A DNA stretch of 64,000 bases from assembly GCF_003967195.1 (NCBI RefSeq), contig NZ_AP018725.1:2662001-2726000 (forward strand). The letters run 5' to 3'. Source of the stretch: Sulfuriflexus mobilis (GTDB lineage: Bacteria > Pseudomonadota > Gammaproteobacteria > AKS1). The first letter of the stretch is position 1. Every line of letters begins with the position of its first letter. Below the pieces are notes generated by a model. The model did not search any database, was not told the DNA's origin, and saw only the letters and a list, made by a program, of their open reading frames with translations. The position numbers were made by a program, and so were the translations under genes. Below are positions 1 through 64,000 of this stretch, one piece after another.

Positions 1-1113
1 ATGACGGGTGGTGTCGCCAATCGTTATCGCTTCAAAGTAAAGAAAGACGATCCTCTCGGCCTGTTTCCAACACTGGGTATTCAGGTGCATTGGACATCAG
101 TCCTTGCGGGTAAGGGTCATGGCCAGGCAAAACCGATTGAGCGTTCCTTTGGTGTCGGGGGCCTGGGTGAGTATGTCGACAAGCATCCCGCTTTTGCTGG
201 TGCCCATACGGGCGCTAACCCAATGGCCAAGCCCGACAATTACGGCAGCAAGGTTGTGCCGCTCGATACGTTTCTTAAAGTACTCGATCAAGAAATATCC
301 GCATGGAATGCCAAAGAAGGTCGACGCACTGAAATTTGTGACGGCGTGCAATCCTTTAACCAGGCATTTAACGACTCTTATGAAAAAGCCACGATACGCA
401 AGGCCACCGCCGAGCAACGTCGTCTCTGGCTTTTGACTGCTGAGGCCGTCAACGTCAAAGCAGATGCCACCGTCACACTCGATGCGGGCAAGGCATCCGG
501 TATCGGCAAGAACCGCTATGGCAGCGACGCGCTTTATGAGTTCGTTGGCAAGAAGGTGGTGGTGCGTTTCGACCCACAGGCACTGCACGATAATGTTCAC
601 CTCTACACCCTCGACAGTCGCTACATCGGTGAAGCCCAATGCATCACGACCACAGGCTTCGGCGATACCACGGCCGCACGCGAACACACGCGCCAGCGCA
701 CCGCGATGATCAAAGCGACCAAGATTGCCGCCAAGGCAGAAGATAAGATGGACGCTATCGAAATCGCCGGTATGGTGCCGACCATGCCGGTTGAGCATCC
801 ACCACAAGCCGGTTCAGTCCGTCTGTTTAATCCGGTGACCCATCAACGAAAGGCCCCGCAGAAGCGCGCACTCACCGCTGCAGAGCAGGCCATCGCCGAG
901 GAGTTGGCCAGCATCCCGTTGGCTGACGTACAGCAACTCCCTGAACAGCCTCGCCAGCGCTTTCACCGTTGGCTTGAGATAGATGCAGCGATTGCTGCAG
1001 GAGTGGAGGTGGCAGAAAACGACCTTACCTGGCATCAGCGATACCAGGGCACGCCAGAGTATGCGGCGGAGCGGATGGTGCATGAGGAATTCGGGCTGAG
1101 CATCGCCCAATAA
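1..1113 (+). CDS. Mu-type transposase A, C-terminal part (5' truncated by window)
   Basis: DDE recombinase that cuts the prophage ends and joins them to target DNA during replicative transposition. The visible 370 residues start within the catalytic core. The segment [10 protein letters not shown] near residue 47 matches the conserved region holding the catalytic Glu of MuA-type enzymes, and the preceding [14 protein letters not shown] is typical of the core just before it. The remainder is the beta-barrel and C-terminal region that contacts the B protein. The first visible ATG is internal, because the DNA-binding domains and catalytic Asp residues of this family lie upstream. The putative ATPase partner starts 58 bp downstream. 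Confidence 0.9.
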
Positions 1114-1170
1114 AAAAGCCCGCAGTTGACGCTACGGGCCGTGTTCGAAAACACTTTAGGAGCCATAAGA

Positions 1171-1908
1171 ATGAACCAACAACAAGACCACGTCAACCCA
1201 ACCGTTGCACCACTGGCCAACGTCTCCATCTGCGCGGCAGCGGTACAGCGGACGATGAATCGACCTGAACACCTGCCCGGCATGGTCTGTTTCTACGGGC
1301 CATCTGGCTGGGGAAAGAGTACCGCCGCCGCCTATGTGGCTAACAAACTACGTGCCTACTATGTCCAGTGCATGAGTGCCTGGACAAAAAAAGCCTTCCT
1401 CGAAAATGTGCTGAATGAAATGGGGGTGGTGCCCAACACCACTATCGCCGCCATGACGGCACAGGCAGGCGAGCAGCTCGCGCTCTCCAATCGCCCACTC
1501 ATCATCGACGAAATGGATCACCTGGCCGACAAGAAGGCCGTCGAGATCGTGCGCGACCTTTACGAGGCCAGTCACAGCACCATCTTACTTATTGGTGAAG
1601 AACGGTTACCCGAGAAGCTGCGCAAATGGGAACGGGTTCACGGCCGCGTGCTTGACTGGGTACCCGCACAGCCAGCCGACATTGATGATGCCAAACACCT
1701 GGCAAAACTCTTCGTGCATAAGGTGACTATAGCCAACGACCTGCTCAAGCGCATCGCAGAACTCGCCAACGGCAGTGTCCGTCGTATCTGCGTCAACCTG
1801 GACCGTGTTGAGCAGCATGCCCTCACGCAGGGGCTCGACAAGATAGACCTCAAGGTATGGGGCAACAACGAACTCTTCACCGGCGAAGCGCCGAAGCGGA
1901 GAGTCTAA
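1171..1908 (+). CDS. MuB-like AAA ATPase, transposition target protein
   Basis: AAA+ ATPase of the MuB/TniB group that binds target DNA, stimulates the transposase and provides target immunity. Of 245 residues, Walker A is GPSGWGKST at about 43-51 and Walker B is LIIDEMD at about 110-116. The ATG at 1171 follows AGGAG; an upstream in-frame start at 1126 lacks a good ribosome site. The gene is shorter than Mu B (about 312 aa), and the N-terminal HTH region of Mu B looks reduced. Its stop overlaps the next start (TAATG). Confidence 0.9.
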   Translation: MNQQQDHVNPTVAPLANVSICAAAVQRTMNRPEHLPGMVCFYGPSGWGKSTAAAYVANKLRAYYVQCMSAWTKKAFLENVLNEMGVVPNTTIAAMTAQAGEQLALSNRPLIIDEMDHLADKKAVEIVRDLYEASHSTILLIGEERLPEKLRKWERVHGRVLDWVPAQPADIDDAKHLAKLFVHKVTIANDLLKRIAELANGSVRRICVNLDRVEQHALTQGLDKIDLKVWGNNELFTGEAPKRRV

Positions 1909-2522
1909 TGATCCAGAGACAATCTATCAATGATCAAATTAGCCGGAATGCTATGTGGGCAGCGATCAGGAAGCTTCGCAGATTCACTCTGTCTGATATC
2001 GAGAATGAGACTCGCATGAATGCGTCCGTTATTCGAATCTATGTGAAGGGTCTTGAGAGGGCTGAATATTTAACCATAGCCAAAGGAGACAAAGGCTGTA
2101 AGCGAGGTTCGCACCTTTTCAAATCAGATGTATGGGAACTCATTAACGACATAGGTATCGAGCGCCCCTATGTAAACCGTGACGGCAAGGATGTCACGAA
2201 TGCCGGTGGACGAGATGCCATGTGGCGTTCAATGAAAGTGCTCCAGGAGTTCAACAAAAATGAATTAGCCCTTCACGCATCAACAGAAGATCGTCCAGTT
2301 CCTCCATGCGACGCGAAGCTCTACATGCGCTACCTGAAATATGCGGGCTACATCGTAGTAGTCAAAGAAAGCCTGGGGCCTGTTGCTGAACGATGCCGCT
2401 TCCTCCCGTCAAAAAATACAGGCCCATGTCCTCCTATCGTTAGAAGGGTTGGTCAAGTCTATGACCCGAACCTTGATGAGATTGTATGGACCGCCGAAGT
2501 CAAGAAGGAGCGTGACGAATGA
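1908..2522 (+). CDS. Phage early protein with two winged-helix-like repeats
   Basis: 204-residue protein of unknown function. Two internally similar halves begin with RNAMWAAIRKLRRFTLSDIE and with GGRDAMWRSMKVLQEFNKNE, each followed by a predicted recognition-helix region and a hairpin-like GY(I/L) strand. This suggests tandem winged-helix DNA-binding units. The start at 1908 overlaps the ATPase stop (TAATG), and the end overlaps the following gene. Such proteins occur in the early regions of Mu-like phages. A regulatory or replication-accessory role is inference. Confidence 0.6.
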   Translation: MIQRQSINDQISRNAMWAAIRKLRRFTLSDIENETRMNASVIRIYVKGLERAEYLTIAKGDKGCKRGSHLFKSDVWELINDIGIERPYVNRDGKDVTNAGGRDAMWRSMKVLQEFNKNELALHASTEDRPVPPCDAKLYMRYLKYAGYIVVVKESLGPVAERCRFLPSKNTGPCPPIVRRVGQVYDPNLDEIVWTAEVKKERDE

Positions 2523-2920
2523 GCGCCGCAGAGAAGAAAAACATACCCGTGCCCGCCGTTGAGCGCGCAAAGGACAGCTGGGGCGATGAGGTGCCCTACT
2601 GGGTCGCAATCATGGCCGAGCAGTGTGACCACAGCAGCCAGAAACGCGTCGCCGACAAGATCGGTTACTCACCGGCCGTGGTCAGCAACGTCCTGGCCAA
2701 CAAATACAGCGGTGATTTAGGTGCCGTTGAACAGTCTGTAAATGGCGCGTTATTGATGGCCACCGTCAACTGTCCGGTGGTCGGCACCCTCAAGGCCCAT
2801 CACTGCCTGGAGAATCAACGCCGTAATTTTTCACTGAGCAACCCGCAGCGCGTGAGGCTCTACAAAGCCTGCCGCAGTGGTCATTGTCCTCACAGTCGAC
2901 TGAAAGGAGAAGAGTCATGA
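2519..2920 (+). CDS. Phage HTH regulator-like protein
   Basis: 133 residues. The stretch SSQKRVADKIGYSPAVVSNVLANKYSGDL (about 38-66) reads as a helix-turn-helix of the Cro/XRE type: A-x-K-I-G turn and AVVSNVLANKY recognition helix. The C-terminal half has several Cys/His residues (CPVVG, HHC, CRSGHCPH), which might bind metal. The start overlaps the previous gene by 4 nt and the stop overlaps the next by ATGA. It may be an early regulator, but the main repressor and Ner should lie left of the window. Confidence 0.55.
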   Translation: MSAAEKKNIPVPAVERAKDSWGDEVPYWVAIMAEQCDHSSQKRVADKIGYSPAVVSNVLANKYSGDLGAVEQSVNGALLMATVNCPVVGTLKAHHCLENQRRNFSLSNPQRVRLYKACRSGHCPHSRLKGEES

Positions 2921-3174
2921 ATCGCAAGTTAAGCATGGGTCAGATGATGGTGGATGCAGAAGCGGTATTGGTGTACCTGCAAAACAGAGGTCTTGAGCTG
3001 AAGAAGATAGAGATCGACCGTGCCAACGCCGTTCTCTGGATCGAGAAACCCCCGGAGGATGAGTTTGAGACGTATGCACGCGTCACGCATAGCCGTCGAG
3101 GTCTTGGTCCTGTCGAGCGTTACGGCGCAACGCAAGTACGCGACTGTTTTGTGCAATGGAAATTAGAGTCATGA
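2917..3174 (+). CDS. Small phage early protein
   Basis: 85-residue hypothetical protein starting at the ATGA overlap with the upstream gene, with AAAGGAGAAG just before. It is mildly charged with a predicted beta-rich middle (ELKKIEIDRANAVLWIEKPP). It has no recognisable motif, and its function is unknown. It belongs to the overlapping early gene run typical of Mu-like phages. Confidence 0.55.
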   Translation: MNRKLSMGQMMVDAEAVLVYLQNRGLELKKIEIDRANAVLWIEKPPEDEFETYARVTHSRRGLGPVERYGATQVRDCFVQWKLES

Positions 3175-3377
3175 ACGGGGCAGTCATCGGGCTGTGTGAG
3201 GGCTGGTGTGGACGCGTTGACCACCACTTGGTCGAGGGGCTGTGCCGTGAGTGCCGGGCACGTTCACAAATAGTCAGCAATGATGATGTTGAAGAGGTAC
3301 CACTCGGTGCCGAGGCGACCGTATCTCATGTGCTATCGGTCGACGGCGAACCACAGGGGATCATGAGGAGACGATGA
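3171..3377 (+). CDS. Small Cys-rich zinc-ribbon-like phage protein
   Basis: 68 residues from the ATG at 3171, which overlaps the previous stop (ATGA). Cysteines are arranged C-x3-C then C-x2-C (CEGWC ... LCRECRA), consistent with a small zinc-binding knuckle; the second half is acidic. No known function. An alternative start at 3156 would add five residues but loses the tight overlap. Confidence 0.5.
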   Translation: MNGAVIGLCEGWCGRVDHHLVEGLCRECRARSQIVSNDDVEEVPLGAEATVSHVLSVDGEPQGIMRRR

Positions 3378-3715
3378 ACATGAAAAAGTCACAGGTACTG
3401 CACGCACTATCACGCCATATTGGTGAGCGCCACGGTGTTTGTGGCAGCGTCATTGTCGCCGAGATAACAGGAGACTGGCATAAAAACGCCGTCGCTGAAC
3501 GTCAACTGCGCGAGTTGATCAAAGAACTACGGCTTGAAGGCGAACATATCTGCGGGCTGCCAAGTACCGGCTACTACATGGCCGAAACACCCGAAGAACT
3601 GGAGCGGACCTGTGAGTTTTTGTACAGCCGTTCCGAGAGTACCTGGGCACAGATTGCGGCAATGAAGCGAATCTCTGTCCCCGACTTGCGTGGCCAGCTA
3701 CACCTGCCAACGTAA
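3374..3715 (+). CDS. Phage early protein, winged-helix-like
   Basis: 113 residues. The pattern of helices followed by ELRLEGEHICGLPSTGYYMAETPEEL resembles the winged-helix domain often seen in Mu-like early genes, where the G-x-x-S-x-G-Y-Y hairpin forms the wing. Two starts compete: 3374 (overlapping the previous stop) and 3380, which has better spacing from GAGGAG. Function is not known; DNA binding is inferred. Confidence 0.55.
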   Translation: MNMKKSQVLHALSRHIGERHGVCGSVIVAEITGDWHKNAVAERQLRELIKELRLEGEHICGLPSTGYYMAETPEELERTCEFLYSRSESTWAQIAAMKRISVPDLRGQLHLPT

Positions 3716-3746
3716 ACAACATGCAACACGAACCGGAGAATAACTG

Positions 3747-4361
3747 ATGACTACATCCGTCCCAGAGGGATTTATACAAGACCAGCAAGGCCGCCTCGTC
3801 CCGCTCGACATGGTCAAAGATATCGACCGCGAGCGGCACGACCTGGTCAATGAACTCGTTACCAGGGCGAAGCAGGCCCAACAGGTCATGGCTCGATTCA
3901 AGGGCGAGGCAATGGGTGATATCGAGGCATTCATCGAACTCTCTGCCGAGAAGTACAACGCCAAGATGGGTGGGCAAAAAGGCAACGTCACGCTCACCAG
4001 CTTCGACGGCCGCTACAAGATACAGCGCGCTATCTCTGAGTACCTGGTATTCGATGAACGCCTGCAGGTCGCCAAGGCCCTGGTCGATGAGTGTATTCAC
4101 GAATGGACGCAGGGCAGTCGCTCCGAGATACGCGCGCTGGTCGACCATGCCTTTCAGGTGGATAAGGAAGGCAAAGTCAACACCAGCCGCATCCTTGGCC
4201 TCAAGCGTCTCGATATCAAAGACCCGAAATGGCGACAGGCCATGCAGGCCATTGCCGACTCCATGCAGATTGCGGGCAGCAAGACCTACTTGCGGTTATA
4301 CGAGCGCATCGAAGAGTCAGGCGACTACGAAGCCATCCCTCTGGATATCGCGGCGCTTTAA
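3747..4361 (+). CDS. DUF3164 family phage protein
   Basis: 204 residues matching the DUF3164 pattern of Mu-like phages: an N-terminal GRLVPLDMVKDIDRERHDLV, a helical middle, then TLTSFDGRYKIQRAISEYLVFDERLQVAKALVDECI and a C-terminal helix bundle. The family is almost universal in the early region of transposable phages but has no established function; a role in DNA metabolism or host takeover is speculation. A GGAGA site precedes the start. Confidence 0.8.
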   Translation: MTTSVPEGFIQDQQGRLVPLDMVKDIDRERHDLVNELVTRAKQAQQVMARFKGEAMGDIEAFIELSAEKYNAKMGGQKGNVTLTSFDGRYKIQRAISEYLVFDERLQVAKALVDECIHEWTQGSRSEIRALVDHAFQVDKEGKVNTSRILGLKRLDIKDPKWRQAMQAIADSMQIAGSKTYLRLYERIEESGDYEAIPLDIAAL

Positions 4362-4377
4362 CTCCAGGAGAGAACCA

Positions 4378-4833
4378 GTGCCACAGCCAACCAAAAAACA
4401 GTGGGCAGACGTTGCCAAAAAGTTAGACCGCCTATACGACACGGTCTTCTTTCGCTGTGACGGCTATCTGGTTCAGGCTGTGCTTGGTCGGATAAGTAAT
4501 AACGGTATTGCCATTGCTATCTATGTGAACGGGTTAGCTGCGGTGCATGAGTGGGTAGATGGCAAGGATGAAGAGCCTCGTCGTTTCTGGCGTCCGATAA
4601 CACGCTCTTCATTTAAGCAGCGCTACATAAAAGAAATGGAACGAATCGTCGGTAAAGATGAATGTGAGAAGCAAGGGCTTTATAACAAGGAGACCACTTA
4701 CAACCCATCGTGGCTTCGCCCTTGGCCCTTCATTCGGCACCTCATCAAACACAACGAATCAATCGAGATTATTGACTACGAGACCTACAGGAAAGAAGCG
4801 GGCCTGCCCACGGAGAAAGAGAATGTCGAATAG
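4378..4833 (+). CDS. Hypothetical phage early protein (GTG start)
   Basis: 151 residues. No ATG exists near the 5' end; GTG at 4378 follows CCAGGAGAG with good spacing and lies 16 bp after the DUF3164 gene. The sequence contains a mixed alpha/beta region with CDGYLVQAVLGRISNNGIA and a basic centre (RRFWRPITRSSFKQRYIK). No known domain was recognised. It overlaps the start of the gemA-like gene. Confidence 0.6.
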   Translation: MPQPTKKQWADVAKKLDRLYDTVFFRCDGYLVQAVLGRISNNGIAIAIYVNGLAAVHEWVDGKDEEPRRFWRPITRSSFKQRYIKEMERIVGKDECEKQGLYNKETTYNPSWLRPWPFIRHLIKHNESIEIIDYETYRKEAGLPTEKENVE

Positions 4834-5224
4834 CGTACGCAACACTGACCTCTCAAAAATCCACATTGCCAAGAAGCAACTGGGTATGGATGACGACACC
4901 TACCGCGACATGCTGTGGACCATCTCCCGCGTGCGGTCGGCGAGTAACCTTGATGATGCAGGCAGAAAAAAGGTGCTCGACCACCTTCGCGCATGCGGTG
5001 CCAAGTTCACCCGCAAGGGCCGAACTACACCCGCCAATGCTCGCGCCGGGCTTATCAGCAAGATCAAGGCACAACTCGGTGCCGCCAAACGGCAAGATGC
5101 CTATGCCGATGGTATGGCTAAGAGAATGTTTCACGTGGATCGTTACGAGTGGTGTGACGAAGCACAACTGCGCAAGATGATTGCAGCACTCACCTACGAC
5201 GCTAAGCGTCACGGGAGAAACTGA
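4823..5224 (+). CDS. gemA: GemA/gp16-like regulatory protein (DUF1018)
   Basis: 133 residues with the family opening KIHIAKKQLGMDDDTYRDML followed by ...SASNLDDAGRKKVLDHLRACG, characteristic of the Mu gp16/GemA family. In Mu, GemA modulates host gene expression and DNA supercoiling. The true start is the ATG at 4823, overlapping the previous gene. The stop overlaps the next small ORF (TGATG). Confidence 0.85.
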   Translation: MSNSVRNTDLSKIHIAKKQLGMDDDTYRDMLWTISRVRSASNLDDAGRKKVLDHLRACGAKFTRKGRTTPANARAGLISKIKAQLGAAKRQDAYADGMAKRMFHVDRYEWCDEAQLRKMIAALTYDAKRHGRN

Positions 5225-5403
5225 TGGAAAAGACTAAACAAGAACAGATCGCCAACATGCAGGCAGCGTTCCGCATCATGCTTTACAGCTTGCCGGAAGA
5301 CGCGAGTGTCAAAGTTTTCCGTGAAGTGGAATCGAATACCGTCGTTATTGAGTACCGCGACGGTGATGGTCTGCAAACGTACAAGCCTGCGGACAGCAAG
5401 TAA
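5224..5403 (+). CDS. 59-residue phage early protein
   Basis: Short ORF starting at the TGATG overlap with the gemA stop and ending 9 bp before the Mor-like gene. The translation is helical at the start (MEKTKQEQIANMQAAFRIML) with a beta-hairpin-like end (VVIEYRDGDGLQTYKP). Tight coupling and the absence of another gene in this slot support it being real. Function unknown. Confidence 0.55.
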   Translation: MEKTKQEQIANMQAAFRIMLYSLPEDASVKVFREVESNTVVIEYRDGDGLQTYKPADSK

Positions 5404-5412
5404 GGCTATTTG

Positions 5413-5808
5413 ATGGATGCCACGCTCGAACATCTGCCGCCGTCTATCCAGGAACTGGTTGAAATCACCGACCTACCTGCGGCACTTGCTATCGTCGAGG
5501 TGCGCGGCGGCATTCGCTTGTGCGTGCCAAGGCGTGCGCGTGAGGACCACTGGCTGGCTGAGTTGATTGGGCTGGAGAATATGGAAAAGCTGATAGCCAT
5601 CTATGCCGGTGAAGAGATTGATATACCCCGTTGCCTTGCTGCGCTTAAAGCCGCAAAGGACCTGCAGATAGCACGAGATATTGAACAGGGTGTTAGTGGT
5701 GCTAGGTTAGCCAGAAAATATGAGTATACCGAACGTGGCATGCGCAAAGTTAAGCGTCGCCTCGAAGAGCGTGGCGAGCTCAAAGAGCGGCAAGGTGATT
5801 TGTTTTAA
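5413..5808 (+). CDS. mor: Mor/C-family transcription activator
   Basis: 131 residues of the Mor transcription activator family. The N-terminal dimerisation part carries P-x-x-I-Q-E-L and a beta strand GGIRLCVP. The C-terminal HTH runs from about residue 85 (ARDIEQGVSGARLARKY, then TERGMRKVKRRL). In Mu, Mor turns on C, and C turns on the late promoters. Only one family member is visible here, so it may act directly on the late promoters at 10625 and 18510. The ATG at 5413 is preferred over the TTG three bases upstream. Confidence 0.88.
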   Translation: MDATLEHLPPSIQELVEITDLPAALAIVEVRGGIRLCVPRRAREDHWLAELIGLENMEKLIAIYAGEEIDIPRCLAALKAAKDLQIARDIEQGVSGARLARKYEYTERGMRKVKRRLEERGELKERQGDLF

Positions 5809-6002
5809 TAGATAAGGTTCTTAATGAAGTGTAAGTTGCAGTAGTTCAGACTTGAGCTGACAGGCAGTGTCAGATGGTGCAGGTTCTGAACGTCGGCATG
5901 CGGCCAGGAGCGGCCGTTGGGTTATCAATTTATAAATCGATAGCTGACCAACTACAAGGGAACATGGTCTGTCCTCTATGATTTGCCTAATTTGCCTATA
6001 AT
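5809..6002. other. Gene-free boundary between early region and reverse cargo
   Basis: Convergent junction between the Mor-like gene and the reverse-strand HEPN gene. It contains a 6-bp hairpin CTGACA/TGTCAG (5857-5873) without a T-run. It also holds the first copy of a cargo-associated repeat, CGGCCAGGAGCGG at 5901-5913, shared exactly with 7429-7441. No ORF is supported. Confidence 0.5.
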
Positions 6003-6692
6003 TCAGGTCTGCGACGTCCACTGTCGACGTGACTCCTCAACTTTTTCTTCGACGCACTTAAAGATGTATTCGAAGTCATCGTGCCCAACCACCTTAGTTG
6101 AATAAACGGACGCCACGAACATATAGCTATATCGATTCACAATCGTTTTTGCCCGCTCAAGTAACGTACGAATATCATCGAACGTCAGTCCAAATCTTTC
6201 GCCGATGTCACCTGGGGAAAGAAGGGCTTTGGCATTCCGGTGAGCCATCCGGCTGCTTCGGTAGACCGTCAACTTCTTAACAATCGGATCAATATTCGAA
6301 CATGTTGCGATATCGTATGCCAGCGTCGTAGCATCTGGTTTTCGTGAATCTTGCGCGAGGCTTGCGACGTATGGGTTTTCCCTGAGTCGTTCGCGAAACG
6401 ACTCCTCATCAAACAAATGCAGATTCTCTTGAATCGTCGTTAGCCAATTGCGCAAGTGTAAAGCTCTTGTGTCTTGGTCGTACGCCCTAAACAGCGCATA
6501 CATACACGAATTCAAATGGGCTTGGAGCGTAAATGTCCAGAAGGTGTTCGATTGTTGGACAACTAGCGGATGCTTGTCGATGGCCTCAACCAGATCCTCG
6601 TACATCTGATAGTGAATATGTGCATCGACTACGTCGTTGGACAGCGCCTTCAACAACTGTTCGAATTCAGCGGAATCTTTGATGCTGATCAT
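6003..6692 (-). CDS. HEPN/AbiU2-like protein
   Basis: 229 residues, helical. The motif YRSSRMAHRNAK (R145 and H151) fits the R-x4-6-H signature of HEPN ribonucleases, and the surroundings (KLTVYRSSRMAHRN, then a C-terminal tyrosine-containing helix) resemble the AbiU2-type HEPN family linked to abortive phage infection. The start lies about 10 nt from the core site of an attC-like element, as in integron cassettes. Orientation is opposite to all phage genes around it. RNase activity is inferred from the motif only; another HEPN role, such as nucleotidyltransferase partner, is possible. Confidence 0.7.
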   Translation of the reverse strand: MISIKDSAEFEQLLKALSNDVVDAHIHYQMYEDLVEAIDKHPLVVQQSNTFWTFTLQAHLNSCMYALFRAYDQDTRALHLRNWLTTIQENLHLFDEESFRERLRENPYVASLAQDSRKPDATTLAYDIATCSNIDPIVKKLTVYRSSRMAHRNAKALLSPGDIGERFGLTFDDIRTLLERAKTIVNRYSYMFVASVYSTKVVGHDDFEYIFKCVEEKVEESRRQWTSQT

Positions 6693-6702
6693 AGTGTCGA
6701 AG

Positions 6703-6762
6703 GCCTAACGACTTGGGTAAGTTGCGCCGTTTTTTGGCGGCAACTTGACCCTTTTGTTAGAC
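6703..6762 (-). repeat. attC-like integron recombination site (60 bp)
   Basis: The ends are GCCTAAC (6703-6709) and GTTAGAC (6756-6762), fitting RYYYAAC and GTTRRRY. Between them GGGTAAGTTGCGCC (6715-6728) pairs with GGCGGCAACTTGACCC (6736-6751), leaving two extra unpaired bases on one arm, the hallmark asymmetry of attC sites. The loop is T-rich. It lies directly after the MltR-like gene and 10 nt before the AbiU2-like start, the usual place between two cassettes. No integrase gene is in the window. Confidence 0.65.
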
Positions 6763-6769
6763 GATATAA

Positions 6770-7282
6770 TTACCTCAATTTGTCTGGCCATTCTTTTAAT
6801 TCTCGTCTTTCCTTTTTAACGAGGCGTGTTCTCCATACTAGATCTACCATGAGCATAGACATGGCTGTACAAAATCGATCTTTTATTGTTGTATTTTTCT
6901 CAAATTCAGCAGGCCCGCGCCAAGGCAAAGAGTTTGTTAGGTCTTTTATTGAATCAGTTTGGAATGACACTTTGTCCCAATTGTGTGCAAACTTATTTCG
7001 AATTTTTCGAATTGTTTCCATTTCTTCGAATTCAATTCTGTCTATTAAACCGAGAGCAAAACATGCAGATATTCTCGATGATAGAGTTCCAAAAGGCGCA
7101 TTCGTACCCTTCAACAATTTTTCACTTTCCTTTGAGTCAATTAAAAATCCTTTTATTATGTCCCCGAGTCTATCTTCAAGCATTGCACCAGCAGTAAGCG
7201 CAGCACCTCTGTCAGTCTCTTTTGAAAATTGACTAAAGAATCGTTCGATTTCTTCTAGCTCAGGTTCCAATTGCTTCCTCAT
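6770..7282 (-). CDS. MltR-like HEPN-fold protein
   Basis: 170 residues resembling the MltR (mannitol repressor) family, whose members have a HEPN-like helical fold. GAALTAGAMLEDRLGDII, a short GTLSSRISACFALGL segment and IRKIRNKFAHNW are present. R95-x4-H100 in RNKFAH is a canonical HEPN RNase motif, so a toxin-like RNase is as likely as a regulator. The gene is visibly AT-richer than the phage genes. It is bounded downstream by a full attC-like site and upstream by a core-site remnant, giving a cassette of roughly 0.55 kb. Confidence 0.7.
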   Translation of the reverse strand: MRKQLEPELEEIERFFSQFSKETDRGAALTAGAMLEDRLGDIIKGFLIDSKESEKLLKGTNAPFGTLSSRISACFALGLIDRIEFEEMETIRKIRNKFAHNWDKVSFQTDSIKDLTNSLPWRGPAEFEKNTTIKDRFCTAMSMLMVDLVWRTRLVKKERRELKEWPDKLR

Positions 7283-7294
7283 ATATCTTTATTC

Positions 7295-7313
7295 GTCTAA
7301 CAGCATGTTATAC
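7295..7313 (-). repeat. Truncated attC-like core sites
   Basis: GTCTAAC (7295-7301) and GTTATAC (7307-7313) face each other across five bases. Read on the minus strand, GTTAGAC lies 12 nt before the MltR-like start codon, the expected left boundary of an integron cassette. The stem of a normal attC is missing, and one core base deviates from GTTRRRY, so this is a remnant or coincidence supported mainly by its position. Confidence 0.4.
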
Positions 7314-7349
7314 GGATTCCCTAGTAGTGCCACTAGTGTCGATTTGGCC

Positions 7350-7450
7350 TATTGTGCGGATGGCCGCTTTGGGTCGTTTCCAGTCACCGTACCCATTTTA
7401 GCCTTATTTTTCTTAATATGTCTGCCCTCGGCCAGGAGCGGACATTCGCA
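7350..7450 (-). repeat. Cargo-associated repeat pair
   Basis: Two motifs related to sequences beside the other cargo genes: GGATGGCCGCTTTGGGTCG (about 7357-7375) and CGGCCAGGAGCGG (7429-7441, identical to 5901-5913). They lie just beyond the 3' end of the SEC-C gene. Relatives of the first motif occur at about 9331-9350 and 10515-10540. Function unknown. Confidence 0.5.
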
Positions 7451-7482
7451 GGCTTGATATAACAAGATGAGGAAACAGACAT

Positions 7483-9162
7483 TTATTCAGAAGGTGGTCC
7501 GCGTCTCCTGTTGCGCTGCGGCTTAACGGCGAAGCCTTTTGCTATCATATTCATCGTATAGCGCTCGGCAAGGAGCTCAACCAGTTCCTTCTGAGACATA
7601 GCTTGAAGACTTTCTTGATCGGCGTAATTCGGTAGAAGTTCTATAACCCGCTCTTTCAGTGTATCCCGATAACCGTCGACGAAGAAATCGAACATCTCCA
7701 TCGCGGTCTCGACTCTCCGGTTTTGCTGCTGATAGACGCCGAAATAGGTATCTGGGTGCCTGGCATAGTCGGCTAGTTCGTCAAATGTCATGTCAAACGT
7801 AACGATCAATGATTTGTTCGTTGCCGGATCATGAAGTATGCAATGTGCCTTATCATTCATGACTGTTGCTTGCGTAAGCTTCGCATTGACTTCTACCCCA
7901 TCAGGTCCCGGTACAACATAGAACTGACCGACCTGTAGCCTCGGCGGTGGGTTAGGAACGAAAACCTCCGAAGGTAGCTCACCACCGAATGTCTGCGGAA
8001 TTTCGCGATGCTCCTCTATGGACTTAAAAAGTTGGAACATGGGCCAATGGCGTTCCCTTGCTCGCGCCGCTTCCCGCAGCGAGGGAAACTCGTCCCCCAT
8101 GAAGTCGTGTATCTTGAAGCCTTTAAACGAAATGATCGTTGCGAGCGCCGATGTATCGAGCGCGTACTGGTCATTCATGTTCGTTATGCAAACGTAAGCT
8201 GCGGGCGCGGGTTTACCGGCAATCTTCAATCCTTCCGACTGTCTTACGATGCGTTCTGCTCGGTCTATTGCGATTTCTGCTGCCTCCAGTGTATGTAGCG
8301 GCTTATTGAGGTCGAGAAAGATTAGTCTCTTGTGATCAGCTTTCTTCTCAAGGGCCTCGTAGAGTTTACGGCCCACTCTTGCACGCGAGGAAGCGTTGGA
8401 TTCAATCTTTCGCGATTTTGCTTCAACGGAATATTTTTCGCCGGTTTCTAAGTATGTAGCAGTGAACTCGCAATGCTTTGATGTTTTGTCCGACTCATCC
8501 TCGAATTCCAGCTCGAAACCTGCATTTATCAGCCATGCGGCGACCTGGGTCTCGAAGAAAGCACCTTGGAAATTGTCATTATTCTTCAGTCGCGCGATGA
8601 GTCGGGTTTGGATGTCCTTGCCGTTGTGTGTGATGAGATACAGGTTATAAGCGAGCCGGTTATAAGCCGATACCGCACCGGTCTTGGGTGTGGAGAATAA
8701 GGCACCTGGTTCTTTGGCATGCGCGGCTTGAAGGTGGCAGACTTTGTCGTACCACTGAATTAATGGATGACGCTCTGCCAGAGGTTTGGCAATCTCGGCA
8801 TTGCCCCATTCGCTACCCAACGTATGCTTGATGTAATTGGCCAAGAAATCGGGGAAACTCTTCCATTTCCCGTAGTGAAATTTGTTCCCGACTGCGACGA
8901 ACCGGTATCCCTTGTGCTCCGTCGATATAATCGGTCGGCCCAACCCCTGTTGCTTCTGCCGTTGGAGTTCTTGGGCCTTGTGTTTCTCGAAAAGACGCCG
9001 ACCCTGTTCGATGATCTCCTTTTCAGCTCTATCCTGGGCAAGCAGGGCTGGGATCGTATGCTGCACCCCACCGTGACAGAGCTTGAATTTTTTGCCGCTG
9101 CCGCAAAAGCATGGTTGATTGGGGCCGATCTTGGGGCCGCGACGAAAAGGGGTATTAGTCAT
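7483..9162 (-). CDS. SEC-C motif protein with PD-(D/E)XK nuclease-like centre
   Basis: 559 residues from the ATG at 9162 (an upstream TTG would add five). The N-terminus has a complete SEC-C zinc motif, C18-x-C20 ... C29-H30. The centre (about 200-250) reads FETQVAAWLINAGFELEF, then CEF, then VEAKSRK. The helix Glu204, Glu232 and E247-x-K249 match a PD-(D/E)XK nuclease core. The C-terminus is unassigned. SEC-C plus restriction-like folds are known from uncharacterised accessory genes. A DNA or RNA nuclease with defensive role is inferred from fold signature, reverse orientation and cargo context. Confidence 0.6.
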   Translation of the reverse strand: MTNTPFRRGPKIGPNQPCFCGSGKKFKLCHGGVQHTIPALLAQDRAEKEIIEQGRRLFEKHKAQELQRQKQQGLGRPIISTEHKGYRFVAVGNKFHYGKWKSFPDFLANYIKHTLGSEWGNAEIAKPLAERHPLIQWYDKVCHLQAAHAKEPGALFSTPKTGAVSAYNRLAYNLYLITHNGKDIQTRLIARLKNNDNFQGAFFETQVAAWLINAGFELEFEDESDKTSKHCEFTATYLETGEKYSVEAKSRKIESNASSRARVGRKLYEALEKKADHKRLIFLDLNKPLHTLEAAEIAIDRAERIVRQSEGLKIAGKPAPAAYVCITNMNDQYALDTSALATIISFKGFKIHDFMGDEFPSLREAARARERHWPMFQLFKSIEEHREIPQTFGGELPSEVFVPNPPPRLQVGQFYVVPGPDGVEVNAKLTQATVMNDKAHCILHDPATNKSLIVTFDMTFDELADYARHPDTYFGVYQQQNRRVETAMEMFDFFVDGYRDTLKERVIELLPNYADQESLQAMSQKELVELLAERYTMNMIAKGFAVKPQRNRRRGPPSE

Positions 9163-9330
9163 GAAGTAAGTACGCAAGCGGTAGCAACTGCATCATGAAA
9201 GCCTCAAACTTTTTTACCCACGCCCACATAAGCATCACGTAGCGCTCTGGCAAACACTGTGCCGCGTGTACACGGGGCACACACCTTTTTCCAGAACCTC
9301 TAACATCCGCATAATTTTATCAGTCACCTC

Positions 9331-9356
9331 AAATGTCTGCTTCGGGTCGATTCTTG
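9331..9356 (-). repeat. Cargo-associated repeat copy
   Basis: AATGTCTGCTTCGGGTCG followed by ATTCTTGCC lies immediately beyond the 3' end of the secreted nuclease gene. It matches the motif at about 7357 (ATGGCCGCTTTGGGTCG then TTTCC) with few differences. The rest of the 9163-9363 interval shows no gene. Confidence 0.45.
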
Positions 9357-9363
9357 CCCTTCA

Positions 9364-10452
9364 TCAATCATCATCACTACCAATCAGTAAACGGAACCGC
9401 ACTGGATGATGATCAGAATAACGTACCCGAAACGCGTTGTGGTTATATGGATCATCGCCTGGGTATGGCTGGTTAAAATCTTCAAACCACGGTACACGCA
9501 TTGCATCAATGAGATTAATTACCTCAAACTGTCCACCCTTTACCAAACCATTCGTGCTGGAAGCAGGGTGTAGCACATTGTCATATGGTTTTGGCCCGTT
9601 AACGTTAGTATTTGTAGTTAGACATGCAGTGCCCGTATTGAGTGCCTGAAAACCTGTAGGCACAATTGCTGCTATCTCGGCACAATTCTTAAAGTTCATA
9701 TCGCCGAGTATAAAAAAATCCTTTTCATCGTCATCATTAGCAGTCACCCAACTGGCTATCGCATCGAGTTCATGCTCGCGTCGTTCTTTATCTGCGTTCC
9801 GATCACCGGGTTTTAAGTGGACGGATATCAGTACAAAGTCATTACCGCCGGTGAGTGTGCGAAACGCTGCAGCATAGGGTACGCGTTCATAATCATCATG
9901 GTTGCCGCGTTTGCCTGCTAAAAATCCATTCGGTAAGTCTGCGGCAAGCTCAACGAGTTCAGGCTTATAGAAGGTTACCCACCATTCAGTCGCGGTACTA
10001 TTCACATGAATTTTGTCTTTTGTGCCGGTATCTTCTTCAGATAGAATAAAGTCATAACCATTCGCCGTCATCGCTTCAAAAAAACGTCGAGCCTCTGTAT
10101 CAGGGCGATAGGCTGTGCCATCAGGAAAGGTGCCATCGAATGGTGGGGCCACCAGCTCCTGTACGACAACGATGTCAAACGGTGACAACAACGCGGCCAG
10201 AGCAGTGTCGTCACGGTTCTTGAAATTTCCCAGGAATTGGATATTGAATGATACGACATCCAGGTGGCCAGCCGTGGGATCGACAAAGAAGGGAGATATA
10301 CAATCATCATGATGACAATGGTACTCACCGGTGGCACGGTTTACATGCCCACCGTTGTCATCTACTCCGCCCGGGTGTGCTTGCAGTAGTGGAGTTATCA
10401 GCAATCCTAACCATAAAACTGCAATGCGACATTTGACAGGTAGTGTATTCAT
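9364..10452 (-). CDS. Secreted endonuclease/exonuclease/phosphatase-fold protein
   Basis: 362 residues from the ATG at 10452. A signal peptide (PVKCRIAVLWLGLLITPLLQ ending QA) is followed by HPGGVDDNGGHVNRATGEYH and CHH, a His/Cys-rich motif seen in extracellular nucleases. The DNase I-like domain follows: VVSFNIQFLG, VVVQELV, SVHLKPGD, ILGDMNF and a final SDHHPVRF. These are the metal-binding Glu, the catalytic Asp/Asn and the terminal His of the family. It is probably an exported DNase. It sits at the outer end of the reverse cargo block, next to the lysis promoter, and its role in a prophage is unclear. Confidence 0.8.
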   Translation of the reverse strand: MNTLPVKCRIAVLWLGLLITPLLQAHPGGVDDNGGHVNRATGEYHCHHDDCISPFFVDPTAGHLDVVSFNIQFLGNFKNRDDTALAALLSPFDIVVVQELVAPPFDGTFPDGTAYRPDTEARRFFEAMTANGYDFILSEEDTGTKDKIHVNSTATEWWVTFYKPELVELAADLPNGFLAGKRGNHDDYERVPYAAAFRTLTGGNDFVLISVHLKPGDRNADKERREHELDAIASWVTANDDDEKDFFILGDMNFKNCAEIAAIVPTGFQALNTGTACLTTNTNVNGPKPYDNVLHPASSTNGLVKGGQFEVINLIDAMRVPWFEDFNQPYPGDDPYNHNAFRVRYSDHHPVRFRLLIGSDDD

Positions 10453-10624
10453 CCTTGTTACCCTATTTAATGTATCATTATTAAGAATAAAGTGGTCAGT
10501 ACTCTTTTCCGATGACAGCCACAGGTCGTTTCCGGCCATTCAATTATCTAATGTCGACTATCTGAACGGTTGCGCCATAATGTGCGATCAATTATCGTGT
10601 AATTAAGAAGAATAGTATACCCTC
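10453..10624. other. Intergenic region between reverse nuclease gene and lysis promoter
   Basis: AT-rich, with no ORF. It contains ACAGGTCGTTTCCGGCCATT around 10521-10540, a weaker relative of the cargo repeats. It probably holds the promoter of the reverse nuclease gene and ends at the late-promoter palindrome. Confidence 0.4.
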
Positions 10625-10674
10625 GGAACGTGTTCCCCCGTTAAAACCATCCCATTGTTGCCTAGTCTGGCAGC
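10625..10674 (+). promoter_or_regulatory. Putative late promoter upstream of lysis genes (leaderless)
   Basis: Near-palindrome GGAACGTGTTCC at 10625-10636, embedded in CGGAACGTGTTCCCCCGTTA, then a 26-bp gap and TAGTCT (10663-10668) as -10 box. Six bases later comes the holin ATG, so transcription would start at or next to the A of ATG. There is no -35 match and no Shine-Dalgarno sequence. The arrangement repeats at 18510 with identical spacing. An activator site centred near -44 fits a Mor/C-type activator. Confidence 0.7.
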
Positions 10675-10974
10675 ATGTCATATCAATTACTCATAGACCG
10701 CATTCGAGACAAGGCCCGCGCCTGGCCGTGGCTCTTTTTTGCCGTTATCACAGTATCGTATGTCTCGGTCATCGCCCCGCACCAGGTGGGCGTGCTGTTG
10801 TGGTCACTCTCCAAGTTATGCATCGGTGCCTATCTGGGTTACTGGATTGACCGTTCCTTATTCAAGCATGGTCGGCCCGATCATCAGACTGAATTGCAGT
10901 GCCGCAACACGGCCTGGCTACGGCGCGCTATCATCGTCGCTGCCACCATCGTGGCACTCGGGTTGGGCGTATGA
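10675..10974 (+). CDS. Putative holin
   Basis: 99 residues with at least two hydrophobic helices (WLFFAVITVSYVSVIAPHQV and the segment RRAIIVAATIVALGLGV) and a possible third between them (GVLLWSLSKLCIGAYLGYW), plus charged ends. It is the first gene after the late promoter and directly overlaps the transglycosylase gene, the normal place for a holin. The start codon coincides with the predicted transcription start, and no ribosome site is visible. Confidence 0.7.
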   Translation: MSYQLLIDRIRDKARAWPWLFFAVITVSYVSVIAPHQVGVLLWSLSKLCIGAYLGYWIDRSLFKHGRPDHQTELQCRNTAWLRRAIIVAATIVALGLGV

Positions 10975-11648
10975 GACGCCGTTACTCATCGCCACGCAGC
11001 GGGTCACGTAGCACGGCCATTGTATTTATAGCACTCATGCTCGGCATGCTGTTGATGGCTGTAGTGGGCAGTGCTCTGGCTGAAGGCTCGATACCGGCCA
11101 ATGCCAAACGCTATCAACGCACGCTCATGCGCGAGGCACAGGCACACTGGGGGCTTAATGCCCCTGTCGCACGCTTCGCTGCACAGATTCACCAGGAGAG
11201 CGGCTGGCGCATCACGGCCAAGAGCCGCTATGCCGATGGCCTTGCCCAGTTCACACCCAGCACCGCCGAGTGGATTGCTGAAATTTACCCGGCACACCTC
11301 GCCAACGCCGCACCGTATTCGCCGCAGTGGGCGATTAAGGCTTTAGTCATATACGACAAGTATCTGTTCGATCACATCCAGCCGCAGCACGCCGGGTTGA
11401 TGGATGAGTGTGACCGCTGGGCAATGGCGCTGTCTGCGTACAACGGCGGTCTCGGTTGGGTGAATCGTGATCGCCGTCTGACAACAGCGAACGGCGACGA
11501 TCCCGACCGCTGGTTCGGCAACGTCGAGAACCACACGCAGCGCGCCGACTGGGCGCGTGATGAAAACCGCCGCTATCCGCAGCGCATCCTTTGCATCCTT
11601 GAGCCACGTTACCTGCGCCAGCACTGGTTCGGAGAGCCTGAGTGTTAA
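10971..11648 (+). CDS. Secreted lytic transglycosylase (endolysin)
   Basis: 225 residues. The hydrophobic N-terminal segment STAIVFIALMLGMLLMAVVG ends in SALA-EG, a signal peptide or releasable anchor. An SLT-type transglycosylase domain follows: the catalytic Glu is in IHQESGW, then YADGLAQFTPSTAEWIAEIY and LSAYNGGLGW. It would degrade peptidoglycan from the periplasm at the end of the lytic cycle. The start at 10971 overlaps the holin stop (ATGA). Confidence 0.85.
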   Translation: MRRRYSSPRSGSRSTAIVFIALMLGMLLMAVVGSALAEGSIPANAKRYQRTLMREAQAHWGLNAPVARFAAQIHQESGWRITAKSRYADGLAQFTPSTAEWIAEIYPAHLANAAPYSPQWAIKALVIYDKYLFDHIQPQHAGLMDECDRWAMALSAYNGGLGWVNRDRRLTTANGDDPDRWFGNVENHTQRADWARDENRRYPQRILCILEPRYLRQHWFGEPEC

Positions 11649-12007
11649 AGCTTCTGAAATTATTCCTGCCCACATCGAAGATGGCATGGGGAGGATTGGT
11701 TGCGGCACTGGCCGCCGTTTTCGCGTTTGGCCTCTGGGTCGGCGTAACCAATGCCAGCAACGCCTGCAAGGCCGACAAGTTAACGACGGTTGAACGTGCC
11801 ATTAAACAGGCACAAGCCGTCGCCGATGAGAACTATGAGATTGAACTGGATCATGTGCTAACCCAGGCAAACCGCCGCGCCGAGTTTCGGGTGCTGAGAG
11901 AGAGGGCAAAAAAACATGCAACTGCGCACCCTGAGCTTAATGACTGCAGTCTCGATGCTGACGGCCTGCAGTTTTGGATCGATGCCAATCGCGGACGTCG
12001 GCACTGA
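11642..12007 (+). CDS. Rz-like inner-membrane spanin
   Basis: 121 residues with an N-terminal membrane helix (MAWGGLVAALAAVFAFGLWV) and a charged helical periplasmic part. The GTG at 11642 overlaps the transglycosylase gene by 7 bp; an ATG 12 codons in is an alternative. Its 3' part overlaps the lipoprotein spanin in another frame, the classic Rz/Rz1 arrangement that fuses inner and outer membranes in the last lysis step. Confidence 0.75.
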   Translation: MLKLLKLFLPTSKMAWGGLVAALAAVFAFGLWVGVTNASNACKADKLTTVERAIKQAQAVADENYEIELDHVLTQANRRAEFRVLRERAKKHATAHPELNDCSLDADGLQFWIDANRGRRH

Positions 12008-12188
12008 CCGGCTGCCAGCGGACATGGCACAACCCTGCCCGAATGAATTGCCCGTGCCGAACAGTGGTCGTTTGCCCGATTTGCTCGATAACCATATCGA
12101 GTCGGCTGAACTGTATCACCGCTGCCGCATTCTGCATGACAGCACGGTAAAGTGGATTCGTAAACGAGAAAATAACAATGGTAAATAG
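11916..12188 (+). CDS. Rz1-like outer-membrane spanin lipoprotein
   Basis: 90 residues beginning with a lipoprotein signal and lipobox LTAC (Cys18). It starts inside the Rz-like gene in a different frame (92 bp overlap) and extends beyond it. A short proline-containing mature part follows. It is the outer-membrane partner of the upstream spanin. Confidence 0.75.
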   Translation: MQLRTLSLMTAVSMLTACSFGSMPIADVGTDRLPADMAQPCPNELPVPNSGRLPDLLDNHIESAELYHRCRILHDSTVKWIRKRENNNGK

Positions 12189-12429
12189 ATTCCCAGACCC
12201 ACTCGACACTGCCAAGCAGTTGGAGATGGAGCAACGCAAGAAGGCGCTCGATGCGCATGCAGAGAAAGTCGCTAACGATATAGCAGACCTGCCAGCTCCC
12301 TGCCACGACGACGATGGCAACCGCGTCTGCTGTAGCTGTACCGTTGTGATACCCAAAGCCCGTCTCGAAGCGCAGCCGGAGTCAGTCTTTTGTGTGCCGT
12401 GCAAAGAGCAGTGGGAGGCGGCGCGATGA
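12178..12429 (+). CDS. TraR/DksA-type C4 zinc-finger protein
   Basis: 83 residues. The Cys pairs CCSC and CVPC, separated by about 17 residues (TVVIPKARLEAQPESVF), match the TraR/DksA zinc finger; the N-terminus is a short helix. Such proteins bind the RNA polymerase secondary channel and occur in the late region of many Mu-like phages. It overlaps the preceding spanin gene by 11 bp and the next by ATGA. Confidence 0.8.
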   Translation: MVNRFPDPLDTAKQLEMEQRKKALDAHAEKVANDIADLPAPCHDDDGNRVCCSCTVVIPKARLEAQPESVFCVPCKEQWEAAR

Positions 12430-12830
12430 ATGCAGGCATTAATTGGGAAACACTTGTAACCATATTGGCATTGCTCGCGGCGGTTGCCGGGCTTCTCAAG
12501 TACGTCTTCTATTTGCTGGATAAACACAAGGAGCATGTATCAGAGAAGCTCACCGATCATGCCAAGAGGCTAGACACCCATGAGTTGGATATCAGGGCTC
12601 ATGGTGAACGCCTTGAAACAACCAAGGCAGAACTGCATAAGCGGGTAACGAATACCCGCGAGGAAATGCATCGAGATTTTGCCAGAAATGAACACCTCGA
12701 CCGCAAGCTTGATGAGCACGGCAAGGTACTCGGTAACATTTACACCAGGATGAACGATATGGCTGGTGACCTTAATCAGGTGATCGGGGCGCTCAACGGC
12801 AAGGTAAAGGGCAAGCACGATGGCGACTGA
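12426..12830 (+). CDS. Membrane-anchored coiled-coil phage protein
   Basis: 134 residues: one N-terminal transmembrane helix (WETLVTILALLAAVAGLLKY) and a long charged helix rich in His, Lys, Glu and Arg, likely coiled coil. It occupies the position of DUF2730-like genes between lysis and terminase genes of Mu-like phages. Function unknown. Confidence 0.6.
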   Translation: MNAGINWETLVTILALLAAVAGLLKYVFYLLDKHKEHVSEKLTDHAKRLDTHELDIRAHGERLETTKAELHKRVTNTREEMHRDFARNEHLDRKLDEHGKVLGNIYTRMNDMAGDLNQVIGALNGKVKGKHDGD

Positions 12831-13677
12831 TAAACACATCATGCACCTTCGTCGCCTGCGTGTACTGCAGGCATTGTCTCGCGCCACGCCTGACCCTGTT
12901 GGCCAGAGCCTGATTCTGCAGGCAGTGCAAACCGACCCTGAGCTTTCACCCACCATCGAACGTGTGCAGTCGTCGCTAACGTATCTGGCCAGGGTCGGTT
13001 TTGTAGACGTTATAACCATCGATGGTTCTTACTGGATGGCTGGGCGCATTACCGAGGCTGGCCATGCCTGGTTGAATGCCGACGTACAAGACGACCAATT
13101 AGAAATCTATCACCCGGCAACACTGCCTGCACCGGCACCGGTTGAAAAACGAGGCCGCCTGTCTACGGTCGTCACGCTGCCGCCAGAGGTTAAGGCGTGG
13201 CTAGACCAGGAACTGATGCGCCGCAACTTTACCGGCTACATCGAACTGTCCGATCTCCTCGAGGAACAGGGCTACGAAATCAGCAAGAGTGCAGTCGGTC
13301 GCTACGGCAAACGTTTCAAGGAAGAACAGAAGCAGCTCAAGCAAACCATCGAGATGGCGCGGGCTATCTCCGAGGTTTATGGCGATGATGGTGCCGACAT
13401 GAACCAGGCTATCACGGCGCTGATGCAACAGGAGGTGATGGCCATCATCCGCGACAAGACCTACAGCGAAGAGATTAAGTTGCCGCAGCTTATCCAGGGC
13501 GTGGCACAGCTCAACAAATCCAGCCTGGCCACCATCAAGTTTCAGATTGAACAGAAGGCCAGAAAGCAAGCGCTCGATGATGCGGCCGAACTGTTTACTC
13601 CAGAAGCCGCGGCGCAACAGGGCCTCAACGCTGAACAGGCACAGTTCTGGCGGGAACAGGTACTGGGCGTTAAGTGA
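12820..13677 (+). CDS. Small terminase (DUF3486/gp27) fused to winged-helix domain
   Basis: 285 residues. From about residue 108 (RGRLSTVVTLPPEVKAWLDQ onward, with ISKSAVGRYGKRF) it is a typical DUF3486/Mu gp27 protein, the DNA-recognising small terminase. The first 100 residues (RLRVLQALSRATPDPVGQSL ... LARVGFVDVI ... ITEAGHAWL) resemble the separate VpaChn25_0724-type winged-helix gene usually found just upstream. A Pro/Ala linker (PATLPAPAPVEK) joins them. The fusion is continuous in one frame, so it is probably real and adds a second DNA-binding module. Confidence 0.8.
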   Translation: MATDKHIMHLRRLRVLQALSRATPDPVGQSLILQAVQTDPELSPTIERVQSSLTYLARVGFVDVITIDGSYWMAGRITEAGHAWLNADVQDDQLEIYHPATLPAPAPVEKRGRLSTVVTLPPEVKAWLDQELMRRNFTGYIELSDLLEEQGYEISKSAVGRYGKRFKEEQKQLKQTIEMARAISEVYGDDGADMNQAITALMQQEVMAIIRDKTYSEEIKLPQLIQGVAQLNKSSLATIKFQIEQKARKQALDDAAELFTPEAAAQQGLNAEQAQFWREQVLGVK

Positions 13678-15329
13678 TGGGCAGCACTCCTTCAGACGTC
13701 ATCCGCATAGTAGGCTGGGAAGAACTCCCGGCCTCCGTGCGCGAGATCCCGTCCACGCATAACCCAATGGCCGATGGCTTGCTGATGAAACACCAGAAAG
13801 AGTGGATCGCGCTCTGCCAGGAGCAAGACCTTACCATTGCTGAAAAGGGTCGCCGTACCGGCATCACCTATGCCTCAGCACTTGATGGTTCAATCACAGC
13901 GGCCAGTCAAAAGAACGCAGGCGGCGATAACATTTATTACATCGGTGACACCAAAGAAAAAGGTCTGGAGTTCATTGGCTACTGTGCCCACATGGCCAAG
14001 GTCATGGCGATGGCAATGGCCGAGGGCTGGAAGGGTATTGAAGTATTTCTATTTGAAGACCAGCAAGAGGATGGCAGTAGCCGTCAGATAACCGCCTACC
14101 GCATTCGCTGGGCGACTGGGTTTGAGATTGTGGCGCTGTCGAGTAATCCGGCAAACATTCGAGGCTTGCAGGGTATCGTTATCATTGATGAGGCCGCGTT
14201 CCATCAGAACGTGCAGGCCGTCATCGATGCCGCACTGGCATTGATTATCTGGGGTGGCAAGATCCGGATCATCAGCACGCACAACGGTGCCAGCAACCCG
14301 TTCAACCAACTCATCAAAGACAGTCGTCTCGGCGAGAATGACTTCAAAGTCTATAACGTATTTTTCGATGATGCCGTTGCCAACGGCCTTTATGAGCGCG
14401 TGTGCTTCATGAAGGGCTGGGAACCAACACCGGAAGGCAAGAAGGCCTGGTACAAGAAGGTTCGTGGTGCCTACGGCTCAAACAGAACCGCCATGCTGCA
14501 GGAACTGGATGGCATACCAAGCGAAGGCAGCGGCGTTGCTATTCCTGGCATCTTGATCGAAAACTGTATGACAGAGGAACGGCCTGTCTTACGCCTTGCG
14601 CTTGATGATGAGTTTGCCGTCAAGACCGAAGCCTACAAACGCAGCTGGGTGGAAGGCTGGATTAACGACCATTTAACGCCTGTTCTGGACACCCTTAACC
14701 CGGATGTGTCACACGTCTTCGGCGAAGACTTTGCCAGGCATGGCGACTTCTCCATCGTTGCCCCGATGTCCACCGAGCAAAACCTTGCCCGCCGTGTGCC
14801 GTTTCTGCTTGAGATGAAGAACACGCCTACCCGGCAACAGGAACAAATCCTCTGGCACCTCATTGAGCGCCTGCCACGCTTCACTGGCGGGGCAATGGAC
14901 GCCACGGGTAACGGTGCAACGCTTGCCGAGTACACCGCTGATAAATTTGGCCGACCACTTATCCAGGAGATCATGCTGAACGATGCCTGGTACAAGGCAA
15001 ACATGATCAAGGTGCAGGCCGCATTCGAAGACCAGGTGCTCGACCTGCCAAAGGATGCCGATATAAAAAATGACATCCGCGCCCTGCAGATGATCGACGG
15101 CATCATCAAGCTACCCAAGCTACGCACACAAGATACAAAGAACAGCGAGTTTAAACGTCACGGCGATTCGGCTATCGCTATCGCCCTCGCTTACATCGCC
15201 AGCCTTATGGACGTAGAAGAGTACAGCTACCACGCCATCCCTAATCCACGTCGCCAGCAAAATGTTGATCGCCTGTCGCGTCCTGTCCGTATCACGGCCG
15301 GGTTCGGTAGGCGCGGAGGAATCATGTAA
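13677..15329 (+). CDS. Terminase large subunit (Mu gp28-like)
   Basis: 550 residues from the ATG in the TGATG overlap. The ATPase part shows a Walker-A-like EKGRRTGIT (56-64) and Walker B GIVIIDEAAF (about 167-174). The nuclease part shows GEDFARHGDFS, GAMDATGNG and KRHGDSAIA with the Asp residues expected for an RNase H-like nuclease. It packages DNA into proheads; in Mu-like phages it cuts host DNA next to the prophage. The stop overlaps the portal start (TAATG). Confidence 0.92.
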   Translation: MGSTPSDVIRIVGWEELPASVREIPSTHNPMADGLLMKHQKEWIALCQEQDLTIAEKGRRTGITYASALDGSITAASQKNAGGDNIYYIGDTKEKGLEFIGYCAHMAKVMAMAMAEGWKGIEVFLFEDQQEDGSSRQITAYRIRWATGFEIVALSSNPANIRGLQGIVIIDEAAFHQNVQAVIDAALALIIWGGKIRIISTHNGASNPFNQLIKDSRLGENDFKVYNVFFDDAVANGLYERVCFMKGWEPTPEGKKAWYKKVRGAYGSNRTAMLQELDGIPSEGSGVAIPGILIENCMTEERPVLRLALDDEFAVKTEAYKRSWVEGWINDHLTPVLDTLNPDVSHVFGEDFARHGDFSIVAPMSTEQNLARRVPFLLEMKNTPTRQQEQILWHLIERLPRFTGGAMDATGNGATLAEYTADKFGRPLIQEIMLNDAWYKANMIKVQAAFEDQVLDLPKDADIKNDIRALQMIDGIIKLPKLRTQDTKNSEFKRHGDSAIAIALAYIASLMDVEEYSYHAIPNPRRQQNVDRLSRPVRITAGFGRRGGIM

Positions 15330-16894
15330 TGCCAAAAGATATCCGCATCCTTGGGCCGAATGGTAAAGCCATTCGCAAGCAAGACCTTACTCAGGAAATC
15401 GCTACCGCCAGCCTCACTGGCGTGCGTACTGTCTGGGGCAATGGCTCCATTGCCGAAGGCATTAACCCGTCACGGCTGGCTGCCATCCTGCGCAATGCGG
15501 CGGAAGGTAATACCAATGAATTCCTCACTCTTGCCGAAGAGATGGAAGAGCGTGAGCCGCACTACGGTTCAGTGCTTGCCACACGCAAGCGTGCTGTGAC
15601 CAAGTTGCCTGTTACGGTCGAGGCTGCGAGTGATGATGCCAAAGACGTCGAGCTGGCCGATGCCGTGCGTAACCAGGTGCGCCGCCCCCAGTTCCGCAAA
15701 ATGAAAAAGGCGCTGATGGATGCGCTGGGTAAAGGTTATAGCGTGGTCGAGATCATGTGGGACCGCAGCGGCCGTCAATGGCAGCCGAAGGAATTTGTCT
15801 GGCGCGACCCCCGCTTCTTCATGTTCGACCGAGTAACCGGGCGCGAGCTGCGCTTGCTCGATGAGCAGGACATGATGAATGGTATCCCGTTGGGGCCCTA
15901 TAAATTCATCAAGCATGTGCCGCAACTCAAAATGGGCCTGCCAATCCGCGCTGGTCTCGCTCGCCTGGTTGCCGTCAGTTACATGTGTAAGAGCTACACC
16001 CTCACCGACTGGATGGCATTCGCCGAAGTGTTTGGCATGCCCATTCGTGTCGGTCGTCATGGTCCCAATGCCACCAAGGACGATATCGAAACCTTGATCA
16101 GTGCCGTGGCCAATATCGGCAGTGATGCGGCAGCGGTGATCCCTGACTCCATGAAAATCGAATTTATTGAAACAGCCAAGGCATCAGGCGGGCATGAGTT
16201 GTTCCAGAACCTCGCTGAGTGGCTTGATAAACAGACCTCAAAGGCTGTGCTCGGTCAGACCATGACCACCGACGACGGTAGCAGCCAGTCACAGGCCAAT
16301 GTCCACGACGAGGTGCGTGAAGACATTCAGGAAGACGATGCCCATGACCTGGCCGATACCCTCAATGAAGGGTTTGTGCGGCCGTTTATCGACCTGAACT
16401 ATGGGCCGCAGGAGAGCTACCCAAGCATCGGCATTAACGTGCCACAGCCGGAAGACCTGAAGGCGCTCTCTGAAGCGTTGGAGATACTGGTACCGCTCGG
16501 CTTGCGTGTTGAAGAGTCAGGGATACGCGACAAGTTTAGCCTGGCCGATCCCGCCAAGGGCGCAACACTGCTGCAGCCGCAGGGCCAACCAGTGGCAACG
16601 GAGACCGGTGCCAACCGTTCACATGCACACTGCCCGACCTGTGCCACCGCAATGAATCGTGACACCGCACCCGCCGATGAGGTTGACGAACTGGCTGATG
16701 CCGCCGCTGAAGAGTGGGAGCCGGTCATCAATGAAGTGCTCGATCCTGTTGAAGCGATGGCCGAACGGGTGGACAGTTACGAAGCGTTTCTTGCCGAGCT
16801 GCCCGGGCTCATTGAAGAGATGGGTGCCGACGAACTGGTTAAGCGACTGGCGCTGGAAACATTCAAGGCACGCGGTGTTGGTGATGCAGAGTAA
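15329..16894 (+). CDS. Portal protein (Mu gp29-like, DUF935)
   Basis: 521 residues of the DUF935 family: RNAAEGNTNEFLTLAEEMEE, HYGSVLATRKRAV, KGYSVVEIMWDRSG and the C-terminal helical clip. It forms the ring through which DNA enters and leaves the capsid. The C-terminal part has a Cys pair CPTC of unknown role, then an acidic tail. It overlaps both neighbours by TAATG. Confidence 0.92.
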   Translation: MPKDIRILGPNGKAIRKQDLTQEIATASLTGVRTVWGNGSIAEGINPSRLAAILRNAAEGNTNEFLTLAEEMEEREPHYGSVLATRKRAVTKLPVTVEAASDDAKDVELADAVRNQVRRPQFRKMKKALMDALGKGYSVVEIMWDRSGRQWQPKEFVWRDPRFFMFDRVTGRELRLLDEQDMMNGIPLGPYKFIKHVPQLKMGLPIRAGLARLVAVSYMCKSYTLTDWMAFAEVFGMPIRVGRHGPNATKDDIETLISAVANIGSDAAAVIPDSMKIEFIETAKASGGHELFQNLAEWLDKQTSKAVLGQTMTTDDGSSQSQANVHDEVREDIQEDDAHDLADTLNEGFVRPFIDLNYGPQESYPSIGINVPQPEDLKALSEALEILVPLGLRVEESGIRDKFSLADPAKGATLLQPQGQPVATETGANRSHAHCPTCATAMNRDTAPADEVDELADAAAEEWEPVINEVLDPVEAMAERVDSYEAFLAELPGLIEEMGADELVKRLALETFKARGVGDAE

Positions 16895-18090
16895 TGCCTG
16901 ACTTCACCTTCCCTGGTCCCGTACCCAAAGATGCCCTGGACTACTTCCGTGATAAGGAACTGCGCGTTGGTTTCGACTACCGTGATGTATGGGGCGAAGA
17001 ACATGCCAACGCCTTCACCGTGGCCAAGGCCATGCAGCTTGATGTGCTCGATGATGTTCGCGGTGCGCTCGATGAGGCATTGGCCGATGGCACAACCTTC
17101 CAGCAATTCAAAAAAGAATTAAAGCCTCGCCTGCAGAAGAAGGGTTGGTGGGGCCAACAAGAGCAGGTCGACCCGGCATCGGGTGAGAAACGCCTGGTGC
17201 AGCTGGGTAGCCCGCGTCGCCTCAAGACTATCTACCGTGCCAACCTGCGCAGTGCCCGTGCCGCCGGGCAGTGGCAGCGTGCGCAACGTACCAAGAAGAC
17301 GCACCCTTATCTTATATATGAACTCGGCCCCTCTGAAAAACATCGAGCTCAGCATGTTGCCTGGGCGGGGATCATCCTGCCGATTGACCACCCGTTCTGG
17401 AAGACCCATTACCCGCCGAATGGTTGGGGCTGCAAGTGCCGTGTGCGCCAGGTATCACGCCGTGAACGCGAGCGCCTGGTGGCGACCGGTAACTATCTCA
17501 CCGAGGCCCCCACGATCAAGACCCGGAAGTGGCTGAACAAGCGCACAGGTGAATCACTCGATGTACCTGAAGGGCTCGACCCGGCATGGATGCGCAACCC
17601 CGGACAAGACCGCACACGTGTGTTGCGTGAGCGTTTAACGCAGAAGGTCGCCTCTGTTGATCAGCAGTATGCCAGCGCCGCTGTTAATTCGATCATCAAG
17701 ACCCCAGTGCTCGATGGCTGGATGAAAAAACCGGGCGGCGAGTTGCCCGTTGGCATCATCAGCCGCGACATGCAGAAGGCACTCGGCAGCACGTCACAGA
17801 TGGTGCGCCTGTCTGAGGCCACGCTCGACAAGCAGTCCCGTGGCCACGCCGAACTGACGGCCGCCCACTACCGCTACCTGCCGGACCTCATCCATCGCGG
17901 GGTGGCCATCCGTCAGGGGAAAAACAAGCTGGTACTGTTCCGGCGTGAGGCCGGGAAATGGCAGAAGGCCGTGGTCAAGGTCACAGAGGATGGCAAGCGG
18001 GTCTATCTGGTGAGCTATCACCCGGCCGACCCACGCGAGATGCGTCGCATGATGAAGAGTGGCTCGGTGATTAGAAGCGTAGAAAAGTAG
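16894..18090 (+). CDS. Phage head morphogenesis protein gpF-like
   Basis: 398 residues. The central region carries the Mu F/minor head protein signature: YRANLRSARAAGQW and HPFWKTHYPPNGWGCKCRVR, where the NGWGCKCR motif is diagnostic. The C-terminus may be an added domain (GHAELTAAHYRYLPDLIHRG, then a beta-rich VYLVSYHPADP). It is part of the prohead assembly set, coupled to the portal gene by TAATG. It is the last gene before a 0.47-kb gap. Confidence 0.88.
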   Translation: MPDFTFPGPVPKDALDYFRDKELRVGFDYRDVWGEEHANAFTVAKAMQLDVLDDVRGALDEALADGTTFQQFKKELKPRLQKKGWWGQQEQVDPASGEKRLVQLGSPRRLKTIYRANLRSARAAGQWQRAQRTKKTHPYLIYELGPSEKHRAQHVAWAGIILPIDHPFWKTHYPPNGWGCKCRVRQVSRRERERLVATGNYLTEAPTIKTRKWLNKRTGESLDVPEGLDPAWMRNPGQDRTRVLRERLTQKVASVDQQYASAAVNSIIKTPVLDGWMKKPGGELPVGIISRDMQKALGSTSQMVRLSEATLDKQSRGHAELTAAHYRYLPDLIHRGVAIRQGKNKLVLFRREAGKWQKAVVKVTEDGKRVYLVSYHPADPREMRRMMKSGSVIRSVEK

Positions 18091-18509
18091 AGACGTTGGT
18101 GGGGCCTGCCATCCGGCCAGGCCGGAAACCCCACAAAGCACTCCGTCCCGAGGGACGTGTTACGGCAGGCAGAATGTCACCGCGTCGCAACGTCTATTCG
18201 TAGGATAGCACAAAATCCCCCCATTCGACCTCGGCCGCCACAGCGCCCCTGTGCACCCCTGAGAGGCTCTGGGTGCTGCCGTACCCCTGCCTTTTTGGTT
18301 CACCCCGTTTAACCCCCGTTTAACGGCCGGATAAAACGCTAGTCCGTTCCACATCCCGAGGCAGAATCGGCCCAGGCGAGAAAATCACCGAATCTGAACA
18401 ATATTCCGGCAGCGCATATATAAGACTGGAAATGTGGCCGTGCTGTTCCGACCTTGCCAACCCGCCTTCTCACTGGTAGCGTGGAATGGTCCCTGTTCTA
18501 CCTATCCCC
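18091..18509. other. GC-rich non-coding gap inside late gene cluster
   Basis: About 420 bp with no supported gene, unusual between otherwise overlapping late genes. It contains inverted repeats: GTGGGG/CCCCAC around CCGGCCAGGCCGG (about 18098-18134) and CGTCCC-GA-GGGACG (18146-18159). There is no clear T-run, so classical termination is uncertain. A terminator for the upstream operon, a relic gene or a small RNA are all possible. A late promoter follows directly. Confidence 0.5.
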
Positions 18510-18559
18510 GGAACGCGTTCCCCCGTTATTTAGTAAGTCAGCCCGCCTAATCTGGCGGC
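18510..18559 (+). promoter_or_regulatory. Putative late promoter upstream of head genes (leaderless)
   Basis: Perfect palindrome GGAACGCGTTCC at 18510-18521 inside CGGAACGCGTTCCCCCGTTA, a 26-bp gap, TAATCT at 18548-18553, six bases, then the protease ATG at 18560. It agrees with the 10625 copy over about 20 bp around the palindrome and across the -10 region (GCCTARTCTGGCRGCATG), with diverged bases between. Position corresponds to Mu promoter PI. No Shine-Dalgarno sequence precedes the ATG. Confidence 0.72.
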
Positions 18560-19591
18560 ATGCACAAACACCACGACCTAGCCATCGCCGTGAACAAGGC
18601 GCTCGAATCGGACCAGCGCATCGCGCTGTGCTTCGCCCTGCCTGAAGACGGCAGTGTGCCGGAGTGGGTCGAGCTGGTCCCGGCTGGCGATGTCAAAGGG
18701 GTCGATGGCCGTAAATGGATCAATGACCGGCCACAGGCCATCCTCGATTATCACAAGGCCATGCAGGCGCAAGGCCGCGACCTCCCGTTTGACTGGGAGC
18801 ACAGCACCGAAATTAAAGCCCCCAAGGGCGAAGAGGCACCCGCCTCTGCCTGGGGCGTTGAGATGCAAAACCGCGAAGGTGTTATCTGGGCACGCCCTGA
18901 ATGGACCGAACGTGGCCGAAACTCGATTGCCTCTCGTGAGTACCGCTACCTATCCCCTGTTCTGGTGTACGAGAAGAACACCCGCCGCATCGTCGGCATC
19001 GCATCGGTTGGGCTGACCAACAGCCCCAACCTTAATTTAACTGCCCTTAACCGGGAAATGAATCCCGATTCCATCGACCATGAGGAGAATCCAATGGACG
19101 AAGCATTGCTACAGGCCCTCGGCCTGACTAAAGACGCCAATCTGGCGAGTGCCCTTAACGCTATCAATCAGCTCAAGGGTGATCTGACCACGGCCAACAA
19201 TCGCGCCGAAAGCCCGAGCCTGGAAAAGTTCGTGCCGCGTGCCGATCACGACCAGGCACTGGAACGTGCCGCCAATGCCGAGCAGAAGCTGGCCGACCAT
19301 GAAGCCGCCACGCTTGACGCTGACATTGAAACGGCCATTAACAGTGCGTTAGAGGCAGGCAAAATCACGCCTGGCACGGCCGAGTTCCACAAGGCGAACT
19401 GCCGACAGGAAGGTGGCCTGGCACGCTTCAATGACTACGTTGCTGCCGCGCCGGTGGTTGCCGCTGCCTCCGACCTCGATGGCAAGACAGTGCCTGGTGA
19501 GACAGACAAGGCGCTGAATGCCGAACAGAAAAAGATCGACGCCATGTTCGGTCATTCCTCTGACGACGTTGCCAAGCACGCCGACGCGTAA
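18560..19591 (+). CDS. Mu-like prohead protease/scaffold (gp32, protein I)
   Basis: 343 residues. N-terminal protease part: VPEWVELVPAGDVKGVDGRK, DLPFDWEHS, SAWGVEMQNREGVIWARPEW and EYRYLSPVLVY, as in Mu gene I. The C-terminal part is a helical scaffold with a likely internal scaffold product starting near the Met at about 19094 (after GAGGAGAATCC), like Mu Z. It drives capsid assembly and is then cleaved away. The start codon sits at the predicted +1 of the late promoter. Confidence 0.88.
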   Translation: MHKHHDLAIAVNKALESDQRIALCFALPEDGSVPEWVELVPAGDVKGVDGRKWINDRPQAILDYHKAMQAQGRDLPFDWEHSTEIKAPKGEEAPASAWGVEMQNREGVIWARPEWTERGRNSIASREYRYLSPVLVYEKNTRRIVGIASVGLTNSPNLNLTALNREMNPDSIDHEENPMDEALLQALGLTKDANLASALNAINQLKGDLTTANNRAESPSLEKFVPRADHDQALERAANAEQKLADHEAATLDADIETAINSALEAGKITPGTAEFHKANCRQEGGLARFNDYVAAAPVVAAASDLDGKTVPGETDKALNAEQKKIDAMFGHSSDDVAKHADA

Positions 19592-19628
19592 CGGGTCTCG
19601 AACTCACTCATAGAACAGGAGAAAAGAA

Positions 19629-20027
19629 ATGCTGACTTCAGATCGTAACACCCCGCACAAGGGCACCGAGATTCTGGCCGTCGCGGTGGCGGCCGCCGCC
19701 GTCATTCATGCAGGAGCCATTGTTGTGGCTAATGCAACCGGCTTTGCCGCTCAGGGCACTACTGCCCTGAACCTCACCTACCTTGGCCGCGCCGAAGAGG
19801 CCGTGGACAACACCGCCGGTGCCGATGGCGATGTTTCCATTCAGGTGCGCCGAGGCAAGGCGTTCCAATGGAACAACTCAGGGGCTGATCCAATCACCCA
19901 GGCTGAACTTGGCAAGGTCTGTTACATCGTAGACGACGAAACCGTGGCCAAGACAAATGGCGTCGGCACACGCTCCGCTTGCGGCGTAGTGGTCGGTATC
20001 GATGCCGATGGCGTTTGGGTCGAGTAG
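19629..20027 (+). CDS. Capsid cement/decoration-like protein
   Basis: 132 residues, small, Ala/Gly/Val-rich, beta-type sequence (HAGAIVVANATGFAAQGTTA, CGVVVGIDADGVWVE). The location between the scaffold protease and the major head gene fits a head decoration or cement protein (Mu gp33 slot). AGGAGAAAAGAA precedes the start. Confidence 0.65.
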   Translation: MLTSDRNTPHKGTEILAVAVAAAAVIHAGAIVVANATGFAAQGTTALNLTYLGRAEEAVDNTAGADGDVSIQVRRGKAFQWNNSGADPITQAELGKVCYIVDDETVAKTNGVGTRSACGVVVGIDADGVWVE

Positions 20028-20082
20028 TACTAGCCCATAACGAATAACAACACCTGATTATTGACGATAGGAGTAACAAACG

Positions 20083-20988
20083 ATGTTAATTAACAAAGCC
20101 AATCTGGAGCGCATCTTCGCTAACTTGAAGACCTCCTTCCACAACGCCTTTGAAGCGGCTCCCTCTACCTGGGAAAAGATCGCCATGAAGGTGCCTTCCA
20201 CGGGTGCTCAGAATGATTACTCGTGGCTTTCTAATTTCCCAAAGATGCAGCGCTGGATTGATGAAAAAGCCATCAAGGCCCTGAAGGCCTTCAAGTATGT
20301 CATCACCAATGACGACTTCGAGACCACGGTTGAGGTTGATCGCAATCATATCGAGGACGACAACATCGGCATCTATGGGCCGCAAGCCCAGGGTGCGGGT
20401 TTTGCCTCCAAGCAGTTCCCCGATGAGCTGGTGTATGAAGCGGTTAATGCTGCCTTCGCCACGCCGTGCTACGACGGCCAGTTCTTCTTCGACACTGACC
20501 ATGAGGTAAAAGGTGCCAGCGTCAGCAACAAGGGAACAAAGGTACTCGCTATTTCCACACTGGCTCTTGCCCAGGGCAGTTATGGTGCCGGTCGCACCGC
20601 CATGCGCAAGTTCAAGGATGATGAAGGTCGTCCTCTGGGCGTTCGCCCTAACATTCTGTTGGTACCGCCTGCACTGGAAGATACCGCTAATGCGCTAATG
20701 AGCGTCGACAAGCTGGAAGACGGTAAGCCCAACCCTTACAAGGGCACCGCTGAAGTGGTGGTGGGTGACTGGCTGACTTCTGACACCGCCTGGTTCCTGT
20801 TGGATACCACCAAGCCGGTGAAGCCGTTCATCTACCAGGAACGCAAGGCCCCAGTGTTTGTCTCGCAGACCGATATGAATGCCGACGGCGTGTTCCTGCG
20901 CAAGAAGTACCTCTTCGGTGCTGAAGCGCGCGGCGCATCCGGCTACGGCTTCTGGCAGCTGGCCTGGGGTTCTGACGGCACCGTATAA
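20083..20988 (+). CDS. Major head protein (gpT-like)
   Basis: 301 residues matching Mu gpT: it opens with a helix (LERIFANLKTSFHNAFEA), then PSTGAQNDYSWLSNFPKMQRW and VDRNHIEDDNIGIYGPQAQG, and ends AEARGASGYGFWQLAWGS. It is the HK97-fold capsid subunit. A strong ribosome site (TAGGAG) precedes it, and a 10-bp perfect hairpin follows the stop. Confidence 0.93.
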   Translation: MLINKANLERIFANLKTSFHNAFEAAPSTWEKIAMKVPSTGAQNDYSWLSNFPKMQRWIDEKAIKALKAFKYVITNDDFETTVEVDRNHIEDDNIGIYGPQAQGAGFASKQFPDELVYEAVNAAFATPCYDGQFFFDTDHEVKGASVSNKGTKVLAISTLALAQGSYGAGRTAMRKFKDDEGRPLGVRPNILLVPPALEDTANALMSVDKLEDGKPNPYKGTAEVVVGDWLTSDTAWFLLDTTKPVKPFIYQERKAPVFVSQTDMNADGVFLRKKYLFGAEARGASGYGFWQLAWGSDGTV

Positions 20989-21000
20989 CGCCAACCATGA

Positions 21001-21025
21001 TAAGGGCGGGTTTAACCCGCCCTTA
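21001..21025 (+). promoter_or_regulatory. Perfect hairpin downstream of the major head gene
   Basis: TAAGGGCGGG and CCCGCCCTTA form a 10-bp stem with loop TTTAA. No U-run follows. It may be a transcript-stabilising or partial-termination element adjusting expression between gpT and later genes. Structured elements downstream of Mu-type gpT genes have been catalogued from comparative genomics (Mu-gpT-DE), but I cannot confirm membership from this sequence alone. Confidence 0.55.
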
Positions 21026-21061
21026 ACTTGAACGCAAACAGATAACCAGGGGATAGCTCTC

Positions 21062-21418
21062 ATGGCTGAAGAATCAAAGAACGAAAATAAGCAGGAAGGT
21101 AGTACGGCCGCATCCAGTGCGCCTGCGGCTACCTCACCGGAAAAAAAGAAAGTCGCTGCAAAGAAAGTGGCGAAGAAAAAGGTAGCGAAGAAAGTCGCTA
21201 CAAAAAAAGAAAGTGACATCGACGGCGTTTGGGTAAAGACCAAGCCCGGCGTCAAGTCATTCCGCCGCGCTGGTTTGGCATTCAATGAAGTCGGTTATGG
21301 CATCGCACTCGATGCGCTGACCAAAGAACAGTTGAAAGCGCTCAAGGATGAAAAGAATCTCATCGTTGAACACACCACCTTCATCACCGACGGCATCACT
21401 ATAGCCAGAAAGGAATAA
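21062..21418 (+). CDS. FluMu HI1506-like protein with Lys/Ala-rich N-terminus
   Basis: 118 residues. The first half is low complexity, with repeated Ala/Lys/Val units (AAKKVAKKKVAKK) like histone tails. The second half (GVWVKTKPGVKSFRRAGLAF and LTKEQLKALKDEKNLIVEH) matches the small domain found next to gpT in FluMu-type phages. The basic tail suggests nucleic acid contact inside the head, which is inference. Confidence 0.65.
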   Translation: MAEESKNENKQEGSTAASSAPAATSPEKKKVAAKKVAKKKVAKKVATKKESDIDGVWVKTKPGVKSFRRAGLAFNEVGYGIALDALTKEQLKALKDEKNLIVEHTTFITDGITIARKE

Positions 21419-21424
21419 TCACGC

Positions 21425-21835
21425 ATGTACGCCACACAACAAGACATCATTGATCGCTACAGCCTGGAAGAGTTGTTGATCCTGGCTGACCGCGATGATG
21501 ATGGTGTGGCGGACGCGGACGTTGTGGACCGGGCACTGATCGATGCCGATGCCGAGGTCAACGCCTATCTGGCCGCAAAGTATGACTTGCCGTTAGCAAC
21601 AACGCCGGATGTTATCACCAGATTGTGTGTCGACATCGTTATGTACCGACTTGCCGATGATGCCGGTACCGCAACCGACGAACGCCGCCTACGTTACGAC
21701 GACGCAGTGACATTATTGAGCCGCATCGCAAAAGGCATTGTAAGCCTCGGCTTACCCAAGCCACCCGCATCAAGCAATGGTGGTGTCACCGTAACAAGTA
21801 ACGATCGACGATTCAAGCGAGGGACGCTGTTGTGA
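21425..21835 (+). CDS. DUF1320 neck protein (gp36-like)
   Basis: 136 residues opening MYATQQDIIDRYSLEELLIL, then VVDRALIDADAEVNAYLAAK and DIVMYRLADDAGT. This is the DUF1320/Mu gp36 pattern of helical head-tail connector proteins. The stop overlaps the GTG of the following gene. Confidence 0.88.
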   Translation: MYATQQDIIDRYSLEELLILADRDDDGVADADVVDRALIDADAEVNAYLAAKYDLPLATTPDVITRLCVDIVMYRLADDAGTATDERRLRYDDAVTLLSRIAKGIVSLGLPKPPASSNGGVTVTSNDRRFKRGTLL

Positions 21836-22284
21836 GCCTAGGGTTTCGATACAACCTCAATGACTTAGCCAGGCTGCAAAAACGTCTCGCCAACCTGCCA
21901 CAGTCAATTGACCTGTATGGCCTCGCTGAAGCGTTATCGGCAGAGGGTGAGGCACAGACCCGTCGCCGTATCTCCAGTGAGAAAAGCAGTCCCGAGGGTA
22001 AGGCATGGGAGCCCTGGTCAGAAGCTTACGCAGCAACCAGGCATGGCGGTCATTCGCTATTGGAAAACGAAGGCGATCTACTCGACTCGATTCAAGGTTT
22101 CGTTGAAGGCACAACGGCTGGCTGGGGAACCAATTTGATTTATGGCGCTACGCAGCATTTTGGTGATGAAGACCGTGGCATCCCCAGCCGAGAATATTTA
22201 GGCTTGAGTGCTGAGAATGAAGCCGACCTGGTCGCCGTAGCGGATGACTGGATTGATTCTCATATCGGAGCGGCATTGCATTGA
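21832..22284 (+). CDS. Virion morphogenesis protein gpG-like
   Basis: 150 residues of the phage virion morphogenesis family (Mu gpG): EAQTRRRISSEKSSPEGKAWEPWS, LLENEGDLLDSI, YGATQHFGDEDRGIPSREYLG. It is probably a head completion or tail terminator-type protein. The GTG start overlaps the previous stop. In Mu this gene precedes the protease; here it follows gp36, an altered order. Confidence 0.87.
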   Translation: MSLGFRYNLNDLARLQKRLANLPQSIDLYGLAEALSAEGEAQTRRRISSEKSSPEGKAWEPWSEAYAATRHGGHSLLENEGDLLDSIQGFVEGTTAGWGTNLIYGATQHFGDEDRGIPSREYLGLSAENEADLVAVADDWIDSHIGAALH

Positions 22285-22820
22285 GCATTCAATCAAATCG
22301 CGCAGCCATTGCCGTGCAGCTCGCCGCCGCGCTCGCCGCCATCGAGGTTGATGTGCATGAGCATGCCGGTCGCTTTGATAAAAATGAACTGGGTCGCATC
22401 GCGGCCAAGGCCCCTGCAGTTTTTCTCGCCATGTTGAATGTTACTGACATGAGAAAAGAAATGGGTGAAGTGGCCGGCGTGGTTCGCTGGGGTGTCTTTG
22501 TTATTACCAAGGACACCTCTACGAAGAGTCGTGACGATATCGGTCTTGAGGTTGTGCAAGTGCTAACCGACCTAATCACCGACTACGACTTTGGCCTTGA
22601 GGCGCAGCCCGCTGAACGCTTCAACATTAACAATCTGTACCGTGGCGGCATTGCAAAAAAAGGTGTGGCCATGTGGGCGGGCGAATGGACGCAGCTGATG
22701 AACATCGGCACGCCGTTCGATATCAACACGCTCAACGACTGGTTGGTATGGAACGCTGAGCATTCCCTGGCACCAGGTGAAGATGAGCCTGCTGCAATAG
22801 ACAAAGTAACAGCACCATAA
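22281..22820 (+). CDS. DUF1834 tail terminator-like protein (gp37)
   Basis: 179 residues beginning with TTG at 22281, which overlaps the gpG stop (TTGA). The region HAGRFDKNELGRIAAKAPAVF and VRWGVFVITKDT fits the DUF1834/gp37 family. The C-terminus ends in an acidic, Pro-rich tail. It is likely a tail-completion protein. Confidence 0.8.
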   Translation: MSIQSNRAAIAVQLAAALAAIEVDVHEHAGRFDKNELGRIAAKAPAVFLAMLNVTDMRKEMGEVAGVVRWGVFVITKDTSTKSRDDIGLEVVQVLTDLITDYDFGLEAQPAERFNINNLYRGGIAKKGVAMWAGEWTQLMNIGTPFDINTLNDWLVWNAEHSLAPGEDEPAAIDKVTAP

Positions 22821-22830
22821 GGAGAACAAT

Positions 22831-23094
22831 GTGAGCAAGATAATTCATATTAAACCCGCCGTTAATGAGCAGACGGATAAGAAAGGTCAGCAGTTGCAAG
22901 TTCGCATGCCCGATAAGCCAGGCACCTTTATGCCGTCGTATGGTGCAGAAGTGCCATACAACTCGCACTGGCTACGTCGCATTAAGGATAAAAGCGTGGT
23001 GGAAATCACCGCCGATGAATTCATAAAGGGTAAAGCCGCCGCCAAGAAAAAAGCAGCTGCTGAAGCCAAGACCCAGACTGCACAGACCAACTAG
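22831..23094 (+). CDS. DUF2635 family phage protein
   Basis: 87 residues from GTG at 22831 (AAGGAGAACAAT upstream). The core IKPAVNEQ ... VRMPDKPGTFMPSYGAEVPYNSHWLRRIKDKSVVE fits DUF2635, a small protein encoded before the sheath in Mu-like phages. The C-terminal Ala/Lys repeat is low complexity. Function unknown. Confidence 0.8.
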   Translation: MSKIIHIKPAVNEQTDKKGQQLQVRMPDKPGTFMPSYGAEVPYNSHWLRRIKDKSVVEITADEFIKGKAAAKKKAAAEAKTQTAQTN

Positions 23095-23106
23095 GAGTAA
23101 TCAGTC

Positions 23107-24579
23107 ATGCCACAGACAATTCCGTTTAACGAGATGCCTGCCAACTGGCGTCTGCCCGGTGTACATATCGAAATCAGTAACCTGCTGGCGGCTCAGGCGG
23201 AGCAACAGTTCAAGGTGCTGGTGATTGGTCAGCGACTAGCTACAGGTACGGTAGCCGAAGGTTTGCTGCATCGCATTACCGATGGCGTTAACCAGGGCGA
23301 AGAGAACTATGGCCGTGGCTCCATGCTCGCCGAGATGCTCAAAGCCGGTAAGGCTGTCGATGAGTTCACCGAAATGTGGGCCGTCTCTCTCGATGAAGCG
23401 GCTGCAGGTGCAGTAGCCACAGGCACTATAAATATCACCGGTGCAGCCACGAAGTCAGGGACGCTGGCGATTTATATCGGTGGCACTCGTGTACGTGTCG
23501 CAGTGACCGCAGGCGATGCCGTCGCCACAGTGGCCGCCGCCATCGCAACCGCCGTCAATGCCGACACGTCTCTGCCCGTTACGGCGGCCTCTGCATTGGG
23601 TGTTGCCACACTCACTTGCCGATGGAAGGGTGAGACTGGCAACGATATCGATGTTCGCCTCAACTTCTATGGTGAAAAAACGCCAGAAGGCATTGCTGTT
23701 GCTATTGCAGCAATGAGTGGCGGTACCGCCAACCCGGACATCACGCCTGCCCTGGCTGCAATGGGTAACGAATGGTTCAACTGGATTATTTTCCCTTACG
23801 CGGATGCTGCCAACCTTGCCCTGCTTGAAGCAGAGTTAGGCGACCGTTGGGGACCTGTTAAACAGATGGGTGCTCGAGCCTTTATGGCCTTCCGTGGCAA
23901 TCATGCGGCTACCGGTACCTTTGGCTCTGGGCGTAACTATCCGCACGTGACCTGCCTCGGCACCAACATTGCGCCACAGTCGCCTTATATTATTGCGGCT
24001 ATCGATGCCATGACAGCAGCCAACCCACTGGCCCTCGATCCTGCACGCCCACTGCATACGCTGGAGCTTGAAGGAATGATGGCACCGGCAATTGAAGACC
24101 GCTGGACAGACTCTGAACGTAACCTGCTTTTGTACGATGGCATTGCCACCTACACCGTAGGTGCCGATGGTCGCTGTCGCATTGAACGGCAGATAACGAC
24201 CTATCAAACCAACGCAGCGGGCCTGGGCGATATCTCTTATCTGGATATCAACCGACCTGAAACCTTGGAGCGTGTGCGTTTCGAACAGCGTGCTCACATT
24301 GCCAGCCTGTTTATCCAGGGCCGTTACAAACTCTCCTCTACTGAAGAAAACTTCGGTGCCGGTGCTCCCATTATTACTGAGAGCGTGATCCGGGCTGAGT
24401 TGTTTGGATTGTACAAGGGCTTTATCGAGGAGCGTGCTTGGTGTGAAGACCTAGAAGGCTACATGGCCACGGTGGTGATCGTTATCGATACCGCACTCGG
24501 CACCATCACTTGGAAAGATGAACCACGACTGATTGGTCAGGCTCGAGCATTTGCTGGTCTGGCTCAGTTCCGCATTTAA
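23107..24579 (+). CDS. Contractile tail sheath (gpL-like)
   Basis: 490 residues: IPFNEMPANWRLPGVHIEIS at the N-terminus, long domain insertions, and LFIQGRYKLSSTEENFGAGAP plus a C-terminal domain (EERAWCEDLEGYMATVVI, ending ITWKDEPRLIGQARAFAGLA), as in Mu gpL. It forms the contractile outer tail tube. Confidence 0.92.
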   Translation: MPQTIPFNEMPANWRLPGVHIEISNLLAAQAEQQFKVLVIGQRLATGTVAEGLLHRITDGVNQGEENYGRGSMLAEMLKAGKAVDEFTEMWAVSLDEAAAGAVATGTINITGAATKSGTLAIYIGGTRVRVAVTAGDAVATVAAAIATAVNADTSLPVTAASALGVATLTCRWKGETGNDIDVRLNFYGEKTPEGIAVAIAAMSGGTANPDITPALAAMGNEWFNWIIFPYADAANLALLEAELGDRWGPVKQMGARAFMAFRGNHAATGTFGSGRNYPHVTCLGTNIAPQSPYIIAAIDAMTAANPLALDPARPLHTLELEGMMAPAIEDRWTDSERNLLLYDGIATYTVGADGRCRIERQITTYQTNAAGLGDISYLDINRPETLERVRFEQRAHIASLFIQGRYKLSSTEENFGAGAPIITESVIRAELFGLYKGFIEERAWCEDLEGYMATVVIVIDTALGTITWKDEPRLIGQARAFAGLAQFRI

Positions 24580-24589
24580 GGAGTAAGCA

Positions 24590-24943
24590 ATGAGCAGACT
24601 GACATATATAGCCACCGTCACTATTGACGGCAAAACCTACAAGTTCGCCAACGCCGTCACCTTCAATCCGGGCGGCATTGCAAAAACGCCCGAGGTGCAT
24701 GGTGGCAAGACGTACTACACCGGAGAAGAGATGCCTGCGCTTATCAAAGGCACTCTGTTGCACGATAAGGATGCCGATATCATTGCGCAGGGCGAGATCG
24801 AAGGTGCCAATGTGCTGGTCCAGGCTAACACAGGTCAAAAATGGATCGTGCGTAATGCCGAAACCAAAGACCCGCTTGAGGTTGATCTTGGTACCGGCAA
24901 GGCACCCTTTGAAATGTTCGGTGATAAAGCAGACCGAATGTAA
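24590..24943 (+). CDS. Tail tube protein (gpM-like)
   Basis: 117 residues of the Mu-type tube family: TYIATVTIDGKTYKFANAVT, EVHGGKTYYTGEEMPALIKG, and the C-terminal DPLEVDLGTGKAPFEMFGDK. It forms the inner tail tube directly after the sheath gene. Confidence 0.88.
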   Translation: MSRLTYIATVTIDGKTYKFANAVTFNPGGIAKTPEVHGGKTYYTGEEMPALIKGTLLHDKDADIIAQGEIEGANVLVQANTGQKWIVRNAETKDPLEVDLGTGKAPFEMFGDKADRM

Positions 24944-24974
24944 GCCAATTTAATTTAAGCAGGAGCAATATCGC

Positions 24975-25310
24975 ATGAGCGAAACGCAGAACGAACAAAA
25001 CAACTTATACCTTCAGTCAGATGGTACGGCAGCTGGTAAGTTGAAACACGGCCTGAAGATTGGTGATACTCAGCCTATGACTGACTTCGCAATGAAACCT
25101 GTGGCGACTGCGCAGGAAATGTTCGATGCCGAGCAGGAGGCAGGGGTGGATACACCGCTGAGTTTCAACGCCGCCATGATGGCACGGCAGATGGTACGTA
25201 TCGGAACTTATGAAGGGCCATTTACCCTCGGCGTGATCGGCACCCTGAGCCCGTCTGACTACGGCATTCTCCGCACCGCGCAGATGGAGATGGAACAAGC
25301 GGGAAACTAA
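24975..25310 (+). CDS. Tail assembly chaperone gp41 (short form)
   Basis: 111 residues ending MARQMVRIGTYEGPFTLGVI ... DYGILRTAQMEMEQAGN, the Mu gp41 family. It acts with a frameshifted longer form on the tape-measure protein during tail assembly. The last three sense codons overlap a slippery heptamer. Confidence 0.85.
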   Translation: MSETQNEQNNLYLQSDGTAAGKLKHGLKIGDTQPMTDFAMKPVATAQEMFDAEQEAGVDTPLSFNAAMMARQMVRIGTYEGPFTLGVIGTLSPSDYGILRTAQMEMEQAGN

Positions 25311-25453
25311 GAACAGCACGGCAGCAGACAATATGGGATGCCGTGCTGTTAATTGCCATAAAGACGGGTTGGTCACGCAGTGAAATTCTTGCGTTACCCG
25401 CCGACGAATTCACCCACATCATGGACAAACTGACCGAAACCAATGAACACTGA
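25301..25453 (+). other. Programmed -1 frameshift giving gp41 extension
   Basis: The heptamer G-GGA-AAC (25301-25307) is in the correct phase directly before the gp41 stop TAA. A -1 slip opens a 48-codon extension to the TGA at 25451-25453, reading LRTARQQTIWDAVLLIAIKT then GWSRSEILALPADEF and ending in a helix. The product would be about 159 residues. Such chaperone frameshifts are conserved in long-tailed phages; Mu itself uses another slip site and direction. Confidence 0.8.
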
Positions 25454-27239
25454 AATGACACTCGCTATGCGACTGTATCTGGAGTCCACCCAATTCAGGG
25501 GTGGTCTTCGTCAGTCTGGTCGTGAAGTCACAGGATTTACCGGCAAGGCAAAGCGTGAGCTAGGTCAGCTCAAAAGAATGTTCGGTGGCATCAAGGGGCA
25601 ACTAGCTTCTCTGGGTGTTGCCTTTGGCGGGGTCCTTTTAACAAAACAATCTGCCCAGTTAGACAAGTCATTAACGCAGCTTGGACAAACGGCAGGTGAA
25701 GATAAAAAGAAGGTGCGCGAATTGCGTGCCGAGCTGTTCCGAATGACTCAGGAAACTGGGCAAGGCCTGGACGATTTGCAGGGTGGTTACAACAACCTGA
25801 TCCAGGCTGGCCTTAGTTGGGAGCAGTCGCTCGCCACCATTGACGCTATCAACCCAGCGATGGCAGTAACCAGTGCCAAGGCCAATGTTCTCGCCTCCGG
25901 CCTTACTGTGGCGGCAGAAGCATTTGACTTCGACCTTTCCAAGCCGGGTCTCGCTGTCACGCTGCTAGATAAAATGGTAGTGGCAGGCCGACTTGGTAAC
26001 GCCGAGTTGGAAGACTTGTCGAGTATCTTTGCTCGTGTAGGTGTGAATGCAAAAACGGCCAACCTGTCCTTTGATGAGACGCTCGGTTTTCTTGAGCAGC
26101 TATCTCTCATTGAGCGTGCGCCGGAACGTTTGGCAACACTGGCAGATAGCACGCTACGGCTCTTTACTAATGAGACTTACAAACGCAATGCACAGAAAAA
26201 GTTAAAGGTAGACTTCTACAACGATGACGGCTCTTCTCGTGGTGCATTCGATGTACTCAAGGATATCCAGGCTAAGTACAAAACGCTAAAATCTGATCGT
26301 CAGCGTGCTGCATTTATCCAGGCCGGTTTTGGCCAGACCGACCTCGACACCAAGAAAGGTCTCCGCACGCTGTTATCCGGTAATAACTTGCAGAGCATCG
26401 ATGGCATGGTGAGTAACATCAGTCAGGCAGGCGGAACTATAAAGCGTGACCTGAGTGATGCACTGGACAACTCCATCGACCAGACAGGTCGGCTCAAGGC
26501 GGCGTTGCGAGAAGCAGCTGATGAATTTGTTAGTCCGATTAACTCCGTAATTTCAGAGTCCATTAAGTTTGGCCTGGATAAAAAAGAAAACGGTGGTCTT
26601 GGATTAGATGGCAAGGAAATAATCGGCGGTGGTATCGGGCTGCTCGCAGGTACTGCGCTGGCTGCGCGTTATGGCGGCAAGGCCGTTAAGGCGATAGGCG
26701 GCAAGTTGTTCGGCACGGCCGGTGGTGTGGCAACAGGCAAGGCACTGGAAGCGGCTGCGGGTGTCACCCCCGTTTATGTCGTGAATATGCCTAGCGGCAT
26801 GGGCATTGATGGCCTGGCATCAGGAAGGCTCGGTGCGGCGGGTGGACTCGTACCAAAAACAGTTAGCAAACTTAAAGCCACCATTGGTTTGTTGGGCGGT
26901 GTGAATCTCAAAAGCTTGTCGATGATGGGTGCCGGGGCATTGAGTACGGCTGGACTGGCAGTTGGAGCGGCAGGTGCGGCGGGCTACGGGGCAGGCACAT
27001 TGGCCAATGATTACCTGATCTCCGGCACGTCTACGAGTGACGCTATCGGTGAAGCGCTAGCTCGCATTGCCGCATTCTTCGGTAACGATGAAGCACAGGC
27101 AGCTATAGCGCGTACAGAAAAATATGAGGCCTCGCTAAAAGTCACGGTCGATGATGAACGTGTTCGTGTCACTCGTGTTGAATCAAGCAAAGGCTTCAAT
27201 ATGGATGTTGATGCCGGAATGGTAATGGCAGGGCCATGA
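25443..27239 (+). CDS. Tail tape measure protein
   Basis: 598 residues: helical N-terminal part with FGGVLLTKQSAQLDKSLTQL and ETGQGLDDLQGGYNNLIQAG, typical of TP901-type tape measures, then Gly/Ala-rich hydrophobic segments (GGGIGLLAGTALAARYGGKA; AGAAGYGAGTL). It sets tail length and is ejected during infection. The start lies inside the frameshift extension, as expected. Confidence 0.88.
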   Translation: MNTEMTLAMRLYLESTQFRGGLRQSGREVTGFTGKAKRELGQLKRMFGGIKGQLASLGVAFGGVLLTKQSAQLDKSLTQLGQTAGEDKKKVRELRAELFRMTQETGQGLDDLQGGYNNLIQAGLSWEQSLATIDAINPAMAVTSAKANVLASGLTVAAEAFDFDLSKPGLAVTLLDKMVVAGRLGNAELEDLSSIFARVGVNAKTANLSFDETLGFLEQLSLIERAPERLATLADSTLRLFTNETYKRNAQKKLKVDFYNDDGSSRGAFDVLKDIQAKYKTLKSDRQRAAFIQAGFGQTDLDTKKGLRTLLSGNNLQSIDGMVSNISQAGGTIKRDLSDALDNSIDQTGRLKAALREAADEFVSPINSVISESIKFGLDKKENGGLGLDGKEIIGGGIGLLAGTALAARYGGKAVKAIGGKLFGTAGGVATGKALEAAAGVTPVYVVNMPSGMGIDGLASGRLGAAGGLVPKTVSKLKATIGLLGGVNLKSLSMMGAGALSTAGLAVGAAGAAGYGAGTLANDYLISGTSTSDAIGEALARIAAFFGNDEAQAAIARTEKYEASLKVTVDDERVRVTRVESSKGFNMDVDAGMVMAGP

Positions 27240-27241
27240 TG

Positions 27242-27718
27242 TTACGTCAACTGATCAACAATCACGCCTCTTGGCTCATCAATAAATGGGGACGTATCGC
27301 CAACGCCACAAAACCAACCCGCCGTCGATTTGCCAATATCGATACCAGGTCGCTTATCGCCAACAACGGTATAGAAAAGGTTGTGCCCTGCCGCTCTCCA
27401 TTTATTGGGAAGGCTGGACGGGTTGTCAGCAATTTTAATCTTAAAGTTAACGCCCTTTACCCAGCCAGCATTTCGGGAACCAATTCCTCCTATAGAGGCT
27501 TCGACCTGTTCGATATCAGAGGCGTATTTCTTAAGGCCATCGCACGTCGTAAACAAGAGCTTGCCCGTCTGCTTGATAACGGCCATCTGTTCGGGCGTTG
27601 CACCCGGAGCATGAATGGTGAGACTGGCTTTCTTGGCCTCATAAGCCTCCTCAAAATCAAGAACGCCAGAGAAAATGGCGACAGAGATAATAATCAAGAT
27701 AGCGGCAATCCAACGCAT
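27242..27718 (-). CDS. Reverse-strand exported moron protein in tail operon
   Basis: 158 residues with a signal peptide or anchor (MRWIAAILIIISVAIFSGVL) and a soluble domain containing two cysteines (TTCDGLKKYAS, WFCGVGDT). It has its own GGAAG ribosome site and a TATACT box on the minus strand about 30 bp upstream of the ATG. CATGA occurs on both sides of the insert (27235-27239 and 27759-27763). A plus-strand ORF overlaps it, but its composition looks antisense. The protein is periplasmic; a superinfection-exclusion role is speculation. Confidence 0.65.
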   Translation of the reverse strand: MRWIAAILIIISVAIFSGVLDFEEAYEAKKASLTIHAPGATPEQMAVIKQTGKLLFTTCDGLKKYASDIEQVEASIGGIGSRNAGWVKGVNFKIKIADNPSSLPNKWRAAGHNLFYTVVGDKRPGIDIGKSTAGWFCGVGDTSPFIDEPRGVIVDQLT

Positions 27719-27759
27719 AGCAGCACTTCCATATATTTGAATGATGTGTGGAGTATAGC

Positions 27760-28959
27760 ATGAGCCTGAAAGGAAGCTTCCGTGGAGCCGATTTTTTCAT
27801 ACCAGAGGATGACGTTGAGCTAGGCCGACGCAACCAGGTGTTTGAGTACCCGCTGCGTGATGATGCCTATGTTGAAGACATGGGCAAGAAGGTCCGGAAG
27901 TACAATATTCCAGCTGTCGTCATAGGTAAGGATTACAAGCAAGCGAGGGATAAACTGATAGTGGCGCTGGAAAAGCCGGGTGCGGGCACGCTGGTACATC
28001 CCGAGTTTGGCACCATGCAGGTTTCTATTGTCGCTGCACGCATGAAGAGCAGTAGCCGCGAGCTAGGCAAGGTCACTTTTTCCATCTCCTTTGTTCAAGC
28101 CAAGGACCAGCCGCGTTATCCAACCGCAACCAATGACACCGCAGAGATTGTTGACACAAAAGCCAACGACGCACTCGGAGCCGTGCTGACCGATTTCAAT
28201 ACAGGTTTCAATGTTACCGGATTTCCGCAATACATCCGCGATGCCGCGAGCGGCCTTTCCGGTACCGCGCTCGATGCAATTGGAGCACTCGCGGCCAGTG
28301 TTCCTGGACTACCTTCTGAGATGTCTGATTTAGTGGGCGATATTGCGAGCGCGAATGGTTCGCTAAGCAGCCTTGTCGGCTCTCCGGCCTCACTGGCATC
28401 TGAGATGGTTGGCCTGATAGGACGCCTGACAGGGATCGTTAAACAGCCAGTTAATGCGCTGTCAATCTACCGCTCACTGTTCAGTCATGGCGATGATGCG
28501 TTGCCGGTACCGCGTACCACCGTCACGCGTCAGCGTCAGTCTTCTAATCAGGCTGCCATAGATACCCTGGTGCAGCGTACCGCCGTGATTGAAGCCGCAC
28601 GTACCAGCGCGCAACTCAGTTATGCCAATCGCAGCCAGGCAATCGTCATTCGTGATGAACTGGCCGAGCAGCTCGACAACCACATGGAAGCAACAAGACC
28701 GGATGGTAGCCCTATAAGCGATCAGTTGTTCATGGCACTTGTCGACCTTCGCGTCGCAGTGATTGATGACCTGACGGTTCGTGGTGCCGAGCTTCCCCTG
28801 GTTGTTAACTACACACCATTCGCCACGCTGCCAGCACCCGTCATTGCGCACCAGATTTACGGCGACGCCAGACGCGCCGATGAAATTGTGGCAAGCAACC
28901 CCGTCCGACATCCCGGCTTCATAGAGGGTGGTCAGGCGTTGGAGGTGCTGAATGCCTGA
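27760..28959 (+). CDS. DNA circularisation/tail protein gpN-like
   Basis: 399 residues from the ATG at 27760 (GTGTGGAG upstream). The N-terminal LKGSFRGADFFIPEDDVELG ... VFEYPLRDDAYVEDMGKKVR and VVIGKDYKQARDKLIVALEK are diagnostic for the DNA circulation family (Mu gpN), a baseplate hub-associated protein. It overlaps gpP by 8 bp. Confidence 0.88.
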   Translation: MSLKGSFRGADFFIPEDDVELGRRNQVFEYPLRDDAYVEDMGKKVRKYNIPAVVIGKDYKQARDKLIVALEKPGAGTLVHPEFGTMQVSIVAARMKSSSRELGKVTFSISFVQAKDQPRYPTATNDTAEIVDTKANDALGAVLTDFNTGFNVTGFPQYIRDAASGLSGTALDAIGALAASVPGLPSEMSDLVGDIASANGSLSSLVGSPASLASEMVGLIGRLTGIVKQPVNALSIYRSLFSHGDDALPVPRTTVTRQRQSSNQAAIDTLVQRTAVIEAARTSAQLSYANRSQAIVIRDELAEQLDNHMEATRPDGSPISDQLFMALVDLRVAVIDDLTVRGAELPLVVNYTPFATLPAPVIAHQIYGDARRADEIVASNPVRHPGFIEGGQALEVLNA

Positions 28960-29986
28960 AGTCATTCTCAAGGTCAATGGCACTCGCTACGGCGGCTGGC
29001 TGAAGATACGCATCACGCGCTCGATTGAGCAGATCGCAGGGACATTTGAATTGACTGTTACCGAACGCTGGGCAGGCCAGACAAGTGCTCGCCGCATTCT
29101 GACCGGTGATAAATGCCAGGTACTGGTCGACAAAGAGATTGTGATCACCGGCTACGTCGACGACGTAGACCCTACCTACGATGCCAACCAACATGTTGTG
29201 ACTATCACCGGCCGCGATAAGACCGGCGATCTGGTGGACTGTAGTGCTGCGGGTGTGCAACTCAGTAAGCGCACTTTGTTGGAAGTTGCCATACAGGAAT
29301 GCAAACCCTTCGGCATTAAAGTAAGAGCTGAGACCAACGTGGGCGGCAAGTTTGAAAAAAACAAACCAGATGAAGGTGAGACCGTATTCGAATCACTGGA
29401 GAAAATCGCACGCATTCGTGCAGTACTGTTAATTTCAGATGGTCTTGGTGACCTGGTTATTGCTCGTGCAGGCAAGAAACGTATCAGCACCACTCTTGAG
29501 CTGGGCAAAAACATATTGAAAGCAAGTGGTGCCACTTCACACCGTGACCTCTATAGCAAGTACTCGGTTAAGGGTCAGCATGCGGGTGATGATTTTACTA
29601 GCCCTGAAGATAACGCTCATGCTTTGGGTGAGGCAATAGACAAGCGCATCAAACGTTACCGGCCACTGACCATTATCGCTGAAGAACAAGTCGACAAGGC
29701 GTCTGCTAAGCGCCGTGCAGAGTGGGAGCGTAATGTTCGCTTCGGTCGCTCGAAGCCGAACACGTATACCGTTCAGGGCTGGCATCATAAAACAGGCCTG
29801 TGGATGCCCAACGTTTTAGTTCCGGTTCGTGACCCGTACAAAGGCATCAATGGCGATCTTCTGATTGCTGGCGTCTCTTTAGTGCTGGATGAAAATGGAT
29901 CGACCACTGAGTTGAGTATGAAGCCACGCGAGGCTTTTGATTTGCTGCCGCTGCCTGAGCCTTCTGATTGGGAGCTGGACTTTTGA
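28952..29986 (+). CDS. Baseplate hub protein gpP-like
   Basis: 344 residues: KVNGTRYGGWLKIRITRSIE, TGYVDDVDPTYDANQHVVTI and TGRDKTGDLVDCSA belong to the Mu gpP / VgrG-D family forming the central baseplate hub. The stop overlaps the TTG start of the spike gene. Confidence 0.9.
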   Translation: MPEVILKVNGTRYGGWLKIRITRSIEQIAGTFELTVTERWAGQTSARRILTGDKCQVLVDKEIVITGYVDDVDPTYDANQHVVTITGRDKTGDLVDCSAAGVQLSKRTLLEVAIQECKPFGIKVRAETNVGGKFEKNKPDEGETVFESLEKIARIRAVLLISDGLGDLVIARAGKKRISTTLELGKNILKASGATSHRDLYSKYSVKGQHAGDDFTSPEDNAHALGEAIDKRIKRYRPLTIIAEEQVDKASAKRRAEWERNVRFGRSKPNTYTVQGWHHKTGLWMPNVLVPVRDPYKGINGDLLIAGVSLVLDENGSTTELSMKPREAFDLLPLPEPSDWELDF

Positions 29987-30540
29987 GAGTGCTTCAAAAA
30001 TTACTAGCCCCGCTACGCAGACGTATCAGAATGATTGTGTCTCGTGCCGTTGTAACGCTGGTTGACGACAGTCTGAAAATGCAAAGCATACAGGTGCAGG
30101 CATTTTCTGGTGAGGTGCTGGACGATATAGAGCGGTTTCAGCAGTACGGCTTCACTTCGGTACCACACCCTGGTGCCGAGGGCATCATGCTCTCAGTAGG
30201 CGGCAATCGCAGTCACGGTGTTTTGGTTTCAGTTGATGACCGTCGCTACCGGCTCAAGGGATTAGAAGGTGGTGAGGTTGCTCTCTACACCGACGAAGGC
30301 GACCACATTATTCTGAAGCGCGGCAAGGTGATGGAAATGAACACCGATACCTTGCTGATTAAAGCCGCGACAAAAGTCCGCATGGAAACACCGCTGCTTG
30401 AAACAACTCACGACATTATTGATCGTGAGGCATTGGGTAACACCAACAGTGTGAATGGTATGCGCGACATCTTTGACAACCATACTCATCCCGGTGATAG
30501 CGGTGGCACGACCGGCAACCCTAACCAGGTGATGAATTAA
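29983..30540 (+). CDS. Baseplate assembly protein V / spike (gp45-like)
   Basis: 185 residues. No ATG is present near the start; TTG at 29983 overlaps the gpP stop and follows GGAG with 8-bp spacing (GTG at 29989 is an alternative). FQQYGFTSVPHPGAEGIMLS and GGEVALYTDEGDHIILKRG show the OB-fold and beta-helix of the Mu gp45 spike. The C-terminus NGMRDIFDNHTHPGDSGGTT carries the His-x-His metal-binding tip motif. Confidence 0.88.
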   Translation: MRVLQKLLAPLRRRIRMIVSRAVVTLVDDSLKMQSIQVQAFSGEVLDDIERFQQYGFTSVPHPGAEGIMLSVGGNRSHGVLVSVDDRRYRLKGLEGGEVALYTDEGDHIILKRGKVMEMNTDTLLIKAATKVRMETPLLETTHDIIDREALGNTNSVNGMRDIFDNHTHPGDSGGTTGNPNQVMN

Positions 30541-30989
30541 TGGATATCGCATTAATACAAAATGAGACCGGCCTCGGCTTTGACATTGCCCGCAATGGTG
30601 CCGACCTGTTAACAGACCAGGGTCTGCGTACCGCAGTTATATATTCACTGTTCACTGATCGTCGTGCAGCGGATGACGACATTTTACCTGATGGCACCAA
30701 TGATCGACGTGGCCACTGGGGTGATGCCTATCTGAAAGATGAAGGCGATAGCGAGGGCTCACGCCTATGGCTGCTTTCACGTGAAAAAGAGATTGTCGAT
30801 GTGCTGAATCGCGCCAAGGAGTATGCCGAAGAGGCGTTGGCCTGGTTAATTGATGATGGTATCGCTACATCGGTGCAAGTCACCACCCAGTGGGTGCGCC
30901 GAGGTCTGTTGGGCCTGCATGTTGTCATCACACTACGTGAAGGCGCTCCATTTTCCGACAATTTTAACTACCCACTGGAGGCTGCTTAA
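30540..30989 (+). CDS. Baseplate wedge protein gp46
   Basis: 149 residues of the GP46 family: LLTDQGLRTAVIYSLFTDRR, DRRGHWGDAYLKDEGDSEGS and LWLLSREKEIVDVLNRAKEY. It is a T4 gp25-like wedge component. It abuts the spike and gp47 genes without gaps. Confidence 0.9.
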   Translation: MDIALIQNETGLGFDIARNGADLLTDQGLRTAVIYSLFTDRRAADDDILPDGTNDRRGHWGDAYLKDEGDSEGSRLWLLSREKEIVDVLNRAKEYAEEALAWLIDDGIATSVQVTTQWVRRGLLGLHVVITLREGAPFSDNFNYPLEAA

Positions 30990-32048
30990 ATGCCGTTTGC
31001 ACGCGCCGACCTTGCGACCCTGATTGACCGCCGCCAGGCGGATGTAGAGAGCCGTTTGCCTGGCACTGATCCAAAGCTGCGCAGGAAACTACTGACGGCC
31101 GTTGTACGCTCTGAGTCCAGCTCTGCACACTTGCTGCATGGCCACCTCGACTGGATAGCAAACCAGATATTGGTCGACACAGCCGAGGAAGAAATTCTCG
31201 AACGTCATGCCTCGCTATGGCTAAAGAACGGCCGCAAGGCCGCCGCCAAGTCGGGCGGCAATATCACGGTAACCGGCACAGACGGAAAAGTAATTTTGGC
31301 AGGCACCATCTGGCAGCGTAGCGATGGGGCTGAGTTCAGCGCTGATGCCGAGGCGACCATTGCAGCGGGTAGTGCCACTGTCGCCGTGACTGCCAGCGAG
31401 AGCGGCACAGAAGGCAACACCGCTGCTGGTAGCAAGCTTAACCTGGTTGAGACGGCTGACGGGGTGAACAGTGCGGCCACGGTCGATGTTGACGGCCTCA
31501 CCGGCGGCACTGACATTGAGAATGGCGATAGCCTGCGTGCTCGAGTGATTGCACGCAAGCAGCAAGCACCACATGGTGGAGCCAGCTTTGACTACGTGAC
31601 CTGGGTGCTGGAGGTTCCCGGTGTTACCCGTGCATGGGTGTATCCGCAGGAACTCGGTCTGGGCACGGTCACTGTGCGCTTCATGATGGATGATACCTAT
31701 GCAGACGGCATTCCGCTGGCCGCTGATGTTACTGCCGTGCAGGACTACGTCGACGCGGTTCGCCCGGTTACTGCAGGGCTGACGGTGGTGGCACCGGTTG
31801 CCGTGCCGTTGAATTTCAATATCACTGGTCTGTCACCAAACACTGCCGCAGTGAAACTGGCCATCGAAGCCGAACTGAAAGACCTGGTCGCTCGCGAAGC
31901 GGTACCGGGTGGCACGATCTTGCTCAGTCACGTTCGCGAGGCCATCAGTATTGCATCGGGTGAAGCTGATCATGTGCTTGTATCACCTGCCGTCGATGTG
32001 ACGCATACCACCGGCCAAATCGCCACCTTCGGAGTTATTACCTGGTAA
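30990..32048 (+). CDS. Baseplate J-like protein (gp47)
   Basis: 352 residues: PFARADLATLIDRRQADVES, DTAEEEILERHASLWLKNGR, then LTGGTDIENGDSLRARVIAR and HGGASFDYVTWVLEVPGVTR, typical of the baseplate J/gp47 family. It forms the wedge arm linking hub to fibres. Confidence 0.92.
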   Translation: MPFARADLATLIDRRQADVESRLPGTDPKLRRKLLTAVVRSESSSAHLLHGHLDWIANQILVDTAEEEILERHASLWLKNGRKAAAKSGGNITVTGTDGKVILAGTIWQRSDGAEFSADAEATIAAGSATVAVTASESGTEGNTAAGSKLNLVETADGVNSAATVDVDGLTGGTDIENGDSLRARVIARKQQAPHGGASFDYVTWVLEVPGVTRAWVYPQELGLGTVTVRFMMDDTYADGIPLAADVTAVQDYVDAVRPVTAGLTVVAPVAVPLNFNITGLSPNTAAVKLAIEAELKDLVAREAVPGGTILLSHVREAISIASGEADHVLVSPAVDVTHTTGQIATFGVITW

Positions 32049-32641
32049 TGAGTTATTCAGCCAAACATTACCTGAACCAACTGAAGGCACAACTGCCACG
32101 CGGCATGTTGTGGGATTCGTTGCGCGAGGAAGGCAACGACTTTTCTGAATTACTTGCAGTCTCCGCCGCAGAGCTGGCGCGCATTGAGGCCCGAGCCGAA
32201 GACCTGCTCGATGAGGCCGACCCGCGCACCACTTACGAGTTATTGCCCGAACATGAAAAAGAAGCGGGTCTGCCTGACACCTGCACCACCCAAGCCGACA
32301 CTCTGCAGGAACGGCGTGACGCCCTGGTGGCCAAGCTAACGAGTGTGGGTGGTCAGTCCCGCCAGTACTTCATCGATATCGCTGCGGCGCTTGGCTACAC
32401 CATTACCATCGCAGAGGCGAAGGCCAGCCAGTTCGGCAAAAGCTATGGCGACCTGTACAACGGGGTTGGCTGGCGGTTTGTTTGGTATGTGGATGCACCT
32501 ACAGAGACAGTCAGGCCGCGAAGATTCGGGCAAAGCGGCTATGGTGAGCCATACCGTGACTGGGGCAACGAGCAACTTGAATGTCTTATTAATAGATTAA
32601 AACCTGCACACACTAAAGTGTATTTCAGATACGGAGTATAA
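32048..32641 (+). CDS. DUF2313 tail protein (gp48/YmfQ-like)
   Basis: 197 residues: YLNQLKAQLPRGMLWDSLRE, EADPRTTYELLPEHEKEAGL, then FGKSYGDLYNG and ECLINRLKPAHTKVYFRY. This is the DUF2313 family found after gp47 in Mu-like and P2-like phages. It overlaps gp47 at TAATG. Confidence 0.9.
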   Translation: MSYSAKHYLNQLKAQLPRGMLWDSLREEGNDFSELLAVSAAELARIEARAEDLLDEADPRTTYELLPEHEKEAGLPDTCTTQADTLQERRDALVAKLTSVGGQSRQYFIDIAAALGYTITIAEAKASQFGKSYGDLYNGVGWRFVWYVDAPTETVRPRRFGQSGYGEPYRDWGNEQLECLINRLKPAHTKVYFRYGV

Positions 32642-32644
32642 ATT

Positions 32645-33286
32645 ATGGATTATCCAAGCGATCCTAATGTTGGCCTGGTCGGAGGGAAATTTACCGACGG
32701 TAATGAATTGGGTGGCGTTCCCGCATCACTTGATACCGCCGGTCATATGAATGGCATTACAGATGAAATATTAAATGTCATTGTCTCGGCGGGCCTCACG
32801 CCAGATGAAGCGGTTCTGACCCAGCTCGACACCGCCATTGCCACACTGATTGCCGGTGCCACGCCGGATGCCAGCGAAACAGCCAAGGGCATTATTGAGC
32901 TTGCCATCAACGCAGAAGCAGCAGCCGGAACGGATGCGCTTAGAGCTCTCACGCCAGCGGCGCTGGCTTCATTGTTTGGTGTGAGCTCTCCGGCGGAAAA
33001 TGGCTATGCGCGAATTCCTATAAAGATTGGGACGGCGATTGATGAAATTATTGTTCAATGGGGAAGAGCCACGAGTAACGCATCCGGGCTTGCGGCAGTC
33101 ACTTATCCGATAGCCTTCACGGCAGCGGTTTATGTTGGACTCGGAACTGTATTCGCTAATGTCCTGGATAATAATCTCGTGACGGTAGGAAATCTATCGA
33201 CGACAGGAATGTCCTTGTTTGCAAGTGACGGGTCGGGTGTCGCGCTCAATGCGACGGTTGTTCATTGGATTGCAATAGGTAAATAA
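32645..33286 (+). CDS. Tail fibre protein
   Basis: 213 residues. The N-terminal LVGGKFTDGNELGGVPASLD and the segment ASETAKGIIELAINAEAAAG are characteristic of fibre repeats. The C-terminus (IVQWGRATSNASGLAAVTYP and VHWIAIGK) resembles the gp53-like receptor-binding domain. It is short for a Mu fibre, suggesting a different host receptor strategy or a truncated fibre. Confidence 0.82.
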   Translation: MDYPSDPNVGLVGGKFTDGNELGGVPASLDTAGHMNGITDEILNVIVSAGLTPDEAVLTQLDTAIATLIAGATPDASETAKGIIELAINAEAAAGTDALRALTPAALASLFGVSSPAENGYARIPIKIGTAIDEIIVQWGRATSNASGLAAVTYPIAFTAAVYVGLGTVFANVLDNNLVTVGNLSTTGMSLFASDGSGVALNATVVHWIAIGK

Positions 33287-33287
33287 A

Positions 33288-33878
33288 ATGGCCAATAAAT
33301 ATTACATACAATTTAACGTAGCAAACGAACTTGTTACTCGATTCGACAGCCACTCGTCGCATCTCCCACACCCTGCGGGCACAGTCGAGGTGTCTAAAAC
33401 CGTATGGGATCAAACTGTTCAGGAAACCGACGGTATCTGGAAGCGTGATCCAGTGACGGGTGACATCACCAAGCATCCACTCCCATTGATGCCGCTCGCT
33501 GCCTTGCAAAAACAAGGCAAGGCCCGAGTTGATGCCGCCGCCGAACAAGCCCGCATGCAATTCATTACGCCAGGCTCCGGTCAGGCTATTGTCTACGAAC
33601 TGAAGCGTGCTGAGTTGATGGCGTATGAAGCAGCAGGTTCGCCCGTTGCTACCGACTACCCATTGATGAACGAACGTGCCACGCGCAAAGGCATGACGCT
33701 TGCTCAGGTGGCTACTGAATGGCGTGCCAAAGTGGATGTATGGACTGGATATGCTGCGCAGATCGAGGGCTTACGTGAAGGTGCCAAAGAGGCCATCGAT
33801 GCTGTAGTTGATGATGCCAGCGCACAAGCCAACATCGACGCCATCGTCAACGGCATCACCTGGCCCGCGCCGGTTTGA
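33288..33878 (+). CDS. Tail fibre assembly-like protein
   Basis: 196 residues directly after the fibre gene. The N-terminal half recalls small fibre-associated domains (WDQTVQETDGIWKRDP); the C-terminal half is helical, with LKRAELMAYEAAGSPVATDY and LAQVATEWRAKVDVW, as in fibre assembly or DUF4376-like proteins. It probably acts as a chaperone or adaptor. Confidence 0.6.
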   Translation: MANKYYIQFNVANELVTRFDSHSSHLPHPAGTVEVSKTVWDQTVQETDGIWKRDPVTGDITKHPLPLMPLAALQKQGKARVDAAAEQARMQFITPGSGQAIVYELKRAELMAYEAAGSPVATDYPLMNERATRKGMTLAQVATEWRAKVDVWTGYAAQIEGLREGAKEAIDAVVDDASAQANIDAIVNGITWPAPV

Positions 33879-34112
33879 TTCTTGGCTAATAAGGGTGGCC
33901 GAAGACCCTGAAAAATGAGGACGGGAAAATGATAACGGCTCAGGGAAAGCCTGGGCAGTCCATTAAAGAAGAAGGGAGCGACCAGGCGGTGCGGTAACAC
34001 CACCCAGCCCCCAACCACAGTGTACAAGCCACTGTGAGCCAGGCAAGGCTCCCCCGCCGCACGTGCAGCATGGGTGAGCCTACCATAACCACAATAAGAA
34101 CCAGAGGCTCAC
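33879..34112 (+). ncRNA. Candidate structured RNA leader upstream of dam
   Basis: 234-nt gene-free leader with many stems: AGGGT/ACCCT (33892-33909), GCTCAGG/CCTGGGC (33938-33956), GGTG/CACC (33988-34001), CACAGTG/CACTGTG (34016-34036), a closing GGCGG/CCGCC (33985-34058), and GTGAGCCT/AGGCTCAC (34074-34112). The last stem buries the ribosome site directly before the dam ATG. A second GTGAGCC (34034-34040) and a second GGCTC (34047-34051) could compete for the same partners, a switch-like layout. No known RNA family was recognised. Confidence 0.55.
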
Positions 34113-34877
34113 ATGACTGCTAAACCATTAATTCCTTGGATAGGTGGCAAAACCAGACTTGCGGACAAAATACTGCCGCTATTCCCGGCCCACACCTGCT
34201 ACGTTGAACCGTTCGCAGGGGCAGCCGGATTGCTCTTTAAAAAAGAACCCAGCAAGGTCGAAGTGCTGAACGACATCAACGGTGACCTGGTCAACCTGTA
34301 CCGGGTTGTCCAGCACCACCTGGTCGAATTCCTGAAGTGCTTCGAGTATGCCGTTGTCGGTCGCCAGATGTTCGAGTGGGAGCAGATGAAGAACCCGGAA
34401 ACGCTCACCGACATCCAGCGGGCCGCCCGCTTCTTCTACCTGCAGAAACTGGCCTTCGGTGCCAGGGTGGAATCGCAGCACTACGGCGTTGACCCTACAG
34501 GCCCGCCAAGACTTAATCTGCGCCGTATCGAGGAGGCACTGACCGCCTCGCACCTGCGCATCTCCCGTGTCCATGTCGAGCATCTGGACTGGCAGGAATG
34601 CATCCGACGCTACGACCGCAAGCACACCCTGTTCTACCTCGATCCACCGTACTGGCAGACCGAGGGCTACGGAGTGGAATTCGGCCTCGAGCAGTACGAG
34701 CAGATGGCCGACCTGGCCGCCAGCATCAAGGGCAAGATGGTGGTCAGCGTCAACGATCACAAGGACATGCGCCGTGTGTTCAAGGGGCTTCGCATCAAGA
34801 CCGTGCCGATCACCTACACCGTGGGTGGCAAACAGGGCAGGAACGAGAAGAAGGAGCTAATTATCAGGTCGTGGTAG
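34113..34877 (+). CDS. dam: DNA adenine methylase (Dam-type)
   Basis: 254 residues: SAM-binding PWIGGKTRLADKILPLFP and YVEPFAGAAGLLFKKEP, and catalytic motif YLDPPYWQTEGYG. This is a D12-class N6-adenine methylase. It occupies the mom position at the right end of Mu and likely protects phage DNA from restriction or alters regulation. Its start codon abuts a stem that could hide the ribosome site. Confidence 0.9.
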   Translation: MTAKPLIPWIGGKTRLADKILPLFPAHTCYVEPFAGAAGLLFKKEPSKVEVLNDINGDLVNLYRVVQHHLVEFLKCFEYAVVGRQMFEWEQMKNPETLTDIQRAARFFYLQKLAFGARVESQHYGVDPTGPPRLNLRRIEEALTASHLRISRVHVEHLDWQECIRRYDRKHTLFYLDPPYWQTEGYGVEFGLEQYEQMADLAASIKGKMVVSVNDHKDMRRVFKGLRIKTVPITYTVGGKQGRNEKKELIIRSW

Positions 34878-34910
34878 ACTATGATGAAATATATACCGTC
34901 AGGGGATGTT

Positions 34911-35768
34911 ATGAGAGTCTTTATAAGCTGGTCTGGAGAGGCTTCAAAAATTGCAGCAATGGCACTGCGCGACCATCTTCCCGAGATCATCCAAGCATTA
35001 AGGCCTTGGTGCTCTACTGAGGATATTGATTCAGGTACCGTCTGGAATGCTGAACTTATTAAGGCGCTTAATGAATCGGTTTTTGGTATTATTTGTGTGA
35101 CCCATCATAACCAAAATCGACCGTGGCTGATGTATGAATCGGGAGCGTTGGCTCATAAATTAGACCCTGAAAATACGATTAATAATGTCTGTCCGTTATT
35201 AATTGGCATGGAGAACATAGACCTCAATAAGGTTTTGGGTGCGTTTCAATCGAAGACAACCAAGAAAGAGGAAGTATATAGGCTTGTTGTTGATATAAAT
35301 AAAAAGCTGAATTCTTCTGATCGGCTCAGAGAGGGCGTGTTAGAAAGGTCGTTTGAACGTGTATGGCCTGACCTCAATGCGAAGCTCGGCGAGGCAACTA
35401 AGCTTGCCAAAGAAGAGCCTGACCAACCCAAGCAGTTAACAACCCCGGACATGCTATCCCGTATAATGGGTCAAAATAGCCTCATACATGATCTCGCTAT
35501 CAGAATCCTTGCCGAGAACCAGCTTCATCAGAACGATATCCTGAATAATCTCGGAATCAATAAGCAAGCTCTTCAGTATTTGCAATTGGCCGGGGCGATT
35601 ACTCCACCCCCAGAACTCAGTCAATTTGGTCTTTCCCGCCCGTCAAGGGCACAAAATGACAACATCATGGCCCCGGGGGGGTTGAGTGAATTGGGTTCCC
35701 GCTTTCCTGGAACAGAGGCAGATGTATCAAAACCAAAAGACGATGATAGCCCAGGCAGTTCTAATTAA
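34911..35768 (+). CDS. TIR-domain protein
   Basis: 285 residues from the ATG at 34911, which has AGGGG upstream (an ATG at 34881 is less well supported). The TIR domain spans about 1-140: MRVFISWSGEASKIA, LRPWCSTEDIDSG, and PWLMYESGAL with Glu76 as likely NADase residue. A helical middle and a disordered acidic tail follow. Bacterial TIR proteins often deplete NAD in antiphage defence. The gene is AT-richer than neighbours and is the last phage gene, so it is a likely accessory gene. Confidence 0.75.
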   Translation: MRVFISWSGEASKIAAMALRDHLPEIIQALRPWCSTEDIDSGTVWNAELIKALNESVFGIICVTHHNQNRPWLMYESGALAHKLDPENTINNVCPLLIGMENIDLNKVLGAFQSKTTKKEEVYRLVVDINKKLNSSDRLREGVLERSFERVWPDLNAKLGEATKLAKEEPDQPKQLTTPDMLSRIMGQNSLIHDLAIRILAENQLHQNDILNNLGINKQALQYLQLAGAITPPPELSQFGLSRPSRAQNDNIMAPGGLSELGSRFPGTEADVSKPKDDDSPGSSN

Positions 35769-35900
35769 TAAGCCCACAACCCGCCGTATTTATTCTTAAT
35801 ATATAGGGTGTATTGATGTAGCAGCGGCTACTGCCCGGTCTAGGGCTGTTTAAGGCCCATTCAAGAGGCCGCAAATCAGACGAAAACGGCGATTTTTACT
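35769..35900. other. Non-coding right-terminal region of prophage
   Basis: About 130 bp between the TIR gene and the paired end repeats, with no ORF. GCCGCAAATCAGACGAAA (35868-35885) weakly resembles the two downstream repeats and may be a third, degenerate transposase site. Confidence 0.4.
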
Positions 35901-35947
35901 GTCGCAATTCAAGTGGCGAGGCGTCGCAAACCATGTGCCGCGTTACA
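35901..35947 (+). repeat. Probable transposase-binding right end of the prophage
   Basis: Two direct repeats 22 bp apart: GTCGCAATTCAAGTGGCG (35901) and GTCGCAAACCATGTGCCG (35923), consensus GTCGCAANNCANGTGNCG. Mu R1 and R2 are likewise adjacent 22-bp sites at the right end. The sequence then runs GTGCCGCGTTACA to 35947, close in shape to the Mu terminus GTGCGCCGCTTCA and ending in CA as required. The 5-bp target duplication would be ACGGG (35948-35952), untestable without the left end. Confidence 0.6.
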
Positions 35948-36624
35948 ACGGGTTCATTATGAATACCCTAACCTTTGTCCCAAAGGTTCAGGGCAACTCG
36001 CGCTGTGCTCCGCACTCTTTAGCGCTCAAACAGTGCTCGCTATGATCCTGCTTTGTCTGCGATGCTCGGCGAGAGATAACGGAACTTTACGAGCGCTTTA
36101 GAAAAAATCAAAAACCCAACCCATAGCACTGACTTGGCTCTTCACCTTAGAACCCCTTCGGGTTTCTCCCTAGAATCTCTTCGAGCTTCATCAGGGATTC
36201 CCTGCTCTTGCTCCGCAAGTTCTGGTTATTAGGTATTTCCTACGCTTCGCTACGGTCACCCCCTTCGATGCAGCCGAGCCGCGCAGGAAATTTCCGGATG
36301 GTCACGTGCAGTCGACCCCGTTTGTAGGCGTAACCGTAGCAAAGCGAAGGTTGCAGTAAGCCGTTAAGCAAACGGGAGGAGTCTGTGCGTGCCGGAAATT
36401 TCTGAGCAGTGAGGGGACTTGTTTATTCAGTGGTGACTGAATAAACAAGCAAATCGCGGGGCGTGCTTTCTTTGGTTACTTTCTTTGCACGAGCAAAGAA
36501 AGTAACACGCGCCCGGTGGGCGTGTAAAAAACAACTGTTCTTAAAAACTTAAAAGTCTTTCGTACGCGAAGCGTACATATATTCCCCTCACCCTAGCCCT
36601 CTCCCGCAAGGGGAGAGGGAAAAG
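35948..36624. other. Gene-free chromosomal stretch rich in inverted repeats
   Basis: About 680 bp with no supported gene. Near-perfect hairpins: CTTGTTTATTCAG/CTGAATAAACAAG (36418-36449), GTTACTTTCTTTGC/GCAAAGAAAGTAAC (36475-36506), GTACGC/GCGTAC (about 36562-36576) and CCCTCTCCC/GGGAGAGGG (36597-36619), the last a REP-like sequence common in gammaproteobacteria. The first 200 bp resemble relic coding sequence. The prophage appears to have inserted into this region. Confidence 0.6.
36597..36619. repeat. REP-like hairpin CCCTCTCCC/GGGAGAGGG
   Basis: A 9-bp perfect stem with a 5-nt loop, immediately 3' of the reverse UPF0178 gene. Similar sequences are dispersed intergenic repeats in many gammaproteobacteria. 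There is no T-run on the minus side, so it may stabilise mRNA rather than terminate. Confidence 0.5.
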
Positions 36625-37071
36625 CTACAAAAACTTAACCAGAAATTTATCCAACTCATTAGCAAACGCCTGCCGATCCCGCTGATTGAGCACCGGTGGC
36701 CCACCCTCCTGAACACCACTCGCGCGCATGGTATCCATAAAATCCCGCATGTTGAGTCGTTGCCGGATATTTTCCTTATCATAAAACTCGCCACGTGGAT
36801 TCAGGGCGTGGGCACCTTTATCGATCACTTCTGACGCTAATGGAATATCCGCGGTAATAATCAGGTCACCGCTGGCACAACGCTGCACAATTTCATCGTC
36901 GGCCACATCAAAACCACTCACCACCTGTATGGAGGTGATGTTTTTGTCTACCGGGGTTTGCAAGGCGTGATTGGCAACCAGGGTCAGCCGCACGCCGGTA
37001 CGGCGTGCGGCACGAAAGAGGATTTCCTTGATCACCTTCGGGCAGGCGTCGGCATCAACCCATATCTGCAT
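36625..37071 (-). CDS. yaiI: UPF0178/YaiI family protein
   Basis: 148 residues: [20 protein letters not shown], then [39 protein letters not shown] and [12 protein letters not shown]. This is the DUF188 (YaiI/YqxD) family with a PIN-like acidic pattern; biochemical role not established. It starts 6 bp after the moaE stop and so probably shares its transcript. Confidence 0.9.
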
Positions 37072-37077
37072 ACTGCA

Positions 37078-37524
37078 TCAGCCCTTGGTGTTTTTATCGA
37101 CCCAGCGTTGCCCTGCTGCCAGCGATTCCTTCTTCCAGAACGGGGCATCGGTCTTCAACTTCTCGATCAGGAAACGTGCCGCATCAAACGCCGCCCCGCG
37201 GTGTGCCGACCAGGCAGCAACCAGCACGATCGGGTCATTCGGCAGGATGTCGCCGACGCGGTGCAGGACCAGGCAATCAAGGATGGGGTAGTCGGCCATG
37301 GCCTGGGCGCAGAGTTGCTCCAGCACCTTCTCGGTCATGCCCGGGTAGTGTTCGAGAAACATCTTCGTGACCTCGTCACCCTCGTTGAAGTCACGCATCG
37401 TGCCGACAAAACTGGTGGTGGCACCGTACTGGCCGGCACCATGTTGGGAGATCAGGTCGCGTTCATAGGTGGCGAGTTCGACGTAGGGGTCGAGGCGGCC
37501 GGGGAAAAGGCGGACTTCAGGCAT
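37078..37524 (-). CDS. moaE: Molybdopterin synthase catalytic subunit MoaE
   Basis: 148 residues: GATTSFVGTMRDFNEGDEVT, LEHYPGMTEKVLEQLCAQAM, VLHRVGDILPNDPIVLVAAW and CRT-type Lys region FLIEKLKTDAPFWKKE. It converts cyclic pyranopterin monophosphate to molybdopterin using thiocarboxylated MoaD. It follows moaD by 4 bp. Confidence 0.95.
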   Translation of the reverse strand: MPEVRLFPGRLDPYVELATYERDLISQHGAGQYGATTSFVGTMRDFNEGDEVTKMFLEHYPGMTEKVLEQLCAQAMADYPILDCLVLHRVGDILPNDPIVLVAAWSAHRGAAFDAARFLIEKLKTDAPFWKKESLAAGQRWVDKNTKG

Positions 37525-37528
37525 CTGT

Positions 37529-37762
37529 CTAGCCCCCTGTTACCGGTGGGAAGAAGGCGACCTCGTCGCCGTCCGCTACGCTGGCATGGGCCTGCACGTA
37601 GTCCTGGTTGATGGCCATGAGCAGGTTATCGGGCATGGCCTCACCCCCGGCCACGGCCGCCCAGACTTCGCCGACGGTATTCGCTGCACCGGCCTCGAGC
37701 TCGGCATCGGCGCGGCCCATGCGCTCGCGCAGGCTGGCAAAGAATCGGACCTGGATCGTCAT
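37529..37762 (-). CDS. moaD: Molybdopterin synthase sulfur carrier MoaD
   Basis: 77 residues from the ATG at 37762 (GAGGTG upstream), beta-grasp ubiquitin-like: [27 protein letters not shown]. The C-terminal Gly-Gly is adenylated and thiocarboxylated to donate sulfur. It is divergent from moaC over about 107 bp, which must hold both promoters. Confidence 0.94.
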
Positions 37763-37869
37763 ATACACCTCGTCTTTTCGCAAACACGGCCGCGGGCATG
37801 CCTGCGGCGGGCAGACCCGTTATACTCCCAATTACACTGGGGGCCTGTATAGAGGAGATTGTAACACCG

Positions 37870-38349
37870 ATGGGCAAACTGACTCATTTCAATACGCGCG
37901 GCGAGGCGCATATGGTCGATATCGGTGACAAGGCCGTGACCCGCCGCGAGGCCGTCGCCGGGGGGCGCATCCTGATGGCGCCGGCGACCCTGCAATTAAT
38001 CCGCGAGGGTGGGCACAAGAAGGGCGATGTGCTCGGGATTGCCCGGGTCGCCGGGATCATGGCGGCGAAGAAGACCGCCGAGCTGATCCCACTCTGTCAC
38101 CCCCTGAGCCTGACCCACGTCGATATCGAACTGGATGCCCAGGCACGCGAAGATGGCGTGACCTGCACGGTCACGGCACAGACCGATGGCAAGACCGGCA
38201 TCGAGATGGAGGCCCTGACCGCCGTGCAGGTCACCCTGCTGACCATCTATGATATGTGCAAGGCCGTCGACCGCAGTATGGTCATCGAGGCCGTCAGGTT
38301 ATTGAAAAAATCCGGAGGCAAGTCCGGTGACTGGGTTCGCGCAGAATAG
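37870..38349 (+). CDS. moaC: Cyclic pyranopterin monophosphate synthase MoaC
   Basis: 159 residues from the ATG at 37870: [40 protein letters not shown] and [26 protein letters not shown]. It catalyses the second step of molybdenum cofactor synthesis with MoaA. Upstream in-frame codons overlap the moaD promoter and lack a ribosome site. Confidence 0.95.
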
Positions 38350-38372
38350 ACCCGACGAAAAACGATTTTCCT

Positions 38373-38600
38373 ATGGCAAAACAATCCTTCACCTTCGATG
38401 GTAACGAAGAAAACGTTGATGCGCTGGTGCTCGAGAATTCGACGCTCGGCCCCTATTGGGCCGCCTATGCCGGCCCCTGCCTAAAGCTCTGGCCAGAACT
38501 GGAGAAACTGGCCCGGGAGTATAACGGCCGTTTCCTGCTCGGTGGCGAACACGAACTGGTGGTGAAATACCGCAAGCAAATGATGAACTTGATGTTCTGA
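38373..38600 (+). CDS. Short thioredoxin-like protein lacking the CxxC pair
   Basis: 75 residues resembling only the first half of a YbbN/thioredoxin fold: a start strand, then GPYWAAYAGPCLKLWPELEK LAREYNGRFLLGG. The usual WCGPC is YAGPC: the first catalytic Cys is Ala, so dithiol chemistry is not possible. It ends where a full domain would continue. It is either a degenerate remnant or a small binding domain; the reading frame is clean with an intact start. Confidence 0.6.
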   Translation: MAKQSFTFDGNEENVDALVLENSTLGPYWAAYAGPCLKLWPELEKLAREYNGRFLLGGEHELVVKYRKQMMNLMF

Positions 38601-38620
38601 ATCATCATGGTTATTCATCG

Positions 38621-39295
38621 ATGACCATTCGCCCGCCTAAATCCGAACAGGAACTGCTTGAGCGCTGCCAGGCCATTGCCGGCCTGAGCGTGGCGGAACT
38701 CGCCCGCCAGCTTGATGTTACCGTGCCTGCCAACCTGCGTCAGCACAAGGGCTGGCTCGGTGAACTGGTCGAACAGGCGCTCGGAGCCGATGCCGCCTCA
38801 CTCTCCGAACCTGACTTCCGTGCCCTGGGGATAGAGTTAAAAACCCTGCCCCTCAATGCGCAGGGCAGGGTCCAGGAATCGACCTGGGTCTGTAGTGTGC
38901 CGCTACGTGATGCGGCCGGGTTACGCTGGGAAGACAGTTGCGTGTATCACAAGCTGCGCCACGTACTGTGGTTACCAGTAGAAGCCGATGCCGACACCCC
39001 CCTGCCTGAGCGCCTTATTGGCACCGGCCTGCTATGGCGTGCGGAAAATGAGCAACTTGAGGCCCTGCGTGCCGACTGGGAGGAGCTCATGGAACAGATT
39101 GCACTGGGGCAATTCGAGTCGCTGGATGCGCGTCATGGCGAGGTCTTGCAGATCCGCCCCAAGGCGGCCAATGCCAGGGTATTGGTGGAGGCCGTCGGCC
39201 CGGAGGGGGCGCCGATGCAAACCCTGCCACGGGGCTTTTATTTGCGTGCGGTCTTTACCAACACCCTGTTACAGGCACATTATTTCAGCCGCTGA
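38621..39295 (+). CDS. mutH: DNA mismatch repair endonuclease MutH
   Basis: 224 residues. ELVEQALGADAASLSEPDF and the catalytic LGIELKTLP (Asp and E-x-K of the PD-(D/E)XK fold) are present. It nicks the unmethylated strand at hemimethylated GATC sites when activated by MutL, implying a host Dam system. It lies 20 bp after the thioredoxin-like ORF. Confidence 0.94.
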   Translation: MTIRPPKSEQELLERCQAIAGLSVAELARQLDVTVPANLRQHKGWLGELVEQALGADAASLSEPDFRALGIELKTLPLNAQGRVQESTWVCSVPLRDAAGLRWEDSCVYHKLRHVLWLPVEADADTPLPERLIGTGLLWRAENEQLEALRADWEELMEQIALGQFESLDARHGEVLQIRPKAANARVLVEAVGPEGAPMQTLPRGFYLRAVFTNTLLQAHYFSR

Positions 39296-39682
39296 TTAAA
39301 CGCCTTGCCAGATATCCTTAATGTTACTGGCCAGGGTCATGGGGTCAAAGGGCTTGGCAATGACATCCACGGCCCCCAGGTCTTTATACTCTTTAACCTC
39401 TTGCGGTTGCACCTTGGCGGTCATGAAGATCACCGGGGTATTGGCCAGGGCCGGGAACTCCCGCAACTTTTTCATTGTGGTCGGGCCATCCATCTCGGGC
39501 ATCATAACATCAAGCAGCATCAGTTGCGGGGCAAAAGCCTCAGCCTTGTCGAGCGCCTCCTGACCGGAACTGCATACCTCCAGGGTAAAACCGCCCACTG
39601 CCTCCAGGGCCAACTTGGCCACGGCCTGGATGTCCGGCTCATCTTCCACGTAGAGAATGCGATTCAATGTCTCTGAACTCAT
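39296..39682 (-). CDS. CheY-like response regulator
   Basis: 128 residues from the ATG at 39682 (AGGAGCG upstream). [20 protein letters not shown], the phospho-acceptor region [16 protein letters not shown] (Asp), a conserved VIFMTAKVQ and the Lys in DVIAKPFDP define a single receiver domain without output domain. It ends against mutH (convergent, stop to stop). Confidence 0.9.
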
Positions 39683-39899
39683 TAGTAACGCTCCTGTTGA
39701 TACCTGTCCACTTATTCTGGCAGAAGCATAACACGCCGCCAGTCTCTGCTCTATTCCCTGATAAGTCTTATAGTTATTGCCGGTAGGCTGCTGCCTTAAC
39801 ATGGCGGCGACCCGGCGGACCCAGGGATGCTTTATGGTACCACTGTCAGCCTTCCCCGTTATCCGTCATACTATCGGGCCTTTGATAGTGACCTGTTAA

Positions 39900-40220
<321 letters not shown>

Positions 40221-40295
40221 TAACTGGCATTAATACCGACTTGACAGCATTGGGACGGCATCGCATGCTTGAAGCCTGACGTGCTGGAGGTCTGT

Positions 40296-40829
40296 ATGAG
40301 AACGATTCTGGTGTTTTTAAGTTTAACCCTGGCGGCCTGCCAGTACATGCCACCGCGTGATGTCAACTCACCGTTCTTTTTTCCGCCGGTCGGCTCACAG
40401 CTGCGTTTAACCCAGCCCCTGACCATCCCCGCCGATGATGCCGGTGTCTTTATTCAGTATGGAAAACCGCAATATTCCAACTGGCGGCTAAATCAATATT
40501 ACCCGCACTGTGATTTCGAGGTGTATACCCGCGCCAACCACGAAAGAATTATCCAGCCGGATACCTTTACCGTGACACGGGCCGTGCGTGAAACCGAAAA
40601 TGTCTCGCTGGCACCGGCTACCGTTGCCGATATTGGTTCTAGTGCCGGCCCACCGCATGAAAACTACATGACCGTGCTCTATCTGCACTCTGACAAACAA
40701 CCGGATGTCTTTCGCATGACCTGCCAGCAATGGGAAGACCCCAGCCAGGGGGATCACCTGACGGTGAAACAAATCCGTCAAGCCCTCGGTGACCTGTTTA
40801 TCCTCACACTTGCGGGTGGCGAGAATTAA
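40296..40829 (+). CDS. Predicted lipoprotein
   Basis: 177 residues from the ATG at 40296 (TGGAGG upstream). Signal peptide and lipobox LAAC; mature part beta-rich: QLRLTQPLTIPADDAGVFIQ and YYPHCDFEVYTRANHERIIQ, ending MTCQQWEDPSQGDHLTVKQI. Two cysteines (CDFE and TCQQ) may pair. It is probably an outer-membrane or periplasmic lipoprotein of unknown role. It ends in convergent 4-bp overlap with the MgtC-like gene. Confidence 0.75.
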   Translation: MRTILVFLSLTLAACQYMPPRDVNSPFFFPPVGSQLRLTQPLTIPADDAGVFIQYGKPQYSNWRLNQYYPHCDFEVYTRANHERIIQPDTFTVTRAVRETENVSLAPATVADIGSSAGPPHENYMTVLYLHSDKQPDVFRMTCQQWEDPSQGDHLTVKQIRQALGDLFILTLAGGEN

Positions 40830-41521
40830 TCCCCGCTCGGGGTGATACTGAATTCCACCAGGCGCTCAGTCCCTTTTAGGCTGCCCGCCAGTTTGCGGAA
40901 GTTTTGCGCATCATTGGTAAAAATGGTCATCCGGTATTCGAGAATACGTCCTTGATCCTCAAGGTGATAACTCGGGTGGTAGGCCATGATATCGTGATCA
41001 GCAATCAGCGTGTCGATGTCCTCATGCAGGGTTTCATCACTGGTCTTGTAACGCAGCACCAGACGGCCGAAGCGTCGAGATGGCAGTTTCCCCTCAAGCC
41101 GGCCAAACAGTGCCAGCACGACCAGTGTAATCACTGTCGCGGCAGAGGCTGAAGAATAAAAACCCAGCCCGACCATAATACCGATCGAGGCCGTCATCCA
41201 GATCGATGCCGCCGTCGTCAGGCCGCGAATGGTCAGTTTTTCCTTCATAATCACACCGGCACCAAGAAAACCGATACCGGTCATAATGCCCTGTGCCATG
41301 CGTGTGGGGTCAATACGAATCGCCTCAAGCGGTACCGTGGCAGAGAGCAGGTCCCATTGATAAACCGTCAGCAACATCAACAGGCTCGATGACACACAAA
41401 CCAGCGAGTGTGTCCGCAGCCCCGCCGGGCGACCATGCCAGGCACGCTCCAGGCCGATGAGGCCACCCATTAACAAGGCCACCAATAGTGGCGTAGTAAT
41501 CGTAATATAGTGACTCAACAT
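40826..41521 (-). CDS. MgtC/SapB family membrane protein
   Basis: 231 residues: four or five N-terminal membrane helices with LLMGGLIGLERAWHGRPAGL RTHSLV, GIMTGIGFLGAGVIMKEKLT and GLTTAASIWMTASIGIMVGL. A C-terminal cytoplasmic alpha/beta domain follows. In pathogens, MgtC supports survival at low magnesium and modulates ATP synthase. Its role in this host is unknown. Confidence 0.88.
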   Translation of the reverse strand: MLSHYITITTPLLVALLMGGLIGLERAWHGRPAGLRTHSLVCVSSSLLMLLTVYQWDLLSATVPLEAIRIDPTRMAQGIMTGIGFLGAGVIMKEKLTIRGLTTAASIWMTASIGIMVGLGFYSSASAATVITLVVLALFGRLEGKLPSRRFGRLVLRYKTSDETLHEDIDTLIADHDIMAYHPSYHLEDQGRILEYRMTIFTNDAQNFRKLAGSLKGTERLVEFSITPSGD

Positions 41522-41530
41522 CTTTTTCCT

Positions 41531-42118
41531 TTAACCACCAGGTGGTTTGTTTATACCGGTCTCTTTGCAGGCGAGCAGCTGTTTTTCCAGGAGTGTCGTA
41601 CCCATTCGCCTGAGCGTTTCAACATTATTAACGGGGATATCATCCATACTTCGCCCCTTGCCTGTCCACTGGCGTACCGCCTCATCAATACTTTCTTCGC
41701 GTAACAGGTGCAACATCGGGAACGGTGAACGGTTGGAATAATTTTCCGCGGCATCGACCTCGCTGTCGGCAAAACAGTAATCAGGATGAAAACTCGCTAT
41801 CTGGATCACACCTTGTAAACCGGCCTCATTGAGGACCGCATCAGCCACATCGAGGAAATCATTATAGGTCTCGAAGTCGGTCAAGACATAGGGGTGTACC
41901 AGCAGGCTGGTCTCGACCTCATCCCGCGGCTGATGGCCGAGCGCTAACAAGGCCCCAATCAGGTCTTCCACCAGTACCTCGACCCGTGCCGCCTCGCTGA
42001 CGATAATTTGCAAGCGCTCTTTTGCCAGCACCGGTGCTGCAAACGGGCACAGCCCATGACGGATCACCACCGACTGGATCCAGCGTTGGGTTGCATCAAT
42101 GATGAGTGAATGATCCAT
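41531..42118 (-). CDS. DUF1415 family protein
   Basis: 195 residues. WIQSVVIRHGLCPFAAPVLA, HPYVLTDFETYNDFLDVADA, FHPDYCFADSE and NRSPFPMLHLLREESI are the family blocks (Cys-Pro-Phe-Ala and H-P-x-Y-x-F). The start is uncertain: 42118 is chosen; ATG 42139 or GTG 42166 are alternatives with weak ribosome sites. Function unknown. Confidence 0.85.
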   Translation of the reverse strand: MDHSLIIDATQRWIQSVVIRHGLCPFAAPVLAKERLQIIVSEAARVEVLVEDLIGALLALGHQPRDEVETSLLVHPYVLTDFETYNDFLDVADAVLNEAGLQGVIQIASFHPDYCFADSEVDAAENYSNRSPFPMLHLLREESIDEAVRQWTGKGRSMDDIPVNNVETLRRMGTTLLEKQLLACKETGINKPPGG

Positions 42119-42251
42119 GCGAATTATTTTGTGATCCATGACGCAAAGTAGTAGTGCATAGCCCACAGTTTAGCATTTTACCGATTGTACATATCCAGCA
42201 CTGTGCCAGAATCTGAACAGGATTTCGATATACCTATAAGCAGAGGATGAC

Positions 42252-43220
42252 ATGACCCCAGCCAGCGCCACGAACCAGCCATTGACTACCGAGCAATTGG
42301 CAACCCAGCATATACTGCGCGGCGAAAGTGAGAATAACCTGCGCTGGTTGCTGGAGCACGCCCAATATGAAACTTTTGCCGCTGGCGATGTCTTACTCAC
42401 ACCGGAACGCGATAACCATACCTTATACCTGATCCTCAGCGGCCGTGTACAGGTGCGTCTCGACTGGCAAGGCCACGAGGCCCTGACTTTCCTCGATGTC
42501 GGGCACTGCGTGGGCGAAATGTCGATCATAGAACGTAAGCGGCCGTCGGCGATCGTGGTCACGGACTGTGTTTGCCAATTATTACTCATCCACGAGGAAG
42601 TGCTCTGGAGCCTGGTCGAACGCTCGGGCACGCTCGCCCGCAACCTTCTCTACATGCTCTCTTCACGCGTGCGTAAGGACAATCTCGTGATTTTTGAGAG
42701 CCGCCAGCAACAGGCGATCTCCGAACAACATTCCAGGATAGATGCCCTAACCGGGCTGTTTAACCGTCGCTGGCTGGAAAGTAGTCTGCCGCGCCTGGCC
42801 ACTCATGCCCAGTCACAACAGCAGCCGCTGTGCGTGATCATGCTCGATGTCGATCACTTTAAACATTATAACGACAGTCATGGCCACCGGGCCGGTGATG
42901 CCGCCCTGGCCGCTCTGGGTCATGACCTCGGTGACAATATCCGCCCCTGCGATTACGCGGTGCGCTATGGTGGTGAGGAGTTTATAGTGATCCTGCCCGA
43001 TACCACGGTCAGTGATGCGCGCATTATTGCCGAGCGCCTCCGTGAGCTGTTACGCAATATGAATATACTGGACCAGGATGGTAAGCCGTTGCCGCCCATT
43101 ACCGTCTCGATGGGGCTGGCCGAGCTGAAGGCCCGCCAGACCATGGACACCCTGATCGAGGCCGCCGATGTTGCCCTCTACCGCGCCAAACATGCCGGCC
43201 GCGACCGCGTAGCCCTCTGA
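42252..43220 (+). CDS. cNMP-binding domain diguanylate cyclase
   Basis: 322 residues. The N-terminal cyclic-nucleotide-type domain runs from about 30 to 135 (AGDVLLTPERDNHTLYLILS GRVQV, GEMSIIERKRPSAIVVTDCV). The GGDEF domain contains DALTGLFNRRW, DVDHFKHYNDSHGH and active site GGEEF. The I-site RPCD lies five residues before GGEEF, allowing feedback inhibition by c-di-GMP. It is probably a sensor coupling ligand binding to c-di-GMP. Confidence 0.92.
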   Translation: MTPASATNQPLTTEQLATQHILRGESENNLRWLLEHAQYETFAAGDVLLTPERDNHTLYLILSGRVQVRLDWQGHEALTFLDVGHCVGEMSIIERKRPSAIVVTDCVCQLLLIHEEVLWSLVERSGTLARNLLYMLSSRVRKDNLVIFESRQQQAISEQHSRIDALTGLFNRRWLESSLPRLATHAQSQQQPLCVIMLDVDHFKHYNDSHGHRAGDAALAALGHDLGDNIRPCDYAVRYGGEEFIVILPDTTVSDARIIAERLRELLRNMNILDQDGKPLPPITVSMGLAELKARQTMDTLIEAADVALYRAKHAGRDRVAL

Positions 43221-43226
43221 AACAGG

Positions 43227-43619
43227 CTAGTGTAAAGGCCGGCCGCGGGTGGGCATTTGCAGGTCGACCTTGACCTGATTTTGACGTGTCTCGTCAAAGA
43301 CCAAATCAATGGAAATCTGCTCACCGTCCTGGAGTATCTTGACCTGCTTGAGATCAGGCAGGCGGGTTGCCAGCCACGAGGTACTGGCGGCGATCATCTG
43401 TTCATTCTCGTCAAACAGGGCCTGACTCAGATAACCGGCAACGAACTTGGCACGCTGCAGCAGGTCTGGCTCTTCAACCGTATCACTGCCCAGCTGTATA
43501 CCTGCATCCATCCCCTCGTCCATCTTGTCGAGGTATTCCTGCTGTTTTTCGGAGAGCGCCTTGTTGCGGTCATAATCGATTTGCGGCTGACCGTTGACGT
43601 GTACCTGCATCAAACTCAT
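43227..43619 (-). CDS. Hypothetical protein
   Basis: 130 residues, no signal peptide. Contains helical LSEKQQEYLDKMDEGMDAGI, then AKFVAGYLSQALFDENEQMI and a beta-rich C-terminus (QISIDLVFDETRQNQVKVDL QM). It could start at either of two nearby Met codons. The pattern suggests an alpha/beta cytoplasmic protein found in gammaproteobacteria; function not known. Confidence 0.65.
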   Translation of the reverse strand: MSLMQVHVNGQPQIDYDRNKALSEKQQEYLDKMDEGMDAGIQLGSDTVEEPDLLQRAKFVAGYLSQALFDENEQMIAASTSWLATRLPDLKQVKILQDGEQISIDLVFDETRQNQVKVDLQMPTRGRPLH

Positions 43620-43692
43620 AACGTGAAAGGTTTCCCGGTGTTCAACGAGGCGCTAGAATAAGCTGCGTTTGCGCGAGCTGCAAGGCAAAATC

Positions 43693-43884
43693 ATGTTTGA
43701 TAGCGATATTCCCGATTGGGTGGAGTGGCTGGCCCAGGATAAAGACGGTAGTTGGTGGGGTTATTCGGTCGAGCCGCATCAACACTCGACCGGCTGGTAT
43801 GAAAACGAAGTCGGTGATTACACCCGGCTCGGCGCCGCGGCGCCAAATCCTGACTGGCAAAACAGCCTGCGCCGAAAGCCCTGA
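43693..43884 (+). CDS. Small Trp-rich hypothetical protein
   Basis: 63 residues from the ATG at 43693: DIPDWVEWLAQDKDGSWWGY SVEP ... STGWYENEVGDYTRLG. The repeated aromatic-x-W pattern suggests a small beta-sheet domain. Its stop abuts the convergent next gene. Function unknown. Confidence 0.65.
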   Translation: MFDSDIPDWVEWLAQDKDGSWWGYSVEPHQHSTGWYENEVGDYTRLGAAAPNPDWQNSLRRKP

Positions 43885-44106
43885 TTAGCTGTAGGAGATC
43901 TCGGCCTTTAAGCCCACCTCGTTGAGGTGATCGAGGATATTCATGGTCATATTGCTGTGGTCATCCACATCAACCAGCACCTCGCGAGGCAGGCCCTGGC
44001 CGATCTCGACATTGTGCACATGGCTCATGGCCATCAGATCGGCCTTGATGAAGGTCAACCTGTCGGCATCGATATCTCCATTGACGTAAAAGTGCAGTGT
44101 ATTCAT
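43885..44106 (-). CDS. Small ferredoxin-fold-like hypothetical protein
   Basis: 73 residues: LHFYVNGDIDADRLTFIKAD LM, AMSHVHNVEIGQG and VLVDVDDHSNMTMNILDHLN EVG. The beta-alpha-beta rhythm recalls HMA-like domains, but the CxxC metal motif is absent. Function unknown. Confidence 0.6.
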   Translation of the reverse strand: MNTLHFYVNGDIDADRLTFIKADLMAMSHVHNVEIGQGLPREVLVDVDDHSNMTMNILDHLNEVGLKAEISYS

Positions 44107-44248
44107 GTTGCTCTCCGATTAGTGGCAGTCATTTGCTGCCAGCCTAACTAATCTATAGTTAAGGTGGCAGCAATGGTCAAGCCGTTGCGCCGGTATTTCG
44201 AAAAATCTGTTATGCTCTCGCCGAATTAAATCCGACCCAGGCCAAACC

Positions 44249-44506
44249 ATGCCCCGAATCACGATTTACAGTACCGCCGTCTGTCCTATTTGCGACAAAA
44301 CCAAGACTCTGCTCAAAAAATGGGATATCAGTTTTGAGGAGAAACGGGTGGACCAGAGCCAGGCCAATCTCAAGGAGATGCTCGAGATCAGCAACCATGC
44401 CCGCTCCGTTCCCCAGCTCAGTATCGATGGTAAATGGATAGGTGGTTTTACCGAGCTGACCGAAATGCATATGGACGGTGAGCTTGATGCCTTGTTTGGC
44501 AGTTAG
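44249..44506 (+). CDS. Glutaredoxin
   Basis: 85 residues: TIYSTAVCPICDKTKTLLKK with active site C12-P-I-C15, VPQLSIDGKWIGGFTELTEM with the cis-Pro and Gly-Gly glutathione site. It is a dithiol glutaredoxin of the GrxC type with Ile replacing Tyr in CPYC. It is followed by a strong terminator. Confidence 0.88.
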   Translation: MPRITIYSTAVCPICDKTKTLLKKWDISFEEKRVDQSQANLKEMLEISNHARSVPQLSIDGKWIGGFTELTEMHMDGELDALFGS

Positions 44507-44523
44507 GGCTCACCTGCCGGCAT

Positions 44524-44552
44524 AAAAAAACCCGCTGCTGCGGGCTTTTTTT
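44524..44552. terminator. Bidirectional rho-independent terminator
   Basis: CCCGC/GCGGG stem (44531-44544) with loop TGCT, preceded by seven A and followed by CTTTTTTT. It works for the glutaredoxin gene on the plus strand and for the reverse gene ending at 44570. Confidence 0.9.
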
Positions 44553-44569
44553 ATTCTTATCGGTATATT

Positions 44570-44935
44570 TCAGGGCATCTGGATGCCGCCGCCCGGCACA
44601 CCGCCGCCACCCGGCACGACAATCTGGGAACTGGCCTGACGCTGCATTTCCTTTATTTCCTCAATGGCCTGTTCCACCGCCTGTCTGGCCGCTGCCGCAT
44701 AGTTTTCCACGGCCTCGGCAAGATCCGCCGCCGCGATCTCAAAGCTCAGCGGCATCGGCCCGGCGGCCGTCATCATCTGTGCGTGGCCAAGGAACAGGGT
44801 CGGACGGCCGGCATCAGCCTCACCTGTCACCGTCACCGGGCTCAGTACCCGAATCGTGCCCGCCTTCCTGTCCGTGTAACTCTGGTCGCGATACAGGCCA
44901 TTCGCGTCCATGGTCATATTTTCAAGATCAGTCAT
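44570..44935 (-). CDS. Hypothetical protein with Gly/Pro-rich tail
   Basis: 121 residues from the ATG at 44935 (a TTG at 44941 is also open). Beta-rich start (GTIRVLSPVTVTGEADAGRP TLF), a long helix AEAVENYAAAARQAVEQAIE EIKEM, and a terminal GGGGVPGGG segment. Unknown function. Confidence 0.65.
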   Translation of the reverse strand: MTDLENMTMDANGLYRDQSYTDRKAGTIRVLSPVTVTGEADAGRPTLFLGHAQMMTAAGPMPLSFEIAAADLAEAVENYAAAARQAVEQAIEEIKEMQRQASSQIVVPGGGGVPGGGIQMP

Positions 44936-45018
44936 CGTCAAGGCTTCCGGAAATTGTTAGCAAATAATGCCTTAGAGTGTAACGGAAAATGGCAGGTGAC
45001 CCCAACCGGGTGGAGTGA

Positions 45019-45480
45019 TCAACCCGAGCAGATTTCAACAAAGAATTCGCCTGATTCGGTCTTAAACGGCAGTAAGACCACCGGGCCGCTGATGCTGTGT
45101 TTCACCTCGTGTCCCTCACCGGCATCAACCGTGGGCAGGGTTAGTTCAAAATCATAACCCTCTTTTTCGAGACTGGCCTTGGCGCCACCCGCCATCATGT
45201 TGGCGATCTCGCCGACCAGGTCCATAACCATATCATCGACCTCTTGCGGTTCGGTTCTGAGCATACGCTTGGTAATCTCAAAAACGACAGGTTTGGGGAA
45301 ACTGATGGCCGTGGATACCTTTGCCTGTTTACCCGAAAAATCGATCAGGCCGGTGACCACGCCGCGTGCCCGGCTGTCGGCCTTGAGCACAGGTATACCC
45401 GCCTCGGGTGTCATCTGAGCCATGGTCGACAAGACATTGACGATGGAATCGAGTACCGGGTTAACAAACCTGACATCCAC
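45019..45480 (-). CDS. CheX-like chemotaxis phosphatase family protein
   Basis: 153 residues: FVNPVLDSIVNVLSTMAQMT at the start, GVVTGLIDFSGKQAKVSTAI SFP in the sheet, and VMDLVGEIANMMAGGAKASL, the helix with E-x-x-N typical of CheX/CheC-type CheY-P phosphatases. It may act on the receiver-only regulator encoded at 39296-39682, which is inference. Confidence 0.85.
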   Translation of the reverse strand: MDVRFVNPVLDSIVNVLSTMAQMTPEAGIPVLKADSRARGVVTGLIDFSGKQAKVSTAISFPKPVVFEITKRMLRTEPQEVDDMVMDLVGEIANMMAGGAKASLEKEGYDFELTLPTVDAGEGHEVKHSISGPVVLLPFKTESGEFFVEICSG

Positions 45481-45697
45481 TATACATTCCTCTTCAAAGC
45501 AAGATTAGAGTAATAGTAGTTCAGTTCCCAATAAATACACCCGACTATATTGCCCAAAATAGCGGGGGTTTATATTGATTTACACTGCCACGGGGCACGC
45601 CATTATCCTTATTGTCATTCTGCACGCAAAGATTAGAAGATGTTTTTCGATGATGAAATATCTACCTCAATATTTCTATGATATTTGCTATGGCCGG
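45481..45697. other. Intergenic, no gene seen
   Basis: AT-rich 217 bp between the CheX-like gene and the reverse hypothetical gene; no clear hairpin or motif beyond possible promoter-like TATAAT-type stretches. Confidence 0.3.
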
Positions 45698-46138
45698 TTA
45701 TATGGAGAATTCACCTTGCCACTGACCCTTTACATGGTCGAGCGATAACCGTGCCGGGAACATACGTGTCGCAAAGCGGCTGGATAACTGCCGTTTTACC
45801 GGGTGCTGCGCGGCAAACTGCTCCGGGTCACAGGACAGGGCCTCTACCGGGCGAAAACATACCTTTAGGTTATCGCTCACAGGAACATACTCTTGTTCCG
45901 TCTCGCTACAAAACAAGACACGCTTTTGTACCACACAGGAAAAATACAACTGCATCTCAACCAGCAGGGGTTGACTACGTTGCCGCAGGGCCGTTTCGGC
46001 CCGATGTGTCCAGCTGACCTGTAACGTGTGGCCGTTCAGACTAACTGTTTGGCGATATTTATAGGGGTGCAACCAGCCAAACATTCTGGCCAGCGGATTG
46101 CCGATAGAAAAATAGCTGCCTCGCAGGTCAACGGCCAT
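45698..46138 (-). CDS. Hypothetical protein
   Basis: 146 residues, beta-rich: SYFSIGNPLARMFGWLHPYK YRQTVSLNGHTLQVSW, MQLYFSCVVQKRVLFCSETE and a C-terminal VKGQWQGEFSI. No signal peptide or known domain. Composition is compatible with a real protein; function unknown. Confidence 0.5.
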   Translation of the reverse strand: MAVDLRGSYFSIGNPLARMFGWLHPYKYRQTVSLNGHTLQVSWTHRAETALRQRSQPLLVEMQLYFSCVVQKRVLFCSETEQEYVPVSDNLKVCFRPVEALSCDPEQFAAQHPVKRQLSSRFATRMFPARLSLDHVKGQWQGEFSI

Positions 46139-46392
46139 CCCGTCAGTCCAGCAGACCTGTCAGGGTATCAACGATACTGCCCACCGATGACGGATTCTTC
46201 CCGGTTATTAACATTCCGCAGCAGTTATCAGAATACGCCTTGCCATAGCTTGCCCCTCTTAGTGCCTTGCACTATTGGAACACAAGTATTTATTTCCCCA
46301 CAACAGCAACCGGGACAATACACCATGGCCAGCGAGCCAGGGCAATATTCACAGTAAAAATACGTCTAAATCGTTGCGTTGCCGGACCCGAC

Positions 46393-47163
46393 CTATTGCT
46401 TGCGTGTAAATATCAGGGAATTGCCGGCACTGAGCTTCTTATTAAAGGCGTAGCCCGCCTCATTGAAATCCTTCAGGCCCTCAGGCTTGGTGATCTGGTT
46501 CTGGATAATGTAACGTGCCATCAGGCCGCGAGCCCGCTTGGCGTAGATGCCGATCATCTTGTAGTCGCCGTTTTTGTATTCCTTGAATTGCGGCGTGATG
46601 ATCTCAGCGGCGATATTTTTTGTCTTCACCGATTTAAAGTATTCATTCGAGGCCAGATTCACCAGGGTGCCCGATTTGATCTTGCTGAGCTGCTGGTTAA
46701 GGCCGTCGGTGATGATATCGCCCCAAAACTCGTACAGGTTTTTGCCACGTTCTGTATCCAGTCTCGTACCCATTTCCAGGCGGTAAGGTTGCATCAGGTC
46801 CAGCGGCCGCAACAGGCCATACAGACCGGAGAGGATGCGCAGGTGCTGCTGCGCAAACTTGAAATCCGCCGCACTGAAGCTCTCGGCATCCATGCCCTGA
46901 TAGACATCACCCTTGAAGGCCAGTAAGGCCTGCTTGGCGTTGTCCTGGGTACACTCCGGCGCAAAGGCCTCGTAACGGTCGAAGTTCAGCTCAGCCAGCT
47001 TCAGGCTCAGGTTCATCAACTCGGCAATATCGAGTGAACAAAACTTACGCAGCCGCTGGATCAACACCATGGAGTGCTGCATGTAATCCGGTGTTGTCGC
47101 CGTTTTGGTCTTGGCGGGCGTGTCGTAGTCCAGCTTCTTGGCTGGCGAAATAACAATAAGCAT
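46393..47163 (-). CDS. yaaA: Peroxide stress protein YaaA
   Basis: 256 residues: MLIVISPAKKLDYDTPA, DYMQHSMVLIQRLRKFCSLD, ALLAFKGDVYQGMDAESF, LRILSGLYGLLRPLDLMQPY RLEMG, and LVNLASNEYFKS. UPF0246/YaaA family; in E. coli it lowers free intracellular iron during hydrogen peroxide stress. It is monocistronic by position. Confidence 0.93.
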   Translation of the reverse strand: MLIVISPAKKLDYDTPAKTKTATTPDYMQHSMVLIQRLRKFCSLDIAELMNLSLKLAELNFDRYEAFAPECTQDNAKQALLAFKGDVYQGMDAESFSAADFKFAQQHLRILSGLYGLLRPLDLMQPYRLEMGTRLDTERGKNLYEFWGDIITDGLNQQLSKIKSGTLVNLASNEYFKSVKTKNIAAEIITPQFKEYKNGDYKMIGIYAKRARGLMARYIIQNQITKPEGLKDFNEAGYAFNKKLSAGNSLIFTRKQ

Positions 47164-47239
47164 GATGTGTCTTTAGGTCTGATTGGCAGAAAATATCATA
47201 GCGGCATTATGACATATTTGGCCATGCGCACCACCGCCT

Positions 47240-48862
47240 TCAGGGTACCCGCGCAGTACTTGTCGCGGTGCGAGGGACGATGTCCAGATTTTTATCATAG
47301 GCCGTTGACTGGATCTCCATCAGGCCCAGTATCGTATGGAACAGGTTGTCATGGCTGAACTGCTCGTTCTGCCTTTCCCGCACCCGGCTCATGTCGATCT
47401 CGTCATAGCTATCGCCAACCCACAAAATGGCTGGCACATGAATTTGTGCACCCGGTGCGAACAGGTATGGCATGCCGTGTAAATAGATCCCATTCTCGCC
47501 CAGTGATTCGCCGTGGTCACTAACATAAAGCATCGCCGTCTCGAAACCATGATTATTGGTCTTTAGCAAATCGATGACCTTCTTCAGAAAGTCATCCGTA
47601 TAGAGGATGGCATTATCATAGGCGTTATTAATTTCTTCTACACTGCAATCTTCCAGTTGATTGGTCGCACACACCGGTTTGAATTTCTCAAAGGATTTCG
47701 GGTAGCGTTTGTAATAGGCGGGGCCGTGGTTTCCCATCTGATGCAGAACAATAAATATATCGCCCGACGTATTCTTATTTATATAGTCCTGCAGGCCGAC
47801 CAACATGCCTTCATCCCTGCACTCAGGATTACAGATCGTATTCTTGTCCGCATGTTTATAACTTTCATAGGTAACCCGATCTGCCACACCCTTTGAGCTG
47901 GAATTATTGTCACGCCAGAGTATATTCACCCCGGCATGTTTCAGCACATCTAACAAGTTCTCCCGTTCCACGGCTTTGGCGATACTGTAATCATTCTTGT
48001 TCAGAACAGAGAACATACAAGGTACAGACTCGGCAGTAGAGGTCCCACAAGCAAGCACATTAGAGAAACTGATCACATCCTCTTTTTCCAACAGTGGGTT
48101 GGTCTTTCTGTTGTAGCCATTTAGCGAGAAGCGATCTGCACGTACTGTTTCGCCAATCACCAGGATGATTAACTCTCTATCTTTATCCGTAAGCGGTATA
48201 CGCGCATCACGCCCAACGGCCTGCAGCTCATGTGGCCCGGCCATGACGGTATTTTTAATATATTTTCCGGCTGAATAGACATAAAAGACCGGGTTGGCGT
48301 AATAGCGGAGGGGTTTATGCTCCCTGAAGAATGAGGCGTAAAACTTGCTAAATGATAACACCACAACCACCAGCACCACTATCGCCACCAGTGTGGTGAC
48401 TATCCTGGCGAGGAGTTCCTTTTTCAACGGGGCATAGTTTATCCTCGCCTTGATGACCAGATAGGCCGGCAGGACACCGAGCAAAAGAAAATACCCCAGC
48501 AACTTGAGGCTGAGCAGGTCCGCGCTTTCATCAATATCCGTGCCGACAATATTCTCTATCATGCCGTCATCAATAATGACGTTATAGCTATCCATAAAAT
48601 AGGCCGCCAGCGATGACAGTAGAAAGACCAGTACCAGGGCAGGCTTAATGGTGTAACGAGAACTGAATGGCATTAGTAGCAGTATGATAATACTGCCAAG
48701 AAACGGCGCCAAAGATGCAACAAAACCAATATTTTTAGTGTTTAGTGGATACACCTCAACGACATGGCTAAAAAAAGAAATATTGTATATCGCCACCAGC
48801 ATCAGTGATGCCAGCACCAGCAACTTATTGGTGGAAATATTATAAATATTGCGCGAGATCAT
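47240..48862 (-). CDS. eptA: EptA-like lipid A phosphoethanolamine transferase
   Basis: 540 residues. Five N-terminal membrane helices with NISFFSHVVEVYPLNTKNIG, then the sulfatase-type domain: ILVIGETVRADRFSLNGYNR KT, catalytic Thr in CGTSTAESVPCMFS, GNHGPAYYKRYPKSFEKF and HGESLGENGIYLHGMPY. It transfers phosphoethanolamine to lipid A, altering surface charge and polymyxin sensitivity. No PmrAB-type regulator is adjacent. Confidence 0.9.
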   Translation of the reverse strand: MISRNIYNISTNKLLVLASLMLVAIYNISFFSHVVEVYPLNTKNIGFVASLAPFLGSIIILLLMPFSSRYTIKPALVLVFLLSSLAAYFMDSYNVIIDDGMIENIVGTDIDESADLLSLKLLGYFLLLGVLPAYLVIKARINYAPLKKELLARIVTTLVAIVVLVVVVLSFSKFYASFFREHKPLRYYANPVFYVYSAGKYIKNTVMAGPHELQAVGRDARIPLTDKDRELIILVIGETVRADRFSLNGYNRKTNPLLEKEDVISFSNVLACGTSTAESVPCMFSVLNKNDYSIAKAVERENLLDVLKHAGVNILWRDNNSSSKGVADRVTYESYKHADKNTICNPECRDEGMLVGLQDYINKNTSGDIFIVLHQMGNHGPAYYKRYPKSFEKFKPVCATNQLEDCSVEEINNAYDNAILYTDDFLKKVIDLLKTNNHGFETAMLYVSDHGESLGENGIYLHGMPYLFAPGAQIHVPAILWVGDSYDEIDMSRVRERQNEQFSHDNLFHTILGLMEIQSTAYDKNLDIVPRTATSTARVP

Positions 48863-48905
48863 TTTTTCATGAGATCAAACGATCATCCTTAATATTCATT
48901 CAACT

Positions 48906-50651
48906 TCACCCTGAAACCTTGCTACATTCCCTGAATATTCTCTTTGTACAGATATCACAAGTATCTATATCAAGCGTCTTGTAAATAAATGCTACCGCCT
49001 TTGATTTATGATCAAAAAATGCATTTGAACCTATGCTCTTGATGTATTTTCCTTGCGCCAAAAACTCCCAGACATTGGACTCAAGCCCATAAAAGTATAG
49101 ACCACCACCCTTTTTACGCAGACGTTCATTCTCCATTACCAGCATTTCGGCGCCGGCGGCATCTATATAATTCACCTTCGACGCATCTATCACGATGTTT
49201 TTTATGCCTTCCTTGTCTGCAATCAGGCCCAGCTTGCATTGAATATAGTTCAAGGAGCCAAAATAGATCGAGCGATCAATGCGAATAAATTTTATCTGCG
49301 GACATTCACTAATCGGCTTGGTATCAACAGAAATAAACTTTCTTGTTGGACTTTGAGGGTCTGGCGCCAGTACGGTCATTTCTGGTTTTGAGGTGCGTGC
49401 CAGAAATATTAATATGGATAACAAGACACCCAGATAAATCGCAAATTCAAGCTCGAGGAATAATGTTGACAGGAACGTCACCACCAGGATCATTGTTTCA
49501 GATCGGTTCTTCCTGACTGTTGATTCAATGTGATGAAAATCAACCAGACCATACGCCACCAACAAGATCACTCCGCCCATTGCCGCCACCGGAAGATAGG
49601 CCGTTAAAGGTGCAATCAATAATACCGCGGCCATTAGTAATACCGCCGCGAAAATGGCAGACATGGGTGTCTCTGCACCCGCCTGATAGTTAATCCCCGA
49701 GCGTGTAAATGAACCTGAACCGGCGTAACTTGAAAAGAAACTACCGACGATATTTGAAAGACCCTGCCCGACAAATTCCTGGTTACCGTCTATACGCTGG
49801 TGAGACTTGGTGGCTACTGAACGGGAAATTGAAACCGCCTCGATCAGGCCCAATAGTGCTACCGCGAAGGCCTCTGGCGCCATCTCACGTATGGTTGATA
49901 TGGAAAAATCAGGTAGCGAAAAGGGCGGCAACTGAGATGGGATCTGGCCGATAAAGGTGATCCCTGATGCCTCACCACCGAGTGCAATCGCAGCGAACGC
50001 GCCAGTAATCAAACCAATTAATAGATGCGGAAGTTTCGGATACAGGCGCTTAACCACAATTGCCGTCACCAGGGTGATCATGGCCACCGCCAGGATCATT
50101 ATATTAATACTATTTATACTCTCCGCAATATTTACCCAGGTATGGGCGAAGGATTCACCGCGTGGCACTTCAATACCCAGAACATTTTTCATCTGACTGG
50201 TTACAATCAAAATCGCGGCACCCGCGGTAAAGCCCATCACCACCGTATGTGATACGAAATTCACCAGCATTCCCATTCGGGCCAGCCCGAATGCCAATTG
50301 GTAGATGCCGGCAAGAAAGGTCATTGTCAGCGCCAGGGTAATAAATTCCTCAGTCCCAGGCATGGCATGGCGGCTTACCGAGGCAAAAATTACAATGGAA
50401 ATGGCCGTCGTTGGGCCGGATATCAGGTGCCTGGACGAGCCGAACAAGGCGGCGATGATGGGTGTCACCATTGCCGTATACAGGCCGTATTGCGGCGGCA
50501 GGCCGGCAATGGTGGCAAATGCCACACCCTGCGGTAAGACGATGACGGCACCAGTTACCCCTGCCATAAAATCGGCACGTAGCGTTTTACGGTTGATCAG
50601 GCCAAACCAGCTTAAAAAGGGGAACAAGGCCTTAATTGTTTCTGCTTTCAT
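48906..50651 (-). CDS. SulP family anion transporter with STAS domain
   Basis: 581 residues: multi-helix transporter part (RADFMAGVTGAVIVLPQGVA FATIAGLPPQYGLYTAMVTP; GQGLSNIVGSFFSSYAGSGS FTRSGIN) and a C-terminal STAS domain (KNIVIDASKVNYIDAAGAEM). SulP proteins carry sulfate, bicarbonate or other anions; substrate cannot be read from sequence. The C-terminus has extra cysteines (DTCDICTKRIFRECS). Confidence 0.92.
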   Translation of the reverse strand: MKAETIKALFPFLSWFGLINRKTLRADFMAGVTGAVIVLPQGVAFATIAGLPPQYGLYTAMVTPIIAALFGSSRHLISGPTTAISIVIFASVSRHAMPGTEEFITLALTMTFLAGIYQLAFGLARMGMLVNFVSHTVVMGFTAGAAILIVTSQMKNVLGIEVPRGESFAHTWVNIAESINSINIMILAVAMITLVTAIVVKRLYPKLPHLLIGLITGAFAAIALGGEASGITFIGQIPSQLPPFSLPDFSISTIREMAPEAFAVALLGLIEAVSISRSVATKSHQRIDGNQEFVGQGLSNIVGSFFSSYAGSGSFTRSGINYQAGAETPMSAIFAAVLLMAAVLLIAPLTAYLPVAAMGGVILLVAYGLVDFHHIESTVRKNRSETMILVVTFLSTLFLELEFAIYLGVLLSILIFLARTSKPEMTVLAPDPQSPTRKFISVDTKPISECPQIKFIRIDRSIYFGSLNYIQCKLGLIADKEGIKNIVIDASKVNYIDAAGAEMLVMENERLRKKGGGLYFYGLESNVWEFLAQGKYIKSIGSNAFFDHKSKAVAFIYKTLDIDTCDICTKRIFRECSKVSG

Positions 50652-50956
50652 ATTCTTGCATCTATAACGTTATGTTAAATATTTTCCAGGGATGTTCCCA
50701 ACCGCTGGCAAAACCGACCTCGCTTGAAGCCATAAGAGTCCTTGCCGGGCAAGATCTTCGACCGACCAGCCATTTCCAGACGACAGGGCTGCATGAATAC
50801 CAAAGTACCCGGGCTTTCACACAGGCCCGGCAACACATGAAAGCGTTGACTGAAAATAACGCCAAGTATGGCAATTCTATTGGTTTGGAGCCGATAGCAG
50901 GGGGAACGCAGGCGCTATTATGCCATATTTTGCTGTTTTCAAACAGTGGCTATTGA
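50652..50956. other. Intergenic, no gene seen
   Basis: 305 bp between the SulP gene and the next reverse gene. It contains a hairpin CCGGGC/GCCCGG (about 50807-50830) and presumably the SulP promoter. ORFs here are short and lack ribosome sites. Confidence 0.4.
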
Positions 50957-51301
50957 CTAGACCGGCAAGTAAAAAAACACAAACCGCCCGTCTTCAATAT
51001 CCACCATCAGACTAGCACCATGTGACAGGCCGTAATCGACATAGCCGGGGATGGCACTGGCCTGGTGACATTCACTCGAGTGTTGCGGGGCTTCAAAATC
51101 ACGGTCGCGGTCGTACCATGAGAGCAGCATGTAAGCCCCTAATCGCAGTTCGGCCTCGGTATTGGCCAGGCTCATCGCGGCCTCATAGTCGCGCAATGCC
51201 GGGGCCGGCGACAATTTAACGACCTCTACGCCGGACAGGTCCACACCGGCACTGACCAGGCAGGCCTCGCCACTCTTCGCAGGTTTGTCTGTATCCCCCA
51301 T
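50957..51301 (-). CDS. Hypothetical protein coupled to CDGSH gene
   Basis: 114 residues, overlapping the CDGSH gene stop as TGATG, so translated together. Contains LRDYEAAMSLANTEAELRLG AYMLLSWYDRDRDFEAPQHS and GYVDYGLSHGASLMVDIEDG RFVFFYL. Several Cys/His residues are present. Family not recognised; a partner of the iron-sulfur protein is inference. Confidence 0.65.
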   Translation of the reverse strand: MGDTDKPAKSGEACLVSAGVDLSGVEVVKLSPAPALRDYEAAMSLANTEAELRLGAYMLLSWYDRDRDFEAPQHSSECHQASAIPGYVDYGLSHGASLMVDIEDGRFVFFYLPV

Positions 51302-51744
51302 CAGCCCTCAAAACCACACTGCTTGTGACTCGCATCGCAGAAGGGTTTATTGGCTGAGGCACCGCAACGGCACAAGGCACCTTTGCTTCGTGTCGTCACC
51401 GACACCCCGTTGCGGCTGAATATCGTCACCGGGCCCTTGATGGTCAGCATCGCATTTATTTTAACCGTAATCACAAGCGGCCCTCCCTGCCCGACAATAT
51501 CTTCACCGCGTTCATCAGTGAATTCTTCGCCGGCCTGGAAACCATTTTTCTTATGACTGCCATCACAGAAGGGCTTGTTGGCCGAGCCACCGCAACGACA
51601 CAGGGCCAATTCTTTTTCCTGCGCAAGGATAATTCCCTCGGCATCCTCCACCGTCAGCTGTGTTTCACTGCCGCAAATCAGAGGCCCATCAGGTCGGACC
51701 ATGATGGTATTACCGGGGTAACTGGGTTTTTCGCTCAATGCCAT
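51301..51744 (-). CDS. Double CDGSH iron-sulfur protein
   Basis: 147 residues with two CDGSH clusters: CRCGGSANKPFCDGSHKKNG F at about 47-67 and CRCGASANKPFCDASHKQCG at the end. In each, three Cys and one His would bind a [2Fe-2S] cluster. An N-terminal extension has MVRPDGPLICGSETQLT. It may be involved in redox or iron handling. The preceding domain between the clusters (LVITVKINAMLTIKGPVTIF) resembles an iron-binding zinc-finger-like DUF1271 unit. Confidence 0.88.
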   Translation of the reverse strand: MALSEKPSYPGNTIMVRPDGPLICGSETQLTVEDAEGIILAQEKELALCRCGGSANKPFCDGSHKKNGFQAGEEFTDERGEDIVGQGGPLVITVKINAMLTIKGPVTIFSRNGVSVTTRSKGALCRCGASANKPFCDASHKQCGFEG

Positions 51745-51875
51745 GCCTCACTCATAGGGCCAACGGTATTCAGGCACTATTTAATCAGTTTTTTCCCTGA
51801 GCTGCCAATCGTGGCACTGTGATTACTACGCAGATAAAGGCACCAAAGCCTGACAATATTCACTATACTCCGAAC

Positions 51876-52751
51876 ATGGCAAACAAAACTGTATCACTGG
51901 TACTCGGTAGTGGCGGCGCCCGTGGGCTGGCGCACATCGGTGTTATTAACTGGCTCGATGAGCAAGGCTACGATATCAAGTCCATCTCCGGTTCCTCGAT
52001 GGGCGCATTGATTGGCGGTATCTATGCCACCGGCAAACTCCAGGTTTATACTGACTGGGTCACCCAGCTGGAAAAACTGGATGTCTTACGCCTGCTCGAT
52101 TTTTCCTTCGGCGAGGCAGGCCTTATAAAGGGCGAACGGATCACCAAGGTCCTGCGCGACCTTATCGGTGACCATCGCATAGAAGATTTGCCACTATCGT
52201 ATACGGCCGTGGCGACTGACCTGGATAATCAAAAAGAGGTCTGGTTAAACGAGGGCTCACTGTTTGATGCGATACGTGCCTCTATGGCAATACCTTCTAT
52301 CTTTACCCCGGTTGACCACCATGGCAAAAGACTCGTTGATGGGGGCCTGCTCAATCCGATCCCCATCGCGCCGACCCTGAAAGACAAAACGGATCTCACC
52401 ATCGCGGTGAACCTCAGTGCCCCGGCCAGTGCCAAAGCCGCCGCTGCCACACCACAGGTAAAAAAACCTGAGCAGGAGAGTTACCACGAAAAAATTCTTC
52501 AGTTCATCGATGACCTGCAACGACGAGTATTAAGGGACGAGCCTGGTGACATGGGTATGTTTGACATTATTGCCAACTCGCTCGACGCCATGCAAAATAC
52601 CATTGCCCGTTTCAAGCTCGCCGCCTACGCCCCCGACCTGATTATCAATATCCCGAGCAATAGCTGTACCTTTTATGAATTCTACCGTGCGGAAGAACTC
52701 ATCGAGATCGGACGCCGTAAGACCGAAGAGGCCTGCAACGGCTCACACTGA
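51876..52751 (+). CDS. Patatin-like phospholipase (RssA-like)
   Basis: 291 residues from the ATG at 51876: oxyanion loop GSGGARG, nucleophile SGSSMGAL (G-x-S-x-G with Ser), and catalytic Asp in DGGLLNPIPI. A C-terminal helix extension is present. It is a Ser-Asp dyad lipid acyl hydrolase, cytoplasmic by lack of signal. Confidence 0.9.
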   Translation: MANKTVSLVLGSGGARGLAHIGVINWLDEQGYDIKSISGSSMGALIGGIYATGKLQVYTDWVTQLEKLDVLRLLDFSFGEAGLIKGERITKVLRDLIGDHRIEDLPLSYTAVATDLDNQKEVWLNEGSLFDAIRASMAIPSIFTPVDHHGKRLVDGGLLNPIPIAPTLKDKTDLTIAVNLSAPASAKAAAATPQVKKPEQESYHEKILQFIDDLQRRVLRDEPGDMGMFDIIANSLDAMQNTIARFKLAAYAPDLIINIPSNSCTFYEFYRAEELIEIGRRKTEEACNGSH

Positions 52752-52802
52752 ATACCCAACTTTATCTTAATCGAGCCCCATGCATTCTATACATGCCAAC
52801 CT

Positions 52803-53255
52803 TTAAGACTTAAGGGTTGGCAGAAACTCTGGCAAGTGTTCGCGGACCGTTTTGGCAGAGCGTTTAACCAGGTTTTTTGTCACTTCCAGCGTCACATGCC
52901 TTTTCACCTGCTCATCAAGCTCATTACGCAGTTCGCCGAGAAACGTCGGTTCACATACCAACAGCAGTGAATCGTAATGATTTTCATTCAGGTTGTTATG
53001 CAGGTAACCGGCAACCTCGCGGGCAAACTCAACGCTCGCCTGTTTGTGGGCATCCGTTTTTGGCTCCGCGGCATGATGCCCACCCGAACCGGCACTATGC
53101 AGCTTGCCGGGCAGGTCCGATGTGATCTCACGCGTATGCAGGCGTGCCTCCGGGTGCGTAAGATCATCGTGTTCAAGCAGTTCGCCAGTGGGTGTACTGG
53201 CGGTGAAAACGCGTGCACTGTTTGTGTCTGCCACAAGGACCCAAATTCTAGACAT
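52803..53255 (-). CDS. Host attachment protein family (baeRF/eRF1-like)
   Basis: 150 residues: WVLVADTNSARVFTAST, ELLEHDDLTHPEARLHTREI and AGYLHNNLNENHYDSLLLVC EPTFLGELR. This matches the family named 'host attachment protein', related to archaeal release factor-type domains. Despite the name the function in free-living bacteria is unknown. Confidence 0.8.
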   Translation of the reverse strand: MSRIWVLVADTNSARVFTASTPTGELLEHDDLTHPEARLHTREITSDLPGKLHSAGSGGHHAAEPKTDAHKQASVEFAREVAGYLHNNLNENHYDSLLLVCEPTFLGELRNELDEQVKRHVTLEVTKNLVKRSAKTVREHLPEFLPTLKS

Positions 53256-53477
53256 TGCCTATCTCCTTACTGAAAACTCTTGACTAGTACAGTCAGCTAA
53301 CCAGTCGCCTGCAAAATGCGTGAGGCCAGTGCCGACGTAAACATTTTGTTTATTACATAGTGCGCAGAAAATCTGATATCAACCTCAATAAATAAAGTAT
53401 ATGGGTTAATACCCGATACGGCCAGCCATTGAATGCAATGGCTACGACAAATCGGCAGTCATCATTGATTCAAGGCC

Positions 53478-54908
53478 TCAGCCCTTGATCACAATAAGCG
53501 GTTCAAGCCGTGCGACCTTGTGTGCCAGCCCGGCCTTGTCGGCAGCATCGACCACCGCGGCCACATCTTTATAGGCATCTGGTGCCTCTTCGGCCACGCC
53601 ACGCAGCGAGGGACTTTTGATGATGATGCCGCGTGTGGCCAGTTCATCGACCAGCTCTCGCCCCCGCCACTGGCGCTTGGCCTGGTGTCGGCTCATGGCA
53701 CGCCCGGCACCGTGGCAGGCAGAGGAGAAGGCCTGCTTTTCACTTTCCACCGTACCTGCCAGAATGTAGGAGCCGGTACCCATGGAGCCACCGATCAACA
53801 CGGGTTGCCCCACTGCACGTAGTGCTTGCGGAATATCCGGATGCCCGGGGCCATAGGCGCGCGTCGCACCCTTGCGATGGATGAACAACTGGCGTTTTTT
53901 GCCCTCGACCTCGTGCTCTTCGACCTTGCAGGTATTGTGCGAGACATCATAGAGCAGGTGCAGGTCGGCCTTGGGTATCACGCTGGCAAATGCCTGGCGC
54001 GTCAGGTGGGTGATGATCTGACGATTGGCCAGCGCACAGTTAATACCTGCACGCATGGCGCCCAGGTAACGCTGACCAATGTCGGAGAGAATCGGTGCGC
54101 AGGCCAGCTCCCGATCCGGCAGGTGGATGCCGTACCCCGCGGCACTCATCGCCATCTCCTTCAGAAACTCGGTACCTATCTGGTGGCCCAGGCCACGCGA
54201 GCCACAATGGATACTCACCATCACATCACCGACATGCACGCCGTAAACATCGGCGATGTCTTCATCATAAACGGCCGTGACATGCTGTATTTCAAGATAA
54301 TGGTTACCGGAACCGAGCGTGCCCATTTCATCGACCTGCCGTTGCCTGGCCTTGTCGGATACCTGCTGGGGTTCGGCACCCGCCATGCAGCCCTGTTCCT
54401 CAACACGTTGCAGGTCTTCCGCCACGCCAAAGCCCTGCTCAACCGCCCACTGCGCACCGCCCTCGAGCATGGCCTTCATGCCACTGTGGTTCAGGTGGAT
54501 ACGGCCGGTACTGCCGAGACCGGCGGGGATGGCTCGCGACAATTCGTGGGCCAGTGTTTGCTGGTGTGCGAGGATATCTTCACGCCGCAGGCCGGTGTGC
54601 AGGGTGCGCACACCGCAAGAGATATCAAAACCGACCCCGCCACCTGAAATAATCCCGCCCTGCTCCGGGTCGAATGCCGCCACGCCGCCAATCGGGAAAC
54701 CATAGCCCCAGTGGGCATCCGGCATGGCATAGGCACTTTGCACGATCCCCGGCAGGGTGGCGACATTGCAGATCTGTTCGTAAACCTTGTGGTCCATGTC
54801 GCCGATCAGCGGTTCATCTGCATAGATCACGGCCGGCACACGCATGTTACCGTGGGCAGCGATCTCCCAGCGCGTGTCACTGTGCTGCGTAAACAAACCC
54901 AGGTCCAT
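53478..54908 (-). CDS. rtcB: RtcB RNA-splicing ligase
   Basis: 476 residues: MPDAHWGYGFPIGGVAAFDP, GGGVGFDISCGVRTLHTGL, GTLGSGNHYLEIQHV, VSIHCGSRGLGHQIG, VGGSMGTGSYI and the guanylylated His in ACHGAGRAMSR. It joins RNA 2',3'-cyclic phosphate to 5'-OH ends with GTP and Mn2+. The archease gene lies 20 bp upstream. No RtcR regulator or RtcA is in the window. Confidence 0.94.
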   Translation of the reverse strand: MDLGLFTQHSDTRWEIAAHGNMRVPAVIYADEPLIGDMDHKVYEQICNVATLPGIVQSAYAMPDAHWGYGFPIGGVAAFDPEQGGIISGGGVGFDISCGVRTLHTGLRREDILAHQQTLAHELSRAIPAGLGSTGRIHLNHSGMKAMLEGGAQWAVEQGFGVAEDLQRVEEQGCMAGAEPQQVSDKARQRQVDEMGTLGSGNHYLEIQHVTAVYDEDIADVYGVHVGDVMVSIHCGSRGLGHQIGTEFLKEMAMSAAGYGIHLPDRELACAPILSDIGQRYLGAMRAGINCALANRQIITHLTRQAFASVIPKADLHLLYDVSHNTCKVEEHEVEGKKRQLFIHRKGATRAYGPGHPDIPQALRAVGQPVLIGGSMGTGSYILAGTVESEKQAFSSACHGAGRAMSRHQAKRQWRGRELVDELATRGIIIKSPSLRGVAEEAPDAYKDVAAVVDAADKAGLAHKVARLEPLIVIKG

Positions 54909-54928
54909 AACGACCCCTCATTAGCGAT

Positions 54929-55348
54929 TCAGACATCCACCACGCATTGTGCCAGCCATTTTCCATCGGCTTGTTGTCTAACCTGCAGAGAGGTATAGGT
55001 GGCGCCTTTTACCTCCACGGCGGGGTGATGCTTGTCGATTTGTAACGGCTCGCCCCAAACGGTGGCGGAAAGGCGATGGTCGTCAATCCTGACCTCGAAG
55101 CGACTGAATATCATATTGCGCGTGGCTATTTCAAAGATCAAGCTATTCAGCCACTCGGCCAATAACAACTCATCGTCAGGGGCGTCACAGCTTAGCGTAA
55201 TACTTTTTGCAGGCGTAATACGTTCAAGATCGGTGATAACCGCACACAGCGCAAGGGCCGCCTGGGCGAATGCCTCAGCCTTACTGGCCGCGATACCACG
55301 TACGCCGATATCCGCGCCGTGTTCAAAATGTTGCCAGTAATTAGCCAC
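54929..55348 (-). CDS. Archease
   Basis: 139 residues from GTG at 55348: YWQHFEHGADIGVRGIAASK AEAF, LLAEWLNSLIFEIATRNMIF and a C-terminal KGATYTSLQVRQ. Archease promotes multiple turnover of RtcB, so the pair is an RNA repair or ligation unit. Confidence 0.88.
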   Translation of the reverse strand: MANYWQHFEHGADIGVRGIAASKAEAFAQAALALCAVITDLERITPAKSITLSCDAPDDELLLAEWLNSLIFEIATRNMIFSRFEVRIDDHRLSATVWGEPLQIDKHHPAVEVKGATYTSLQVRQQADGKWLAQCVVDV

Positions 55349-55526
55349 GGTAAATTATAGAACTGTCCCTTTGACCAGCGGTCTCCACTCCCTTGTCACA
55401 TCATGGCGACGTGAAGACCAATTAATAACATACTGTGTTTGCCTTATTCCAGCACAACCGAAAAGAGCTCTTCCGGTTTGAGTACCGAGATGGCGGTCTT
55501 GCTGGCGCCCTTCAAGCGGGGCGCAG

Positions 55527-56405
55527 CTACAGGCGCTCATCGGCCAGCAGGCTGACGGCCCTGAAAAGCCCGTCACAGACCTGTGCGAGTCGGGCATAGT
55601 CCAGCTTTTCAGCAGTATCCTGTGCGCTATGGTAGTAAGGATAACGGTAAAAGGCCGTATCGGTCACCATCAACGCCTTGTAGCGTTGTATCCAGAACGA
55701 TAAGTGATCGCTCCAAGCCACGCCGGGAATAACGGCAAAGGTAGCGATATGCTGGAGCGGGAAGTCAGTTGAATGGCGAAAAGCACGCGCGAGCCTGTGC
55801 ATGAGCCGGCGCGAACCGAAGTTGGAAACTAAGCTGATAAAGTCAGCACGGTGCGGATAGAAATAGCGGAACAGAGGCGGATAACGCTGGCTGTGCGGGG
55901 CGTCCGAATAATAGCCCATGGTTTCCAGCGCCAGCATGAGTCGAATGTCATCGCCGCGGCGACGTGCGGCCTTCGCGTAAAGACGACTACCCTGACGACC
56001 GGAAAAGAAGAACGGCGGTTCTTCGTTGGTGAAGGCAACAAAACGGATCGTCATGGCGGGTGATAGTGTTCGGAACAGGCGCGACAGTTCCAGCAAGACG
56101 GCGACCCCGCTGGCATTGTCATTGGCGCCGGGGCTACCCTGCACCGAGTCATAGTGTGCACCGAGCAGGATAATTTGTTCCTCTTGAGACGTTCCCTGCC
56201 GCGTAACCTCAAGGTTTGCACAGGGCACACCGTGTTCCTGGTAGGCCTGCCGTTCAACCGTGTAGCCCTGCTCGCGCCAGATGGATGTCACGTACTCTTC
56301 GGCGACGTGCAAGGCGTCCGGGTGCCAGATATTACGCTCGCCGATCTCATCGGCGAGATGATAGACATGGCGCCGCAGATTCTGTTCGAGGGTTTCAAGT
56401 TGCAT
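55527..56405 (-). CDS. M28-family zinc peptidase
   Basis: 292 residues from the ATG at 56405. ILLGAHYDSVQGSPGANDNA SGVAVLLEL (His and bridging Asp), FTNEEPPFF (catalytic and ligand Glu), ALETMGYYSD (Asp) and YYHSAQDTAEKLDY (His) give all zinc ligands of M28 aminopeptidases. The protein lacks a signal peptide. It follows the ATP-grasp gene by 13 bp, the last gene of a four-gene operon. Confidence 0.88.
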   Translation of the reverse strand: MQLETLEQNLRRHVYHLADEIGERNIWHPDALHVAEEYVTSIWREQGYTVERQAYQEHGVPCANLEVTRQGTSQEEQIILLGAHYDSVQGSPGANDNASGVAVLLELSRLFRTLSPAMTIRFVAFTNEEPPFFFSGRQGSRLYAKAARRRGDDIRLMLALETMGYYSDAPHSQRYPPLFRYFYPHRADFISLVSNFGSRRLMHRLARAFRHSTDFPLQHIATFAVIPGVAWSDHLSFWIQRYKALMVTDTAFYRYPYYHSAQDTAEKLDYARLAQVCDGLFRAVSLLADERL

Positions 56406-56418
56406 GGATGAAGGCCGG

Positions 56419-57471
56419 TTAAAGCATTGCCAGTTCCACGTTATCGAAACTGTCAGGGTAATTGTGCAGATAATCGACTTTTCGTTCGAGGGACAGGATG
56501 ACCTCGCGACAAAAATTACGTTCTTCCATTTGACCCACACTCTTCAGGCCGCCGGGACTGAACACATTAATCTCCATGAGTTTATCACTGACAATATCCA
56601 GGCCGACCAGGAACATGCCATCCTGCTTCAGTTTGGCACGTACCGCATCTGCCAGCGCCAGAATGGTATCGTTGATTTGCACCGGTATGGCTATGGCCCC
56701 GGCGGTCATGTTGCTGCGCATGTCCAGATCGCCTTTTTTACGTTGCCTGCGGAAGGCCGCGTACTTGCCCTTGCTACAGAGCGGTTCGCCATTCATCAGG
56801 AACAGACGGATATCGCCATGACTGGCATCGGGCAGGTATTCCTGGGCAATGACATAACCCTCACGGCACACGGCCTCGATCATCTGGTTGATATTGGGCT
56901 TGTCCTCCGGCTGGACGAGGAAGACATTCCTGCCGCCGGAACCGGTGATGGGTTTGAGGACGCCGCGTCCACCCTGTTCATCGATGAAGGCTTTTATCTC
57001 GCCCTTGTCACGGCTAATCAGGGTGCGGGGCCGGACTTCTTCCGGGAAGTACTGCAGGTACATCTTGTTGATGGCGTGGCTCAGACCGTTGGGGTCATTC
57101 AACACGATCACGCCATGTTGCATGGCCAGCCGCCCGAAATTAATACCTGCCAGACGTGCCCATGGCCGGTCGAGGACGTCCTCTGCCGGATCATTACGCA
57201 GCAGCAGGATATCCATATCCTCGACAGAAATACGCTCCCGGTAGGCGGAATCACTACGCAGCGACTCCAGGTACACGCTATGCGAACGGTATTTCCTGTC
57301 AGGGACCCGCCGTGCCCGGGCATGCACACGTTCATCGGGAGCATAGTCGAATTGTCCTACATCGATATACCAGACCTCGTGTCCCATGTTGGTGGCATTC
57401 ATGGCCAGACCAGTGGTGGTATAGTCCGACAGCTCGGTATGGATATTGTTGACGACCATCCCCAGACGCAT
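56419..57471 (-). CDS. GshB-like ATP-grasp ligase
   Basis: 350 residues. N-terminal domain (GMVVNNIHTELSDYTTTGLA), then ATP-grasp features: GVLKPITGSGGRNVFLV, VIAQEYLPDASHGDIRLFLM, and LMEINVFSPGGL with the metal-binding Glu and Asn. It is similar to glutathione synthetase but sits outside a gsh operon. The predicted reaction is ATP-dependent peptide or amino acid ligation. The start overlaps the DUF1704 stop (TAATG). Confidence 0.85.
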   Translation of the reverse strand: MRLGMVVNNIHTELSDYTTTGLAMNATNMGHEVWYIDVGQFDYAPDERVHARARRVPDRKYRSHSVYLESLRSDSAYRERISVEDMDILLLRNDPAEDVLDRPWARLAGINFGRLAMQHGVIVLNDPNGLSHAINKMYLQYFPEEVRPRTLISRDKGEIKAFIDEQGGRGVLKPITGSGGRNVFLVQPEDKPNINQMIEAVCREGYVIAQEYLPDASHGDIRLFLMNGEPLCSKGKYAAFRRQRKKGDLDMRSNMTAGAIAIPVQINDTILALADAVRAKLKQDGMFLVGLDIVSDKLMEINVFSPGGLKSVGQMEERNFCREVILSLERKVDYLHNYPDSFDNVELAML

Positions 57472-59360
57472 TACACAGCCTCCTTCATCAGATCCATGAC
57501 CGTTGCCCCCTGACGCAGGTACTCGAGACGCGTAACCGTTTCAGCCGCGTCGAGGAACCTTGGTCGCAGGCGCGGTGGCAGGAGCACCTGGCGCCACTGA
57601 AGTTCCTCGATGAGTGGCAGGTAGTCATAACTGATCTTGCCAAGATACAGCCGTTCCAGGTCACCACCGCCCGACAGGTAGCTCAGAACCTGGGCCAGTC
57701 CCTGCAGGTAAACCTTGTCTTTTGTATAACCACCACCGCGGAATACTCGCATGGCAATCGTGAATGCTGTGTAAGGCGTATTATCATAATCACTGAGCAG
57801 GCTGCGGAAGGTCTCGATGAAATTGGCACCCTCGGTGATCATATGCACGGCCAGCACCCGACTTGCCAGTAGACGCAGGCGTGAACGACTCAACCCCCCG
57901 ACAAGGTATTCCGCCAGCACAGCCAGGCCTTCCTGCATGGATTCATAACCGGCCATCCCCGCATACAGTTCCCGAAAGGGCTGTTGGCTACCATTGTAGT
58001 GGGTGAGCACGTGCGTGCCGATTTCATGGGCAAGTGTGGCATTAATCCGTGCCTGAGAAACGCTGGCATCTGTGCCGACCAGGAAATTACCCTTTGCTAC
58101 CATGATACCCGGCACATCATCACGCAGTTCCACTCGCGCAGGCAGGCCGGCATCCTGTTGCCGGTAGTATTCGATTTCCTGGCGTGCACGTTCGACTAAC
58201 TCGGCAGGGTTCAGATAACCGCGTTCGTCTTGGCTGTGAGCAGTCTCGGTCTCTATGCCGAGTACCTGCCTGGCGAGTTCCAGCAATTCGGCATCGACAT
58301 CACCGTACAGCTGACGACTGCCAAGCAGGAAACGATTCGTGTTGCGATCAGCGATCAGCGTGAGCTGCCGGTCCAGTTCCTCGCGTTTCTGGGCAAAGAT
58401 ATGCGCCAGGGTCGGATCTTCGATCCGTTCCAGAGGGATGGCGAACAGTTCACGCTTCATCAGACTCGGATCGACTCTGCGCGGGCGGTACAGGAACTCG
58501 GGAGGGCTTGCACAATTCGCTTGCTCGAATGCCTGCCAGGCAGCGTGTGCATTGACCGGTGAAACATGCAAGAGCAATTCAAATTGTTGATTGATTCGAG
58601 TCAGTCTTTCGTCTGTTTCGTAAACCGCCCGGTTCATGGTGCGATGTCCCAGTTCGAGGTAGTGGGCAGGGCGCAGCGGCGTACAATGGCGTGTGAAGGC
58701 ATAGAAACTGCGCTTGAGTCCATGTGCCAGGGCATAATGTAGCCTGCGCCAGCGAAATGGCAGCAGTGTGTTGGTCTCGGCATCACGATAGATAGGACTG
58801 ACCTCCAAACCGATATGCAGGCAGTTGAGCCGCGTGAGCTCCTGTTTGGTTAACAATAGTGACTGTTGTGGTGGCGTGACGTCTTCTGCGTAGCTGATCG
58901 CCACGTCTGGGCGATCATCATCGATACGGATATTCAGCAATGCATTTTCCATGCGTTCCAGGAATGCTGATGGCGAGCCATGCTTGGGGGCAATGATACG
59001 AAAGGCCGGCTGGCGGGTTTCGTCAGTCACCTCGGCGCCGGACCACAACTCCAGCAGCAAGCAGGCACCGAATTGCTTGTGCTGGATGCTGAGGATTTCT
59101 TTTATCAGTTTGACCAGCGAGGCCTGGTGTTCGGGCCGGTCATCGGCCAGCAGATAGGAGGCCTCGCCCAGCAGCAGACGTTCCGTACCGAGGTCTGCGC
59201 GCGTTGCCGGCCGACGATATAGGGCCAGGAACGGCAGCTGGCGATCGATATGAATACGCCCGCCATCACGTAGCTTGTAACGGACAGGCTCATTACGCTG
59301 ATAGGCATCGGTGATGGAGCCGATGAGCGCGTCGCTAATGTAGTCAGCACTTCCATTCAT
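57471..59360 (-). CDS. DUF1704/QEGLA-motif metallopeptidase
   Basis: 629 residues. The C-terminal half carries the zinc site TLAHEIGTHVLTHYNG (H-E-x-G-T-H near 443) and SMQEGLAVLAEYLVGG near 473, where the QEGLA Glu is the third ligand. The family includes eukaryotic MATCAP tyrosine carboxypeptidases. N-terminal half is family-specific. It starts within 4 bp overlap of the formylglutamate amidohydrolase gene. Bacterial substrate unknown; a carboxypeptidase acting on a tag added by the adjacent ATP-grasp is hypothesis. Confidence 0.85.
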   Translation of the reverse strand: MNGSADYISDALIGSITDAYQRNEPVRYKLRDGGRIHIDRQLPFLALYRRPATRADLGTERLLLGEASYLLADDRPEHQASLVKLIKEILSIQHKQFGACLLLELWSGAEVTDETRQPAFRIIAPKHGSPSAFLERMENALLNIRIDDDRPDVAISYAEDVTPPQQSLLLTKQELTRLNCLHIGLEVSPIYRDAETNTLLPFRWRRLHYALAHGLKRSFYAFTRHCTPLRPAHYLELGHRTMNRAVYETDERLTRINQQFELLLHVSPVNAHAAWQAFEQANCASPPEFLYRPRRVDPSLMKRELFAIPLERIEDPTLAHIFAQKREELDRQLTLIADRNTNRFLLGSRQLYGDVDAELLELARQVLGIETETAHSQDERGYLNPAELVERARQEIEYYRQQDAGLPARVELRDDVPGIMVAKGNFLVGTDASVSQARINATLAHEIGTHVLTHYNGSQQPFRELYAGMAGYESMQEGLAVLAEYLVGGLSRSRLRLLASRVLAVHMITEGANFIETFRSLLSDYDNTPYTAFTIAMRVFRGGGYTKDKVYLQGLAQVLSYLSGGGDLERLYLGKISYDYLPLIEELQWRQVLLPPRLRPRFLDAAETVTRLEYLRQGATVMDLMKEAV

Positions 59361-60148
59361 TGGATTTTCTTCAGCTCTTCCAGGATGCCAGGTATCGTTG
59401 ATTGTATAGCATCCCGTATGGCCTGAATTTGATCTATGTCACCTACACCGGTCCATTCGTCCATATAGAACTTCTTGAACTCGATCGACAGCACGCAGAT
59501 GTTGTCCGGGTAATTGTTATGGATCCACTCGGCCAGTTGCCGGCCTTTGAACTTGATGTTTTCACGCACATCCAGCTGCCGGCCCATAAAATCATACGCA
59601 CGCAGGTCGGCAATGAAACGCGTAATAGTGGGCAAGCAGCGCTCACGATCCACCATCGTGCCGGTTCCCACATTCACTTCCGGGTTGCTGGCAGGATCGG
59701 CGGGTGCTTGCTCAGGACCTGCACGCCGGTAGTTATAGGCATGCAGATCGAACACGACGATGTGGCCGAAGTGTGCCACCAGCTTGTCGAGCAGGAACCT
59801 TAATTCTGCATAGAAGGCATCATATTCTTCCAGGGAGCGGTCTATCATGTCCTGGCCAAGGGGTTCTTTCCACAGGTGCAGCCCCCAGGCCATCTCCGGG
59901 CTCGTGTAGACGGCCTCATCGCGGGGCCGGTTCAGGTCGACTTCAAAACGTGAGCGGTCAGGAACCAGCCAGGTAGGTACTACCTTGGCGAGGTAGTCCG
60001 TATAGGGGTCTTCTTCATGGGCGCGTTCAGCATCGTCCAGAGCGAACAATGGCAACAGTTCGTGGCGAACCTTGTGTCCGGCGTGAATGGCCGTTGCCAT
60101 GAGCGGGCTTTCGCCGAAGTGTTCGATCCAGATTTTACTATCGGGCAT
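59357..60148 (-). CDS. N-formylglutamate amidohydrolase family protein
   Basis: 263 residues: SPLMATAIHAGHKV, DRSRFEVDLNRPRDEAVY, HIVVFDLHAYNYRR and NIKFKGRQLAEWIHNNYPD. These fit PF05013 zinc-dependent amidohydrolases. Placed first in the operon with DUF1704, ATP-grasp and M28 peptidase, so it probably acts on an acylated or glutamyl peptide rather than in histidine catabolism; no hut genes are nearby. Confidence 0.87.
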   Translation of the reverse strand: MPDSKIWIEHFGESPLMATAIHAGHKVRHELLPLFALDDAERAHEEDPYTDYLAKVVPTWLVPDRSRFEVDLNRPRDEAVYTSPEMAWGLHLWKEPLGQDMIDRSLEEYDAFYAELRFLLDKLVAHFGHIVVFDLHAYNYRRAGPEQAPADPASNPEVNVGTGTMVDRERCLPTITRFIADLRAYDFMGRQLDVRENIKFKGRQLAEWIHNNYPDNICVLSIEFKKFYMDEWTGVGDIDQIQAIRDAIQSTIPGILEELKKIQ

Positions 60149-60328
60149 CCCGGTTCCTTTGCTAACTGATCTGGATGATTAGGCATTGCATGATGTATGA
60201 ATGGGCGGTACCGTTTCAATACAGCCAATAATTCTCTTAATAGTAAACAGTGTAGAGGAAATCTGTATTTTTCCTAATAGCTGATAATCAGTCTCATTAT
60301 TGGAAATGAGAGCAAGGCGAGACAGCCA
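60149..60328. promoter_or_regulatory. Divergent promoter region of the amidohydrolase operon and polX
   Basis: 180-bp AT-rich spacer between the reverse four-gene operon and polX; must carry promoters for both. Candidate -10-like AT stretches (TTAATAGTAAACAGTGTAG) are present, but no operator was recognised. Confidence 0.4.
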
Positions 60329-62056
60329 ATGCCGGTACACAATGAAGACATCGCGGTGATCTTCGAGGAGATGGCCGATTTACTCGAGATCGAAGACGCC
60401 AATCCCTTCCGGGTCCGCGCCTATCGCAATGCGGCCCGGACCGTACGCGGGCTGGCGCGTCCGCTGGCCGAGATGGTGGCCGACGGTGAGGACCTGACAC
60501 GCCTGCCAACGATAGGCAAGGACCTGGCCGCCAAGATCATTGAGATAGTGGCCACCGGTCACGCCAAGGCGCTCGAAAACCTGCACGAGGAGGTGCCGGT
60601 CAGCCTCGAGGCCCTGCTCCGGATCCCCGGGCTTGGGCCCAGGCGCGTCAAGGCCCTCTACCAGGAATTGCATATAAAAACCCTCCGGCAACTGGAAAGC
60701 GCCGCCCGCCAGGGGCAGCTGCAGGAACTCCCGGGTTTTGGCGCCAAGCTCGAACAGCAGATCCTGGCAACGGTCTCCGCCCATCGCACAACCGAAAGGC
60801 GTTTTTTGTACCGCACCGCGCGCGCCTATGCAGAACCCTTACGGGCCTGGCTGGAGGCGGCGCCCGGTGTGCACGAGGTGGTGATCGCCGGCAGTTACCG
60901 GCGCGGCAAGGAGACCGTTGGCGATCTGGACATCCTCGTTACGGCAAAGGCTAACAGCCCGGTGATGCAACACTTCGTCGACTACGATGAAGTCCAGGAT
61001 GTCGTCGCAAAAGGACCGACCCGTGCCACAGTGTTTTTGCACAGCGGCCTGCAGGTGGATTTGCGCGTAGTGGAAAAAAACAGTTTCGGTGCAGCCCTGT
61101 ATTATTTTACCGGCAGCAAGGCACATAACATCCAGGTTCGACGTCGCGCGCAGCAACGCGGTCTCAAGATCAACGAATATGGCGTGTTCAAGGGCGACAA
61201 ACGTATCGCCGGAGAAACCGAGGCCTCCGTCTTCAAGGCCGTGGGCCTACCCTTCATCCCTCCGGAACTTCGCGAGGCGCATGGCGAGGTCGAGGCGGCC
61301 GAGGCCAAACGGCTGCCCAAACTGATCACGCGGCAGGACTTACAGGGCGACCTGCATGTGCACACTGACGCTACCGACGGTCATAACACCCTTGAAGAAA
61401 TGGCACGCGCCGCCAAACAACGTGGCCTGGAATACATTGCCATCACCGATCACTCCCGCCACCTGACCGTCGCCCACGGTCTGGATGAAAAGCGTCTTCA
61501 CCAGCAGCTTGAGCAGATCGACCGCCTCAACGCTAAACTCAAAGGGTTTACTATCCTGAAAGGCATCGAGGTCGACATCCTCGAGGATGGTAGCCTGGAC
61601 TTGCCTGATAATGTGCTCTCGCAACTGGACCTAGTCATTGGTGCCATACACCACAAGTTTCACTTGTCACTCCGCGAGCAAACCACACGCATCCTGCGTG
61701 CCATCGACTCGAAATACTTTACGATGCTGGCGCACCCGAGCGGACGCCTGCTGGAAGAGCGCGATGCCTACGAGGTGGATATACCACGCATTATTGAGGC
61801 AACACGTGAGCGTGGTTGTTACCTCGAACTCAACAGTCAGCCCCAACGCCTTGACCTAATAGACACCTATTGTCAGCTCGCCAAACAACAGGGTGTTCTG
61901 GTGAGTATCAACAGCGATGCCCACAGCCCGGATAACTTTGACTATTTGGAGGGCGGCATCAACCAGGCCCGACGCGGTTGGCTGGAGAAAAACGACGTCC
62001 TCAATACGTGTTCATTACGTGAATTGCGCAAGCGGCTCAAGGCAACGATGGGGTAA
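60329..62056 (+). CDS. polX: DNA polymerase/3'-5' exonuclease PolX
   Basis: 575 residues: N-terminal helix-hairpin-helix part (LTRLPTIGKDLAAKIIEIVA; LLRIPGLGPRRVKALY), polymerase X active site GDLDILVTAK plus GLQVDLRVVE, and a C-terminal PHP exonuclease (LQGDLHVHTDATDG, YIAITDHSRH, INSDAHSPDNF). It fills short gaps in base-excision type repair. Confidence 0.94.
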   Translation: MPVHNEDIAVIFEEMADLLEIEDANPFRVRAYRNAARTVRGLARPLAEMVADGEDLTRLPTIGKDLAAKIIEIVATGHAKALENLHEEVPVSLEALLRIPGLGPRRVKALYQELHIKTLRQLESAARQGQLQELPGFGAKLEQQILATVSAHRTTERRFLYRTARAYAEPLRAWLEAAPGVHEVVIAGSYRRGKETVGDLDILVTAKANSPVMQHFVDYDEVQDVVAKGPTRATVFLHSGLQVDLRVVEKNSFGAALYYFTGSKAHNIQVRRRAQQRGLKINEYGVFKGDKRIAGETEASVFKAVGLPFIPPELREAHGEVEAAEAKRLPKLITRQDLQGDLHVHTDATDGHNTLEEMARAAKQRGLEYIAITDHSRHLTVAHGLDEKRLHQQLEQIDRLNAKLKGFTILKGIEVDILEDGSLDLPDNVLSQLDLVIGAIHHKFHLSLREQTTRILRAIDSKYFTMLAHPSGRLLEERDAYEVDIPRIIEATRERGCYLELNSQPQRLDLIDTYCQLAKQQGVLVSINSDAHSPDNFDYLEGGINQARRGWLEKNDVLNTCSLRELRKRLKATMG

Positions 62057-62192
62057 TATAAAGTGCAGTTCCTGCGACGTGACCTGACCAAAATCATCAG
62101 ATTTATTTCATATGGCAGAGGTCTCAAAACGACCCACAGCGGCCATTTATGTGATAGTTGTCTCTTGTAACTCACTCACAGCATAGAGAGTA

Positions 62193-63128
62193 TTATGAAA
62201 ATATTTGGTTACTCTTGTTTACCGCATGATTCCAATAGGGATCATTATCGAATTTTTCAGCAAGGTAATCAATCAGGGCTCTGACACGCCGGGGTAAAAA
62301 ACGCTGCTGAGGATAGATGGCATAGATTACCTCTTCAGGGAAAGTATAATCTGTTAGGATTGGGCATAACAATCCCTGTTCAATTGCCTCAGAACTGATG
62401 AAGGTCGTTGTTACCAGAATACCTAGACCGTCAATGGCGGCTTTAAGTAATATATCTCCATTGTTGGCTCGCATGCGACAGGGCACATGTGCCAATACTC
62501 TTGTTTTATCCTGTTGCAAGAATTGCCAGATTTGAGTTTCAGCCAAATAACTATAATTAAGCCCCACATGGTTTTCCAACTCTTCCGGAGTTTTTGGTTC
62601 GCCATGCTGAGACAAGTAATCAGGGCTGGCGCAAACGATACGTTGCGTTGTTGCTAGCTGACGGGCGATCAAGGTTGAATCAGCCAACCGGCCAATTCGA
62701 ATGGCCAAATCAATATCTTCTTCCATAAAATTCAGTGTTCGATCATTAAGATCCAGATCCAGGCTGAGCTCCGGGTGTTCCTTGAGGAATTGATTCAATA
62801 GCGGTGACAGGTGCTTAATCCCAAAGGTAAGCGGTATGGCGATGCGAATGGTGCCACGCAATAAGACCTGTTCACAGGAAATAGCCTGTTCAGTCTCTTC
62901 CAGGTCAGCCAAAATTGCCAGGCAACGTTGATAAAATTGCTGCCCATTTCCAGTCAGATTAAGGCGGCGAGTGGTGCGTATGAGTAGTTGTACGCCTAGC
63001 CTGCCTTCGAGTTCAGCCAGACGGCGACTTACTGCCGACTTGGCGATATTGAGGCGATCGGCGGCGGCACTCATGCTGCCCGCCTCGACCACTCTGACAA
63101 AAGTCAGCATTTCTTCGAAACGATCCAT
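62193..63128 (-). CDS. LysR-type transcriptional regulator
   Basis: 311 residues: N-terminal HTH MLTFVRVVEAGSMSAAADRL NIAKSAVSRRLAELE, then a periplasmic-binding-like effector domain. It is divergent from the CDGSH gene with a 112-bp spacer, so it probably controls that gene and itself. Inducer unknown. Confidence 0.93.
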   Translation of the reverse strand: MDRFEEMLTFVRVVEAGSMSAAADRLNIAKSAVSRRLAELEGRLGVQLLIRTTRRLNLTGNGQQFYQRCLAILADLEETEQAISCEQVLLRGTIRIAIPLTFGIKHLSPLLNQFLKEHPELSLDLDLNDRTLNFMEEDIDLAIRIGRLADSTLIARQLATTQRIVCASPDYLSQHGEPKTPEELENHVGLNYSYLAETQIWQFLQQDKTRVLAHVPCRMRANNGDILLKAAIDGLGILVTTTFISSEAIEQGLLCPILTDYTFPEEVIYAIYPQQRFLPRRVRALIDYLAEKFDNDPYWNHAVNKSNQIFS

Positions 63129-63240
63129 TGTTCACCATTGAAGAACAGTAATTTCCTTATTATCGCGTTTATTTCCAATATTGCAATGATAGACTTATTC
63201 TACAAATTTATTCGTTACATAAAACCAGGGAAACCAAACT
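63129..63240. promoter_or_regulatory. LysR-CDGSH intergenic operator region
   Basis: 112 bp between divergent genes, AT-rich with short ATTGCAAT-type dyads (TATTGCAATGATAGA near 63178), the sort of T-N11-A site used by LysR proteins. Exact operator not determined. Confidence 0.45.
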
Positions 63241-63474
63241 ATGAGCGACTCACAAAACATCGCCCCAATAGCAGTCGACGTTGAAGCCGGTAAGGAATAT
63301 TACTGGTGCACCTGTGGCAACAGCACGACTCAGCCTTTTTGCAATGGATCACATGAAGGGACAAGCTTTACACCAACAGCATTCACACCTGAAAAATCGG
63401 GAACAACTTATTTCTGCCAATGTAAAAACACCAAAACACCCCCCTATTGTGACGGCTCCCATGCAGAGCTGTGA
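63241..63474 (+). CDS. Small CDGSH iron-sulfur protein
   Basis: 77 residues with two CDGSH-like cluster sites: CTCGNSTTQPFCNGSHEG and CQCKNTKTPPYCDGSHAEL. Each C-x-C ... C-x2-GSH set can hold a [2Fe-2S] cluster. It is unlike the longer CDGSH protein at 51301 and has no N-terminal extension. It overlaps the methyltransferase start by 14 bp. Confidence 0.88.
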   Translation: MSDSQNIAPIAVDVEAGKEYYWCTCGNSTTQPFCNGSHEGTSFTPTAFTPEKSGTTYFCQCKNTKTPPYCDGSHAEL

Positions 63475-64000
63475 TGAATGGGAAAACCGCTACCAACAGG
63501 GGCAGACTGGATGGGACAGAGGTGAACCTAGTCCCAATTTACTCTATTGGATAGAACGCGAATTCCTGAAACCGTGCCGTATTCTTATTCCAGGCTGTGG
63601 TAATGGTCATGAGGTTTTAACACTAGCAGAAAAAGGTTTTGATGTTGTTGCTATTGATATTGCCCCAACACCTATCGAAAACCTTAGAAAAGTGCTTAAG
63701 GATAAGCAATTAAGTGTTGAATTAATACAAACTGATTTTTTTACATGTGAATTTGAAAAAAGTTTTGACGCTATTTACGAGCAAACCAGCTTATGTGCTT
63801 TACACCCTGGGCAATGGAAGGACTACGAACAATGCCTGTATAACTGGTTAAAACCAAAGGGGAGGTTATTTGCCCAGTTTATGCAAACTGGGCAAGAAAG
63901 TGGCCCACCGTTTCACTGCGACATCCAGGCGATGAGTGGCTTGTTTGTTAAAGAAAGATGGTTATGGAGTGAACAGCATAAGACGAATGTAGTCCATTCT
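63461..64000 (+). CDS. TPMT-type SAM methyltransferase (cut by window end)
   Basis: 180 residues visible, no stop before the window end. Start at 63461 (MQSCDEWENRYQQGQTGWDR G). PSPNLLYWI, ILIPGCGNGHEVLTLAEKGF DVVAIDI and YEQTSLCALHP follow the thiopurine S-methyltransferase-like family (PF05724), which methylates thiol, selenium or tellurium compounds. It is co-transcribed with the CDGSH gene under the divergent LysR, presumably. Confidence 0.88.
   Translation, partial: MQSCDEWENRYQQGQTGWDRGEPSPNLLYWIEREFLKPCRILIPGCGNGHEVLTLAEKGFDVVAIDIAPTPIENLRKVLKDKQLSVELIQTDFFTCEFEKSFDAIYEQTSLCALHPGQWKDYEQCLYNWLKPKGRLFAQFMQTGQESGPPFHCDIQAMSGLFVKERWLWSEQHKTNVVHS

Follow-up and report, generated by a model that had tools for sequence, protein, structure and literature searches.

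An attC Site and an Integron-Type Gene Cassette with a HEPN Gene in the Cargo Interval of a Mu-Like Prophage

The Prophage and Its Cargo Interval

The window, that is, the whole stretch of 64,000 nucleotides of the Sulfuriflexus mobilis genome analysed here (2662-2726 kb), carries a prophage. Its Mu-like nature, proposed in the initial annotation, is borne out by profile matches to DDE_2 (4.2e-52), Mu-transpos_C (3e-11), Mor (Table 1), and Portal_Mu (5e-110). There is also a match to the DNA transposition protein PHROG_296 (7.3e-65), and a MuB-like ATPase, a transglycosylase, and a terminase are encoded in the left part of the window. Between the end of the Mor-like gene (5808) and the lysis genes (from 10675) lies a cargo interval of 4.9 kb with four left-pointing genes. 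These are gene B, gene A, and the genes of a 564-aa SEC-C protein and of an exo/endonuclease-like protein. The SEC-C zinc-motif protein (7483-9177, reverse strand) has, by eye, a nuclease-like E-x-K stretch. The last gene (9364-10539, reverse strand) is called exo/endonuclease/phosphatase-like from a match below cut-off.

Table 1. Features in and around the A and B genes, in window positions.
Feature	Position	Strand	Basis
Mor-like late activator, phage side of the cargo interval	5410-5808	+	PF08765 4.1e-10, PHROG_836 6.8e-28
Flanking palindrome-like repeat, left copy, containing CGGCCAGGAGCGG at 5901-5913	5890-5922	+	13-mer search
Gene B, 229 aa, HEPN_AbiU2 protein	6003-6692	-	PF18734 1.2e-24
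attC site	6703-6762	- (cassette orientation)	Covariance model R1, fold, shuffles
Gene cassette A (592 bp), extending from TTAGAC as far as the G in the R' box of the attC	6709-7300	-	Sequence and cleavage rule
Gene A, 170 aa, HEPN protein of MtlR/DUF4145-like group	6770-7282	-	Pfam, PHROG, structure profiles
Left recombination junction: GTATAAC (7307-7313), spacer ATGCT, GTTAGAC (7295-7301)	7295-7313	-	Sequence
Flanking repeat, right copy, 13-mer at 7429-7441	7418-7450	+	13-mer search

Related phages show how variable this interval is. A terminase scan of viral contigs returned five loci, namely the phage's own record and four relatives with 64-77% identity. Left-pointing ORFs of at least 80 aa occupy the same interval in two of the relatives (L021, L022) and differ from those found here; there are none in a third (L023), and in the fourth (L024) only ones overlapping right-pointing ORFs. 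Hence, the region between Mor and the lysis genes looks like a place of cargo turnover. In the stretches compared from the four relatives (10-22 kb each), none of the four cargo genes had a counterpart at E 1e-4, and no attC was matched up to E 10. The initial annotation had considered that relatives might carry the element between A and B as ordinary phage sequence present without the genes; with 0/4 having an attC or homologs of A or B in these stretches, this is ruled out for the available relatives. Outside the genome of the window, A and B were found together only in one IMG/VR record of the phage, which is identical over the stretches compared and gives the same attC match. The transfer of the cassettes between hosts without an integrase, proposed in the initial annotation, is accordingly a conjecture.

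The attC Site

The two genes are separated by a 60-bp element, for which RYYYAAC and GTTRRRY ends and an asymmetrically bulged stem had been described. Both features are present. On the reverse strand, the element runs from GTCTAAC (RYYYAAC, the R'' box, 6756-6762) to GTTAGGC (GTTRRRY, the R' box, 6703-6709). Its forward strand, with hyphens between the parts, reads GCCTAAC-GACTT-GGGT-AAGTTG-CGCC-GTTTTTT-GGCG-G-CAACTT-G-ACCC-TTTT-GTTAGAC. The forward strand of the window corresponds to the folded bottom strand of the site. In this fold, the R boxes are complementary and are followed by unpaired spacers of 5 nt (6710-6714) and 4 nt (6752-6755), and then by the stem. In the bottom strand of an attC, extrahelical bases are expected on the L'' side. 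Here, two extrahelical G's, G6740 and G6747, stand on the 3' arm, so that the element forms an imperfect hairpin with unpaired spacers and with two G bulges on the expected arm. The stretch 6706-6765, shifted by 3 nt, folds better than its own shuffles (z -4.2 on the reverse and -3.8 on the forward strand), equally good shuffles being 0/200 and 1/200, respectively. Since the two strands of this stretch fold about equally, folding energy alone favours neither of them.

A covariance search with an attC model, suggested in the initial annotation, was carried out with a home-made model, R1, whose E-values are rough owing to a short calibration. R1 was built from 31 attC sites lying beside integron integrases in nine other genomes, with none from the S. 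mobilis genome. The source material was 20-kb stretches beside integron integrases of 20 genomes of the wider class (10 at full length, 3 of 1.2-4.3 kb, and 7 on contigs ending within 400 bases). The training sites are a subset of the candidates, chosen by eye on a score of at least 35, a length of at most 73 nt, core boxes, stem, and position in an array; a hand-made attC score helped in this selection. Covariation is visible in the resulting alignment, compensatory changes being present at 11 of its 15 pairs. Three training genomes (G083, G167, and G043) recur among those with relatives of gene A or B. The A relative of G083 and the B relative of G167 lie apart from the training stretches, and the B relative of G043 has no attC match.

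As controls, R1 was run on phages TJE1 and M16-3, which are named as attC carriers in the available text of PMC9892861. It gave 3 matches at E<=1 in the former (26-35 bits) and 9 in the latter (14-30 bits), counted per phage and not site by site. Among ten further loci scanned, no match at E<=1 was obtained in the negative controls L006, L008, and L009 (own genome, 60 kb) or in L058, L079, and L080.

In the window, R1 matches the element over its full length (model positions 1-61) with 43.0 bits and an E-value of 7.6e-8; the same site has an E-value of 3.7e-6 in the whole-genome search. No second attC was found in the window, the next match reaching only 12.9 bits (E 0.74; search up to E 10), and Rfam at gathering scores had no match there. 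The hand-made score is 47.0 for the element. This value was reached in 0/300 shuffles of 5800-7500 and in 0/40 shuffles of the whole window, the best shuffles scoring 42.5 and 43.0, respectively.

A stem-loop between co-oriented, operon-like genes, whose two strands fold about equally, might also be a chance inverted repeat or a transcription terminator. However, a chance hairpin or terminator is ruled out by the R1 match, by the shuffles, and by a terminator scan that found none in the region. Moreover, it would leave the two core boxes, the G bulges on the expected arm, and the attC sites found at the same place in relatives of gene A to coincidence, and we give it next to no probability. 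In all computational tests, of sequence as well as of structure, the 60-bp element is an attC. It is a single site with no integrase beside it; it is thus neither a complete integron nor a CALIN, for which at least two attC sites are needed.

Gene A and Its Cassette

In all the features tested, cassette A corresponds to an integron gene cassette, with one ORF, a structurally canonical attC close behind it, and a G|TTRRRY core site upstream. Its boundaries were deduced from the G|TTRRRY cleavage rule, as given in the available text of PMC9892861. The stop codon of gene A is 7 nt from the attC, and its start codon 12 nt from the core box GTTAGAC, which is the core-site remnant already noticed before this gene. 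The start codon of gene B follows the R' box of the attC by 10 nt. The distances agree with the 10-13 nt first reported for the two start codons.

The product of gene A matches the Pfam family MtlR (3.3e-6, above cut-off) and, below cut-off, DUF4145 (0.0012). It also matches PHROG_22031 (5.1e-33) and, in profile searches, the MtlR structures 6kcr (1.3e-9) and 3brj (1.1e-5). Used alone as a query, gene A found no relative in the genome collection. An alignment of five rows (A and four relatives) retrieved 217, of which 80 were kept. The sites adjoining these genes were picked by eye among attC matches with E-values up to 1 and then checked by coordinates, the weakest one counted having 21.4 bits (E 0.078). 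On this basis, an attC abuts the gene in 19 of the 80 relatives kept, including the closest of them, that of Pseudomonas sp. BMS12 (51% identity), and the other 61 have no adjoining attC. In 17 of the 19 cases, the start of the attC falls within a range from 12 nt ahead of the ORF end to 49 nt past it; in L116 and L162, the attC overlaps the ORF by 86 and 56 nt, respectively.

The 50 relatives on viral contigs include a single one with an attC, namely the record of the phage of the window itself. The 369 genomes of the class contain three relatives besides gene A. The copy of G083 lies between attC sites of an array, and the other two have no attC alongside; the same holds for L079 and L080, the relatives of A and B examined on plasmids. 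All in all, the family of gene A appears, from these gene neighbourhoods, often to ride in integrons.

A tree of the family was calculated from 100 of 127 rows, 27 rows with less than 34% identity being removed; L195 (identical to the window), L164 and L242 (short), and L244 (no tblastn match) were also left out. A supported set of 15 comprises 7 cassette-borne members, including A, 7 others, and 1 viral member. Over the whole tree, members labelled "cassette" do not group together significantly (15 changes of label; as few were seen in 48 of 500 shuffles). Hence, the tree does not by itself prove the descent of A from cassettes, and members of the family have probably moved into and out of cassettes on many occasions.

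Gene B

For gene B, the situation is different in one respect. R1 found no attC downstream of it in the window, so that gene B has the upstream core site only and falls outside the definition of a cassette. Its family occurs, at E 1e-8 or better, in 8 of the 369 class genomes, own genome included. Two of the seven relatives (G167 and G039) directly abut an attC at the stop codon and five do not; in one of these five, G147, an attC lies beyond one further small ORF. The closest relative (G339, 54%) has no attC match within about 1 kb on each side. By eye, inverted copies of a sequence of about 38 bp flank this relative (L113, gene at 1501-2199, copies at 1414-1451 and 2217-2254), as if the gene had moved as a unit of its own.

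It may thus be asked whether only A is a cassette and B an older cargo gene of the phage, whose GTTAGGC before the start codon served as the insertion site. The missing attC of B and the five relatives not directly abutting one would agree with such a history. On the other hand, B starts 10 nt from a core box, as cassette genes do, two of its relatives are in cassettes, and no phage with B alone was found. We consider this history rather doubtful. Gene B, with no attC of its own, probably represents a second cassette or else the gene that closed a captured array; it is probably a cassette by ancestry that lies outside the definition. Accordingly, the plural "gene cassettes" of the initial annotation holds in part: A is a complete cassette, and B, having no attC downstream, counts as one by position and by the habits of its family.

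Predicted Function of the A and B Products

Both genes had been described as HEPN-type genes with R-x4-6-H motifs, and the family hits as well as the motifs agree with this. Gene A encodes R95-x4-H100 (RNKFAH), invariant across 5 aligned proteins, and gene B R145-x5-H151, invariant across 4. Single-sequence structure predictions are all-helical for both products, with pLDDT values of 42 and 43 that are too poor for fold searches; as regards the fold, the HEPN assignment therefore rests on the family hits. PADLOC reported nothing for A or B.

In the available text of a review of the HEPN superfamily (PMC3710099), an "Integron cassette HEPN" family is listed along with the MtlR, DUF4145, and AbiU2 groups. 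There, the AbiU2 and DUF4145 types are linked to abortive infection or restriction, and a large part of the MtlR-type proteins is predicted to be, or probably is, inactive. The products of A and B are probably RNA-directed effectors. As passengers of the prophage, they would most likely cleave or bind RNA and could be useful to the lysogen against other phages.

Integrons and attC Sites of the Host

Two genes of the host genome, at 236.9 kb and 2300 kb and both away from the window, encode integron integrases that score 457 and 421 bits against a cut-off of 265. Their match to the model stops at position 297 of 315, and the part that should hold the catalytic tyrosine is, by eye, missing from both; the integrase of G002, from the same genus, matches positions 1-315. 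From these truncations, both host integrases are probably dead. A repeat of about 64 bp (95% alike) ends both genes in place of the catalytic-tyrosine end (236834-236897 and 2300950-2301013, the latter being L007 16951-17014). A third copy (600718-600766, L078; 88% over 49 bp) lies, apparently in frame, within a leuS-like gene, as judged by eye. Thus, both host integrases seem to have been silenced by a short repeat that occurs in coding genes.

With R1, at least 28 attC sites, including that of the prophage, were found at E<=1 in the genome, 150 of 1464 candidates having been scored. They make up two arrays beside the integrases and clusters at 179-183, 475-482, and 659-664 kb; others are single or paired elsewhere. 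The two 26-nt arms of the prophage attC were compared with those of 63 other sites (27 of the same genome and 36 of others). The nearest were the sites at 660788 and 662739 in the 659-664-kb cluster, with 79% of the arm letters identical, and the next reached 69%; mean identities are 0.62 to own and 0.60 to other sites. The nearness to a host cluster points to a cassette pool like that of this host as the source. At the protein level, no second copy or relative of A or B was found in the genome, only weak matches.

Further observations were made on these host elements. Near-identical insertion sequences with two ORFs (123 and 284 aa) are present in both chromosomal arrays (L005 6228-7450 and L007 13063-14285). 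Three proteins of host cassettes show an R-x4-H motif by eye, those encoded before the attC sites at 660788 (297 aa) and 179556 (150 aa) and that of L005 4045-5226. The 297-aa protein has weak matches to DUF4145/HEPN below cut-off, and the other two have no HEPN family match; HEPN-like cargo may be common among the cassettes of this host.

An attI-like motif, CTAATTATAGTTRG, occurs at 300222, 1469085, 1975387, 2299908, 659107, 661289, and, with one letter changed, 2152581 (L254-L257, L259-L261), and in six of these seven copies, TTTTAGG or a variant differing in one letter stands immediately before the motif. The copy at 2299908 is beside an integrase gene, four others precede an attC by 0.2-0.4 kb, and that at 1469085 has no attC near. 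A search with up to one mismatch gave 8 places (4 exact) vs. 3 for the reversed control pattern. They are possibly dispersed attI-like sites without integrase.

Entry of the Genes into the Phage

The left junction is an inverted pair of core-like boxes with 5 bp between them. It has no attC match with R1 up to E 10. A host attI was also considered and ruled out for this junction, as the motif CTAATTATAGTTAG is absent from it even with one mismatch allowed. The arrangement of GTATAAC, inverted at 5 bp from GTTAGAC, resembles the paired boxes of double-stranded integrase targets. As the junction is unlike an attC and unlike the attI-like motif of the host, the case for capture by IntI turns here on one short core box. 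Nevertheless, cassette A is bounded on the left precisely by a core box, before which lies the inverted GTATAAC, and this makes insertion by an integrase likely. We therefore regard it as probable that cassette A, along with the probable cassette B, was inserted by an integron integrase into the cargo interval of a Mu-like phage at a non-attI, non-attC site.

The steps can be outlined as follows. An integron integrase would have inserted an array from a host like this one into the phage at GTATAAC-ATGCT-G|TT. Given that the integrases of the present host are probably dead, this would have happened earlier or in another host. A and B would now be passenger (moron) genes of the phage, and transposition and packaging of the phage would carry the cassette along. 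In a new host, an active IntI could excise the cassette and file it into the integron of that host. Under capture by an integrase, the empty site is expected to read ...GTATAACATGCTGTT..., with no flanking repeats. In the four related phages, the flanks 5809-6002 and 7302-7480 had no blastn counterpart and no empty site was seen, nor was a phage devoid of the insert at the exact junction found.

The surroundings of the two genes bring in another route. The 13-mer CGGCCAGGAGCGG occurs at only two places in the 3.11-Mb genome, both flanking the A and B module and in direct orientation, and this pair could mean that ordinary or illegitimate recombination brought in a longer stretch. The joined array A-attC-B would then have been taken passively from a cassette cluster of the host, for instance through the repeats at 5890 and 7418, with no action of an integrase on phage DNA. 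The absence of an attC behind B and the closeness of the prophage attC to a host cluster also agree with such a passive capture, and routes of this kind are proposed for phage cassette clusters in the available text of Qi et al. (PMC9892861). Two observations speak against it. GTTAGAC, a canonical core box, coincides exactly with the left edge of cassette A, and there is no attC upstream of it; moreover, A and B match only themselves at the protein level in their own genome, so that no donor cluster is visible there. We judge passive capture to be unlikely.

Insertion by an integrase, if accepted, would have a broader bearing. More tentatively, integrase action at a non-attI site in the cargo interval may have brought cassettes with defence-type genes directly into a transposable phage. 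Mu-like phages might then use the integrons of their hosts as a gene library and be able to hand cassettes to hosts with a working IntI; we advance this generalisation as a possibility. Integrons are large and mostly uncharacterised gene libraries, and Mu inserts almost anywhere. When a transposable phage carries a cassette whose attC is intact, the integron gene store becomes linked to such a broadly inserting vehicle. With one phage, one cassette, and one junction, the route by which genes leave a sedentary integron would become testable. The cargo consists here of HEPN proteins, which are frequently connected with phage exclusion, and a prophage-borne cassette with a probable defence gene indicates how such genes can travel on a virus.

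Comparison with Known Systems

Integrons are presented as stores of anti-phage genes in recent papers (via the available text of PMC12444791), and integron parts in phages are documented. According to the available text of Qi et al. (2023, PMC9892861), integron parts were detected in 21 of the 10,705 phage genomes screened: 3 integrons were complete, 1 case was an integrase with no cassettes, and the other 17 were CALINs, clusters of attC sites that lack an integrase. Five of six phage attC sites assayed recombined with attI1 by IntI1. Some of the phage-borne integrons are edged by inverted or multiple GTTRRRY motifs, and off-target homologous or illegitimate recombination is raised there as a possible route. 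The present locus resembles these cases by its attC-bearing cassette(s) in a phage without intI. In contrast, the carrier is here a Mu-like phage and has one attC, where the CALINs have at least two. The cargo also differs, since methyltransferases and a toxin-antitoxin pair are named in that study and the term "HEPN" is absent from its main text. The Shewanella prophage M16-3 (MZ568829), one of its cases, likewise has integron parts in a prophage; however, it belongs to the Peduoviridae (P2-like), has its own intI, and is not transposable. It was thus rejected as a Mu-like precedent.

HEPN proteins in integron cassettes were described by Anantharaman et al. (2013, PMC3710099), with MtlR, DUF4145, and AbiU2 groups related to A and B. 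The cassettes treated in the available text are those of bacterial integrons, and none is mentioned there in a phage. In the available texts of PMC9892861, PMC4119200, PMC8386436, PMC12342005, and PMC11434368, no cassette in a Mu-like phage is described. A literature search for a Mu-like or transposable phage with an integron cassette gave no case, most subscription papers and all preprints lying outside its scope.

Finally, cassettes can also be inserted at sites of another kind than attI or attC, called attG (Loot et al., 2024, as cited in the available texts of PMC12444791 and PMC12901181). The cassette described here would share with them the insertion at a non-attI, non-attC site, the target being phage DNA in the present case. 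Phage-borne cassettes as such are thus already published; what is uncommon at this locus is the carrier, a transposable phage, and a single attC that serves HEPN cargo.

Follow-up and report, generated by a model that had tools for sequence, protein, structure and literature searches.

Phage DNA modification has to come late and in the right amount, and the best-studied control of this kind is that of com-mom in Mu. The Mu-like prophage found in the stretch of Sulfuriflexus mobilis DNA analysed here (64,000 nt, hereafter the window) raises the question of whether, and on which strand, RNA controls another modification gene, dam. Its tail region runs through baseplate, gp48-like and tail-fibre genes into a non-coding gap (33879-34112), which is followed by dam (Table 1). 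An initial annotation had described this gap as a single sense leader of at least six stems over 234 nt that hides the dam ribosome-binding site (RBS) and works as a switch. That observation is real in part, and its reading was half right.

The inverted repeats it reported are indeed in the sequence: GTGAGCCT (34074-34081) is perfectly complementary to AGGCTCAC (34105-34112), so that the final stem abuts the dam ATG at 34113, and a further copy, TGTGAGCC, lies at 34033-34040, with GGCTC at 34047-34051. As plus-strand RNA, the complete leader is only marginally more stable than shuffled sequence (z -1.93).

Table 1 Features of the dam leader and of the predicted antisense RNA, in window positions
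Feature	Positions	Strand	Remarks
Non-coding gap	33879-34112		Between the tail genes and dam; Mu-like prophage tail region upstream
U-rich 3' tail	33960-33973	-	Terminator-like; A-rich on the plus strand
Structured small RNA (predicted)	33963-34071	-	About 108 nt; antisense to the dam leader, read right to left; R2 match 33963-34086, 84.9 bits
P1	33972-34055	-	Long-range helix closing the three-way junction; GGGAGC (33974-33979) with GCTCCC (34048-34053), as written on the plus strand
P2	33980-34009	-	13-bp hairpin, UUAC loop; mismatched on the plus strand; covariation
P3a/P3b	34010-34043	-	Hairpin arm of the junction; CACAGTG (34016-34022) with CACTGTG (34030-34036), as written on the plus strand
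Anti-RBS, TGTGAGCC	34033-34040	+	8 pairs to the RBS strand; p 0.005 against the phylogenetic null; plus-strand G.U signature
P4	34056-34069	-	5' hairpin; self-complementary centre GCACGTGC (34059-34066); stem covariation; proposed dimerisation loop
P5, 5' strand, GTGAGCCT	34074-34081	+	Alternative partner of the RBS strand, the final stem of the initial annotation; p 0.015; overlaps the minus-strand -10
Extended -10 promoter element	34077-34085	-	TGGTAGGCT on the minus strand; family pattern TGnTAGGCT; just upstream of the small RNA
RBS strand, GAGGCTCAC	34104-34112	+	Directly before the dam start codon; pairs with the anti-RBS or P5
dam	34113-34877	+	D12-class N6-adenine DNA methyltransferase, 254 aa; preceded by the element; PF02086 3.8e-23, PHROG 56 1.3e-87

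Distribution of the element

The leader DNA, used as a direct similarity query, found no matches in phage, plasmid or E. coli collections, and its relatives were therefore reached through dam. Homologues of dam were fetched from IMG/VR and GTDB genomes, and the element was then located by profile search. About 155 nt of the leader (33963-34115) are conserved upstream of phage dam genes, and a covariance model, R1, recognised this element in 138 of about 160 homologous loci. The conserved stretch ends at the start codon of dam, or at that of a small com gene preceding dam, and it covers the 3' two thirds of the leader; conservation is lacking in the 5' third, from 33879 to about 33960.

The element was found in the named phages B3, VP882, KS9, phiHAP-1, MuM16-1, Bise, KP12, PhiKM, AM106, TJ1, Mae-JY22 and Komp_PAO1_1, as well as in 552 of 5,426 complete E. 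coli genomes (about 10%). In two E. coli copies (L334, 1494-1650, and L335, 1500-1656), dam is truncated or deleted and the P4 palindrome or the RBS strand is mutated, which is anecdotal. Mu itself lacks the element (best score 3.9 bits). The Rfam scan that the initial annotation had proposed matched no family to the leader: in Rfam 15, the window, loci L058 and L130 and a set of 20 loci gave nothing at the gathering threshold, apart from tRNAs at other places in these loci. Searches of the open-access literature did not turn up this RNA either. As far as tested, the family, its gene partners and its conserved self-complementary loop are thus new, while antisense control as a kind is known.

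Strand and structure of the conserved RNA

Among 100 non-redundant members, the helices P1-P4 covary strongly, with 87% of cells paired and 28 of 34 pairs changed on both sides. The null was phylogenetic, the same number of changes being redistributed over the tree in 400 simulations, and the covariation of P1-P4 exceeded all of them; that of the helices involving the RBS is weaker yet significant. The covariation in homologous phages that had been named as a check is therefore present, far above a phylogeny-aware expectation.

The wobble pairs tell on which strand this structure lies. Read as plus strand, P1-P4 contain 256 A.C mismatches against 36 G.U pairs, G.U occurring at 0.07-0.32 of expectation and A.C at 0.38-0.83. 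Read as minus strand, 93.8% of cells are standard pairs (75% as plus), 27 of 34 pairs show double changes, G.U outnumbers A.C by 317 to 25, and a further helix, P3b, emerges. Counted by sequence, the wobble pattern votes minus in 84 cases and plus in three. Moreover, the minus-strand fold is the more stable one in 99 of the 100 members, by a mean of 15 kcal/mol, and the window's own segment reaches -59.0 kcal/mol (z -4.86) on the minus strand, against a z of -1.64 on the plus strand. Judged by its pairing pattern, the covarying P1-P4 structure is that of the minus strand.

This assignment changes the reading of the leader. A sense-strand riboswitch fold (model R1) as the main structure was dropped after the wobble analysis, and since P1-P4 are minus-strand helices no conserved sense aptamer is left. 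The window's P2, which had been considered a decayed copy, is intact, because its A.C mismatches on the plus strand become G.U pairs on the minus strand. Of the proposed six-stem sense leader, conserved covarying helices remain, although the 5' third is not conserved and P1-P4 lie on the other strand; nor is a single structured sense leader acting as a switch supported. Most of the covariation belongs to an RNA of the antisense strand, whose two ends resemble a promoter and a terminator.

The small RNA is predicted to start near 34070 and to end in the U-rich tract. From 5' to 3' it would comprise P4, a three-way junction formed by P1, P3 and P2, and the U-rich tail, which contains a mean of 5.1 U in 10 nt (47 members) and gives a terminator-like match in L130. 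At its other end, the extended -10 is highly conserved among the 100 members (T-12 95%, A-11 99%, T-7 99%, TG 59/84%), and -35-like hexamers at a distance of 16-17 nt are enriched, 59% scoring over 2 bits against 29% in shuffled sequence. The window's own -35 is weak and a simple rule-based scan of the window found no promoter at the element, so the promoter assigned to the window rests on the family pattern.

A promoter at this place could act by itself. Mu mom has divergent promoters, momP1 and momP2 (PMC4287176), and with this precedent the minus-strand extended -10 between element and gene could be a momP2-like promoter that competes with, or is occluded by, sense transcription, its RNA product being secondary. 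We give this transcriptional interference little credence, as it is the structure of the RNA product that is strongly conserved, and not the promoter alone.

The 5' hairpin carries the most unusual feature of the family. Self-complementarity of the P4 loop is found in 90 of 100 members, whereas the phylogenetic null predicts 8.9 (maximum 22), and it persists over 21 different hexamers at the centre and no fewer than 46 changes from one palindromic state to another. In a set of 145 members, a 4-nt palindrome occupies the midpoint of the P4 loop in 136, compared with 22 for the P2 loop and 26 for the P3 loop. What P4 conserves is therefore self-complementarity and not sequence. Evolution seldom leaves such a signature of RNA homodimers, and it lends itself to direct testing. 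As the bases in the middle of such a loop have no partner in their own molecule, they are most naturally read as joining two copies, and the loop points to homodimerisation. Among known systems, loops of the HIV-1 dimerisation initiation site type come closest in this respect. P4 resembles the loops of that site in that self-complementarity is kept as the sequence changes; it differs in that most P4 loops are palindromic tetraloops on extendable stems, and in that their dimerisation is a prediction.

Two other explanations of the palindrome were rejected. As a methylase recognition site it should not persist next to C5 methyltransferase and ATPase-GNAT partners, and several loops contain no adenine; as a DNA-level operator it should not have a stem with RNA-type strand asymmetry. 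A tentative reading, possible rather than probable, is that this is a new and widespread class of phage RNA acting as a dimer: two copies would pair through the palindromic 5' loop, and the antisense RNA would sense its own concentration, gate several unrelated phage DNA-modification enzymes and limit modification to late infection.

Pairing of the RBS and proposed regulation

In contrast to P1-P4, the helix between the RBS strand and the anti-RBS has a plus-strand character. Its wobble pairs favour that strand (70 G.U, 23 A.C), and its pairing, found in 92.7% of cells, falls to 11-49% when the strands are slid against each other, which makes it a true sense mRNA helix. Because it covaries, sequestration of the RBS has real support, and so does the claim of a dam RBS that can be hidden. 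Mutually exclusive pairings are likewise supported: the RBS strand, predicted to be paired in 96 of 100 members, has two partners, P5 and the anti-RBS, both of which covary on the plus strand, P5 modestly and the anti-RBS slightly better. In the window's predicted ensemble P5 is favoured over the anti-RBS helix. The 5' strand of P5 overlaps the minus-strand -10, however, so that part of its conservation may be promoter conservation; it may even be due largely to the extended -10.

The com-first loci L344, L347 and L173 (phage B3) differ here. The strand at their start codon, GGTGTTGCC, matches GGCAACACC on the 5' side of P3 as its complement, where other members use the 3' side, which looks like a rewiring of the RBS pairing.

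These helices would also suit a sense-strand switch in which a ligand, a protein or temperature shifts the balance between P5 and the anti-RBS helix; the plus-strand wobble pattern of the RBS-strand helices and the frequent pairing of the RBS strand agree with it. With P1-P4 on the minus strand there is no conserved sense aptamer to read such a signal, and P5 coincides with the minus-strand -10, which makes a switch of this type quite improbable.

We lean towards a cis-antisense regulatory module, in which an antisense RNA and a self-sequestering mRNA leader would together time DNA modification. A sigma70-like promoter of constitutive type, between the element and dam, would drive the structured RNA leftwards, antisense to the 5' leader of a dam mRNA read through from the upstream late (tail) genes. 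In this mRNA the RBS would pair with the anti-RBS, causing poor translation, and the antisense RNA would anneal to the same leader, anti-RBS included. Antisense RNA and leader would thereby prevent expression of the modification gene in the lysogen and at early times, until late transcription overwhelms or occludes the antisense RNA and the gene is released.

Comparison of the sequences shows the strand, the structure, the promoter-like and terminator-like ends, the self-complementary loop, the RBS pairing and a strict linkage to modification genes; from these we infer expression, annealing and dimerisation of the small RNA, and the sign of control. Repression is a first guess for this sign. 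The predicted small RNA stops about 40 nt short of the dam start codon and, unlike SymR, would leave the RBS uncovered. By annealing to the leader it would open this site and not block it, so control may have either sign: capture of the anti-RBS by the antisense RNA may open the RBS, or annealing could instead destroy the mRNA. Against such a module it can also be said that the strong internal structure and the self-complementary loop exceed what simple antisense pairing needs.

Several known systems share parts of this arrangement. As in the type I antitoxins SymR (RF01809) and PtaRNA1 (RF01811), a leftward RNA, here predicted, would overlap the 5' leader of its neighbour, and as in type I antitoxin loci this leader has a hidden RBS. 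Full-length matches to both families were obtained on the minus strand only, at 20.5 bits for SymR (window) and 24.3 bits for PtaRNA1 (L130), far below the gathering thresholds of 61 and 47 and hence a weak resemblance to be taken as a lead only. In place of a small toxin, the partner here is a modification gene, in the window that of the D12 methyltransferase of 254 aa; further differences are that the predicted small RNA does not reach the RBS and that its 5' loop is self-complementary.

Another parallel is EcoRI Rna0, an 88-nt antisense RNA controlling the EcoRI methylase promoter (PMC3874152). Like this RNA and the reverse promoters of restriction-modification systems, the element would place a small antisense RNA with a putative control function next to a DNA methyltransferase gene, whereas Rna0 arises inside the endonuclease gene. 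To our knowledge, Rna0 has neither a conserved multi-helix fold nor a phage-wide family.

Linkage to DNA-modification genes

Two scans that did not start from dam, covering overlapping samples of 369 and 399 genomes, revealed 25 new places of the element outside the window, nearly all before dam or com-dam. The exceptions were L165, where it precedes a ParB-like N4/N6 methyltransferase gene, one copy at a contig end and one truncated copy. A further 67 members came from pattern scans of viral contigs. Of these, 60 have dam; among the other seven, two precede com and a C5 cytosine methyltransferase gene, three precede com and an ATPase-GNAT gene (one cut by the contig end), and two are truncated. 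The partner enzymes thus span families, from D12 dam and com-dam to the ParB-like N4/N6 methyltransferase, com with C5 methyltransferase and com with ATPase-GNAT. R2, a model confined to the small RNA and omitting the RBS, returned the same places and one degraded copy. Copies without an adjoining modification gene are truncated, at contig ends or degraded.

Partners from different families, an elaborate fold that covaries and a 5' loop that stays self-complementary while its sequence changes many times could also be explained by a structured RNA acting in trans, for example one binding a host or phage protein or an anti-defence RNA. It would accompany modification genes since RNA and enzyme alike protect phage DNA, and its overlap with the dam leader would be a matter of packing. 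We consider this unlikely, as intact copies always immediately precede the first modification gene, in antisense orientation to it, and part of the sense RBS helix is formed by bases that lie within the RNA gene. The cis-antisense module, if correct, would mean that many phages share an uncatalogued RNA control of methylases and related enzymes.

Mu com-mom is itself a phage DNA-modification gene under translational control, through the TIS hairpin and Com (PMC6483171). The present loci share with it a phage modification gene, putative translational control, a predicted divergent promoter and, in the minority of relatives where it lies between element and enzyme, com. They differ in that Mu lacks this RNA and in that the window has no com ORF between the element and dam. 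The Mu-mom-like RNA control of a methylase evoked in the initial annotation is therefore partly supported: a conserved element is tied to the methylase, and in relatives its place beside the element is taken by genes of com/mom type, which is consistent with RNA-level control, but Mu does not carry the element.

Binding of Com was rejected as a general function. Its SELEX motif, CC(N)2-3GAG, resembles CCUGUGAG in the P3 of many members; the CCUGCAAG class breaks this motif, and most loci have no com.

Further genes adjoin the element in individual loci. In Shewanella phage MuM16-1 (L177, 3931-4107) a C4 zinc-ribbon gene, possibly com-like, lies downstream and not upstream of dam. In Pseudomonas phage Komp_PAO1_1 (L329, 2501-4230) the element is followed by a small ORF, in the slot that com fills in relatives, and by an ATPase-GNAT gene (PHROG 11143) and a formyltransferase-like gene, a candidate pair for an unusual DNA-modification pathway. 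Pseudomonas phage Bise (L175, 1555-2586) carries a reverse transcriptase gene immediately before the element and dam. The window has a TIR-domain protein gene (34881-35768; PF13676, PHROG 13899) 3 nt past dam, possibly a defence gene in the same late cassette.
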